From: Ignavibacteriota bacterium
GTDB lineage: Bacteria > Bacteroidota > Ignavibacteria > UBA10030 > UBA6906
Assembly: GCA_003158475.1 (NCBI GenBank)
Contig: PMJR01000048.1
Coordinates: 25,524-64,487 of the forward strand
Direction: 5' to 3'
DNA: 38,964 nt
The position numbers and the translations under genes are program-made. This document shows, one piece after another, positions 1 to 38,964 of the stretch. The number at the start of each line of letters is the position of its first letter. Position 1 is the stretch's first letter. The notes under the pieces were generated by a model. The model was not told where the DNA came from. It worked only from the letters and a program-made list of their open reading frames with translations, and did not search any database.

Positions 1-1784
1 GGGAGTTCCTGGTCCTTGTACTGGAGCTGGTAGAGGGTATAATACACCCCGCCCAGCGCCAGGAGCTGCTGGTGGGTTCCCATCTCCCGGATCTCCCCCT
101 TGTGCATGACGATGATCTTCGTGGCAGATTGTATTGTGGAGAGGCGGTGGGCGATGACGATGGACGTCCGGCCGAACAGGAGCTTCTTGATCGCCTCCTG
201 TATCAGGAGCTCCGTTTCCGTGTCGACACTGGAAGTGGCTTCGTCGAGCACGAGTATGCGCGGCTGGAACGCGAGCGCACGGGCGAACGAGATGAGCTGT
301 TTCTGGCCCACCGAGAGGGTCGCGCCCCGTTCCTTCACCTCCGCATGGTACCCTCCCGGAAGTTGCTCGATGAATCTGCTTGCCCCGACCACGCGCGCGG
401 CAGCCCTGACGCGTTCGTCGCTGATCTCACTGTTCCCCAGGTTGATGTTCGTCGTAATATCACCCGAAAACAGAAACACATCCTGGAGCACGACGGCGAT
501 ATGTCTGCGGAGGTCCGCCTGGGGGACATTCCGGATGTCGACGCCGTCGATGAGTATCTCCCCCTTCTGGACATCGTAGAGGCGGCTGAGGAGGCTGATG
601 ATCGTGGTCTTCCCGGCCCCCGTGTGCCCGACGAACGCCGCGGTCTCACCGCCGCGGATCGTGAACGACACGTTCTTGAGAACCCACTCCGGCTCGGCTC
701 CCCCCTCCGGCACGTTGTACGCGAACCAGACGTTGCGGAATTCAATGTCGCCCCGGACGGCCTGAAGCGGAAGGGCCCCCGGATGGTCGGGGATGAGCGT
801 GCTGTCATCCAGGAGCTTGAACACCCGCTCCGAGGAGGCCATGGCCGTCTGCATGATGTTGTATTTCTCGGAGAGATCGCGTATGGGCCTCCAGAACATC
901 TCGTTGAACTGCAGGAACGCCATCACGGTCCCGATCGTCACGCTCCCGCCGATCGTCTCCACCCCCGCGTACCAGATTATCAGTCCGACGGCGATCGCCC
1001 CCACAAGATCGATCCCCGGGTAGAAGAGTGCGTAGTAAAATATTGATTTGATGTTCGCGTCCCGGTGGAGCGCGTTGATTCCCCGGAACCTGTCGTAGGA
1101 ATGCTGTTCCCGGGAGAAGACCTGGTCCACCATCATCCCCGTGATGTGTTCCTGCATGAACGCGTTGATCCGGGCGATCTGTACGCGGACCTCGCGGTAC
1201 GCTTCGCGGGCCTTCCTCCTGAAAAGGAACGTGCCGTAAAAAAGGAGCGGGAGCACGCTGAGAGAGATCAGGGCGAGGCGCCAGTTCATCGAGAACATGA
1301 AATAGAGGATCCCGATGATCGTGAATACATCGCTGAACACCATCACGATGCCCGAGGAAAACATATCGTTCAGCACCTCGACGTCGTTTGTCACGCGCGT
1401 GATGAGACGACCGATGGGGTTCCGGTCGTAGAATCTCAGGCCGAGCCGCTGGAGGTGGGAGAAGATCTCCATCCTCAGGTCGAAGATCGTCCGCTGGCCG
1501 ATCCACTGCGTGAGGTAGGTGTTCAGGTACTGCAGGACGCCGCGGAGGACCATCACGGCGAGGAACAGGAGCGTCGTGCGGAGAAGCCCCGTGGAATCCT
1601 TTTGCGCGATATTGACGTCGACCGCCACCTTGACAAAATACGGGCGGACCGCCTCCATGGCCGACACCACGATGCTGAGCACGATGCCGATCAGAACGTA
1701 CCAGGCATACGGCTTCAGGTAGCGGAGCATCCGCCGCATCAGGTGCGCGTCGTAGGCTTTGCCGAGTATTTCTTCTTCCTGCAT
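1..1784 (-). CDS. ABC exporter half-transporter, canonical-Glu subunit (3' end cut by window)
   Basis: ATP-driven membrane exporter subunit with a fused membrane domain and nucleotide-binding domain, acting in the inner membrane. About 594 residues are visible from ATG 1784 (MQEEEILGKAYDAH) and the frame stays open to base 1, so the C-terminus is missing. The N-terminal ~330 residues are hydrophobic and match the six-helix ABC exporter fold. The ATPase domain shows Walker A GHTGAGKTT near residue 383, signature LSVGQ near 488, Walker B LVLDEATSSVD near 509 with the catalytic Glu, and the switch His in IVIAHR. The signature is LSVGQ instead of LSGGQ. It lies 42 bases after a second half-transporter whose Walker B ends in Asp, which is the arrangement of heterodimeric exporters such as TM287/288 or BmrCD. 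The substrate (drug or lipid) cannot be told. Very likely real. Confidence 0.93.
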   Translation of the reverse strand, partial: MQEEEILGKAYDAHLMRRMLRYLKPYAWYVLIGIVLSIVVSAMEAVRPYFVKVAVDVNIAQKDSTGLLRTTLLFLAVMVLRGVLQYLNTYLTQWIGQRTIFDLRMEIFSHLQRLGLRFYDRNPIGRLITRVTNDVEVLNDMFSSGIVMVFSDVFTIIGILYFMFSMNWRLALISLSVLPLLFYGTFLFRRKAREAYREVRVQIARINAFMQEHITGMMVDQVFSREQHSYDRFRGINALHRDANIKSIFYYALFYPGIDLVGAIAVGLIIWYAGVETIGGSVTIGTVMAFLQFNEMFWRPIRDLSEKYNIMQTAMASSERVFKLLDDSTLIPDHPGALPLQAVRGDIEFRNVWFAYNVPEGGAEPEWVLKNVSFTIRGGETAAFVGHTGAGKTTIISLLSRLYDVQKGEILIDGVDIRNVPQADLRRHIAVVLQDVFLFSGDITTNINLGNSEISDERVRAAARVVGASRFIEQLPGGYHAEVKERGATLSVGQKQLISFARALAFQPRILVLDEATSSVDTETELLIQEAIKKLLFGRTSIVIAHRLSTIQSATKIIVMHKGEIREMGTHQQLLALGGVYYTLYQLQYKDQEL

Positions 1785-1826
1785 GGCCCGTTTGTCCGTT
1801 GGTTGTTCCGCTCCGGGGGCAATCGC

Positions 1827-3587
1827 TCAGAGTTGTTCGAGCTCTTCCTCGAGGAGCTGTTTCCGGTGGAGCTCTGCGTAGATGCCGCCGAGGGCGACGA
1901 GCTCGTCGTGCGTCCCCTGTTCCCTGATGGCGCCGCCGTCGAGGACGACGATGCTGTCCGCGTCCTTGACCGTCGATATCCTGTGGCTGATGATGATGCT
2001 CGACCGACCCTTCATGACGCCCCGGAGGCGGCTCAGGATCCCCTCTTCGGTATAGGTGTCGACCGCGGAGAGCGCATCGTCGAGTATCAGGATCGCAGGC
2101 TTCCTCATGACCGCGCGTGCGATGCTCGTGCGCTGTTTCTGCCCTCCGGACAGGGTGATCCCGCGCTCACCGAGGAATGTCTCGTACCCCTTCGGGAAGT
2201 CCGCGATGTCATGCGCGATACGTGCGATCTCCGCCGCCTCGTTGACGTCCGCCACGGTCCCGGCATCCGTGCCGTAGGCGATGTTTTCGGCGATCGTCTC
2301 CGAGAAGAGGAACGTCTCCTGCGGCACGTACCCGATCGCCCCGCGAAGCACTTTCAGCGGGATCTTCCGAACGTCCACGCCGTCGATCAGCAGCTCTCCT
2401 TCGGTGACGTCGTACAGGCGCGGAATCAGATTCACCATAGTGCTTTTCCCCGACCCCGTGTACCCGACGATGGCAAGCGTGCGCCCCGCGGGGATCGTGA
2501 GCGAGATCGCCCTGAGCGCAGGTTGTTCGGCTCCCGCGTGACGGAACGTGACATTCCGGAATTCGATCGTCCCCTTGACGGACGTGATCCCCTCGTCTGT
2601 GACGCCGGTGTCTTTGATTTCGGGTTCCGTGTCCAGTATCCTGCTCAGGCGCGCCATGGAGGCGGCCCCCTGCTGGAGCTGGTTGATCACCCAGCCGAAG
2701 GCGATCATGGGCCAGATGAGCATCACCTGGTACCCGAAGAAGGCGGTGAGCGTCCCTATGGTCAGCCGGCCGTCCATCACGCGCGAGCCGCCGTAATAAA
2801 GCGTGATGACCAGGGAGAACCCTATCAGGAGAAACATCAGGGGCCACATGATGGACTGGACCCGCGCAAGGACGAGGTTTTTCTTCAGGTAGTCCCAACT
2901 CATGTCGCGGAAGAGCGCTGTCTCGTGCTCCTCCCGGACGTATGTCTTGATGACCCGGATACCCGAGAGGTTCTCCTGCGCACGCGTCGTGAGGGCGGAG
3001 TACTGGGCCTGGCGCTCCTCGAATTTTTTATGGACGAGCTTGCCAAGCCGGTACACCGCCAGGGAGACGAACGGAAGGGGAATCAGGGCAAGGAGCGTGA
3101 GCTGCCAGTCGGCGTAGAGCATCACGCCAAGGACCATGACGAACGTCATCAGCGTGTCCGTCGGGTACATGATGCCGGGTCCGAGCGCGTTCCGTACGGC
3201 GCTGATGTCGTTCGTCGCGAGCGCCATCAGTTCGCCGGTGGGGGTGGTCTGGAAATAGGCGAGAGAAAGCTTCTGGATGTGCGAGAGGAAATCGTTCCGC
3301 AGGTCGAACTCGACGTGCCGGGAAACGACGATGATCGTCTGGCGGGTCAGAAACGTGAATATGCCCGCGACGAGAGAGAAGCCGACGACGAGGAATGCAT
3401 AGGTGAGGACTCCCCCTGTGTCGAGCACGCCTGTCTGGAGTCCTGTTTTCAGCTGGTCGATGGCCCGGCCGACAAAGAGGGGGAGGGCAACATTGAACAG
3501 GTTGCTCATCACCACGGTCAGGAGTCCCCACAGAAGCGTGGTCCTGTACCGCGCCAGATACGGACGCAAGCGAAAGAGCGGCTTCAA
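1827..3587 (-). CDS. ABC exporter half-transporter, degenerate-site subunit
   Basis: A 586-residue type IV ABC exporter half-transporter, the likely partner of the gene that follows it. The membrane domain (residues ~15-320) begins LRPYLARYRTTLLWGLL. The ATPase domain has Walker A GYTGSGKST near residue 373, a canonical signature LSGGQKQR near 477, and Walker B LILDDALSAVD near 500. The residue after the Walker B Asp is Asp instead of the catalytic Glu, so this subunit would contribute the non-hydrolysing (degenerate) site. The switch His is kept (IIISHR). With the LSVGQ signature of the neighbour, the two form one degenerate and one competent ATP site, as known for heterodimeric exporters. 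The start lies 3 bases after the serS stop, so translation is probably coupled. Substrate unknown. Confidence 0.93.
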   Translation of the reverse strand: MKPLFRLRPYLARYRTTLLWGLLTVVMSNLFNVALPLFVGRAIDQLKTGLQTGVLDTGGVLTYAFLVVGFSLVAGIFTFLTRQTIIVVSRHVEFDLRNDFLSHIQKLSLAYFQTTPTGELMALATNDISAVRNALGPGIMYPTDTLMTFVMVLGVMLYADWQLTLLALIPLPFVSLAVYRLGKLVHKKFEERQAQYSALTTRAQENLSGIRVIKTYVREEHETALFRDMSWDYLKKNLVLARVQSIMWPLMFLLIGFSLVITLYYGGSRVMDGRLTIGTLTAFFGYQVMLIWPMIAFGWVINQLQQGAASMARLSRILDTEPEIKDTGVTDEGITSVKGTIEFRNVTFRHAGAEQPALRAISLTIPAGRTLAIVGYTGSGKSTMVNLIPRLYDVTEGELLIDGVDVRKIPLKVLRGAIGYVPQETFLFSETIAENIAYGTDAGTVADVNEAAEIARIAHDIADFPKGYETFLGERGITLSGGQKQRTSIARAVMRKPAILILDDALSAVDTYTEEGILSRLRGVMKGRSSIIISHRISTVKDADSIVVLDGGAIREQGTHDELVALGGIYAELHRKQLLEEELEQL

Positions 3588-3590
3588 ACG

Positions 3591-4859
3591 TTATCCTATG
3601 ATTTCAAATCCCGTGTACCTGTGAAGCGCTGCCGGCACGACGACTTTCCCTTCGGGTGTCTGATAGTGTTCCAGCAGCGCGGCGACAATACGGGGGAGCG
3701 CCAGCGCGGAACCGTTGAGCGTGTGAAGGATCTCGGGTTTTCCCCCCCCGTCGGGGCGGAAGCGTATGTTCATCCGCCGCGCCTGGTATGACTCGAAATT
3801 GCTTATCGACGAGACTTCAAGCCATTTCGACTGTCCGGCGGACCAGACTTCCAGGTCGTACTTCTTGGCCTGGGTGAAACCGAGGTCTCCCGCACACATG
3901 AGCAACACCCGGTACCTGAGTCCGAGCTTCCGGATCAGGCTCTCCGCATCCGCCCGCATCTCTTCAAGGTCGTCGTATGACCTGTCGGGATGCACGAGTC
4001 CGACGAGCTCGACCTTGTTGAACTGATGCACCCTGTTGAGTCCCCTCACGTCCTTCCCGTATGAGCCCGCTTCGCGCCGGAAGCACGGAGTGTACGCGCA
4101 GAACCGGACCGGCAACTGCTTCTCCGCGAGTACCTCGTCCCGGTAGTAGTTTGTCACGGGGACCTCCGCGGTCGGCACCAGGTACAGCTCGTCCCGGGGA
4201 ACGACGTACATCTGGTCCTCCTTGTCAGGAAGCTGTCCTGTCCCCGTGGCGCTTGCAACGTTCACCATCAGCGGCGGGCTCATTTCCGTGTATCCCCGCG
4301 TCCGGGCTTCGTCGAGGAAGAAATTGATGAGCGCCCGTTCAAGCTGCGCACCCCGGCCGATGTACACGGGAAACCCCGCGCCCGTGATCTTGGTTCCCCG
4401 CGCGAAGTCGATGATCCCGAGCTTCTCCATCAGCTCCCAGTGCGGTTTGAGCGCAAAATCAGCCTCCGGTTCCTCCCCCCAGGTCGCAACGGGCAGGTTG
4501 TCCGCGGGGGTTTTTCCCGCGGGGACGCTCGCATGGGGCATGTTGGGGATGAGGAGAAGCGTCGCGCGGAGCTTTTCCTCGACAGCACCGAGAGCGGCGT
4601 CGAGTGCCCTGATTTCCTCCGCCACGGTGCGCATCTCCGCAATGAGCGCAGAGGCGTCCTCCCCTTTTGATTTCATCCTCGCGACTTCCGCCGACACGGT
4701 GTTCCGGCGGCTCTTGAGCGTCTCCACTTTCTGCAGGCTCCCCCGGCGCTTCTCATCCAGCGCGAGCACCTCGTCGACAGACGACGCACGCTCTCCCTTC
4801 AGCCGCACACCCGCCCTGACGGCGTCGGCGTGGTCGCGGATGTATTTGATGTCGAGCAT
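3591..4859 (-). CDS. serS: Seryl-tRNA synthetase
   Basis: Charges tRNA-Ser with serine in the cytoplasm. The 422-residue length is normal for bacterial SerRS. Residues ~1-110 form the charged N-terminal coiled-coil arm that grips the tRNA long arm. The class II core follows, with GTGQLPDKEDQMY before the active site, motif 2 as FRREAGSYGKDVRGLNRVHQF (around residue 260) and motif 3 as NGSALALPRIVAALLE near the C-terminus. The start ATG gives MLDIKYIRDHADAVR, the usual SerRS N-terminus. It starts 13 bases after the RmlD-like gene and ends 3 bases before the ABC exporter pair, so it sits inside the long minus-strand operon. Identification is secure. Confidence 0.98.
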   Translation of the reverse strand: MLDIKYIRDHADAVRAGVRLKGERASSVDEVLALDEKRRGSLQKVETLKSRRNTVSAEVARMKSKGEDASALIAEMRTVAEEIRALDAALGAVEEKLRATLLLIPNMPHASVPAGKTPADNLPVATWGEEPEADFALKPHWELMEKLGIIDFARGTKITGAGFPVYIGRGAQLERALINFFLDEARTRGYTEMSPPLMVNVASATGTGQLPDKEDQMYVVPRDELYLVPTAEVPVTNYYRDEVLAEKQLPVRFCAYTPCFRREAGSYGKDVRGLNRVHQFNKVELVGLVHPDRSYDDLEEMRADAESLIRKLGLRYRVLLMCAGDLGFTQAKKYDLEVWSAGQSKWLEVSSISNFESYQARRMNIRFRPDGGGKPEILHTLNGSALALPRIVAALLEHYQTPEGKVVVPAALHRYTGFEIIG

Positions 4860-4872
4860 CGTCCGTTTCTCT

Positions 4873-5841
4873 TCAGTGTTTCCCGCGACCGTGCGGCTGC
4901 CCGGGCACCGGCCCGCTGTCGGCCGCCCTCCGTTTCCCGCGGGAGATCTGGTTCTTGAGCACAGCGAGCCCCTGTTCGATCGTCGAGGGGTGGATGCCGA
5001 GCTCCACCTCGGCTTTCAGCGTGATCAAGCCCGACTTGAGCGGCCGGTGTGCGGGCTGCCGAAGTGAGGCGGTCTTGACCGGAGTGATCAATGAGGCGTC
5101 CAGGTTGAACGCTCGGGCAAGGCGCACGGCGAACTCATGGCGGCTGACGATGTCCCTCCCCGCGATGTTGTAGATGCCGGTCTTGCCGAGCTCCACGCCG
5201 CGGAGCAGGCCGTACGCGAGATCGTCTGCGAGCGTCGGGTTCCCGAACTGATCGTCCACGATCCTGACAGGAGTCTGCTTCTCAAGGCTCTGGATGAGCC
5301 AGAGGGCGAAGTTCTGCTTGACGCCCGGGGCGAACCCGTAGAGAATCATCGTGCGCGCGATGAGATAGTTCATCCCCGATGCCCTGAGCGAGTTTTCACC
5401 CGCAAGCTTCGTCTTCCCGTAGTAGCTGAGGGGCTCCGGCCGGTCGTCCTCCGTGTACGGCCCGTTCTTCCCGTCAAATATGTAGTCGCTCGAGACATGG
5501 ACGATCATCGCGCCGGTACGCCTGGCCGCTTCGATGATGTGCTCGACCCCGCCGACGTTCACTTTCCAGGCTGTTTCCCGCTCGGTCTCGCACGCGTCCA
5601 CGTTCGTGATTGCGGCACAGTTGATGATGACGTCGGGCTCGGAGTGCGCGACGACCTGCCTGACATCTTTCTTCGACGTGATGTCCGCCTGGATGTATTC
5701 GGCCGGTTCCATCGGCCGGACCGGGGTGTTTTCAACCGAAGAGAGCGTCACGGAGGCGGGTGTTCCGCGCACAAGGAACTCGGCGACCTTCTGCCCGAGC
5801 AGCCCGTTGCTCCCGAAGACAAGCACGCGGCGGTCGTTCAT
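4873..5841 (-). CDS. RmlD-like SDR reductase (dTDP-4-dehydrorhamnose reductase family)
   Basis: An extended short-chain dehydrogenase of 322 residues, closest in pattern to RmlD, which reduces dTDP-4-dehydrorhamnose to dTDP-rhamnose. The Rossmann motif GSNGLLG is at residues ~10-16. [13 protein letters not shown] is characteristic of RmlD-like proteins, and the catalytic pair appears as YYGKTK with an upstream [10 protein letters not shown]. The start ATG overlaps the dapD stop by four bases (ATGA), so the two are translationally coupled. No rmlA, rmlB or rmlC is present in this window, so the rhamnose assignment is uncertain. The methionine adenosyltransferase regulatory subunit (MAT2B-like) and other RmlD-fold reductases share these motifs. 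The last ~25 residues are basic and low in structure. Confidence 0.85.
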
Positions 5842-6671
5842 CGGAGGGCATCCTCGAGAGCCGTGGCGGCGTCCGTCTTCTCATCGCGGTACTTTATGAG
5901 CACGGGGGTGGCAAGCGAAAGCCGCGCCTTTCGTCCCCATTCGGTGTCGAGCGGACGGCTCCCGGGGACGATGACGGCGTTTTCCGGTATGACAAGGGGA
6001 CTGCTTTTTGTTTTCCTGTAGACCGTCTGCTTCACGGCGTCGTAGACCGCGGTCCCGCCGGTGAGGATCACGCCGGCGGCAATGACGGCTCCCCGGCTTA
6101 CAATGGTCCCTTCATAGATGCCGCAATTGCCGCCGATCAGCACATCGTCCTCGACGATCACCGGCATCGCACCGACCGGCTCGAGGACGCCGCCGATCTG
6201 GGCGGCCGCGCTGATATGCACGCGCTTCCCGATCTGCGCGCAGGAGCCGACAAGCGCATGCGAATCAACCATCGTCCCTGCGTCGACATACGCGCCGGTG
6301 TTGATGTACATCGGAGGCATGCAGACGACCCCCCGCGCAACAAATGCGCCGTCACGTATCGACGAGCCACCGGGAACGAGCCTGATCCCGTCTCCCGCCG
6401 ACAGGCTCTTGAGCGGGAACGTGCTCCGGTCGAAGAAACGGAACCGGCCGTCGATGGAGACGTCCTCGAGCGCACCGAGCCGGAAGCCGAGGAGGATTCC
6501 TTTCTTCACCCAGTGATTGACTTTCCAGGTTCCCCCTGTTTTCTCCGCGGCCCGGATCTCTCCCCGGTTGAGGAAGAACTTGAATTCCGAAAATTTCTTC
6601 AGGGCCCCGTCACGGTCGACCTTCGCCGGCTCCGTGTCGTAGAGCGCTTCTATGTCAGCCTGCAGGGCCAT
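5838..6671 (-). CDS. dapD: 2,3,4,5-tetrahydropyridine-2,6-dicarboxylate N-succinyltransferase
   Basis: Transfers succinyl from succinyl-CoA to tetrahydrodipicolinate in the succinylase branch of lysine and meso-diaminopimelate synthesis. The protein is 277 residues (the family is about 274). It has the N-terminal helical domain, then a left-handed beta-helix of hexapeptide repeats from about residue 100 to 210 ([53 protein letters not shown]). The segment [25 protein letters not shown] is nearly invariant in DapD. The start is 3 bases after the dapA stop and the end overlaps the next gene by 4. It belongs to the dapB-dapA-dapD run; the later steps (dapC, dapE, dapF) are not in this window. 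Confidence 0.97.
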
Positions 6672-6674
6672 GGG

Positions 6675-7574
6675 TCAGCGTACGAGCGAGAGCTGTTTCA
6701 GCACCTTCTCGAGTTTCGGGCGGGATCCCTCGCCGAGCTGCGTCAGCGGGAGGCGGTATGTCTCTTCCAGGAGCCCCATCATTGCCATGGCGGCTTTCAC
6801 GGGGATGGGGTTTGATTCGACGAAGTTCACGTTCATCAGGTCGAGCAGGCGGAAGTGCATCTCCCTCGCCCTGGCGAACTTCCCCTTGAGCGCGTACCGG
6901 ACCATCCGGGAGAATTCCTCCGGGACCTCGTTCGCAACGACCGATATGATCCCGTCGGCGCCGAGGGCCGCCAGGGGGAACGTCATGTTATCGTCTCCCG
7001 ACCAGACCCCGAATCCCGCCGGGCGGTGATGAAGTATCTCCATGATCTGCGAGAGGTTCCCCGACGCCTCCTTGACGCCGGCGATAAAGGGGATTTCCTC
7101 GGCGAGGCGGAGCGTCGTTCGCGCTTCGATGTTGGAGGCGGTCCTTCCCGGGACATTATAGATGACGATCGGCATCTCGACCGCGTCCGCGATCGCGCTG
7201 AAATGCTGGTAGAGCCCCTCCTGCGTCGGCTTGTTGTAAAAAGGAGCGACCGTGAGTATCGCGTCCGCACCGCAGCGTTTCGCTTCCCTGGCCAGTGCAA
7301 CGGCATTTGCCGTGGCGTTGCTGCTCGCCCCGCCTATCACCGGGACGCGCCCACGTGTCTGGTCGACGACCATTTCAATCACCTGCGACTGCTCCGCAGC
7401 GGTGAGCGTGGCTCCCTCCCCCGTGCTCCCCACGGGGACAAGGGCCTCCACACCGGCCTTGATCTGCCTGTCAACAAGCTCCCGCAAAACGACTTCATCC
7501 ACCGTGCCGTCTTTTTTGAACGGCGTGACAAGCGCCGTCCCTGTCCCCCGAAAGAGAAGCTTTCTTTTGCCCAT
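6675..7574 (-). CDS. dapA: 4-hydroxy-tetrahydrodipicolinate synthase
   Basis: Condenses pyruvate with aspartate semialdehyde, the first committed step to lysine and diaminopimelate. The protein is 299 residues, a TIM barrel of the DapA/NanA family. The Schiff-base lysine is K168 in FIAGVKEASGN, the catalytic tyrosine is Y139 in IVIYNVPGRT, and the proton-relay threonine is T51 in GSTGEGATL. The frame is open a further 30 codons upstream. I chose ATG 7574 because a GGAGG ribosome site lies a few bases before it and MGKRKLLFRGTGTALVTPF is the normal N-terminus. It follows dapB after 35 bases and precedes dapD after 3. This is the standard biosynthetic enzyme rather than an aldolase paralogue, given its dap neighbours. 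Confidence 0.97.
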   Translation of the reverse strand: MGKRKLLFRGTGTALVTPFKKDGTVDEVVLRELVDRQIKAGVEALVPVGSTGEGATLTAAEQSQVIEMVVDQTRGRVPVIGGASSNATANAVALAREAKRCGADAILTVAPFYNKPTQEGLYQHFSAIADAVEMPIVIYNVPGRTASNIEARTTLRLAEEIPFIAGVKEASGNLSQIMEILHHRPAGFGVWSGDDNMTFPLAALGADGIISVVANEVPEEFSRMVRYALKGKFARAREMHFRLLDLMNVNFVESNPIPVKAAMAMMGLLEETYRLPLTQLGEGSRPKLEKVLKQLSLVR

Positions 7575-7609
7575 GACGTTTCCTCCGGTGGTGCTTTTTC
7601 GCGTGCGAG

Positions 7610-8344
7610 TCATAGCGTGATCACATCGCGCATTGTGTAGAAGCCCCTCTTTCCTTTGAGCCATTCGGCGGCAACGACGGCGCCGAGGGCGAATCCGGAC
7701 CGGTTCTTGGCGGTGTGGACAAGTTCGATCGAATCCGCCTCGGAGTCAAACACCACGGCGTGCGTCCCGGTGACGCTCCCGAACCGGGAGGACGCCACAT
7801 GGAGCTGGTGAGACTTGATCGGGCCATGGGAGGTTTCAGAAAGTATCTCGGTCTTCCGCTTCATCCCCTGCAGGATGGAGGAGGCGATCGTGAGCGCGGT
7901 GCCGGACGGGCTGTCGACTTTGCCACGGTGGTGATGCTCCATCACCGCAGCGTCGTACTGCGTGTACCGGTCCATGAGGTGCGCTGCGTGAGAGACGACC
8001 TGCGCGAATATATTGATGCCGAGGGAGAAGTTCGGGGCATACAGAAAACCGATCTTGTGCTCCTTCACAATTTTCTTCACCTGGTCGAGTTTGTCGTACC
8101 AGCCGGTTGTGCCGACAACGATGTTCTTTCCGCATCCGGCAACCGCCGCGATGTTGTCGATGACAACTCCCGGCGTGGAAAACTCGATGCAGACGTCCAC
8201 CTTTTTGAGCGATTCGCCCGTGAGTCCCACCCCCCCGCTGTTATTGTGCAGGTCAAAGACCTTCGAGACTGTCAGTCCCCTCCCCTTCGCCACCTGCTCC
8301 ACTTCTTTCCCCATTTTTCCGTAGCCTATAAGCGCGATGTTCAT
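7610..8344 (-). CDS. dapB: 4-hydroxy-tetrahydrodipicolinate reductase
   Basis: NAD(P)H-dependent second step of the diaminopimelate pathway. The protein is 244 residues, shorter than the E. coli enzyme (273) but like many other bacterial forms. The nucleotide-binding loop is GYGKMG at residues 7-12. The DapB signature EHHHRGKVDSPSGTA runs from residue 126, with catalytic H128 and K132. GTTGWYDK and APNFSLGINIF are also family hallmarks. I chose ATG 8344 over the upstream start because it has a GGAGG site 6 bases away and begins directly at the Rossmann strand (MNIALIGYGK). It is first of the three dap genes in transcription order, 41 bases after the PfkB-like gene. Confidence 0.97.
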   Translation of the reverse strand: MNIALIGYGKMGKEVEQVAKGRGLTVSKVFDLHNNSGGVGLTGESLKKVDVCIEFSTPGVVIDNIAAVAGCGKNIVVGTTGWYDKLDQVKKIVKEHKIGFLYAPNFSLGINIFAQVVSHAAHLMDRYTQYDAAVMEHHHRGKVDSPSGTALTIASSILQGMKRKTEILSETSHGPIKSHQLHVASSRFGSVTGTHAVVFDSEADSIELVHTAKNRSGFALGAVVAAEWLKGKRGFYTMRDVITL

Positions 8345-8385
8345 GGGTACCTCCAGCGATGGAGTGCCTCCAGTTTCCCCGGCGG

Positions 8386-9336
8386 TTAGCGGGGAGAAAT
8401 CCACTCGTCATCCATACTCCCGGGCATACTCCCGGGCATACTCCCGGGCGTACTCCCGGGAGCCGACGCCGGCCGGGACGCCGCCTGCGCCGCCGTCAGG
8501 TTTGCAAACTCCGCGGAGAGCCTGAGGTCCGACGTCGGGACGAAGCGGTACAGGAAGGCTCCGCCGAACACGTCCCCGAGTCCCGGGCGGTCGGCCGCTC
8601 CCTCCGCCGGGATGCCCGCGATATCGTAGCGCACGACCTTTTTGTGCTCGTTTGTAAAAACCGATGCTCCGCGCGGCCCGCGGGTAATCAGGACGCCGGT
8701 GATCCCCAGTGTCAGGAGATGTCCCGTGAGCTGCCCCTCGGTGAGCCGGTCCACGGTGAGACCGGAGGCTTCCTCCTCGCTGAGCTGCACTGTCGTCAGC
8801 ATGAACGCCCATCGGCGCCACTCGGGGAGCGGCCTCCGGACGCGCTCTCTCCCCTCCCCGATCCCCGTGGTCAGGTTGTGAAAATCCAGATGGATGGGGG
8901 TCTCTCGCGCGCGGACCTCCATCCGGATCTGGTCCAGCGTCTCGAGCGAAATATCCGACCCGGACACCATGTTGATGAGTACACCGTCGGCAGAGAGGTA
9001 TCTCCGTATCTTCTCAAACGGGATCGGAGGGGCGATGTCCTGCGTGCAGGCCACGTGCAATCCTCCTCCCTTCTCGTAGACGTCGATCCGGTTGGTCGGG
9101 CCGTTGAATGTGAACACGCCGGAGGGGTCGACCGCCGGGAACCGTTCGAGCCAGGAAATGAACTTCTCCCCGTCGCCTGCCCCGACCCCGCAGACGGGAA
9201 GCACGGCGTCTTCCTTTCCGGCCAGAGCCCCGATGGCGGCAATCGTGTTGGCTATCCCCCCCCACCTTTCCCGGGGGGGCTCCCCGTCGGGGTGCGCGCA
9301 ATCGATGCAGAGATGACCCAGGACAAGCAGTTTCAT
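8386..9336 (-). CDS. PfkB-family carbohydrate/nucleoside kinase with PGSM repeat tail
   Basis: A ribokinase-fold kinase of 316 residues. The N-terminus MKLLVLGHLCIDC followed by WGGIANTIAAIGAL matches the PfkB first signature (GG.N.A), and GLGDVFGGAFLYRF contains the anion-hole/catalytic Asp of the second signature (usually GAGD, here GLGD). The substrate is not evident. The frame opens at 9408, but ATG 9336 fits the family N-terminus. The last ~30 residues are unusual: SAPGSTPGSMPGSMPGSM, encoded by four tandem 12-base units, then DDEWISPR. That tail lies beyond the normal fold end and is probably disordered. The gene follows purE by 37 bases and precedes dapB by 41, so it is in the same run. 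It has no obvious role in lysine or purine synthesis. Confidence 0.85.
   Translation of the reverse strand: MKLLVLGHLCIDCAHPDGEPPRERWGGIANTIAAIGALAGKEDAVLPVCGVGAGDGEKFISWLERFPAVDPSGVFTFNGPTNRIDVYEKGGGLHVACTQDIAPPIPFEKIRRYLSADGVLINMVSGSDISLETLDQIRMEVRARETPIHLDFHNLTTGIGEGRERVRRPLPEWRRWAFMLTTVQLSEEEASGLTVDRLTEGQLTGHLLTLGITGVLITRGPRGASVFTNEHKKVVRYDIAGIPAEGAADRPGLGDVFGGAFLYRFVPTSDLRLSAEFANLTAAQAASRPASAPGSTPGSMPGSMPGSMDDEWISPR
8413..8460. repeat. Four tandem 12-bp units in the PfkB-like gene
   Basis: Unit CATACTCCCGGG on the plus strand, repeated four times without gaps. Three copies are identical and the last reads CGTACTCCCGGG. On the coding (minus) strand each unit gives Pro-Gly-Ser-Met, or Pro-Gly-Ser-Thr for the variant copy. 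The 12-base period keeps the reading frame, so copy number can change without disrupting the kinase. The unit contains CCCGGG, a 6-base palindrome. Confidence 0.97.
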
Positions 9337-9373
9337 TGAGTGAGGCGTCGATGATTCGCTGACGGACGGGGGG

Positions 9374-9832
9374 TCAGAACTTCGCCCCGTTGCCCCGAAA
9401 TTCGGCAAGTTTCCGGCGGAGGCCGTCGTCGTTCAGCGCAAGTATCTCGGCTGCAAGGACGGCGGCGTTTTTCGCCCCGGCAGATCCGATGGCAACGGTC
9501 GCCACGGGGATCCCGGCGGGCATCTGCACCGTGGAATAGAGAGCGTCCAGACCGTTCAGCGCGGATCCTTCAAGGGGAACCCCTATCACCGGGAGAGTCG
9601 TGTGCGCTGCGGCGAAACCTGCCAGATGGGCGGCCATCCCCGCAGCAGCGATTATGACCGCGTAGCCATCCGCTTCGGCGGCTTTCACGAATGCCGCCGT
9701 CTCCTCCGGCTGGCGGTGGGCGGAAGAAACCCTGACGTCGTGGGGAATGCCGAATTTTGCAAGGTAGTCGGTGCACCCTGCCATCAGCTGTTCGTCACTT
9801 TTGCTGCCGAGCAGGACCGCAACTCTTCGCAT
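9374..9832 (-). CDS. purE: N5-carboxyaminoimidazole ribonucleotide mutase
   Basis: Purine biosynthesis enzyme moving the carboxyl of N5-CAIR to give CAIR. The 152-residue protein fits class I PurE. Motifs visible: GSKSDEQLM near residue 9 (phosphate binding), VSSAHRQPEET around residues 35-45 including the catalytic His, AAAGMAAHLAGFAAAHT, and VIGVPLEGSALNGLDALYSTVQMPAGIPVATV, which is almost invariant in PurE. It starts 2 bases after the stop of the HisA-like gene. No purK lies in the window, so whether the class I assignment (needing PurK) is met elsewhere cannot be seen. Confidence 0.97.
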   Translation of the reverse strand: MRRVAVLLGSKSDEQLMAGCTDYLAKFGIPHDVRVSSAHRQPEETAAFVKAAEADGYAVIIAAAGMAAHLAGFAAAHTTLPVIGVPLEGSALNGLDALYSTVQMPAGIPVATVAIGSAGAKNAAVLAAEILALNDDGLRRKLAEFRGNGAKF

Positions 9833-9834
9833 TG

Positions 9835-10587
9835 TCAGATCTTCGCTGTGTACGGATAATTGCCGGCCTCACACTTCCGCCAGAGGGCCTGACAGGCAAA
9901 TTTGTTTTCATAGAGCGCGCGCCCGATCACGACAGAGTCCACGCCGTAGCGCTCCAGCTCCTGTACTTTCAGAAGGTCGTCGAGCCCCGCAATGCCGCCT
10001 GCGGCGGTAATCCGCATGCCGGTCTTCTCCCCGAGGTCGCGCAACACGTCAAGATTGACGAGCGCAGGCGAGCCGTCCTCGCCGATATCTGCATAGACAA
10101 GGCGCCGGAAGCCCAGCGCCTTTCCGTTCAGGGCCACGGACAGGGCCGTCAATCCGGATGTCGTCGTTCCCCCGTGTGTGGCGACGATACCGCGGACGGC
10201 GTACATCGCGAGAACGACCTTGCTGGGACCGTACATGCCCAGCAGCCTCTGGGCCTCCTCGGGGTTTTCGATCACCATCGTGCTGACGAGTACCCGGTAC
10301 ACCCCGGTTTCGAACGCCCAGCTGGCGTCTTCAAATGTCCTCACACCTCCGCCGAGCTCGACGGGGATGTCCACGGTCTGCACCATCCGCTTCACGATGT
10401 CGGCGTTCACCAGGCGCCCTTCGCGCGCGCCGTCCAGGTCGGTCACGTGAAGCGACTTCGCGTTCTCGGTGCGCCAGAGCCTGGCCATCTCCACCGGGTC
10501 GTCGGAATAGCCGAACCCCTCAACGCCCTGCGCTGTCCGGACGCAGCGGCCAGCGCGTATTTCCACAGCCGGGATTATCAGAATCAC
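9835..10587 (-). CDS. HisA-like TIM-barrel isomerase with altered active site
   Basis: A 250-residue (beta/alpha)8 protein of the HisA/HisF family; HisA isomerises ProFAR to PRFAR in histidine synthesis. Shared features include ELGGGVRTFEDA, AAGGIAGLDDL and the C-terminal DSVVIGRALYENKFACQALW, which resembles the Chlorobi form of HisA as I remember it. Several key positions differ. The catalytic base Asp near the N-terminus is Glu (PAVE9), the GW motif that contacts substrate reads GG at 139-140, and TDISRDG reads ADIGEDG at 166-172, keeping only the second catalytic Asp (D167). It starts at GTG 10587 without a clear ribosome site, 64 bases after the VWA gene, and runs 2 bases before purE. 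It could be a diverged but working HisA or a paralogue with a different role. Confidence 0.8.
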   Translation of the reverse strand: MILIIPAVEIRAGRCVRTAQGVEGFGYSDDPVEMARLWRTENAKSLHVTDLDGAREGRLVNADIVKRMVQTVDIPVELGGGVRTFEDASWAFETGVYRVLVSTMVIENPEEAQRLLGMYGPSKVVLAMYAVRGIVATHGGTTTSGLTALSVALNGKALGFRRLVYADIGEDGSPALVNLDVLRDLGEKTGMRITAAGGIAGLDDLLKVQELERYGVDSVVIGRALYENKFACQALWRKCEAGNYPYTAKI

Positions 10588-10651
10588 GCGGTATAGTGCA
10601 CAAAATCCGTTTCAATTTCAAGCAGTGCGTGCGGGGGGCTGACGAGGGGGT

Positions 10652-11752
10652 TCAGCGTGAGAATTTCTTCCGCCTGTTCCGGATATAGTCGACAAACATG
10701 AATTCGCCGAGCGTGTTGAGGGACGAGTAGTATGCCCGGCCCTGGTTGGCTTTCGTGAGTTCCTCGACGAAATTCACAAGATACGGGTCGCGCGCGACCA
10801 TGAATGTGGTGATCGGGATCCGTTCCCGGCGGCATGCGACGGCCTCATCGAGCGTCTTGTTCACGATCCGGGGGTCCAGGCCGAACGAGTTCTTGTACAG
10901 GCGGCCGTTCGGCTCGAATATGGCGGAGGGCTTCCCGTCGGTGACCATGAATATCTGCTTGTTGACATTTCCACCCCGTCGGCGGAGAAGATCGCGCGCA
11001 AGCTGCAACCCGGCACGTGTGTTTGTGTGATACGGCCCGACGGTCAGGAAGGGGAGCTCGTTGATACTGACGAGCCGTGCGTCGTCGCCGAACGTGACGA
11101 GCGCGATGAAGTCCTTCGGGAAGCGCGTCAGGATGAGTTCGCTCAGCGCCAGGGCGACCTGCTTGGCGGGCGTGATCCGGTCTTCCCCGTAGAGGATCAT
11201 GCTGTGGCTGATATCGATCATCAGCACGGTCGCGCAGGTCGTCTGGTGCTCGGTCTCGTAGACCTCGAGGTCCTCCTCCTTCAGCGTGAAGTCATCGATA
11301 CCGTCGCGGCGGAATGCATTCGTCAGGGTCGATGTCAGGTCGATGTTCGTCGGCTGATCGCCAAACCGGAATTTTTTTGTTTCGCTGAGCCTGTCGACGC
11401 CGGAACCCGTGTAGGGGGTCTCGTGCCCCCCCGAAGGGGCCTTCTTGAGGGAGGTGAATATTTCCCGGAGTGCGTCCTGGCGAATGCGCTGTATCCCCTT
11501 GCCTGTCAGCTTTACACCTGCTTTCGCATCTTCGATGAGCCCCATCTCGCGGAGCTTGCTCATGAGGTCCTCCATCGTCATGTTCTCGTCAAGCAGGCCG
11601 TATTCCTCCGCGAGCTGTTTGAGCCATTCCAGTGCCTCCTCTACGTCGCCGCTGGTCTGCACCGTCAGATAACTGAAGAGAGAGACCAATTGCTGGAGGC
11701 GCTGCTCGTCGGTGGCCGATTCGGGTCGCCACTGTGAATAACGGAATCGCAT
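10652..11752 (-). CDS. von Willebrand factor A domain protein, partner of the MoxR-like ATPase
   Basis: A 366-residue cytosolic-looking protein (no signal peptide or membrane helix seen). Residues ~1-150 are helical and charged, and residues ~170-350 form a vWA domain with a complete metal-ion-dependent adhesion site: DISHS at 180-184, the Thr in HTNTRAG, and the Asp in FMVTDGKPS. It begins at ATG 11752, 2 bases after the MoxR-like gene stops. An open frame extends far upstream, but MRFRYSQWRP at this junction is the sensible start. MoxR ATPases and vWA proteins commonly work in pairs, as in magnesium or cobalt chelatases or in chaperone-like activation of a target. The target here is unknown, and no chelatase large subunit or pigment gene is nearby. 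Confidence 0.9.
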   Translation of the reverse strand: MRFRYSQWRPESATDEQRLQQLVSLFSYLTVQTSGDVEEALEWLKQLAEEYGLLDENMTMEDLMSKLREMGLIEDAKAGVKLTGKGIQRIRQDALREIFTSLKKAPSGGHETPYTGSGVDRLSETKKFRFGDQPTNIDLTSTLTNAFRRDGIDDFTLKEEDLEVYETEHQTTCATVLMIDISHSMILYGEDRITPAKQVALALSELILTRFPKDFIALVTFGDDARLVSINELPFLTVGPYHTNTRAGLQLARDLLRRRGGNVNKQIFMVTDGKPSAIFEPNGRLYKNSFGLDPRIVNKTLDEAVACRRERIPITTFMVARDPYLVNFVEELTKANQGRAYYSSLNTLGEFMFVDYIRNRRKKFSR

Positions 11753-11754
11753 GA

Positions 11755-13266
11755 TCAGTCGTCCTCGTACATCTTGCCCTGCCCGGTGAATATGCTCCCC
11801 ACGAGATCCTTGTACGCGGTCCGGTGGTCCATCTCGTCCTTCGCGATCTTGGAGTTCTGATGGAGGCCGTCGAGAACGAACTCCATGACAGAGGGAATCT
11901 CGAAGTGGTCGTCCAGGTTCTTCATGTACTTCCGCGTCAGTTCGCGCAGGCCCCGCACCTTGTCGAGCTCCTTGGTGTAGGAGGCGATCGTCATGTCGTC
12001 GGCGAGCTCGACGGCGTTTCCGTTTTCGAAGTATTGTATGATCTTCCCGTACTCGGGGTCTTCGGACGTCTGCTTCCCTCCCTGGCCTTCGCCGGACGGG
12101 CGTGACCGCTTGCGGAGAGGGTCGGGGAAGTACCGCTTGAATGTCTCGCGCACCGCCTTTCCCACGAGGGCCTTGCTCACCTTGACCGACCCCTCCTGCT
12201 CCCCCTCGAAGACGAGCTCGATCTTCCCGGTCAGGCCGGGAAGGACGTGCGGCAGATCGCAAATGCGCGGGACGACGACGTCCTCCCCGATGAGTATCGC
12301 GCGCCGCTCTGCGTTGCTGATCAGGTTCTCCATCGCGGCGATCGTCAGGCGCGCGCTCACGCCCGATTTCTGATCGACGAACTCGCTCTTCCGTGCCTCA
12401 ATCGCGATCTGCTCCACGATCTCACGGAAGAAATGCGGAACGCGGATATCCTTCCCCTCGCGGGAGATGTGCGCCTCCTGCTCCGTGATCCTGATGGCGT
12501 CGTCGAGCGATCGGGGATAGTGCGTGAGTATCTGGGAATCGATACGGTCCTTGAGCGGCGTGATGATGTTCCCGCGGTTGGTATAGTCCTCCGGGTTCGC
12601 GGTAAAGACGAGCATGATATCCATCGGAATGCGGATGTTGAACCCCCGGATCTGTATATCCTTCTCCTCCAGTATATTGAAAAGGCCGACCTGAATGCGT
12701 GGCTGAAGATCGGGGAGCTCGTTGATCGCGAATATCCCCCGGTTGCACCTCGGGATGATGCCGAAGTGGATGGCGCCCTCGTGCGCGTAGTGGAGACGCT
12801 GCGCTGCGGCCTTGATCGGGTCGATGTCGCCGATAAGATCGGCGATCGTGACGTCGGGCGTGGCGAGCTTTTCGCCGTATCTCCGGCTCCGGTGCACCCA
12901 GTCAACAGGCGTGGCGTCGCCCCGTTCCTTCACAAGGTCGGAGGCGAACTTGCTGACCGGCGCGAAAGGGTTGTCGTTGATCTCGCTCCCCCTGACGACG
13001 GGGATGTGTTCGTCGAGAAGCGACGTCAGCTGCCGCACGATCCGCGACTTGGCCTGTCCGCGGAGACCGAGAAGTATGATGTCGTGCCTGGCGAGCAGCG
13101 CGTTGACCAACGCCGGAACGACAGTCTGGTCGTACCCGATGATCCCCGGGAACAGGCTTTCCTTTGCACGCATCTTCCGGATGAGGTTGGCGCGGAGCTC
13201 GTCCTTCACGGAAAGGACGCGGTAGCCGCTCTCACGCAATTCGCCGAGTGTCGCCGGTTGATTCAT
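11755..13266 (-). CDS. MoxR/ChlI-type AAA+ ATPase
   Basis: A 503-residue AAA+ ATPase related to MoxR and the magnesium chelatase I subunit. The Walker A equivalent is GLRGQAKS at residues 67-74, with Ala at the usual last Gly; the lysine K73 and S74 are present. The Walker B region reads GIFAINELPDL, with Asn-Glu where Asp-Glu is common. PMDIMLVFTANPEDYTNRGNIITPLKDRI is the typical sensor and arginine-finger region. The C-terminal ~130 residues are charged and include a basic Ser/Gly-rich linker (RKRSRPSGEGQGGKQTSEDPE). The start ATG 13266 has GAAGGAAA just upstream and a TTGACA-17-TACATT promoter at 13320-13348, so this is the first gene of the long minus-strand run. It presumably remodels a target with the downstream vWA protein. 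Confidence 0.92.
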   Translation of the reverse strand: MNQPATLGELRESGYRVLSVKDELRANLIRKMRAKESLFPGIIGYDQTVVPALVNALLARHDIILLGLRGQAKSRIVRQLTSLLDEHIPVVRGSEINDNPFAPVSKFASDLVKERGDATPVDWVHRSRRYGEKLATPDVTIADLIGDIDPIKAAAQRLHYAHEGAIHFGIIPRCNRGIFAINELPDLQPRIQVGLFNILEEKDIQIRGFNIRIPMDIMLVFTANPEDYTNRGNIITPLKDRIDSQILTHYPRSLDDAIRITEQEAHISREGKDIRVPHFFREIVEQIAIEARKSEFVDQKSGVSARLTIAAMENLISNAERRAILIGEDVVVPRICDLPHVLPGLTGKIELVFEGEQEGSVKVSKALVGKAVRETFKRYFPDPLRKRSRPSGEGQGGKQTSEDPEYGKIIQYFENGNAVELADDMTIASYTKELDKVRGLRELTRKYMKNLDDHFEIPSVMEFVLDGLHQNSKIAKDEMDHRTAYKDLVGSIFTGQGKMYEDD

Positions 13267-13319
13267 ATGTTTCCTTCGATCGTGCCTTTGAATGGGGCCT
13301 TCAATGCGGTCTCCCGGCC

Positions 13320-13348
13320 AATGTAGGCGCTGCAGGCCTGACTGTCAA
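13320..13348 (-). promoter_or_regulatory. Sigma-70-type promoter of the MoxR-vWA-dap run
   Basis: Read on the minus strand: -35 TTGACA (13348-13343, perfect), a 17-base spacer, and -10 TACATT (13325-13320, four of six). The expected start point near 13313 leaves a leader of about 47 bases before ATG 13266. The spacing and the perfect -35 make this more convincing than chance in GC-rich DNA. It is an E. coli-like promoter and not the TTTG/TAnnTTTG type of Bacteroidia. Confidence 0.65.
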
Positions 13349-13365
13349 GGGCGCCCCGCTCTGCG

Positions 13366-13394
13366 TTGCTATTTCGCCCGAAAGTTGCTACCAT
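13366..13394 (+). promoter_or_regulatory. Weak candidate promoter for the GT9-waaA-larC run
   Basis: TTGCTA (13366-13371), a 17-base spacer and TACCAT (13389-13394), each matching four of six consensus bases, divergent from the promoter of the MoxR gene. The predicted start point would leave only about 8 bases before ATG 13409. The leader would then be nearly absent and there is no Shine-Dalgarno site. Tentative only. Confidence 0.3.
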
Positions 13395-13408
13395 TGCAAA
13401 CGGCCGAC

Positions 13409-14461
13409 ATGCAGGGTGTACTACATAAAACGCTCATCATCCGCTTAAGTTCCGTCGGCGACGTCGTCCTCTCTTCGCCGCTCGTGCGCGCACTTCACGG
13501 GCGTTACCCGGACTGCCAGATCGACTTTCTCGTGAAGGCGGAGTATGCCGACCTCGTGCGATTCAATCCGCATGTCGCGCATGTGATACAATTTCCGGGC
13601 GGGGGGACGCTCCGGGACCTCGTCCGACTCCGCCGCACGGTCATATCCTCCAGGTACGACCTCATTATAGACATCCACGACAGCATACGGAGCCGTTATC
13701 TCTCGGCCGGGGCCGTGAAGGTGACGCGCGTCAACAAAAGGAAGTTCGCAAGGACGCTCCTCGTCAACTTCAAACTGGACGTCTACGACCGGTGGGGAGG
13801 GGCGCCGGACGTCGCAGCCCGGTATCTCGAAACCGTCACCCCGTGGGGGATCCAGGACGACGGGGGGGGACCCGAGATTTTTTTCCCCCCCGATGTCGCC
13901 ACGGCGGTTGAAAGGCTCCTCGGCGCAGAGCACGTCGGGCCCGGCACGATGTGCATCGGCGTCTGTCCGTGCGCCCGGCACGGGAACAAGATGTGGCCGG
14001 GGGAGCGGTTTGCGGAATCGGCGGGACAACTGGCGGAACAGCACGGGCTTCCCGTCCTTCTCTTCGGCGGGGCGGACGAGAGGGAGATGTGCGGGGCAAT
14101 CGAGGCAGCCATCAACGGGGCGCATCCCCGCACGAGCGTCCTGAACCTCGCCGGACGGCTTTCACTCCTGGAGACCGGGTGCGCGATGGACCGCTGCGCG
14201 GTGGTCCTGGCAAACGACACCGGGTTGATGCATCTCGCCGAGGCCCGGGGTGTACCTCTCGTGGCGGTGTTCGGTCCGACAGTCCGCGAATTTGGTTTCT
14301 TCCCGAGGGGAGCGCGCTCGACCGTCGTCGAGCGTCCCGGGCTCTCCTGCCGCCCGTGCACGCACATCGGACTCCCCCGCTGCCCGTTGGGACATTTCCG
14401 GTGCATGAAGGAGATCGCGCCGGGTGCGGTGATTGACGGTGCAGGACGGTTTTTAGCATGA
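13409..14461 (+). CDS. Glycosyltransferase family 9 (heptosyltransferase-like)
   Basis: A 350-residue GT-B glycosyltransferase of the ADP-heptose:LPS heptosyltransferase family (GT9), which adds heptose to the inner core of lipopolysaccharide at the cytoplasmic face. The N-terminus LIIRLSSVGDVVLSSPLVRAL is the classic GT9 opening. The C-terminal half has NLAGRLSLLETGCAMDRCAVVLANDTGLMHLAEARGVPLVAVFGPT, the nucleotide-sugar site with conserved NDTGxMH. A Cys-rich segment (LSCRPCTHIGLPRCP...CM) near the end is common in this family. The frame is open from 13292, but ATG 13409 removes an arginine/cysteine-rich stretch unlike the family. The stop overlaps the start of waaA by four bases, consistent with joint inner-core assembly. 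Confidence 0.92.
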   Translation: MQGVLHKTLIIRLSSVGDVVLSSPLVRALHGRYPDCQIDFLVKAEYADLVRFNPHVAHVIQFPGGGTLRDLVRLRRTVISSRYDLIIDIHDSIRSRYLSAGAVKVTRVNKRKFARTLLVNFKLDVYDRWGGAPDVAARYLETVTPWGIQDDGGGPEIFFPPDVATAVERLLGAEHVGPGTMCIGVCPCARHGNKMWPGERFAESAGQLAEQHGLPVLLFGGADEREMCGAIEAAINGAHPRTSVLNLAGRLSLLETGCAMDRCAVVLANDTGLMHLAEARGVPLVAVFGPTVREFGFFPRGARSTVVERPGLSCRPCTHIGLPRCPLGHFRCMKEIAPGAVIDGAGRFLA

Positions 14462-15747
14462 AACGATTCTGGGAAGCAGCATACAGCTTTGTGTTCATCC
14501 CCCTTTTCTGGATCGTCGTGAGGGGAATCGGTCTCGTCAACGCGAAGACCCGCCGCGGCATCCAGGGGCGGGACACGCTCTTTGCCGATCTCGAGCGCCA
14601 GATCGCCCTGCTCGCTCCGGGTCCCCGCGTCTGGTTCCATTCCTCTTCGATGGGGGAGTTTGAGCAGGCGAAACCGATCATCGCGGAGCTGAAGCGCCGC
14701 CATCCCGGGACGCTCGTGGTGGTCTCTTTTTTTTCCCCGTCGGGATACGAGCACTCGCGCAAGTACAGGCTGGCGGATGTCATTACGTATCTTCCGTTCG
14801 ATACGCGGAGGAACGCGCGGAGATATCTCGACCTGGTCCGCCCCGACGCTGCGGTCATGGTTCGCTACGATATCTGGCCCAATCACATCTGGGAGCTTCA
14901 CAGGAGGGGGATCCCCATCCTCATTGCGAACGCAACGATGCGCCGGCGTACGAAGAGGCGCCTCCCCGTGGCACGCAGCTTCCATCATAGCGTCTACAAT
15001 GAGATCGATGAGATACTCACCGTCGCCGCGTCCGACGTTGAAGCATTCCAGCAGTTCTCGCTCGAGCACCCGACGCTCCAGGCGATCGGCGACACACGCT
15101 ACGACCAGGTGACGGGCAGGAGCGCGGAGGCAAGAAAACGCAATATCATTCCCCCCGTGATCACCGCGGGGAAACGTGTCGTGGTGATGGGGAGCAGCTG
15201 GCCGGAGGATGAGGAAGTGGTGATCCCCGCCTGCCTTCGCCTCCAGGCGGAATCGGGAGATATTCTGGTGATCGTCGTCCCGCATGAACCGACGGAGGAG
15301 CACATCGAGGGGCTGGAGCGGGACATTGCGGGGAAAGCCTCCTCGATACGATTTTCGGGACTGAACGAGTATGCAGGGGAGAACATCGTGATTGTCGACA
15401 GCGTCGGCATTCTCCTTGTCCTCTATGCCCACGCCCATATCGCCTATGTCGGCGGGAGCTTCCGGCAGGGAATACATAATGTACTGGAAGCGGCGGTGTT
15501 CGGAATCCCCGTCGTTTTCGGTCCCCGGCACAGGAATTCGCATGAACCGATCATGCTCGTGGAATGCGGAGGGGGTTTTGTGGTGGAGGATACCGGCGAA
15601 ATGTACCGGACTGTGAAGAACCTGCTGGAGGACGCCGTGGCGCGAGGTGAATCGGGAGAGCGCGCGGCACAGTTTGTCGAGTCGCATACCGGCGCAACGG
15701 CCCGGTTTCTCGAACATCTTGAACGGAGGCTTGCTTCCAGTCTATGA
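14458..15747 (+). CDS. waaA: 3-deoxy-D-manno-octulosonic acid (Kdo) transferase
   Basis: Transfers Kdo from CMP-Kdo to lipid A precursor at the inner membrane. The protein is 429 residues (E. coli KdtA/WaaA is 425). Residues ~5-27 are a hydrophobic membrane anchor, followed by the catalytic HSSSMGEFEQAKPII, in which E67 corresponds to the catalytic Glu of the family. The C-terminal GT-B half shows VVMGSSWPEDEEV and AYVGGSFRQGIHNVLEAAVFGIPVVFGP, both family hallmarks. It overlaps GT9 upstream by ATGA and larC downstream by ATGA, so the three are coupled. Its presence shows the host makes Kdo-lipid A and has an outer membrane. Confidence 0.96.
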   Translation: MKRFWEAAYSFVFIPLFWIVVRGIGLVNAKTRRGIQGRDTLFADLERQIALLAPGPRVWFHSSSMGEFEQAKPIIAELKRRHPGTLVVVSFFSPSGYEHSRKYRLADVITYLPFDTRRNARRYLDLVRPDAAVMVRYDIWPNHIWELHRRGIPILIANATMRRRTKRRLPVARSFHHSVYNEIDEILTVAASDVEAFQQFSLEHPTLQAIGDTRYDQVTGRSAEARKRNIIPPVITAGKRVVVMGSSWPEDEEVVIPACLRLQAESGDILVIVVPHEPTEEHIEGLERDIAGKASSIRFSGLNEYAGENIVIVDSVGILLVLYAHAHIAYVGGSFRQGIHNVLEAAVFGIPVVFGPRHRNSHEPIMLVECGGGFVVEDTGEMYRTVKNLLEDAVARGESGERAAQFVESHTGATARFLEHLERRLASSL

Positions 15748-16925
15748 AGATCGCATACCTTGACACAGTGGGGGGGATAGCCGGCGACATGACGATGGCG
15801 GCGTTCGTCAGCGCGGGGGTGCCGTTCGCAACGCTCACGGCGGAGCTCGGCAGGCTCGGGATAGGGGGATTCGAGCTCTCCGCGCGTCATGTGCAACGGA
15901 GCTCCGTGGACGCGGTCCATATCGACGTCATCACCACGGCCGAACACCATGTCCACAGGCGGCTGAAAGACGTCACGGAGATACTTGACGGGTCCACACT
16001 TCCCGCCGGCGTGAAGGAGAGAGCACGCTCGATCTTCCGCGTCATCGCCGACGCCGAGGCCCGCATACACGCCACGACGCCCGAGCAAGTGCACTTCCAC
16101 GAGGTCGGAGCGCTGGATTCCATCGTCGACGTTGTGGGAAGCGCAATCTGCATGGAAGAGTGCGGCATTGAGGCGGTGTACTCTTCGGCCGTGCGGCTGG
16201 GGAGCGGCGGGTTCATCGACACGCAGCACGGACGCATGCCGATCCCCGCCCCTGCAACGCTGGAGATCCTGAAAGGATACCCGTCGGTCCTGACATCCGT
16301 CGCACACGAGCTGACAACGCCGACCGGTGCGGCAATCATCAGGGCGCTCTCCTCGGGACTGCTTGACGACGAGCGTCTCCGCGTGAGCTCGATCGGGTAC
16401 GGTGCAGGCACCAACGAATTCAAAGAGATCCCCAATTTCCTCCGTGTCATCATCGGCACTCTGGACTCGCCGATGGAGCAGGAGGAGGTGGTGATCGTCG
16501 AGACCAATATCGACGACATGAACCCGCAGGCCTACCCGTTCGTCATCGAGCTGCTCCTGGGCGCGGGGGCGCACGATGCGTACCTGGTCCCCGTCATAAT
16601 GAAAAAGGGACGCCCCGGGGTACTCCTTTCCGTGATGGTGGGGCGGACGCGTCTTGACGCGGTCGTCGCGGTGCTGTACCGGGAAACCTCCACGATCGGT
16701 CTGAGGATACATCAGACGGGGCGCCGGAAACTACCCCGGAGGCACGTGGAGGCTGCCACGTCGATGGGGACCGTGAAAGCAAAGGCCGTCCTGAGGGACG
16801 GGAAGGAAATCATCACGCCCGAGTACGAGGAATGCAGGAGGATAGCGCAGGAGCGGAACATTCCTCTCCTGGAGGTGATGCGGATACTGGAGTTGGAGAT
16901 GAGGGAGGGGGGCACACGAGCATGA
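15744..16925 (+). CDS. larC: Nickel-pincer cofactor biosynthesis protein LarC
   Basis: Inserts nickel into the pyridinium-dithiocarboxylate precursor to form the nickel-pincer cofactor of lactate racemase and related LarA enzymes. The 393-residue protein has the N-terminal domain (MKIAYLDTVGGIAGDM, HFHEVGALDSIVDVVG, MPIPAPATLEILKG, ELTTPTGAAI) and the C-terminal domain (VETNIDDMNPQAYPFVIELLLGAGAHDAYLVPVIMKKGRPG) in one continuous frame. In Lactobacillus these are joined by a programmed frameshift. The histidine-rich HHVHRR region after residue 65 is shorter than in some homologues. No larA, larB or larE is near. Overlaps waaA and the next lipoprotein gene by four bases each. Confidence 0.94.
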   Translation: MKIAYLDTVGGIAGDMTMAAFVSAGVPFATLTAELGRLGIGGFELSARHVQRSSVDAVHIDVITTAEHHVHRRLKDVTEILDGSTLPAGVKERARSIFRVIADAEARIHATTPEQVHFHEVGALDSIVDVVGSAICMEECGIEAVYSSAVRLGSGGFIDTQHGRMPIPAPATLEILKGYPSVLTSVAHELTTPTGAAIIRALSSGLLDDERLRVSSIGYGAGTNEFKEIPNFLRVIIGTLDSPMEQEEVVIVETNIDDMNPQAYPFVIELLLGAGAHDAYLVPVIMKKGRPGVLLSVMVGRTRLDAVVAVLYRETSTIGLRIHQTGRRKLPRRHVEAATSMGTVKAKAVLRDGKEIITPEYEECRRIAQERNIPLLEVMRILELEMREGGTRA

Positions 16926-18613
16926 AAAATATACCGAGGCCCATTATGAAACCATTTGTCGCAGTTCTCATTGCCGGAATAGCCGTCATGATAACAGGAT
17001 GTTCGACTGAAAGGCCGCCGTCGGTCCTTGCCGCAAAGATCAAACGCTTCGCCCTCACGCCCGTCACCGGAGAGCTTTCGCAACTGAGCCCGGGGGACCG
17101 GCTCGCGCTCGTGAAGCTCGCCGAGGCCGCGCAGATCATAGACAGGATCTTCGCGCGGCAGGTCTGGAGCGGGAACCAGGCGCTCCGCCTGAAACTGGAG
17201 GCGGACAAGACTGCCGAAGGACTGGAGCAGCTCCACTATTATAACATCAACAGATCCCCCTGGTCCAACCTGGACCAGGACGAGCCGTTCGTCCCCGGCG
17301 TCCCGAAAGAGAAGCCCCCCGGCGCCAACTACTACCCGGAGGACATGACGAAGCAGGAATTCAACGACTGGGTAGGGACGCTCTCCGAGGCCGGAAAGAA
17401 AGAGGCGACAGGATTCTTCTCCGTGATCAGAAGGGACGCTTTGCGCCAGCTCCGGGCGGTCCCCTACAGCGAAGAGTACAGGGACCTGCTCCTTCCGGCC
17501 TCGGGCCTCCTCAAAGAGGCTGCGGCGCTCACCGACAACGCGTCCCTCAGGAATTTCCTGAACAAGCGGGCGGATGCGTTCCTGAGCAACGACTATTACG
17601 AGAGCGATGTGGCGTGGATGGATCTGGACAGCCCGATTGAGCCGACGATCGGACCCTACGAAGTGTACCTGGACGGCCTCTTTAATTACAAGGCGGCGTT
17701 CGAAGCGTACATCTGCATCCGGGATGACTCGTCAACCGCGAAGCTCGCATTCTTCTCGGCGCACCTGCAGGAGATCGAGAACGCCCTCCCGATCGAGCCG
17801 CGCTACAGAAATCCGAAGCTGGGCGCGCTCTCCCCCATCCGCGTAGTGGATGAAGTGATGACGGGAGGGGAGGCGCGTGAAGGCGTGCAGACGGCGGCAT
17901 TCAACCTCCCGAACGACGAGCGCGTGACCGCCGAGAAGGGGAGCAAGCGGGTGATGCTGAAAAACGTCCAGGAAGCCAAATTCATGACGATACTCAAGCC
18001 GATCGCGAGGATCGCGCTCGATCCCACGCAGCAGTCCTCCGTCGCCTTCGACCCATTCTTCACGCACACTCTCGCACATGAGCTCATGCACGGGCTCGGG
18101 CCCCACACGATCACGCTCAACGGGAAACAGACGACGGCCCGCCACGCGATGCAGGAACTGAGTTCGGCGATTGAAGAGGCGAAGGCCGACATCAGCGGGC
18201 TCTTTGCGCTCCAGTACATGATCGATCACGGGCTCATCGGGAAGTCGGTGGAAAAGCCGATGTACATCACCTACCTCGCCGGCATATTCCGTTCGGTCAG
18301 GTTCGGGATCAACGAGGCGCACGGAAAGGGGATGGCGATGCAGCTCAACTACCTCATGGACGAGGGAGCGATCGTCTACAACGAGGCAACGGGGCTTTTC
18401 TCCGCCGACATCGAGAAATTCAAGGCGGGCGCGAAGAAGCTGACGGGTGAGATCATGACGATACAGGCCGAGGGGAACTACGACAGGGGAAAGGAGCTGC
18501 TGAACAGGTACGCCGTCATCCGGCCTTCCCTTCAGCGAACGCTCGACAGGCTGGCCCCCCTCCCGGTGGATATTGAGCCGCAATTCGCCGACCTGAGCCG
18601 GCCGCCCGATTGA
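16922..18613 (+). CDS. M49-like (dipeptidyl peptidase III family) zinc peptidase, lipoprotein
   Basis: A 563-residue predicted lipoprotein: basic start, hydrophobic residues 11-25, and lipobox ITGC with the lipidated C27. The body resembles the DPP III-like zinc hydrolases found in Bacteroidota and fused to Nudix domains in plants. The metal site is HELMHGLGPH at 386-395, with H386 and H390 as ligands and E387 as base. EEAKAD at 418-423 supplies the third ligand. Classical DPP III has HExxGH (six residues) and EECRAE, so this has the shorter HExxH spacing. GTG or ATG starts lie further upstream, but ATG 16922 overlaps the larC stop (ATGA) and exposes the signal peptide. It probably cleaves short peptides in the periplasm or at the outer membrane. 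Confidence 0.85.
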   Translation: MKNIPRPIMKPFVAVLIAGIAVMITGCSTERPPSVLAAKIKRFALTPVTGELSQLSPGDRLALVKLAEAAQIIDRIFARQVWSGNQALRLKLEADKTAEGLEQLHYYNINRSPWSNLDQDEPFVPGVPKEKPPGANYYPEDMTKQEFNDWVGTLSEAGKKEATGFFSVIRRDALRQLRAVPYSEEYRDLLLPASGLLKEAAALTDNASLRNFLNKRADAFLSNDYYESDVAWMDLDSPIEPTIGPYEVYLDGLFNYKAAFEAYICIRDDSSTAKLAFFSAHLQEIENALPIEPRYRNPKLGALSPIRVVDEVMTGGEAREGVQTAAFNLPNDERVTAEKGSKRVMLKNVQEAKFMTILKPIARIALDPTQQSSVAFDPFFTHTLAHELMHGLGPHTITLNGKQTTARHAMQELSSAIEEAKADISGLFALQYMIDHGLIGKSVEKPMYITYLAGIFRSVRFGINEAHGKGMAMQLNYLMDEGAIVYNEATGLFSADIEKFKAGAKKLTGEIMTIQAEGNYDRGKELLNRYAVIRPSLQRTLDRLAPLPVDIEPQFADLSRPPD

Positions 18614-18635
18614 CCTCACAAGGAGGGGAGCACCC

Positions 18636-19412
18636 ATGAGCGTGCATCTGAAGAACAGGAATGTCTTCATCACCGGCGCAAGCAGCGGGATCGGAAAGGC
18701 ATGCGCTCTGGCATTCGCCCGGGAGGGTTCAAACCTCCTGCTCGCCGCCAGGCGGAAGGATCGGATCGACACTCTGGCCCGGAATCTGGAAAAGACGTAC
18801 GGCGTCATGACGCACAGCATCCAACTCGATGTGCGGAACCACGACGAGGTGGCCGCGGCGATCGGCTCACTCCCCCCGGCGTGGGATCATATCGACATCC
18901 TTCTCAACAATGCCGGGCTGAGCCGGGGGCTGACGAAACTCCAGGAGGGGGAGATACAGGACTGGGAAGAGATGATCGATACGAATGTCAAGGGTCTGCT
19001 CTACGTCACGCGTGCGGTCCTCCCGGCCATGGTCAGGAGGAACAGCGGGCACGTCATCAATATGGGTTCCATCGCCGGCCATGAGCTGTACCCGAACGGG
19101 AATGTGTACTGTGCAAGCAAGTACGCTGTGACCGCCATTTCACAGGGGTTGCGGATGGACCTCCTCGGGACCAACGTGCGGGTCAGTTCCGTGGACCCGG
19201 GACTCGTGGAGACCGAGTTCAGCGAGGTACGGTTCCGCGGGGATGCACAACGGGCCGCCCAGACCTACGCGAAGATGCGTCCTCTCCAGGGGGAGGACAT
19301 TGCCGAGATTGTGATTTTCTGCGCCACGCGCCCCCTCCACGTCGATATCGCACAAGTCATCGTGATGCCGACGGACCAGGCATCCGTCAACCACGTGCAC
19401 AGGTCCCCGTGA
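18636..19412 (+). CDS. Short-chain dehydrogenase, YdfG-like
   Basis: A 258-residue classical SDR. The cofactor loop TGASSGIG is at 13-20, NNAG at 91-94, and the catalytic S145, Y158 and K162 in YCASK. The basic residues AARRKDR after strand 2 suggest NADP(H). The sequence LNNAGLSRGLTKLQEG...DWEEMIDTNVKGLLYVTRAVLP and SVDPGLVETEFSEVRF resembles E. coli YdfG, a 3-hydroxy acid/serine dehydrogenase. It has a near-perfect ribosome site, AAGGAGGGG, before ATG 18636, 22 bases after the peptidase gene. The exact substrate is not determined by sequence. Confidence 0.93.
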   Translation: MSVHLKNRNVFITGASSGIGKACALAFAREGSNLLLAARRKDRIDTLARNLEKTYGVMTHSIQLDVRNHDEVAAAIGSLPPAWDHIDILLNNAGLSRGLTKLQEGEIQDWEEMIDTNVKGLLYVTRAVLPAMVRRNSGHVINMGSIAGHELYPNGNVYCASKYAVTAISQGLRMDLLGTNVRVSSVDPGLVETEFSEVRFRGDAQRAAQTYAKMRPLQGEDIAEIVIFCATRPLHVDIAQVIVMPTDQASVNHVHRSP

Positions 19413-19696
19413 AGTCCGGAACGGCACCGGGCGCAGCGGCGAAGGACCTGCACCTTTTCACGCACGAGAACCTTCTCGAACAGCTCCGAGCGGCTCCTTT
19501 CGGGCTCGGAGCGTATACGCTCAGGTTCTACTCCGAAAACGGAAAACCTGTCAACAGGGTGACGCCGGCGCTGTCCGAGTTTTTTCTCTACCCCTCGGGG
19601 GGAACGCTCAGGGACAGCGCGTTCAACCTTGTGTTTTACGATTCGCGGTACGACACCTACCGCGGATTCAAACCCCCACACCTGAAGAAACCCTGA
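19409..19696 (+). CDS. Small protein of unknown function
   Basis: A 95-residue protein starting at GTG 19409, overlapping the dehydrogenase stop (GTGA), and ending 2 bases before murB. The first ~15 residues are Ala/Gly-rich and the rest is a soluble, aromatic-rich chain (LGAYTLRFYSENGKPVNRVTPALSEFFLYPSGG, NLVFYDSRYDTYRGF). I recognise no domain, metal site or membrane segment. The tight fit between two genes and the absence of a competing frame support it being translated. It could be a partial homologue of a larger domain. Confidence 0.6.
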   Translation: MKSGTAPGAAAKDLHLFTHENLLEQLRAAPFGLGAYTLRFYSENGKPVNRVTPALSEFFLYPSGGTLRDSAFNLVFYDSRYDTYRGFKPPHLKKP

Positions 19697-19698
19697 CG

Positions 19699-20769
19699 AT
19701 GTCTTTACCACCTGCCTGCATTACAGCGAACGAGATGCTGGCGCCGTATACCACGATGGGGCTCGGGGGACCTGCCCGGTGGTTCGCCCGCTGTACGAGC
19801 GTCGAAGAGGTGCGTGCGAGCCTTCTGTTCGCACAGGGGGAGGGATTTCCCGTGCAGGTGTTCTCCGGCGGGAGCAATATTATTTTCGCGGATGAAGGAT
19901 TTGACGGGTTGGTGCTGAACGTCGCTCTCCGCAGCTTCCGCGAAAAGGAATCCAGCGACAAAGCGGATCTGATTGTCGGAGCGGGAGAGCCCTGGGACCG
20001 TGTCGTCGTCCGCGCGGCCGAGAAGGGATGGGGAGGGATCGAATGCCTCTCCGGCATCCCGGGGTCGACCGGGGGAACCCCCGTCCAGAACGTGGGGGCG
20101 TACGGCCAGGATGTCGGCGAGACCCTCACCTCCCTTCGCGCACTTGATCGACGCACGCTTACCGAGAGGGAGTTTTCACGCAACGAGTGCGGATTCGGAT
20201 ACAGGGAGAGCCGGTTCAAAGGGCCCGATGCCGGTCTGTTCATCATCACCGAGGTCCGCTTTCGCCTGACGAGGAACATGCAACCGGAGATTCGCTACCC
20301 CGAGCTCGCGCGGGAACTGGATGCGCGGGGGGTCGCGGAACGCCTCACGCCCGCGGATGTCCGGTCTGCTGTCCTGGCACTGCGGCGGAAGAAGTCGATG
20401 GTGGTCGACGCGGCAGATGCGAATTCCCGGTCCGTCGGTTCGTTTTTTACGAACCCGGTTGTCACGAAGACATTTCTCGAAGAGAAACTGAAAGGTCTCC
20501 CCATCCCCGCATACCCCGCCCCGGGGGGGATCAAGCTTTCCGCGGCGTGGCTCGTGGAGCACGCGGGGTTCCCCAAAGGGTTCCGCGCGGGGGGAGCGGG
20601 GATCTCGGAGCACCATGCCCTGGCGATCGTCAACCGCGGGGGGAAGACAAGCGATGTGATGGGACTTGCCGGGGAGATTGAAGAGGCGGTCGAGCGGAAA
20701 TTCGGCATACGCCTCGCGAGAGAGCCGGTGGTCGTACGGTACAAACCAGGGAAAGAACAGACCGCGTGA
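19699..20769 (+). CDS. murB: UDP-N-acetylenolpyruvoylglucosamine reductase
   Basis: FAD- and NADPH-dependent reduction of UDP-GlcNAc-enolpyruvate to UDP-MurNAc in peptidoglycan synthesis. The protein is 356 residues, the length of type I (E. coli-like) MurB. FAD-binding features are the opening TTMGLGGPARWF, VFSGGSNIIFADEGFDG, and GIPGSTGGTPVQNVGAYGQDV. RSVGSFFTNPVV contains the catalytic Ser that protonates the substrate. The long YRESRFKG segment and AWLVEHAGFPKGFRAGGAGISEHHALAIVN are also type I traits. It overlaps the HAD gene by four bases (GTGA). Not clustered with other mur genes here. Confidence 0.96.
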   Translation: MSLPPACITANEMLAPYTTMGLGGPARWFARCTSVEEVRASLLFAQGEGFPVQVFSGGSNIIFADEGFDGLVLNVALRSFREKESSDKADLIVGAGEPWDRVVVRAAEKGWGGIECLSGIPGSTGGTPVQNVGAYGQDVGETLTSLRALDRRTLTEREFSRNECGFGYRESRFKGPDAGLFIITEVRFRLTRNMQPEIRYPELARELDARGVAERLTPADVRSAVLALRRKKSMVVDAADANSRSVGSFFTNPVVTKTFLEEKLKGLPIPAYPAPGGIKLSAAWLVEHAGFPKGFRAGGAGISEHHALAIVNRGGKTSDVMGLAGEIEEAVERKFGIRLAREPVVVRYKPGKEQTA

Positions 20770-21383
20770 GCGTCGACGCGGTCATATTCGATTTCGGGCG
20801 GGTCATAAGCGATTTCGATATCGGGAAATTCATCGAACGAGCCGCGCATTCTTCGACTCTCTCCCCGGCCGCCTTGAAGGCAACGATGGCACAATCGATG
20901 CAAATGGCCGGGAGGTATGAGACGGGGCTGATGACTTCCCGGGAGTTTTACACGAACGTGTGCAGGCTCGCTTCCCTTACGATGTCAGAACAGGAGTTCG
21001 TCAGGGCGTACACGGACATATTCACGCCGAAACCTCCGACGCTTTCCCTTGTCAGGCAGCTCAAGGGACGGTACAGGCTCGGACTCCTCTCGAACACCAG
21101 CGAGTGGCACTTTGAGTTCGGCATCAAACCGGTCGTGATCTTTCCTCTTTTTGACGCCGTGACGCTTTCGTTCGAGGTCCACGCGATGAAACCGGACCCG
21201 AGGATTTACGCCGACATGCTTGCGAAGCTGGCTCTCCCGGCGGAGGCCTGCGTGTATATCGACGACGTCTCGGAGAATGTGACGGCGGCACGCGAGCTCG
21301 GAATGCACGGGATCCACTACACAACGCACGAGAGACTGATCGAAGACCTGGCGAAAGCCGGGGTGGAAGTACCACCGCACTGA
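20766..21383 (+). CDS. HAD-superfamily hydrolase (YihX-like)
   Basis: A 205-residue HAD subfamily IA hydrolase starting at GTG 20766 inside the murB stop. Motif I is IFDFGRV with nucleophile D9 and Gly (G11) where most phosphatases have the second Asp. This DFG form is common in YihX-like and epoxide-hydrolase N-domain-like members. Motif II is LLSNTSEWH, motif III the Lys in AMKPDPRIY, and motif IV VYIDDVSEN. Such proteins often dephosphorylate sugar phosphates; YihX acts on glucose-1-phosphate. The substrate here is unknown. It is probably coupled to murB translation. Confidence 0.88.
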   Translation: MSVDAVIFDFGRVISDFDIGKFIERAAHSSTLSPAALKATMAQSMQMAGRYETGLMTSREFYTNVCRLASLTMSEQEFVRAYTDIFTPKPPTLSLVRQLKGRYRLGLLSNTSEWHFEFGIKPVVIFPLFDAVTLSFEVHAMKPDPRIYADMLAKLALPAEACVYIDDVSENVTAARELGMHGIHYTTHERLIEDLAKAGVEVPPH

Positions 21384-21392
21384 GAGGATATC

Positions 21393-21755
21393 ATGCCAAC
21401 GCTCGTCCCCGCTCCCACGCGCATCGAAGCGGCCGGAAACAAGCCGAAGATTATCGAGGAGTTCATCGGAAGAGTGAATTCCGGGACCGCCGCGGTAAGC
21501 CTCGCCCGCATGAAAAGCCCGCCGGGATGGCTCGAACCCGCTCAGACTCCGCTGTTCGACGAATACACGCTCGTCCTGAACGGCATGCTCCGTGTGACGC
21601 ACGGATCCGGCGCCATCGACGTGCGGGCCGGACAGGCGGTGATCGCACACAAGGGGGAGTGGGTCCAGTATTCCTCCCCCGGTCCGGAGGGGGCCGAATA
21701 TATTGCCGTGTGCCTCCCCGCGTTCTCTCCCGACACTGTCCGGCGGGAGGAGTGA
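21393..21755 (+). CDS. Cupin-domain protein
   Basis: A 120-residue single-domain cupin. The segment PAQTPLFDEYTLVLNGMLRVTHG with DVRAGQAVIAHKGEWVQYSSP fits the two conserved cupin motifs. The usual metal ligands are only partly visible: the Glu in FDEYTLVLNG and His in AHKGEWV remain, but the HxH pair of motif 1 is missing. It starts at ATG 21393 with GAGAGGA just upstream, 9 bases after the HAD gene. Possibly a sugar or small-molecule binding protein; no specific function can be assigned. Confidence 0.82.
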   Translation: MPTLVPAPTRIEAAGNKPKIIEEFIGRVNSGTAAVSLARMKSPPGWLEPAQTPLFDEYTLVLNGMLRVTHGSGAIDVRAGQAVIAHKGEWVQYSSPGPEGAEYIAVCLPAFSPDTVRREE

Positions 21756-21839
21756 GCCCGTGAGAAGCCCGGCCCGATCTCATCACCTCCATTTCCCTCT
21801 TCCGCTTGTTCTTCAGCGACGATTTCTTCATATTTTGCA

Positions 21840-24371
21840 ATGGATCGTTTCGCGAACGTGTCTCTCCCCGTCAGCCTCGACAGGGAGTTTACCTACCTCA
21901 TCCCCCCCGAACTCGAGAACGCCGCACTCGTCGGGACCCGTGCCGTCGTCCCCTTCGGCCGCAAATACGCGACGGGACTGATCACCGGACTCCCCGCGAA
22001 CACCACCGTTACCGGACTCAAGCCCCTCCACGACGTCATCGATCCCGCGCCGATCGTATCGGAGGAGCTCCTGTGGCTCTGCCGCTGGATCGCGGGCTAT
22101 TATCTCGCTCCGCTGGGGAATGTCCTGAAGGCGGCGATGCCGCAGGGGTTCTCCCCTTCGAGCAAACGGATCGTGCGCCCGCTGGAAGCGCTGACTCAGG
22201 CAGCGCTGGAGGATCTGAAGAGCCGCGCTCCGAAACAGGCGGAAGCGGCGGCGTTCATACGGGGGAAGGGGGAAGTGTCCGCGCGCGAGGTTCAGAAAAA
22301 GACCGGCGCGCGGCAGGTGAACGCCCTATTGAACGAACTCGTCCGCGCCGGGCTCGTCGAATCGGAGGAGTACATCCCCCGGCCGGCGGTGAAACCGAAA
22401 TTCGTGGAGATGGTCCGGAGGGATCTCCTGAGCGATTCGGCGCTCAGGGGTGCGCTGGATTCCCTCCCTCCACGCAGGAAGAAAGTCCGCGGTCTCCTCG
22501 AGGAGCTGCTCGCCACGGGGGGCGTGACGGCGGCCAGCACGCAGGTCAGCGACCTCCTGCGCCACACGGGAGCCTCGCTGACACAGTTCCGCGAACTTGT
22601 CAGTTCCGGCGTCATTACCACGGAACGCGTCGAGGTGTCGCGCGAGCAGGATTTCGGCACGGAACTGCAGACGCTCGGGATAGTGCTGAACGACGCACAG
22701 GGGAATGTGCTTTCCGCGCTGACGGGGGCGATGGAGCGGGGGGAGGGGGGAACATTTCTCATACACGGCGTGACGGGAAGCGGGAAGACACAGGTCTACA
22801 TCGAGGCGATACGTTTTTGCCTGTCCCAACGGAAGACGGCGATCGTCCTCGTCCCCGAGATTTCTCTCACCCCCCAGATGGTGCGCCGGTTCAAATCGCA
22901 CTTCGGCGCCGATGTCGCGGTGGTGCATAGCCGCATGTCGCCCGGCGAGAGGCATGACGCCTGGCGGAGGGGATACCGGGGGGACGCAAGGATCGTGATC
23001 GGTCCAAGGTCCGCCGTGTTTGCACCGCTTGCGAACCTGGGGCTGATCGTGGTCGACGAGGAGCACGAAGCGTCTTACAAACAGTTCGATTCCTCTCCCC
23101 GCTATAACGCCCGCGACGTCGCCGTGGTCCGCGGGGGACACGCGGGAGCCGTCGTCGTTCTCGGGTCTGCGACGCCGAGCCTGGAAAGCTACAGCAATGC
23201 GGAGTCCGGGAAGTACACGCTGCTGGCGATGCCCCGGAGGATCGACGACGTCCCGATGCCGTCCATCGCAGTCGTGGATATGACCGCCGAACGGAAACGC
23301 CTGTATGCGGCGGCAAAGGAGGCCCTTCCCCCCGATCAGAGAGCGCTGCTGAAAAAATTCGTCCAGCCTTCGATCTCGACGGTCCTGCGGGAAAAGATAC
23401 GGGAGCGCCTGGAGCGGAAGGAAGGGGTGATACTGCTTCAGAACCGCCGGGGGTTTGCGCCGTTCGTGGAGTGCGCGGAATGCGGCTACGCCGAGATGTG
23501 CGACAACTGCAACGTCACGCTCACGTATCACCTCGCGAAGAAACACCTACGCTGCCATTACTGCGGGATGATCCGCACCCCGCACATACTCTGCCCCACG
23601 TGCGGCGGGGCGGACATCAGGCTACGCGGGATCGGCACGCAGAAAGTCGAAGAGGAGCTCTCGCACACTTTCCCCGGAGCCCGCGTCCAGCGCATGGACA
23701 TGGACTCGACGGCAGGGAAGGGGGCGCACGACAGGATTCTCCGCTCGTTTGCAAGCGGGGACGCGGACATACTCCTGGGGACGCAAATGGTCGCCAAGGG
23801 GCTCGATTTCGCCCGCGTCACTCTCGTGGGGGTGATATCGGCGGATACGCAGATGCTCCTCCCGGATTTCAGGTCCTCGGAGAGGACGTTCCAGCTCCTG
23901 ACGCAGGTGGCGGGACGGGCGGGACGGAGCGTGCTCAAGGGGGAGGTGCTCATTCAGACACACCAACCCCGACATTACACGCTGGAGCACGTGCTTGACG
24001 GCGATTTCAGGGCTTTCTACGATGAAGAGCTCCGCTCTCGCCGGGAGCTTTCCTATCCGCCGTTCTCGCGGCTCATCCTTGTGGAAACGCGGGGGGTGAA
24101 CGAAGAGCAAGTCCGGATCGAGGCGGAACGGTTCGCCCGGGCTCTCCAGGAGCAGGGGACGCGCGCGACGCTCCTGGGACCTGCCCCAGCGGTGATAAGC
24201 AAGATCGACAAGAAACACCGCTGGCATCTCATCCTGAAATGCATCAAGGAGGAAGATCCCTCGGGGAGCGGGGTACGGGAGGCGCTTCACAGGGCGATGG
24301 AAAAGACAGCCTCCGGGCGAAAAGGGGAAGTTCAACTCATCGTTGACGTCGATCCGGCGGGACTTATGTAG
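21840..24371 (+). CDS. priA: Primosomal protein N' (replication restart helicase)
   Basis: A 3'-to-5' superfamily 2 DNA helicase that recognises stalled forks and reloads the replisome. The protein is 843 residues (E. coli 732), with an N-terminal DNA-binding domain (VSLPVSLDREFTYLIP, VPFGRKYATGLI) and a winged-helix region. Walker A is GVTGSGKT near residue 310 and the DEEH box VVDEEHEASYKQ near 405. The zinc module has eight cysteines between about residues 545 and 590 (CAECGYAEMCDNC...CHYC...CPTC). Helicase motifs follow (GTQMVAKGLDFARVTLVGVISADT, RTFQLLTQVAGRAGR). No clear ribosome site precedes ATG 21840, and the 84-base gap after the cupin gene may hold a promoter that I cannot define. 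Confidence 0.97.
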   Translation: MDRFANVSLPVSLDREFTYLIPPELENAALVGTRAVVPFGRKYATGLITGLPANTTVTGLKPLHDVIDPAPIVSEELLWLCRWIAGYYLAPLGNVLKAAMPQGFSPSSKRIVRPLEALTQAALEDLKSRAPKQAEAAAFIRGKGEVSAREVQKKTGARQVNALLNELVRAGLVESEEYIPRPAVKPKFVEMVRRDLLSDSALRGALDSLPPRRKKVRGLLEELLATGGVTAASTQVSDLLRHTGASLTQFRELVSSGVITTERVEVSREQDFGTELQTLGIVLNDAQGNVLSALTGAMERGEGGTFLIHGVTGSGKTQVYIEAIRFCLSQRKTAIVLVPEISLTPQMVRRFKSHFGADVAVVHSRMSPGERHDAWRRGYRGDARIVIGPRSAVFAPLANLGLIVVDEEHEASYKQFDSSPRYNARDVAVVRGGHAGAVVVLGSATPSLESYSNAESGKYTLLAMPRRIDDVPMPSIAVVDMTAERKRLYAAAKEALPPDQRALLKKFVQPSISTVLREKIRERLERKEGVILLQNRRGFAPFVECAECGYAEMCDNCNVTLTYHLAKKHLRCHYCGMIRTPHILCPTCGGADIRLRGIGTQKVEEELSHTFPGARVQRMDMDSTAGKGAHDRILRSFASGDADILLGTQMVAKGLDFARVTLVGVISADTQMLLPDFRSSERTFQLLTQVAGRAGRSVLKGEVLIQTHQPRHYTLEHVLDGDFRAFYDEELRSRRELSYPPFSRLILVETRGVNEEQVRIEAERFARALQEQGTRATLLGPAPAVISKIDKKHRWHLILKCIKEEDPSGSGVREALHRAMEKTASGRKGEVQLIVDVDPAGLM

Positions 24372-24501
24372 CTCGCCACGCAAGCCTGAGACTGACATCG
24401 GAGGGGATCTGATGGACTGACAACAACGCGCTTGAACATACGCTGAAACTCCTGCGGGTACCGCCCGTGAAGAATTGACCGGAAATCACTATCATACTCC
24501 T

Positions 24502-25734
24502 ATGAAACAGAATACGACAAGCGCGGCGCTGACGAGACTCTCCGAGGCCTACATACGGCTCGTCCTCCTCGTGGGCGGGCATGACGGCGATTACGTGGAC
24601 GCCTATTACGGACCAGATTCTCTCAAAGAGGAGAAGCTCCCCCTCGAGACGATCCGCAAACGCGCCGCGGGGGCGATTGCGGAGCTGAAGATGCTCTCGC
24701 CGACGCGGATGGACGGCATGGTCAGGCTCCGCCACATGTACCTCCTGCGCCAGCTCCAGTCGCTCGTGGCGCGCGTCGATCTTCTCGGCGGGAAGACGAT
24801 GACGTTCGACGAGGAGTCGCAGTCGCTCTACGACGCGACGGCTCCGACGCACACTGAGGAGCATTTTAAAGAGATACTCGCGGAGTTGGGGTCGGCGCTC
24901 CCTGGAAAGGGAAGCGTGCCCGAGCGGTTCGAGGCATACAGGACCGGATTCGTGGTTCCCCCGGATAAACTCGACCGCGTGTTCACCGCTGCCGTCGAGG
25001 AAAGCCGGAAACGGACGGCTGCAAGAATCACGCTCCCCGAAGGGGAGAACTTTACCGTGGAGTACGTGACGGGCAAATCCTGGAGCGGCTACAACTGGTT
25101 CAAAGGAAACCTCCACAGTCTGATCCAGGTGAATACCGACCTCCCGATCACGGTGGACAGGGCGGTGGACCTTGCAAGTCACGAAGGATACCCGGGGCAC
25201 CATGTTTACAATTCGCTCCTCGAAACGCATCTCGTGCGGGGAAGGAAGTGGATGGAGTTCACGGTCTACCCGCTGTTCAGCCCGCAGTCGCTTATTGCCG
25301 AGGGGACGGCGAATTTCGGCATCGACATGGCGTTCCCGGGAGAGGAACGTGTCGAGTTTGAACGGGAGGTTCTTTTCCCCCTGGCGGGCTTTCCGGGCAG
25401 CGGCGCGGCGGAATACTACAGGATCCACGGACTGTTTCTCAAGCTCGCATACGCGGGGAACGAAGCCGCGCGGAAGTATCTCGACGGGGAGTGTACGCGG
25501 GAGAATGCGGTGGAATACCTGATGAGCTATGCGCTCATGTCTCGGGACCGGGCGCTGCAACGGACGATGTTCTTCGACAAGTACCGGAGCTATGTGATCA
25601 ACTACAACCTCGGGCAGGACATGGTAAAAAGGTACATCGAGTCCGCGGGGGGGGTTCCAAGGAAGCCCGACCTGCGGTGGAAAATATTCGAGGAGCTCAT
25701 TTCTTCGCCGCGACTGCCGTCAGGTCTTCTGTAA
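24502..25734 (+). CDS. DUF885-family metallopeptidase-like protein
   Basis: A 410-residue soluble protein of the DUF885 group, thought to be zinc peptidases related to M32-type enzymes. The key motif is DLASHEGYPGHHVYNSLLE, giving HExxxHH, and further on QSLIAEGTANFGIDMAF supplies the presumed third ligand Glu. No signal peptide is seen, so it probably acts in the cytoplasm, in contrast to many DUF885 lipoproteins. An upstream TTG at 24475 is in frame, but ATG 24502 is preferred. The 130-base gap after priA shows no recognisable element. The last 15 bases overlap the convergent DUF2304 gene. Substrate unknown. Confidence 0.85.
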   Translation: MKQNTTSAALTRLSEAYIRLVLLVGGHDGDYVDAYYGPDSLKEEKLPLETIRKRAAGAIAELKMLSPTRMDGMVRLRHMYLLRQLQSLVARVDLLGGKTMTFDEESQSLYDATAPTHTEEHFKEILAELGSALPGKGSVPERFEAYRTGFVVPPDKLDRVFTAAVEESRKRTAARITLPEGENFTVEYVTGKSWSGYNWFKGNLHSLIQVNTDLPITVDRAVDLASHEGYPGHHVYNSLLETHLVRGRKWMEFTVYPLFSPQSLIAEGTANFGIDMAFPGEERVEFEREVLFPLAGFPGSGAAEYYRIHGLFLKLAYAGNEAARKYLDGECTRENAVEYLMSYALMSRDRALQRTMFFDKYRSYVINYNLGQDMVKRYIESAGGVPRKPDLRWKIFEELISSPRLPSGLL

Positions 25735-26082
25735 TTCGCGCAGTTCGTTGCGGAGCAGGGCGATTTCCTGGGCGAGGACCCTGTGCTGATGCTCGAGCCT
25801 TGTCGCCACAACGGAAAGATGCACGAGGAATATGGTGACCCCGAACAGAGCGGCCAGAAATATGAGAGACGGGGCGTAAAAGACGCCGAGGAACGCGGCC
25901 ATCTGTTCGAGCCCGGCCCGCCAGAACGACAGGACGAGCAGCACGACCGTACACACTATCCACAGGACGGCGTATTCTTCTGTCAGCTTTCCTTTCAGTA
26001 TCAACCTCCCTATCAGCAACAGGAAGAAGACACTTCCGATGATACTGAGGATCTGAATCCGAAGAGGGACGACGGTATCCAT
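25720..26082 (-). CDS. DUF2304 small membrane protein
   Basis: A 120-residue membrane protein with three hydrophobic helices (residues ~8-28, ~40-57, ~66-90) and a charged C-terminal coiled-coil-like tail (TRLEHQHRVLAQEIALLRNELRELQ). The sequence LTEEYAVLWIVCTVVLLVLSF is typical of DUF2304. These proteins are usually found beside a polyprenyl-phosphate GT2 glycosyltransferase, as here, where the GT2 gene ends 16 bases before this start. A role as membrane partner of that transferase is an inference from context. Confidence 0.85.
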   Translation of the reverse strand: MDTVVPLRIQILSIIGSVFFLLLIGRLILKGKLTEEYAVLWIVCTVVLLVLSFWRAGLEQMAAFLGVFYAPSLIFLAALFGVTIFLVHLSVVATRLEHQHRVLAQEIALLRNELRELQKT

Positions 26083-26098
26083 GGCTTCTTCCTTCCGG

Positions 26099-26821
26099 CT
26101 AATGGTGAGTCCGCAACACCGTCATCAGCATTGCGAGCGTGGTCCTGAACAGGTACAGGAACCCGTTCCATATTCCAATCGACGATCGCCCGCCCGTCCG
26201 CTCGGTCATATGGACCTCGACTTCCGTGACGCGGAGGTTTTTTCTCGTGAACAAGACGATCGCTTCGGGCTCCGGATACTCGGGAGGGTACTCCCCGATA
26301 CACAGAGCGAGAGCCTTCCGGTTCATCGCCCGGAACCCGGACGTGCTGTCGGTGATGCGCCGCCTGAGAAGCATCCCATTGATTGCGTTGAGGTAGCCGA
26401 TCCCGATCCGCCTGGCGAATGAGGATCGGGAACCGCGGTTCCCGAGGAATCTGGAACCGATGACGACGTCGGCGGTCCCTTCGAGCAGGGGCTTAAGAAG
26501 AATACCGATCTCGTTCGCCGGGTGCTGGCCGTCGGCGTCGACCAGGACCACCAGATCGCAGTTCCGTGCATACGTGTAACGGAACCCGAGCTGGGTCGCC
26601 GCGCCCTTCCCGACGTTGAATGGGAGGCTGAGGAGCACGCAGGGGAGAGTCCGGACCGCTGACACGGTACCGTCGGCAGAGCCGTCGTTGACGACGATGA
26701 TTTCAGGCCGGACACCAAGCCGTTCGAGTGAACAATGGACGTCGGCGACAACTCCGCGGATTGATTCTTCCTCGTTGTATGCCGGCACCACGACTGCGAT
26801 ATGGGGGGAGGCAGGATCCAT
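26099..26821 (-). CDS. GT2 glycosyltransferase, DPM1/polyprenyl-phosphate sugar synthase type
   Basis: A 240-residue GT-A transferase expected to load a sugar from a nucleotide donor onto polyprenyl phosphate at the cytoplasmic membrane face. It opens VVVPAYNEEESIRGVV, has IVVNDGSADGT, the metal-binding VDADGQHP (D95-A-D97), GSRFLGNRGSRSSFARRIGIGYLNAI, and DSTSGFRAMNRKAL, all typical of dolichol-phosphate mannosyltransferase-like enzymes. The C-terminus is mildly hydrophobic but there is no long membrane anchor, so the downstream DUF2304 protein may serve that role. It diverges from the GT-C-like gene, which could use the lipid-linked sugar. Confidence 0.92.
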   Translation of the reverse strand: MDPASPHIAVVVPAYNEEESIRGVVADVHCSLERLGVRPEIIVVNDGSADGTVSAVRTLPCVLLSLPFNVGKGAATQLGFRYTYARNCDLVVLVDADGQHPANEIGILLKPLLEGTADVVIGSRFLGNRGSRSSFARRIGIGYLNAINGMLLRRRITDSTSGFRAMNRKALALCIGEYPPEYPEPEAIVLFTRKNLRVTEVEVHMTERTGGRSSIGIWNGFLYLFRTTLAMLMTVLRTHH

Positions 26822-26872
26822 TCGTGCACGTGCAACGTAGAAAATCGTTGTTCAAATTACAACCGGCGCCCC

Positions 26873-29107
26873 GTGTCCCCTGATCAATTCGCGTTCTACG
26901 CGCACTCGCTCGGGTCAGGGCTTCTCGCCGCAGGCGTCGCGTACACCATCGGACGGCGGGGTCTTCTTCTGCTCGGGTTCCGCTCGGAATCGGCGTGGGA
27001 GGATTTCTCCTGTTCTGCTGCTGCGGGGCTCGGAATTATCGCGCTTACGGCATTCGGACTCGGGACGGCCGGGCTTCTCCGGGCGGGCCTCTTCGCCGGA
27101 GTTCTCGCATGCCTCGTCCTGTTTTCTCTCACCGCACTCGGACGCAGGGGGGATCCTCCGCCCGGGAGGGGGGAGGGGGCCGCACTTGACCGGACAGCGT
27201 TCGTTTTCACTCTGCTGTTGGCGATCCCGCTCCTTCTGCTCCCTCTCTACCCTCCGACCGGGCCTGACGCCATCACGTACCATCTTGCGGTTGCCAGGAA
27301 GATGGCGACCTCGGGAGTCGTCGGTCCTACACCGGAGTTCCGGTACGCGGTTTTTCCCGAGCTTGCGGAGGTGCTTTTCGCGGGTGCGCTTCTTCTCGGA
27401 AACGACGTCACGGCACAGGGGATTAGCTTTCTGGCTCTCGTTATCGCTGCCGCCGCGGTGGCGGCGTTCGTCCGGCGGAGGAACGGGAGCGCGGCCGGGC
27501 TCTGGGGAGCCGGGTTGCTGCTGAGCAACTCGGCCCTGCTGCTCCTCGGCGCGGTTGCGTACGGTGACATGATCCTCACCGCGTTCGTGACGGTTTCCCT
27601 TCTCTCGTTTGAAAGGTGGAGGGAAGAGGGGGGGGAGCGGTGGCTCGCCGTCGCGGGGCTGATGGGGGGGTTCGCGGCGGGCACAAAATATTCGGCGCTC
27701 TTTTTCCCTCCGATCCTCCTGGTGATGATAGCGGCTGCAACCGGCTGGCGCAGGGCACTTCGTCCGGTGTTGATGTTTCTGGTCCCGTTTGTGATCACCG
27801 CTTTCCCGTGGTATCTCTTCAACCTGTATCACACCGGGAATCCCGTGTGGCCGTTCTTCTCCCGCGCCTTCGGGCTCCGCTACTGGAACGAAACCGATAT
27901 TGCGGCGCAGACTTCCGATCTGCTCTCCCAGTATGGATCGGGGAAGAGTCTCTCCGCATTCCTCATGTTGCCGTGGAACCTGTTTGCGCACGGTGAGCTG
28001 TTTCATACCGAGGGCTCTCTCTCGTACTTGCTCATCGCCGGTCTTCCTTTCGCCCTGTACGAAGTGGCGCGGGACCGCTCCGCCCGACGGCTGGCATCCG
28101 TCGGGGCGGCATACACGATCTTCTGGTTCTTCACCGCGCAGATACTCCGCTACCTGATCCCTGTCGTCCCCCTCTACTGTGCGATTGTCTCGGCCGGAGC
28201 CGGCCGGTTCCTCAGGCGCTCGGTGAGTCCGAAGATTCTCCCCGCCGGGAGCGCGCTCCTGGCGATCGTGTTATTCCTCCCCCCCCTGTATTTCGCTCTC
28301 CAGTTTGCGGGAACACTCGGGCTTCCTCCTTCGACGCCCGGGGAGCGGGACCGGTTCCTGGATAAGCGCCTCCCGTCGCACGGGGCCGTCCGGTTTCTCA
28401 ACGAACGGGCCGGAAATGCGTACACACTTTATTCGTATCATGATCCCCAGATGGCCTATTTCGCGAGCGGAGAGTTCAGGGGAGATTTCTTCGGCCCCTG
28501 GCGGTATTCGCGTATTGAGGGGGCTCTCAATGCACGTGAGGATACATTGCTCACCGCGTTGCGTGAGCTGGGCGCAGACTACCTCCTCATCAGGGATGAC
28601 AGCTCGGGGTGCGGCTGCAGAGAAGAGTGGCTCACACGCCGGTTCGTGGTCCCGTACTACCGCTCCCCGGGCGTCGCGCTCTTCCGTGTGTCATCCGCTC
28701 CGCTCAGTGCTGCCTATGGCCCGGAGCTTGTTTCCGCGGACGACACAGCGGGGAGAGCGAGTTTCGCGCACACGGGGATACAGTTCGCCGTCACGGAGGG
28801 GAAAATGTACTGCCTGATGTGCACCGGGTCGACACATGCGGAGTTCGCACTCGCCGTACTGCAGCTGACCTGGCTCGACGAACGCGGGGCGCACATACGG
28901 ACCGACGAGGCCTCGGTCATCTTCCTGCCGAAGACGTCTGTACGCAGGCTGATTTCCACTTCACCGGCGCACGCCTCCGCGGCTACCGTTGCCCTCGCCC
29001 CCCTCGGGAAAATCGCGCCCGTGATCACTCATGTCTCAGTACGTGAGCTCCGGTTTCTCCCCGATCATCTCCCGGCGTCTGGTCGGGCATCAGGAATCGA
29101 ACAGTGA
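26873..29107 (+). CDS. Large GT-C-like polytopic membrane glycosyltransferase
   Basis: A 744-residue protein with about ten to twelve hydrophobic helices in residues 5-520 and a soluble C-terminal domain of ~220 residues. After the third helix, LYPPTGPDAITYHLAVARKM places an Asp in the first extracytoplasmic loop, as in GT-C (GT39/GT83-like) transferases that use polyprenyl-phosphate sugars. The soluble part includes AYTLYSYHDPQMAYFASGEFRG and ELGADYLLIRDD, common behind such membrane cores. ATG 26801 lies inside the divergent GT2 gene and gives a cysteine-rich non-membrane start, so GTG 26873 (VSPDQFAFYAHS) is chosen. The acceptor is unknown. The last 18 bases overlap the convergent polB-like gene. 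Confidence 0.8.
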   Translation: MSPDQFAFYAHSLGSGLLAAGVAYTIGRRGLLLLGFRSESAWEDFSCSAAAGLGIIALTAFGLGTAGLLRAGLFAGVLACLVLFSLTALGRRGDPPPGRGEGAALDRTAFVFTLLLAIPLLLLPLYPPTGPDAITYHLAVARKMATSGVVGPTPEFRYAVFPELAEVLFAGALLLGNDVTAQGISFLALVIAAAAVAAFVRRRNGSAAGLWGAGLLLSNSALLLLGAVAYGDMILTAFVTVSLLSFERWREEGGERWLAVAGLMGGFAAGTKYSALFFPPILLVMIAAATGWRRALRPVLMFLVPFVITAFPWYLFNLYHTGNPVWPFFSRAFGLRYWNETDIAAQTSDLLSQYGSGKSLSAFLMLPWNLFAHGELFHTEGSLSYLLIAGLPFALYEVARDRSARRLASVGAAYTIFWFFTAQILRYLIPVVPLYCAIVSAGAGRFLRRSVSPKILPAGSALLAIVLFLPPLYFALQFAGTLGLPPSTPGERDRFLDKRLPSHGAVRFLNERAGNAYTLYSYHDPQMAYFASGEFRGDFFGPWRYSRIEGALNAREDTLLTALRELGADYLLIRDDSSGCGCREEWLTRRFVVPYYRSPGVALFRVSSAPLSAAYGPELVSADDTAGRASFAHTGIQFAVTEGKMYCLMCTGSTHAEFALAVLQLTWLDERGAHIRTDEASVIFLPKTSVRRLISTSPAHASAATVALAPLGKIAPVITHVSVRELRFLPDHLPASGRASGIEQ

Positions 29108-31387
29108 TCCCTGCCCCTCAGAGCCTGAGGCCGCCTGCCGTTTCTTCTTCTGCAGCGAGCATCCGAACACTTCGCGCAACTTCCCCACATCGTACCCGAA
29201 CGGCAGAAGGAGCGTCTCGACGGCTTTCAGTGCCATGTCCGTGTATGTCTCGATGTCGTACCCCTCGGCCGATTCGTAGAGGGGGACGGGGAGCGCCTTG
29301 GCCGGCTTTTTCTTTCCCGAGAGATCCACGATGATGTATTCGACCATTTCCCCCGGCGCAAGGTGCACTCCCGCTTCGTCGAGGGCCTTTGCCGCGCCGG
29401 CACTGGCGGTGTTTGTCGTGTACTCCTCCGGCTCGCGCGTCAGGTGGCGGCGGATCACCAGCTCGAGCGGGTTTGCCGTTCCGGACCGCAGGAGCGAGAT
29501 CGCTTCACCGGCTTTCGCCAGCGCCGCAGGGATGAGTTCCTCCAGCTCCGCGACGGTCGCCGCCGCACCGAAGATCTGCAGCATCTCCCCCTGCAGGCGC
29601 TTGATGAAGACAGGCGTATCGCGCCTCCGGACCTCGATGCCGCGGATCTTGATCTCGTTGTTCGCATACCAGCCGACGTACCTGTTGGCGGTGGGTATGC
29701 GGGGGTCCATCTTCGACGACGGAAAGAGTATCCAGTTGTAGATCCCCTCGAGCGAGATGTCCATCCCGACGCTCTCCCGCACCTCCACGGCGAGCGATTC
29801 GTAGTCCGATTCCGTGGCCCCCTCCTTCCAGAGCCACATGCAGTCCACGATCGCGTGGATGAACCTGTACCCCCGTTCCTCCGCGATTTCCTTGGCGCGC
29901 AGTATCGCTTCGCGCGAGAATGCGTTCACCGATTCATGCGCCTCGATGCGGCCAAACCGGGCGTTCTTGTAGCCGAGGTACCCGAAGCAGGTCACCAGCA
30001 TCCATTTCAGCGCGTTCTGCCTCCGGTCATACAGCTTCCACTGTTCGTCCCCGGTGCGCTTCAGGGCCTTCTTCATTTTCTTGTACGAGGCACGCTTGCT
30101 GACGACCGTGCGGAGCGTGGCGGGGACAATCCCTTCGCGGCGTTCGCAGATCGTGTAGCCCAGCTCGGGGACCGCCCTGTTTCTGCAGCAACGGCAGTTG
30201 ACGGTCTCCGGGGAGATGTTGTGCCGGACCATGATCGTCGGGTACATCGACACGAAGTCCATTTCCGCGATCTGCTCGTGGAACCCCATGACCGGCTGGA
30301 AGATGAGTCCCCCCCGGTCGGCAAGGAGCAGCGTGGAGGCGGATTTAAATTCCTCGGGTTCCCGTTTTTTTGCCGGGATGAGGTACCCGTGGCGTGATGC
30401 CCACGAAAGCTGCATCGATGAGAGGGCGGAGCCGATCGTCGAGCGGGACTGGTGCTGCACGGGAAGCTGCGTCAGGCGTGCGATTTCCGCCACGCCGTCC
30501 AGGCTTGCCTCCCCCATCATGAACGAGTTCTCGGTATCAAGGTGCCAGCGCCCGGCAAGCTCGAACGCGCCGTCCTTGTGGACGATTTTCCCGTAGGCGA
30601 AATAGCTGGTTTCGCCGGTCGTGAAGTACCCCGCGGAAGGGTCCCTGTTGAGCGCCAGCGGAATTTCCTCCTGGGCCGCAATGCGCGTGAGCATCGGAAG
30701 CAGTACGGCGTCCCCGAATTCGGTCATGATGATGTCCGGGTCGCAGCGTGTGAGGTGGCGGTTGAGCGATGCGATCACCTCCGCCGGGTCCTCGTTTTCC
30801 AGCGCGTATGTGCGGCCGTCGTAGCCGACCTCCAGCTGGTGGGTCTTCCGGTACTTCGGCGAGACAAAGTCGGGGACATTCTTGAGCGTCATAGTCACAA
30901 GAGGGGGGAGCTGGTATTCCAGGGCGCCGGGATCGTCGTCGAGATTCCAGGAAATCAGCCGTCCTTCTTCATCGAGTGTGTACTCAGCGAAGGCCAGCGG
31001 GAAGAGCCCCGTTCTGTAGAGATAGAGCTGCTGGGGGGAAATGTCGGAATCGAAGAAGACGAAATGCGGGAAGTGCGGCTCGAGACGGCGGACGACGTCC
31101 TTCAGGTGAAGCGTATCGTGCACGGTGACGCGGAGAACGTTCCATTCATCGTTTGTATAGATCTCCCTCCGCACCGTCCGGTCAAGACTGACACGGAACG
31201 GAAAGAGACGTACGATCGCCCCGACGCGCTCCTCGTCGGCCTCCGGGATGTGCATGTAAAACCACGGGTCAAACCCGTCGTGGCAACGGTACTTTGCTCC
31301 GTCACGGTCCACCAGCCAGAGCGTGATCCCCTCCCGCGACGGATAGAGGTCAAACAGCCACCCGGTGATTGTCCGTGTCTTCGTCAT
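29090..31387 (-). CDS. PolB2-like family-B DNA polymerase homologue, probably inactivated
   Basis: A 765-residue family-B DNA polymerase homologue. Motif A is EMDFVSMYPTIM, keeping catalytic D377. Motif B is NALKWMLVTCFGYLGYKNARFG with K461 but V-T in place of N-S. Motif C, normally YGDTDS, reads IVDCMW with D515 kept and the second, metal-binding Asp replaced by M517. The proofreading ExoI motif DxE is absent (VTMTLKNVPDF), and the region around IIMTEFGDAVLLPML is the only ExoII trace. The protein therefore looks polymerase-impaired and exonuclease-dead, like the apparently inactivated archaeal PolB2 family that I recall having a few bacterial members. It ends GQGSLFDS: Q759-F763 matches the bacterial sliding-clamp motif QxxLF. 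Last gene of the operon; its start overlaps the upstream small gene by 38 bases. Confidence 0.9.
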   Translation of the reverse strand: MTKTRTITGWLFDLYPSREGITLWLVDRDGAKYRCHDGFDPWFYMHIPEADEERVGAIVRLFPFRVSLDRTVRREIYTNDEWNVLRVTVHDTLHLKDVVRRLEPHFPHFVFFDSDISPQQLYLYRTGLFPLAFAEYTLDEEGRLISWNLDDDPGALEYQLPPLVTMTLKNVPDFVSPKYRKTHQLEVGYDGRTYALENEDPAEVIASLNRHLTRCDPDIIMTEFGDAVLLPMLTRIAAQEEIPLALNRDPSAGYFTTGETSYFAYGKIVHKDGAFELAGRWHLDTENSFMMGEASLDGVAEIARLTQLPVQHQSRSTIGSALSSMQLSWASRHGYLIPAKKREPEEFKSASTLLLADRGGLIFQPVMGFHEQIAEMDFVSMYPTIMVRHNISPETVNCRCCRNRAVPELGYTICERREGIVPATLRTVVSKRASYKKMKKALKRTGDEQWKLYDRRQNALKWMLVTCFGYLGYKNARFGRIEAHESVNAFSREAILRAKEIAEERGYRFIHAIVDCMWLWKEGATESDYESLAVEVRESVGMDISLEGIYNWILFPSSKMDPRIPTANRYVGWYANNEIKIRGIEVRRRDTPVFIKRLQGEMLQIFGAAATVAELEELIPAALAKAGEAISLLRSGTANPLELVIRRHLTREPEEYTTNTASAGAAKALDEAGVHLAPGEMVEYIIVDLSGKKKPAKALPVPLYESAEGYDIETYTDMALKAVETLLLPFGYDVGKLREVFGCSLQKKKRQAASGSEGQGSLFDS

Positions 31388-31643
31388 GCGCCGCTTCCAG
31401 TCGTTTCACCCGGTGTTCGAGGTCCGCGATCATCCTGTGCTGCGCCAGGAGCATGCACATGGCGATGCTTTCAAAGGGGATCGGCCTGGCGGCATAGGCG
31501 CTCCCCGCCAGCTGGAGCCGCGCCGCGCGGAAGAGCTCGTCAAGCGCTTCCTGATCTTCCCTGCGCAACCCGCGCCGGAATTTTCCCCAACTTTCCATTT
31601 CCTGCTGGATGACCATCGTGAATGTCGGTACCGTCCGTCCCAT
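31350..31643 (-). CDS. Small protein of the polymerase operon (MGRT family)
   Basis: A 97-residue protein starting MGRTVPTF, mostly helical: WGKFRRGLRREDQEALDELFRAAR, then SAYAARPIPFESIAMCMLLAQHRMIADLEHRVKRLEAA, ending in a short coiled coil. It overlaps the RecA-like gene by 104 bases and the polB-like gene by 38, yet ATG 31643 has a good GGGAGGG site 9 bases upstream. From memory it resembles short haloarchaeal proteins that begin MGRTNPT and share the RRxLRRxxQ..FD.LF pattern; I could not verify this. It may be a structural or adaptor subunit for the polymerase. No catalytic motif is seen. Confidence 0.75.
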   Translation of the reverse strand: MGRTVPTFTMVIQQEMESWGKFRRGLRREDQEALDELFRAARLQLAGSAYAARPIPFESIAMCMLLAQHRMIADLEHRVKRLEAAHDEDTDNHRVAV

Positions 31644-32346
31644 GCAATGCGCCCTCCCTGACGTGAATGCCCTCCCCGCCCCGGGCATTTATGGTTTCTG
31701 GTATAGTTTCCGGCATAGTCTTTGGTGGAATCTCCGGCAGAATCCGCTGGTTCCCTCCGTCTTCGACGACCCGGTACACCCGGTCCATGACGGTCATCAG
31801 GTGCGGGAAAAGTCCGTTCCGCTCCTTCGAGCCGAGCTTCACATCCAGCGAGGCCAGGAGCACGGCAACGTTGTCCTGCCGCAACCGCCGGAGCGCCCCG
31901 AGGATCCTTTCCAGTCCCGCCTTCACCTGGAACAGCGGCGCTTGGTCGTCGTAGAACGTGTCGAGCAGGCCGAATATGATGACCATCGGCGAGCTGCGCT
32001 GCCGGACGAACAGGGGGAGACGCTCCGTAATCACCGCTTCCATCTGGTAGCAGGTGAATGCGCGGGAGACGAATATGTTGTCCAGCAGGTCCTCCGGAGT
32101 GATTCTCCGTCCGTCCGGGTGCACCCCCGCGTGTTTCCGCGCGAACTCGGCCAGGTAGTATACGTCGAACCGGTTCGTCCCGTCCACGAGGGTCACCGGC
32201 CTCCCGCCCAGAAGCACATGCGCCGCCGCTGCAAGGGAGATGCGGAAGACCCCTCCCGTGCCGTGAAGGCAGTAGAGCTTTCCCGGCGGGGCAGACTTGA
32301 ACTGCTGCATCAGCTGCGTGTACGGAACAGGCGAATGGGTGTTCAT
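31540..32346 (-). CDS. RecA/RadA-like ATPase with degenerate Walker A (ImuA-like role)
   Basis: A 268-residue protein with the RecA core pattern: a strand leading to a P-loop-like turn (LYCLHGTGGVFRIS, residues 25-37), a helix, VTLVDGTNRFDVYYLAEFARKH, then SPMVIIFGLLDTFYD in the Walker B position and NVAVLLASLDVKLG for a later core strand. The Walker A lysine is absent (GxxxxGKT reads GTGGVFRI), so ATP hydrolysis is doubtful. RecA-like proteins without robust ATPase are known as ImuA/SulA-like partners of Y-family polymerases, which fits its place between dinB and the polB-like gene. The C-terminus carries tetrapeptide repeats and then runs over the start of the next gene. The frame opens far upstream; ATG 32346 is chosen because it lies 4 bases after the previous stop and begins the fold. 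Confidence 0.78.
   Translation of the reverse strand: MNTHSPVPYTQLMQQFKSAPPGKLYCLHGTGGVFRISLAAAAHVLLGGRPVTLVDGTNRFDVYYLAEFARKHAGVHPDGRRITPEDLLDNIFVSRAFTCYQMEAVITERLPLFVRQRSSPMVIIFGLLDTFYDDQAPLFQVKAGLERILGALRRLRQDNVAVLLASLDVKLGSKERNGLFPHLMTVMDRVYRVVEDGGNQRILPEIPPKTMPETIPETINARGGEGIHVREGALHGTDGTDIHDGHPAGNGKLGKIPARVAQGRSGSA
31690..31737. repeat. Four imperfect tandem 12-bp units in the RecA-like gene
   Basis: Plus-strand units TATGGTTTCTGG, TATAGTTTCCGG, CATAGTCTTTGG and TGGAATCTCCGG follow one another without gaps. On the coding strand they give Pro-Glu-Ile-Pro, Pro-Lys-Thr-Met, Pro-Glu-Thr-Ile and Pro-Glu-Thr-Ile. The period preserves the frame and resembles the PGSM repeat in the kinase gene at 8413-8460. 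The location is just past the end of the predicted RecA-like fold. Confidence 0.85.
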
Positions 32347-32350
32347 GACT

Positions 32351-33256
32351 TCACGCCGCTTTTCGTTTGATGGGTGACCGGCGGGCAAGCTCGCAGTCGA
32401 GCCCCGCGAGGAGACGCATGAGCCGGCGGACTCCGCTCCCGCCGGGCGCTCCGGGGAACATCGTCTCCTCCCCGTCTGTGAGATACGCGTAGAGCGTCTT
32501 TTCTTCCCCGAGGCAGAGACGGACCGTCTCGTGGAAGGCCGTCCATTCCTCTCCTTCCTCCTCCATCGCAAGGCACGGAGTGCGCAGCACGCATGCAGGG
32601 GCACCAAGTGCGCCGGGCACCCGGACGGCATCGAGCAGCGGAGCAGGCGCCGGCACGTGAATGATGTTCCGTTCGCGCAGGCATGCCAGGTACTCCGGCA
32701 GTATGAACCGGGACGTGCCGTTCTCCACCGCGTAGCGGCATGCCGGGGGGAGCGCATCGAGGCAGCGGAGGAGCGCGCGGAGGAATCCGCCGAAATCCAG
32801 CGCTTCCGTCCGGCAGATGTTCCCGATCTTCAGCATGACGATGCGGACGGAGGGCTCAAGGATCCGCAGCAGCGGCATGAACGTTTCGGCCATGCAGCGG
32901 GGATCAAGGAAATGCGGGTTGACCTCTCCCCGCTTTTTCCCGTCGGGATACCCGTACGGAAACCGGTATACCATCTGTTCGCCGTCGACGAGGAGAGTCC
33001 AGGCGAAGCCTTCCCCGGCGTGTTCGTTCATCCGGAAAAGCAGTGCAGGATCGGGCGGATACCGGCAGTCGCAATAAAGCAGGGCCGTGTCAAAAAGCCG
33101 GGCATACTCGGTGATGACGCCGCGCGGCTCCCGGTAGAGCAGCCCGCTCCAGAAAGGTGAGGTGCGGGGCGAGAGACCGATATGGATGTTGTGCCTCCTC
33201 CAGGCGCGGAGGCGGGGGAGCAGCTGCTCGCCCGGGTCGTCATACTGATGTGTCAT
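32351..33256 (-). CDS. Diverged DUF72 (YecE-like) TIM-barrel protein in the polymerase operon
   Basis: A 301-residue protein that aligns along its length with the canonical DUF72 protein at 38023 in this same window. Both share an opening strand with IHIGLS/IYFGSS, a W-x-G-x-x-Y step, TEYxxLF, a YxxPD segment, NPxFL, LPxxxxYAVE, YLxxLxxRxxxHV, and a final ETVxxCxxxxxxLYAY stretch. The usual terminal motif VNN is replaced by LTD. DUF72 barrels resemble endonuclease IV/UVDE-type folds, but no biochemical role is established. Here it sits between a Y-family polymerase and a RecA-like protein, which suggests a DNA-repair job. ATG 33256 is preceded by the strong site GGGAGGAGGGG. It overlaps dinB by 17 bases and stops 4 bases before the RecA-like gene. 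Confidence 0.75.
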   Translation of the reverse strand: MTHQYDDPGEQLLPRLRAWRRHNIHIGLSPRTSPFWSGLLYREPRGVITEYARLFDTALLYCDCRYPPDPALLFRMNEHAGEGFAWTLLVDGEQMVYRFPYGYPDGKKRGEVNPHFLDPRCMAETFMPLLRILEPSVRIVMLKIGNICRTEALDFGGFLRALLRCLDALPPACRYAVENGTSRFILPEYLACLRERNIIHVPAPAPLLDAVRVPGALGAPACVLRTPCLAMEEEGEEWTAFHETVRLCLGEEKTLYAYLTDGEETMFPGAPGGSGVRRLMRLLAGLDCELARRSPIKRKAA

Positions 33257-34475
33257 TCCCCTCCTCCCGCCGTTCCGCCACACCACAGGTGATCCCCCAG
33301 CGGATGCTGCCGTAGCCGTATCTCACCTGGAGGCCATCCAGCCGGCGGTGGAGCGCGCTGAATTTTTCCGCGGCGGTGACACCGAGATCCAGCTGGGACC
33401 CTTCCACGGCCGACAGGTTCGATACTTTCACGCCGACAAGGCGGACGAGCTGCCCCGGCACACAAAGCAGCGCGAGCAGCCGCCGGGCGGCGGCGAATAT
33501 GTCCTCTTCATTCGACGAGGAGAGGAGAAGCGAGGCCTGTTTCTGCACCGTCGTGAAGTCGGCAAACCGCACGCGGACGGTGACCGTGGAAGCCGTAAGT
33601 TCATCCTGCCGGAGCGTCTTGCAGCAGCGTTCGGCCAGGTAGTAGAGCGTGGCGCCGACGCGCTCACGGTCGGCGGTGTCGGCGCCGAATGTCATGTCGC
33701 GGGAAATCGATTTCTCGACGTGATCGTGCGAGACGATCGCATCGTCGGAAGGGACGGCGCACGAAGCGATAAAGCGGCAGAGCGAAAACGTGCGGAGCCG
33801 TTCCGTGCGGAGGGGGGGCCGCCGGTCGTCCGGGCGCGCATTCCGCTCCGCGTACGCCATGGCATCCCCGACCGTCCTGATCCCGTACGTGTGGAGATGC
33901 GGAAGCGTCCGGGATCCAATACCGGGGATCGTTTCCACCGGCAGCGGGACCAGAAACTCGCGCTCGGTTCCCGGCCGGACGATGACAAGGCCATTCGGCT
34001 TCTTCACCCCCGCGGCGATCTTCGCGCACACCCTGTTCGCCGCAACGCCGATCGAGACGCTCAGTCCGCATTCACGCTCGATCCGCTCCTTCATCGCCTC
34101 CGCCATCCGCGACGGATCGTGCCCCCAGAAATGCAGACACCCGGTCACGTCCATGTACGCTTCATCCACACTCACCTGTTCCAGGTCGGGAGTGAAATCC
34201 CGGAGTATCGTCATTACTTTTTCGGAATATTCGCCGTAGAGACGGTGGCTCCCCCGGAGGAACACCGCGTCAGAAGGAAGAATCCGCGCCGCACTACGCA
34301 GCGGCATCGCCGTCCGCACGCCGTACTTTCTTGCCTCGTAGTTCGGGCACGAGACGATCCCCCGGTCGGTGCGCAGTCCCCCTATGCACACCGGCCTCCC
34401 CCGGAGCTCGGGGTGCAGGGCCATTTCGACGGAGGCGAAGAAACAGTCGATATCAAGAAGAAAGAATGTGCGCAT
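33240..34475 (-). CDS. Y-family DNA polymerase (DinB/ImuB type), catalytically intact
   Basis: A 411-residue translesion DNA polymerase. The first catalytic motif is LLDIDCFFASVEM with D8 and the steric-gate pair F12-F13. The second is VSVDEAYMDV with D104 and E105. Thumb-type helix-hairpin-helix elements follow (ETIPGIGSRTLPHLHTYGIRTVGDAM), then the little finger (KSISRDMTFG, TVTVRVRFADF). QLDLG at 361-365 resembles the clamp-binding motif of E. coli Pol IV (QLVLGL). With all acidic residues present it should be active, unlike ImuB proteins, which lose them. The frame opens at 34541; ATG 34475 gives the family N-terminus and has GAGG upstream. It overlaps the zinc-ribbon gene by 23 bases and the DUF72-like gene by 17. 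Confidence 0.95.
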   Translation of the reverse strand: MRTFFLLDIDCFFASVEMALHPELRGRPVCIGGLRTDRGIVSCPNYEARKYGVRTAMPLRSAARILPSDAVFLRGSHRLYGEYSEKVMTILRDFTPDLEQVSVDEAYMDVTGCLHFWGHDPSRMAEAMKERIERECGLSVSIGVAANRVCAKIAAGVKKPNGLVIVRPGTEREFLVPLPVETIPGIGSRTLPHLHTYGIRTVGDAMAYAERNARPDDRRPPLRTERLRTFSLCRFIASCAVPSDDAIVSHDHVEKSISRDMTFGADTADRERVGATLYYLAERCCKTLRQDELTASTVTVRVRFADFTTVQKQASLLLSSSNEEDIFAAARRLLALLCVPGQLVRLVGVKVSNLSAVEGSQLDLGVTAAEKFSALHRRLDGLQVRYGYGSIRWGITCGVAERREEGNDTSV

Positions 34476-34707
34476 AGTCGTGCCTCTGGCATTCTTCACA
34501 CATGCCGCTCCGGTCCGCCGTGTACCGGCACGAGCATTCACGGCACAGGGTCAGGCAGTGGACGGCACAGGAAGGACAATGGATGTCCCCCCCGAGCGTT
34601 TCGTCAGCCATCCCGTAAAACTCTTCCAGCTCGCGGACGCTCAACGTCCGCTCGCACACGCAGCACTCAGGCGGCGACAGGACATACGGCGGTTCGGTGC
34701 AGATCAC
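34453..34707 (-). CDS. Double zinc-ribbon small protein, first gene of the polymerase operon
   Basis: An 84-residue Cys-rich protein with twelve cysteines. C15/C16-x-C18 with C44-x-x-C47 could bind one zinc, and C55-x-x-C58 (or C60) with C70-x-x-C73 a second. The middle (LSVRELEEFYGMADETLG) is helical. Start choice: GTG 34707 has AAGGTGA upstream and lies ~43 bases below the predicted transcription start. An in-frame TTG at 34785 coincides with the -35 box and is therefore rejected. Overlapping into dinB suggests coupled translation. It may be a DNA-, clamp- or protein-binding adaptor, or the cofactor of the regulator. No known family recognised. Confidence 0.65.
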   Translation of the reverse strand: MICTEPPYVLSPPECCVCERTLSVRELEEFYGMADETLGGDIHCPSCAVHCLTLCRECSCRYTADRSGMCEECQRHDYAHILSS

Positions 34708-34756
34708 GGGTTCACCTTGAGTTCGGGAAACGATACCGGGGCGCGGGCCCCGAAAA

Positions 34757-34785
34757 AGGATACGACATTTTTGTCGTGTTGTCAA
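34757..34785 (-). promoter_or_regulatory. Promoter of the polymerase operon
   Basis: On the minus strand: -35 TTGACA (34785-34780, perfect), a spacer of exactly 17 bases, -10 TATCCT (34762-34757, four of six). The expected start near 34750 lies at a GC hairpin (34737-34752, CGGGGC/GCCCCG arms) in the 5' leader. A perfect 16-base palindrome nearly fills the spacer, so a bound dimer would block RNA polymerase. Confidence 0.75.
34762..34777. promoter_or_regulatory. Operator-like perfect palindrome O1
   Basis: ACGACATTTTTGTCGT: 6-base arms ACGACA and TGTCGT around a 4-base AT core, perfect dyad. It sits between the -35 and -10 boxes of the operon promoter, the classic site for a dimeric repressor such as LexA. 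It is unlike the E. coli (CTGT-N8-ACAG) or Gram-positive (GAAC-N4-GTTC) SOS boxes, but LexA sites vary by phylum. The repressor is not encoded in this window. Confidence 0.7.
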
Positions 34786-34792
34786 TAACCGG

Positions 34793-34808
34793 GTAACAAA
34801 TTTGTCGT
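34793..34808. promoter_or_regulatory. Second, half-degenerate operator copy O2
   Basis: GTAACAAATTTGTCGT: the right arm TGTCGT is perfect and the left arm keeps ACA, with ACAAATTTGT as an inner 10-base palindrome at 34796-34805. Its centre is 31 bases from the centre of O1, close to three helical turns, so two dimers could bind side by side on one face. This suggests cooperative repression. Confidence 0.55.
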
Positions 34809-35280
34809 GTGGCTTTTAAGGGAAAACGCGGGAAGCCGTTGAGCCGTAACGCGCAGGGGGGCGTCACATAAAAAATACTTCATCCGATCTCGCAAACGCC
34901 CCCGCGGAGATGTAGTTATAGATGCCGGGATCGTCCGGGCGGAACCGGGCGCCCACGGCGAACAGAATTCCGTTGTTGCCGGTCCGGCGCTTCCACGAAC
35001 CGCGCGAGCAACGGCAAGCCGTGCACTCCCGTCCTGTCCCCCGGCAGGACGGGATGCCGGCCAGTCCCCGCGGCCGGGTCCGGAGCACGTGCGGCGTAAA
35101 AAGCCCGCGGGTCGACCGGATGTCCTCCGCGGCCCGCCTTTTCCCCGCGTCTTCTAACGTCATACCCCGCTTCTGACAACTGACAGTGCGCGATGGATTA
35201 CCGGGTGTTGGCGCGGAACCGGATGCCGGGGGAGCGTGTTGAGTAATGCAGAACCGACAGCCAATATTCCGGGGGAACTC
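34809..35280. other. Intergenic region without a recognised gene
   Basis: About 470 bases separate the operator copies from the redoxin gene. Open frames exist (the longest on the minus strand, 34864-35403) but none resembles a protein family, none has a sensible ribosome site, and the longest runs across the redoxin start. No RNA gene, repeat or terminator is evident. It could hold the promoter of the redoxin-TlpA pair, though I see no convincing boxes. Confidence 0.5.
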
Positions 35281-35856
35281 GTGAAACTCATTATCGTCTC
35301 TTGCATACTCGGGCTCGCCGTTGGAGCAACATCTCTCTCGCCCGCAAACGAGCCGGAGAAGATCGAAAACTTCACGCTCCAGGACGTCGACGGTGCACGA
35401 CACGCCCTGGCAGATTACGCGAACTGCAAAGCCGTGGTGTTGATGTTCATCTCAACGCAATGTCCTGTTTCGAACGGCTACAACGCACGCATGGCAGCCC
35501 TCCATAGCGACTACAAGGACAGGGGTGTCGTATTTCTCGGGATCAATTCGAACAAAGCAGAATCAGCCGACGACGTGCGGAGTCACGCGAAGGAACATGG
35601 CTTCGGGTTTACGATACTGAAGGATCCTGACAACAGGATTGCCGACAAGTTGCAGGCAAGCGTCACACCCGAAATTTATGTCCTCAATTCTGCGCTGGAA
35701 TTGCTCTACCATGGACGTATCGACGACAACTCCCGCGGGACCGCGATTACCTCGAAGGATCTTCGTAAAGCGCTGGATGAGATACTTGACGGTAAGCCCG
35801 TGTCCGTCACCCGGACAAAGGCTTTCGGGTGCTCCATCAAGCGGACGGATTCGTAA
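35281..35856 (+). CDS. Secreted redoxin (thioredoxin-fold, single Cys)
   Basis: A 191-residue thioredoxin-fold protein with an N-terminal signal-like segment (MKLIIVSCILGLAVGATSLS), so likely periplasmic. The active site is STQCPVSNGY with C61-P-V-S, one cysteine where classical thioredoxins have CxxC; such CPxS redoxins resemble AhpC/TSA-type proteins. GRIDDN after the cis-Pro region (SVTPEIYV) and the C-terminal KAFGCSIKR, with a second conserved Cys, are typical of this subgroup. GTG 35281 has GGGGGAAC before it and exposes the signal peptide; GTG 35236 is a longer alternative. The stop overlaps the next start (TAATG), so the two are coupled. Confidence 0.85.
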   Translation: MKLIIVSCILGLAVGATSLSPANEPEKIENFTLQDVDGARHALADYANCKAVVLMFISTQCPVSNGYNARMAALHSDYKDRGVVFLGINSNKAESADDVRSHAKEHGFGFTILKDPDNRIADKLQASVTPEIYVLNSALELLYHGRIDDNSRGTAITSKDLRKALDEILDGKPVSVTRTKAFGCSIKRTDS

Positions 35857-36362
35857 TGCCCGTCAGGATTGTCGCAGCCTTCATGCTGGTTCTCTCCGTC
35901 AGCCGGAACCCTGCAGCCGCCGCGCCCGGACCGACCGGCAAGGATTCCGTCAGCGTGATCGGCATAGCCGGCGTGCAGGAGCTCATCGGTCGACACCACG
36001 GGGAAGTGCTTGTGGTCAACGTCTGGGCGACCTGGTGTGTTCCCTGCGTCGAGGAGATACCGGATCTCAACTCGCTGAGCAGGGAAGGTCATGTCCGGGT
36101 TGTCGGCATCAGCATCGACGACCCGGCAGACATACCGTCGAAAGTCGTCCCCTTCCTGAGGAAACACGCGGTGCCGTATCCCGTCTTCGTAAAAGCCGGC
36201 GGGAATGACGAAGACTTCATCAATGCGCTGAACAGGGATTGGACAGGCGCGGTGCCGGCGACGTTCATCTATGACGGCACCGGCACGCAGCGGAAAATGC
36301 TCGTGGGAAAGCAAACCTACGCGTCACTTCAGAGGGCGGTGGAACCCTTTAGAGCGCGCTAG
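35856..36362 (+). CDS. TlpA-like periplasmic thiol-disulfide oxidoreductase
   Basis: A 168-residue thioredoxin-like protein with a signal peptide (PVRIVAAFMLVLSVSRNPAAAA). The active site is NVWATWCVPCVEEIP, with C61-V-P-C64, and the cis-Pro loop is GAVPATFIYD. This is the TlpA/ResA pattern, usually reducing periplasmic disulfides, for example in cytochrome c maturation. Start ATG 35856 shares its first A with the redoxin stop TAA. The last 14 bases overlap the convergent carbonic anhydrase gene. Electron donor and target are not in the window. Confidence 0.9.
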   Translation: MPVRIVAAFMLVLSVSRNPAAAAPGPTGKDSVSVIGIAGVQELIGRHHGEVLVVNVWATWCVPCVEEIPDLNSLSREGHVRVVGISIDDPADIPSKVVPFLRKHAVPYPVFVKAGGNDEDFINALNRDWTGAVPATFIYDGTGTQRKMLVGKQTYASLQRAVEPFRAR

Positions 36363-36993
36363 GGGGTTTCAGGTCATAGATACGTCGCACCTCTCTGAAC
36401 TCCTCTTCCATGTTCAGTTTCAGGTCAATCAGTTTCCCCGTCCGCACATCAAAGACCCATCCGTAGAGTGTTGGAAAGCCCGAGCTATTCCAGGATTTCT
36501 GGACGTGGTCAATCTTCAGGATGTTTATGCATTGTTCCAGAACGTTGAGTTCCACCAGCCTGTCAAGCCGCCGCGTGTCATCCATGATTGCATCCAGTTC
36601 ATGATGGTGCAAACGATACACATCCCGTAATGTCTGCAGCCAGCTGTTCAACTGTCCCATGTCGCTCGGGCTCATGGCGGCTTTGACACCTCCACAGTCA
36701 TAGTGGCCGCACACGATGATATGCTCGACCTTCAATTGCTCCACCGCAAACTGGACGACAGAATTGACGTTATTGTCAGTCGCGATGACCTGATTGGCGA
36801 TATTTCTGTGAATGAACACTTCGCCGGGCTGTAAGCCCATCAGCTCTTCGGCTGAAACCCGGCTGTCCGAGCAGCCGATATAGAGCAATTTGGGGCTTTG
36901 TCCCTTTGCGAGTTCGTGAAAGTAATCCGGATCCAAGGCCAGTTTTCCGGCTATCCACCGTTCATTGTTTGCAAAGATCTTCCTGAGATCCAT
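36349..36993 (-). CDS. can: Beta-class carbonic anhydrase
   Basis: Interconverts CO2 and bicarbonate in the cytoplasm. The 214-residue protein has zinc ligands C41 and D43 in CSDSRV, H97 and C100 in GHYDCGGV, with the D43-R45 dyad typical of beta enzymes. HRNIANQV and VVQFAVEQLKVEHIIVCGHYDCGG match the E. coli Can type. ATG 36993 has GGAGG 8 bases upstream, and an in-frame ATG at 37041 is rejected because it lies next to the predicted -10 box. A promoter (TTGACT-16-TAGACT) lies at 37042-37069. Confidence 0.95.
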   Translation of the reverse strand: MDLRKIFANNERWIAGKLALDPDYFHELAKGQSPKLLYIGCSDSRVSAEELMGLQPGEVFIHRNIANQVIATDNNVNSVVQFAVEQLKVEHIIVCGHYDCGGVKAAMSPSDMGQLNSWLQTLRDVYRLHHHELDAIMDDTRRLDRLVELNVLEQCINILKIDHVQKSWNSSGFPTLYGWVFDVRTGKLIDLKLNMEEEFREVRRIYDLKPPSAL

Positions 36994-37041
36994 GGAATCG
37001 TCCTCCGAACCTGGCACATGACCGGCAGAATGCGTATACAC

Positions 37042-37069
37042 AGTCTAGTATTTATTCGTTCCCAGTCAA
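37042..37069 (-). promoter_or_regulatory. Candidate promoter of the carbonic anhydrase gene
   Basis: Minus strand: -35 TTGACT (37069-37064, five of six), 16-base spacer, -10 TAGACT (37047-37042, four of six). The predicted start near 37035 gives a leader of roughly 40 bases to ATG 36993. Confidence 0.55.
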
Positions 37070-37159
37070 GACCGGGCTCCCTCCCTCCTTTCATCTGAAT
37101 GTTCCATTTTGTACATTTTCCCCGTCCCAACGTATCCCACTCAGGAAGGATCCCCTCCC

Positions 37160-37936
37160 ATGAACGAAACTCCGCTCCAGTCACCACAGCCCGAAGAAGT
37201 GAAGCCGATGTCGTTTAGCGACAAACTCGTCGGCGTGTTCGCTTCCCCGTCCGAGCTGTACGACAATGTCCGGCAGACGCCCCCCACGAACAGCAACTGG
37301 TTGATTCCGACACTGATACTTGTCGTCGTCGGCGTGATCCTGGCGTATCTTGTCCTCAGCAACCCGACGCTTTCGGACCAGATGAAACGCGTCGCCAGCG
37401 AACAGATGGAAAAGAGCCTGGCGAAACAACTCGCCGCGGGAAAGATCACACAGGAACAGGCCAACCAGGCGCGCGAGATGTCTGGTCTCGGGGAAACCAG
37501 CACGATGATATTCAAGTACGTTGCCGCGGTGGCGGGTCCTTTTCTTTCCCTCTTTTTCGGAGGCCTTGTCTACTGGCTCCTTGGGAAATGGGTGATGAAA
37601 GCAACAGCACCGTACATGAAAGTGGTGGAAGTAGTGGGACTCACGTTCTTCATCGTGACGATCGAGAGCGTCGTGACAACCATCCTCTCCATCGGCATGA
37701 ACTCCATATTCGCCTCGCCGAGCCTTGGGCTGCTCATCTCCGACTTCTCCATCGAGAACAAGATGCATCTCCTCGCCTCATCGATGAACGTGTTCACATT
37801 CTGGACCCTGACGGTCACGAGCATCGGGCTCGCCCGCCTTTTCCAGAAAGACCTTCCGAAGGTCCTCGTTCTTGTGTTCGCGCTCTGGATACTCTGGATA
37901 CTCTTCACCATTTTCGGACTGGGAGCACTCCGGTGA
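37160..37936 (+). CDS. Yip1-domain-like membrane protein
   Basis: A 258-residue integral membrane protein with five hydrophobic helices (about residues 45-65, 125-150, 160-190, 210-230, 235-258). The soluble N-terminus holds MSFSDKLVGVFASPSELYDNVRQTPP, the common lead-in of bacterial Yip1/YIP1-family proteins, and a helical SEQMEKSLAKQLAAGKITQEQANQAREM between helices 1 and 2. Function of the bacterial family is unknown. ATG 37160 follows AGGAAGGA. The frame is open to 37109. A strong rho-independent terminator follows. Confidence 0.85.
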   Translation: MNETPLQSPQPEEVKPMSFSDKLVGVFASPSELYDNVRQTPPTNSNWLIPTLILVVVGVILAYLVLSNPTLSDQMKRVASEQMEKSLAKQLAAGKITQEQANQAREMSGLGETSTMIFKYVAAVAGPFLSLFFGGLVYWLLGKWVMKATAPYMKVVEVVGLTFFIVTIESVVTTILSIGMNSIFASPSLGLLISDFSIENKMHLLASSMNVFTFWTLTVTSIGLARLFQKDLPKVLVLVFALWILWILFTIFGLGALR

Positions 37937-37963
37937 TGAGCCGCACCTGATGTTTGTCGACAG

Positions 37964-37997
37964 GCCCGCCGGCGCGCCCGGCGGGCTTTTTCTTTTT
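37964..37997 (+). terminator. Rho-independent terminator after the Yip1-like gene
   Basis: Perfect 9-base stem GCCCGCCGG/CCGGCGGGC (37964-37972 and 37978-37986) with a 5-base loop, followed at once by TTTTTCTTTTT. It separates the Yip1-like gene from the DUF72 gene. Confidence 0.92.
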
Positions 37998-38022
37998 CCT
38001 CACACGTATGTTATATTGAAGC

Positions 38023-38964
38023 ATGCCGAAAAAGAAACCATCCCCGGATACGCTCTCCCTCTTCGACGGCATGGACGGGCCGCCTGCCCGGAAGGCGGAG
38101 GCGCTTCCGTCGCCCTATGTTTCAAACAACCGTGACCGGCTCCACCGGTGGGCAAGCAGGGGGATTTACTTCGGCTCCTCATCGTGGAAGTATCCCGGAT
38201 GGCAGGGGATGGTGTACAACCGCACGTATCCCTCCAAAAAGGCGTTCGAGCGGGAGTGCCTCACCGAATACTCCGAACTCTTTCCCACGGTGTGCGCAGA
38301 CTTCGCGCTGTACAATTTCCCCGACCGGGAGCAGATGCAGGTCGTCCACGACAGCACAACGGATGATTTCAGGCTGTCGCTGAAGGTCACCGACCGGATT
38401 ACGGTGAAACGCTACCCGAACCTCCCGCGCCACGGCGTACATGCGGGGAGGGAAAACCCGGACTTCCTCAATCTCGAACTGTTCGAGGATGCGTTCCTCC
38501 GCCCCGTCGAGTCGCTCCGGAAGAAGCGGGGGGTGATCATATTCGAGTTTTCTGCTTTTTACCCGAATTCCGGCATCACGTACGACAAATTCGTGCGGCT
38601 GATGGATGACTTCCTTGCCCGTCTCCCGAAGGAGTTCTCGTACGCGGTGGAGATACGGAACAAAGAGTACCTGACCTCCGACTACCTCACGATGCTCAGC
38701 GACAGGGGGGTGGCACACGTCCTGAACAGCTGGACGAAAATGCCTCCGATCATCGAACAGATACAAATTGCAGGGGTCCTCTCCGCAAAGTTCTCGGTGG
38801 CACGAGCCCTCCTGAAGCCCGGGAGAACATACCAGGATGCGGTGGATCTGTTCCAGCCGTACGATGCGATAAAGGAAGAGAACCCGGAGATCCGCCTGGG
38901 GCTGGCGGAGACCGTGCAGCGGTGCGTCGCCGAGGGGAGACAGCTCTACGCCTACGTGAACAAC
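38023..38964 (+). CDS. DUF72 (YecE-like) protein (3' end cut by window)
   Basis: At least 314 residues, open to the window edge. Canonical DUF72 traits: IYFGSSSWKYPGWQGMVYNRTY, YSELFPTVCADFALYNFPD, FRLSLKVTDRITV, YAVEIRNKEYL, and the terminal YAYVNN just before the cut. The fold is a TIM barrel of unknown biochemical role. The first 45 residues are a basic, low-complexity extension with TLSLFDG at 10-16, one residue off the sliding-clamp motif QLSLF. A diverged paralogue lies in the polymerase operon at 32351-33256. Start ATG 38023 has no clear ribosome site; the upstream terminator implies its own promoter, but I cannot define the boxes. Confidence 0.9.
   Translation, partial: MPKKKPSPDTLSLFDGMDGPPARKAEALPSPYVSNNRDRLHRWASRGIYFGSSSWKYPGWQGMVYNRTYPSKKAFERECLTEYSELFPTVCADFALYNFPDREQMQVVHDSTTDDFRLSLKVTDRITVKRYPNLPRHGVHAGRENPDFLNLELFEDAFLRPVESLRKKRGVIIFEFSAFYPNSGITYDKFVRLMDDFLARLPKEFSYAVEIRNKEYLTSDYLTMLSDRGVAHVLNSWTKMPPIIEQIQIAGVLSAKFSVARALLKPGRTYQDAVDLFQPYDAIKEENPEIRLGLAETVQRCVAEGRQLYAYVNN

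Follow-up and report, generated by a model that had tools for sequence, protein, structure and literature searches.

The gapped dyad ACGACA-W4-TGTCGT, which fills the promoter spacer of a DinB – DUF72-like – iRadA – PPB2 – PolB2 operon and has a weaker second copy upstream, is very probably the operator of a phage-type, LexA-like repressor encoded elsewhere in the genome. This repressor would silence the operon together with its own promoter and that of a DUF72 gene, and would be released by RecA-triggered cleavage after DNA damage. In our best reading, the host has a minimal SOS regulon that is run by a non-canonical LexA through a new operator and that controls a PolB2 mutasome. We infer binding, cooperativity, RecA-dependent cleavage and damage induction from what the sequence contains: the sites, their promoter register, their conservation, their co-occurrence with the repressor, the autoregulatory position of the box and the cleavage residues. 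The window referred to below is the whole stretch of Ignavibacteriota DNA that was analysed (38,964 nucleotides); its features and the repressor gene are listed in Table 1.

Table 1. Operators, promoter elements and genes (positions in the window unless a contig is given)
Feature	Position	Strand	Remarks
O1, primary operator, ACGACA-N4-TGTCGT, ACGACATTTTTGTCGT	34762..34777	-	in promoter spacer, overlaps first base of -10
O2, second, weaker operator, GTAACAAATTTGTCGT (ACGACAAATTTGTTAC on - strand)	34793..34808	-	31 bp upstream of O1, centre to centre
-35 hexamer TTGACA	34780..34785	-	promoter scan
-10 hexamer TATCCT	34757..34762	-	17-nt spacer; promoter scan
First operon gene, cysteine-rich zinc-ribbon-like protein, 84 aa, GTG start	34453..34707	-	homologues with 45-94% identity at the equivalent position in relatives
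Y-family polymerase (DinB / Pol IV type)	33240..34475	-	
DUF72-like protein, strongly diverged, ATG at 33256	32351..33286	-	no Pfam match of its own; homologues match DUF72 proteins
iRadA, RecA/RadA-like, without Walker A motif	31540..32346	-	gene order as in PMC11791011
PPB2, small helical PolB2 partner, conserved N-terminal MGRT motif	31350..31643	-	as in PMC11791011
PolB2, B-family (archaeal-type) translesion polymerase	29090..31387	-	
LexA-like phage-type repressor, 216 aa	G000 contig C54:10180-10830	-	single-copy; sole LexA-like (S24) regulator gene found in the host

A TTGACA/17-nt/TATCCT element on the minus strand is the sole sigma-70-like promoter found in positions 34500–35300. O1 occupies its 17-nt spacer, as the sequence-only reading of this DNA had stated, and the final T of the box doubles as the first base of the -10 hexamer. 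That reading took the site for a perfect 16-bp palindrome, a description that has to be amended: the two 6-bp arms are exactly complementary, while the centre, TTTT, is not self-complementary, so that O1 is a gapped dyad of the form ACGACA-W4-TGTCGT. The second copy that it had placed 31 bases upstream was also found there, as a weaker match than O1. A very GC-rich hairpin (TCGGGGCCCGCGCCCCGG; window positions 34736–34753) coincides with the position where transcription of the polymerase operon is expected to begin and is a possible leader element.

The operon itself ends with iRadA, PPB2 and PolB2 in this order, its PPB2 starts with MGRT and its iRadA lacks the Walker A motif. It is thus a PolB2 mutasome operon as described in PMC11791011, with which it shares an identical gene order, the MGRT motif, the absence of Walker A and the neighbourhood of DUF72 and lexA, both of which are reported there near polB2 loci. 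Unlike the operons described there, the host operon also holds a DinB polymerase and a cysteine-rich protein; and whereas that paper places lexA nearby, with no operator reported in the sections consulted, we propose here an operator and a phage-type repressor. DUF72 proteins have been predicted to be endonuclease IV-like (PMC3828134). A second DUF72 gene lies near the operon (38023–38964 of the window), and in many relatives it adjoins the polB2 operon divergently, close to the box.

A pattern scan of the host genome, an assembly of 3.745 Mb in 153 contigs with about 98% completeness, found the exact box in two copies. With up to one mismatch there were 28 places, versus 3 for the reversed pattern; the stricter core GACA-W4-TGTC had 3 places, all within the promoters of the polymerase operon and of the repressor/DUF72 pair and none elsewhere in the host genome, and the other 26 one-mismatch sites all lie inside ORFs and lack this core. 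Matches with up to three mismatches number 38 in the window, a frequency that makes loose matching uninformative. The other exact copy is on contig C54, between the gene for the 216-aa repressor and a divergent DUF72 gene; it occupies the spacer of a TTGACA-N17-TATCTT promoter directed towards the DUF72 gene, and 32 bp from it is a second box, ATGACAATAATGTCTG. By eye we recognised a likely promoter of the repressor gene itself, TTGACA-N17-TACATT, immediately upstream of the strong box, which would place this box at the beginning of the repressor transcript. On contig C33, the 350 bp upstream of the host recA gene contain no box. With recA devoid of a box and no further GACA-W4-TGTC site, the predicted regulon consists of two promoters only and is minimal, not a full recA/uvr/ruv SOS regulon.

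The repressor consists of an HTH_3 domain (PF01381, residues 9–63, E 1.7e-10) and a Peptidase_S24 domain (PF00717, residues 97–206, E 3e-26). In a structure model built from 33 relatives, for which the modelled sequence was the 95%-identical relative L128 (mean pLDDT 78; domains good, linker poor), the N-domain is a CI-type multi-helical HTH of five helices and not a winged helix. Its closest solved structure is P22 C2 (TM-score 0.92–0.94 by target length, rmsd 1.0–1.3), and the top structural matches of the C-domain are the catalytic domains of LexA and lambda CI; a profile search against solved structures concurs for both domains. The LexA model TIGR00498 matches the C-terminal half only, with a score of 68 versus a cut-off of 110.95 bits. 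The protein thus has neither a full-length TIGR00498 match above the cut-off nor a winged-helix N-domain, and it is a repressor of the CI/C2-type HTH plus S24 class, LexA-like but not a canonical LexA. No canonical LexA reaching the cut-off was found in the host genome, which is about 98% complete.

S139 and K175 are invariant in 20 aligned repressors. The presumed scissile bond, Ala104-Gly105, which lies in the motif VPAGK in the host, is Ala-Gly in 16 of the 20 aligned relatives and Gly-Gly in the other four (L050, L053, L056 and L058, the repressor genes of G013, G049, G055 and G043). The putative recognition helix also has invariant residues across the same 20 sequences (R32, T33, Q35 and R36), as befits a box with so little variation. 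By sequence, the protein has the testable features of phage-type S24 SOS repressors. P22 C2 is the nearest solved N-domain, but the operator sequence of P22 C2 and 434 differs from the host box; the A/T-only centre of the host box resembles the indirect readout known for those operators. The sequence-only reading had named a LexA-like SOS regulator as the natural candidate and a genome-wide scan for the box as its check. That scan supports the candidate, with qualifications: the sole other exact box lies directly upstream of the sole LexA-like (S24) gene found, but recA carries none, and the DNA-binding domain is of the CI/C2 type and not that of a canonical winged-helix LexA. Its remark that the box differs from the well-known LexA boxes holds for those named in the literature consulted.

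Within the family and the order, the box is found again both at the repressor and at the polymerase operon. In the family of the host, an Ignavibacteria lineage, it is present in 21 of 21 genomes with one to four copies each (reversed control, 0), and its constant targets are the repressor/DUF72 intergenic region and the operon ending iRadA-PPB2-PolB2. Among 77 distinct strong boxes, 66 are exactly in the -35/-10 register, and shifting the register by 1–3 nt leaves 0–1. In the polB2-operon promoters (n=40), an in-register promoter is present in 38, and a second box lies at -32 in 15 and at -31 in another 15 (30/40), other distances being almost nil. The repressor promoters of 45 named loci have two boxes about 30–33 bp apart in 35 cases, one box in 3 and no box within the 260 nt examined in 7, where the chance expectation for the exact core is about 0.0002 per repressor promoter. 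Order-wide (98 genomes), the strict box is found in 48 of the 59 genomes with the repressor versus 9 of the 39 without it; the genomes are related, hence such counts are non-independent and p-values overstate the support.

The phage-type repressor is present in most of these 98 genomes; canonical LexA predominates in family f5, and the two occur together in several genomes. A search for polB2 succeeded in 74 of the 98, and the gene often lies within a few kb of whichever regulator the genome carries. The box occurs at 44 of 44 polB2 loci in genomes without canonical LexA and at 0 of 11 in genomes with canonical LexA only; the 44 were assembled after viewing the loci, include G006, G040 and G074 (box present, repressor not detected in the draft assemblies) and leave out the boxless partial loci L197, L198 and L204 as well as very short loci. 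The exact E. coli-type box CTGT-N8-ACAG, in contrast, occurs at 7 of the 11 polB2 loci of canonical-only genomes versus 5 of 43 other loci. It is also present in 8 canonical lexA promoters of relatives (n=21), where the ACGACA-type box is present in 0. One relative has two polB2 operons (L230, G058:C44), one beside the phage-type repressor with a box and the other beside canonical LexA without a box.

These comparisons bear on which protein binds the box. An unrelated dimeric regulator, for instance a redox or metal sensor, might happen to act on the polymerase operon as well as on the S24 gene, since a sequence alone names no protein, and in one relative a cupin gene carries the box. We consider this improbable, because the box tracks this repressor across an order, is present in the intergenic region next to the repressor gene and is missing from the polB2 loci of canonical-LexA genomes, and because no other regulator gene was seen to be consistently linked to it. 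Still less credible is the literal form of the earlier idea, in which the canonical LexA of the host binds here. LexA boxes do vary between phyla, and the operon content is typical of SOS; against this stand the lack of any host protein at the TIGR00498 cut-off, the only strong match being the C-terminal half of a CI-type repressor, and the different box in the lexA promoters of relatives.

The dyad might also act as an RNA or DNA hairpin, a terminator or attenuator, and not as an operator, given its 6-bp stem, its 4-nt loop and the T-rich sequence that follows, and a scan lists the dyad as terminator-like on the minus strand. It lies between -35 and -10, however, upstream of the expected transcription start, and is hence not transcribed from this promoter; its register to the two hexamers is moreover fixed in relatives. 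We rejected the hairpin on account of this position and regard it as very unlikely. The frequency of three-mismatch matches in the window is what could speak for a chance palindrome without function, but the exact copies stand only at two related promoters, and the conservation in 21 of 21 relatives, with controls at 0, excludes chance in practice.

For the phage-type repressor, which is our preferred reading, we propose the following mechanism. A dimer of the N-terminal CI/C2-type HTH would bind ACGACA-W4-TGTCGT at O1, in the promoter spacer; the weaker site, O2, which faces the same side of the helix three turns upstream, would be bound as well and strengthen repression. Contacts between the O1 and O2 dimers are probable, with the fixed -31/-32 spacing as their sequence evidence. 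The bound repressor would bar RNA polymerase from TTGACA/TATCCT and keep the whole polymerase operon silent, and the same two-box layout would repress the divergent DUF72 gene and the repressor gene itself; one palindrome is thus predicted to serve both autoregulation and the control of error-prone polymerases. Upon DNA damage, the RecA filament would induce self-cleavage at Ala-Gly by the Ser139-Lys175 dyad, which would free both boxes and turn the operon on.

Family f6 includes several genomes in which the repressor and a divergent DUF72 ... iRadA-PPB2-PolB2 series form one unit. A broader proposal, for which we see the case for and against as evenly balanced, is that the SOS switch was exchanged wholesale within one order: the same PolB2 mutasome would be under a captured phage-type repressor and ACGACA-W4-TGTCGT in most families and under canonical LexA, often with CTGT-N8-ACAG, in one. 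The founding unit would have resembled the divergent repressor and DUF72-...-iRadA-PPB2-PolB2 arrangement, from which the polymerase operon later moved off, keeping its operator. If this is true, an SOS network has been caught growing outward from one self-contained divergent unit, and DUF72 is an SOS-induced repair protein; the swap of both repressor and box at one operon within an order would be a natural experiment on regulatory rewiring. As to the source of the repressor, the viral contigs searched yielded one distant match (27%) and lacked the operator-promoter pattern; a phage source was thus not found, and no prophage context was seen around the chromosomal gene. Among 20 relatives of the repressor examined in the phylum outside the order, 19 proved to be canonical LexA and the remaining one a phage-like repressor, and they therefore do not root the repressor clade.

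Several known systems have parts of this design. The non-canonical LexA of Bacteroidetes (PMC8565304) likewise combines a CI-type HTH (PF01381) with an S24 peptidase that has the Ala-Gly and Ser-Lys residues, uses a fixed-spacer palindrome, often as two boxes per promoter, and has its own gene and error-prone polymerases in its regulon. Its boxes, CTAA-N5-TTAG and GGA-N5-TCC, differ from ACGACA-W4-TGTCGT, and the host differs further in controlling a PolB2 mutasome and in having recA outside the regulon; the text of that paper does not mention Ignavibacteria, the host group. FddR of Francisella (PMC13148647) and HdiR of Streptococcaceae are co-opted phage-type S24 repressors with a small damage regulon, autoregulated with a divergent gene, as we propose here. 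The small host regulon without recA resembles that of FddR, which also has recA outside its regulon, but the box of FddR, GTG-N11-CAC, and the genes that it controls are different. Canonical LexA shares its C-terminal S24 domain with the host repressor and is presumably switched by RecA in the same way, and in sister genomes it appears to act on this PolB2 operon; unlike the host repressor, it has a winged-helix N-domain and recognises CTGT-N8-ACAG.

Our literature search, which does not prove that none exists, found no LexA or SOS study of Ignavibacteria; the SOS regulator and operator proposed here for this group have no reported counterpart in the literature searched, and the box is sharp and testable. 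They would add a case in which a phage-type repressor, not canonical LexA, runs the damage response, offer bacterial PolB2 mutasomes a candidate control element and tie DNA damage to DUF72, a widespread family that has no known function and has been predicted to be endonuclease-like.

A few boxes of relatives stand before other genes. In-register boxes were seen, each in a single relative, at L098:7001, L093:1587 and L094:7001, before a cupin gene, a DUF72-like gene and a stretch without identification. At L100:2316 and L102:3206 (relatives G010 and G016), a box with an in-register promoter precedes an unannotated gene for a helical protein of 65–70 aa (MTTRNEIEKRLEELRSEYRKVYSMLSML...), possibly a new damage-induced small protein.
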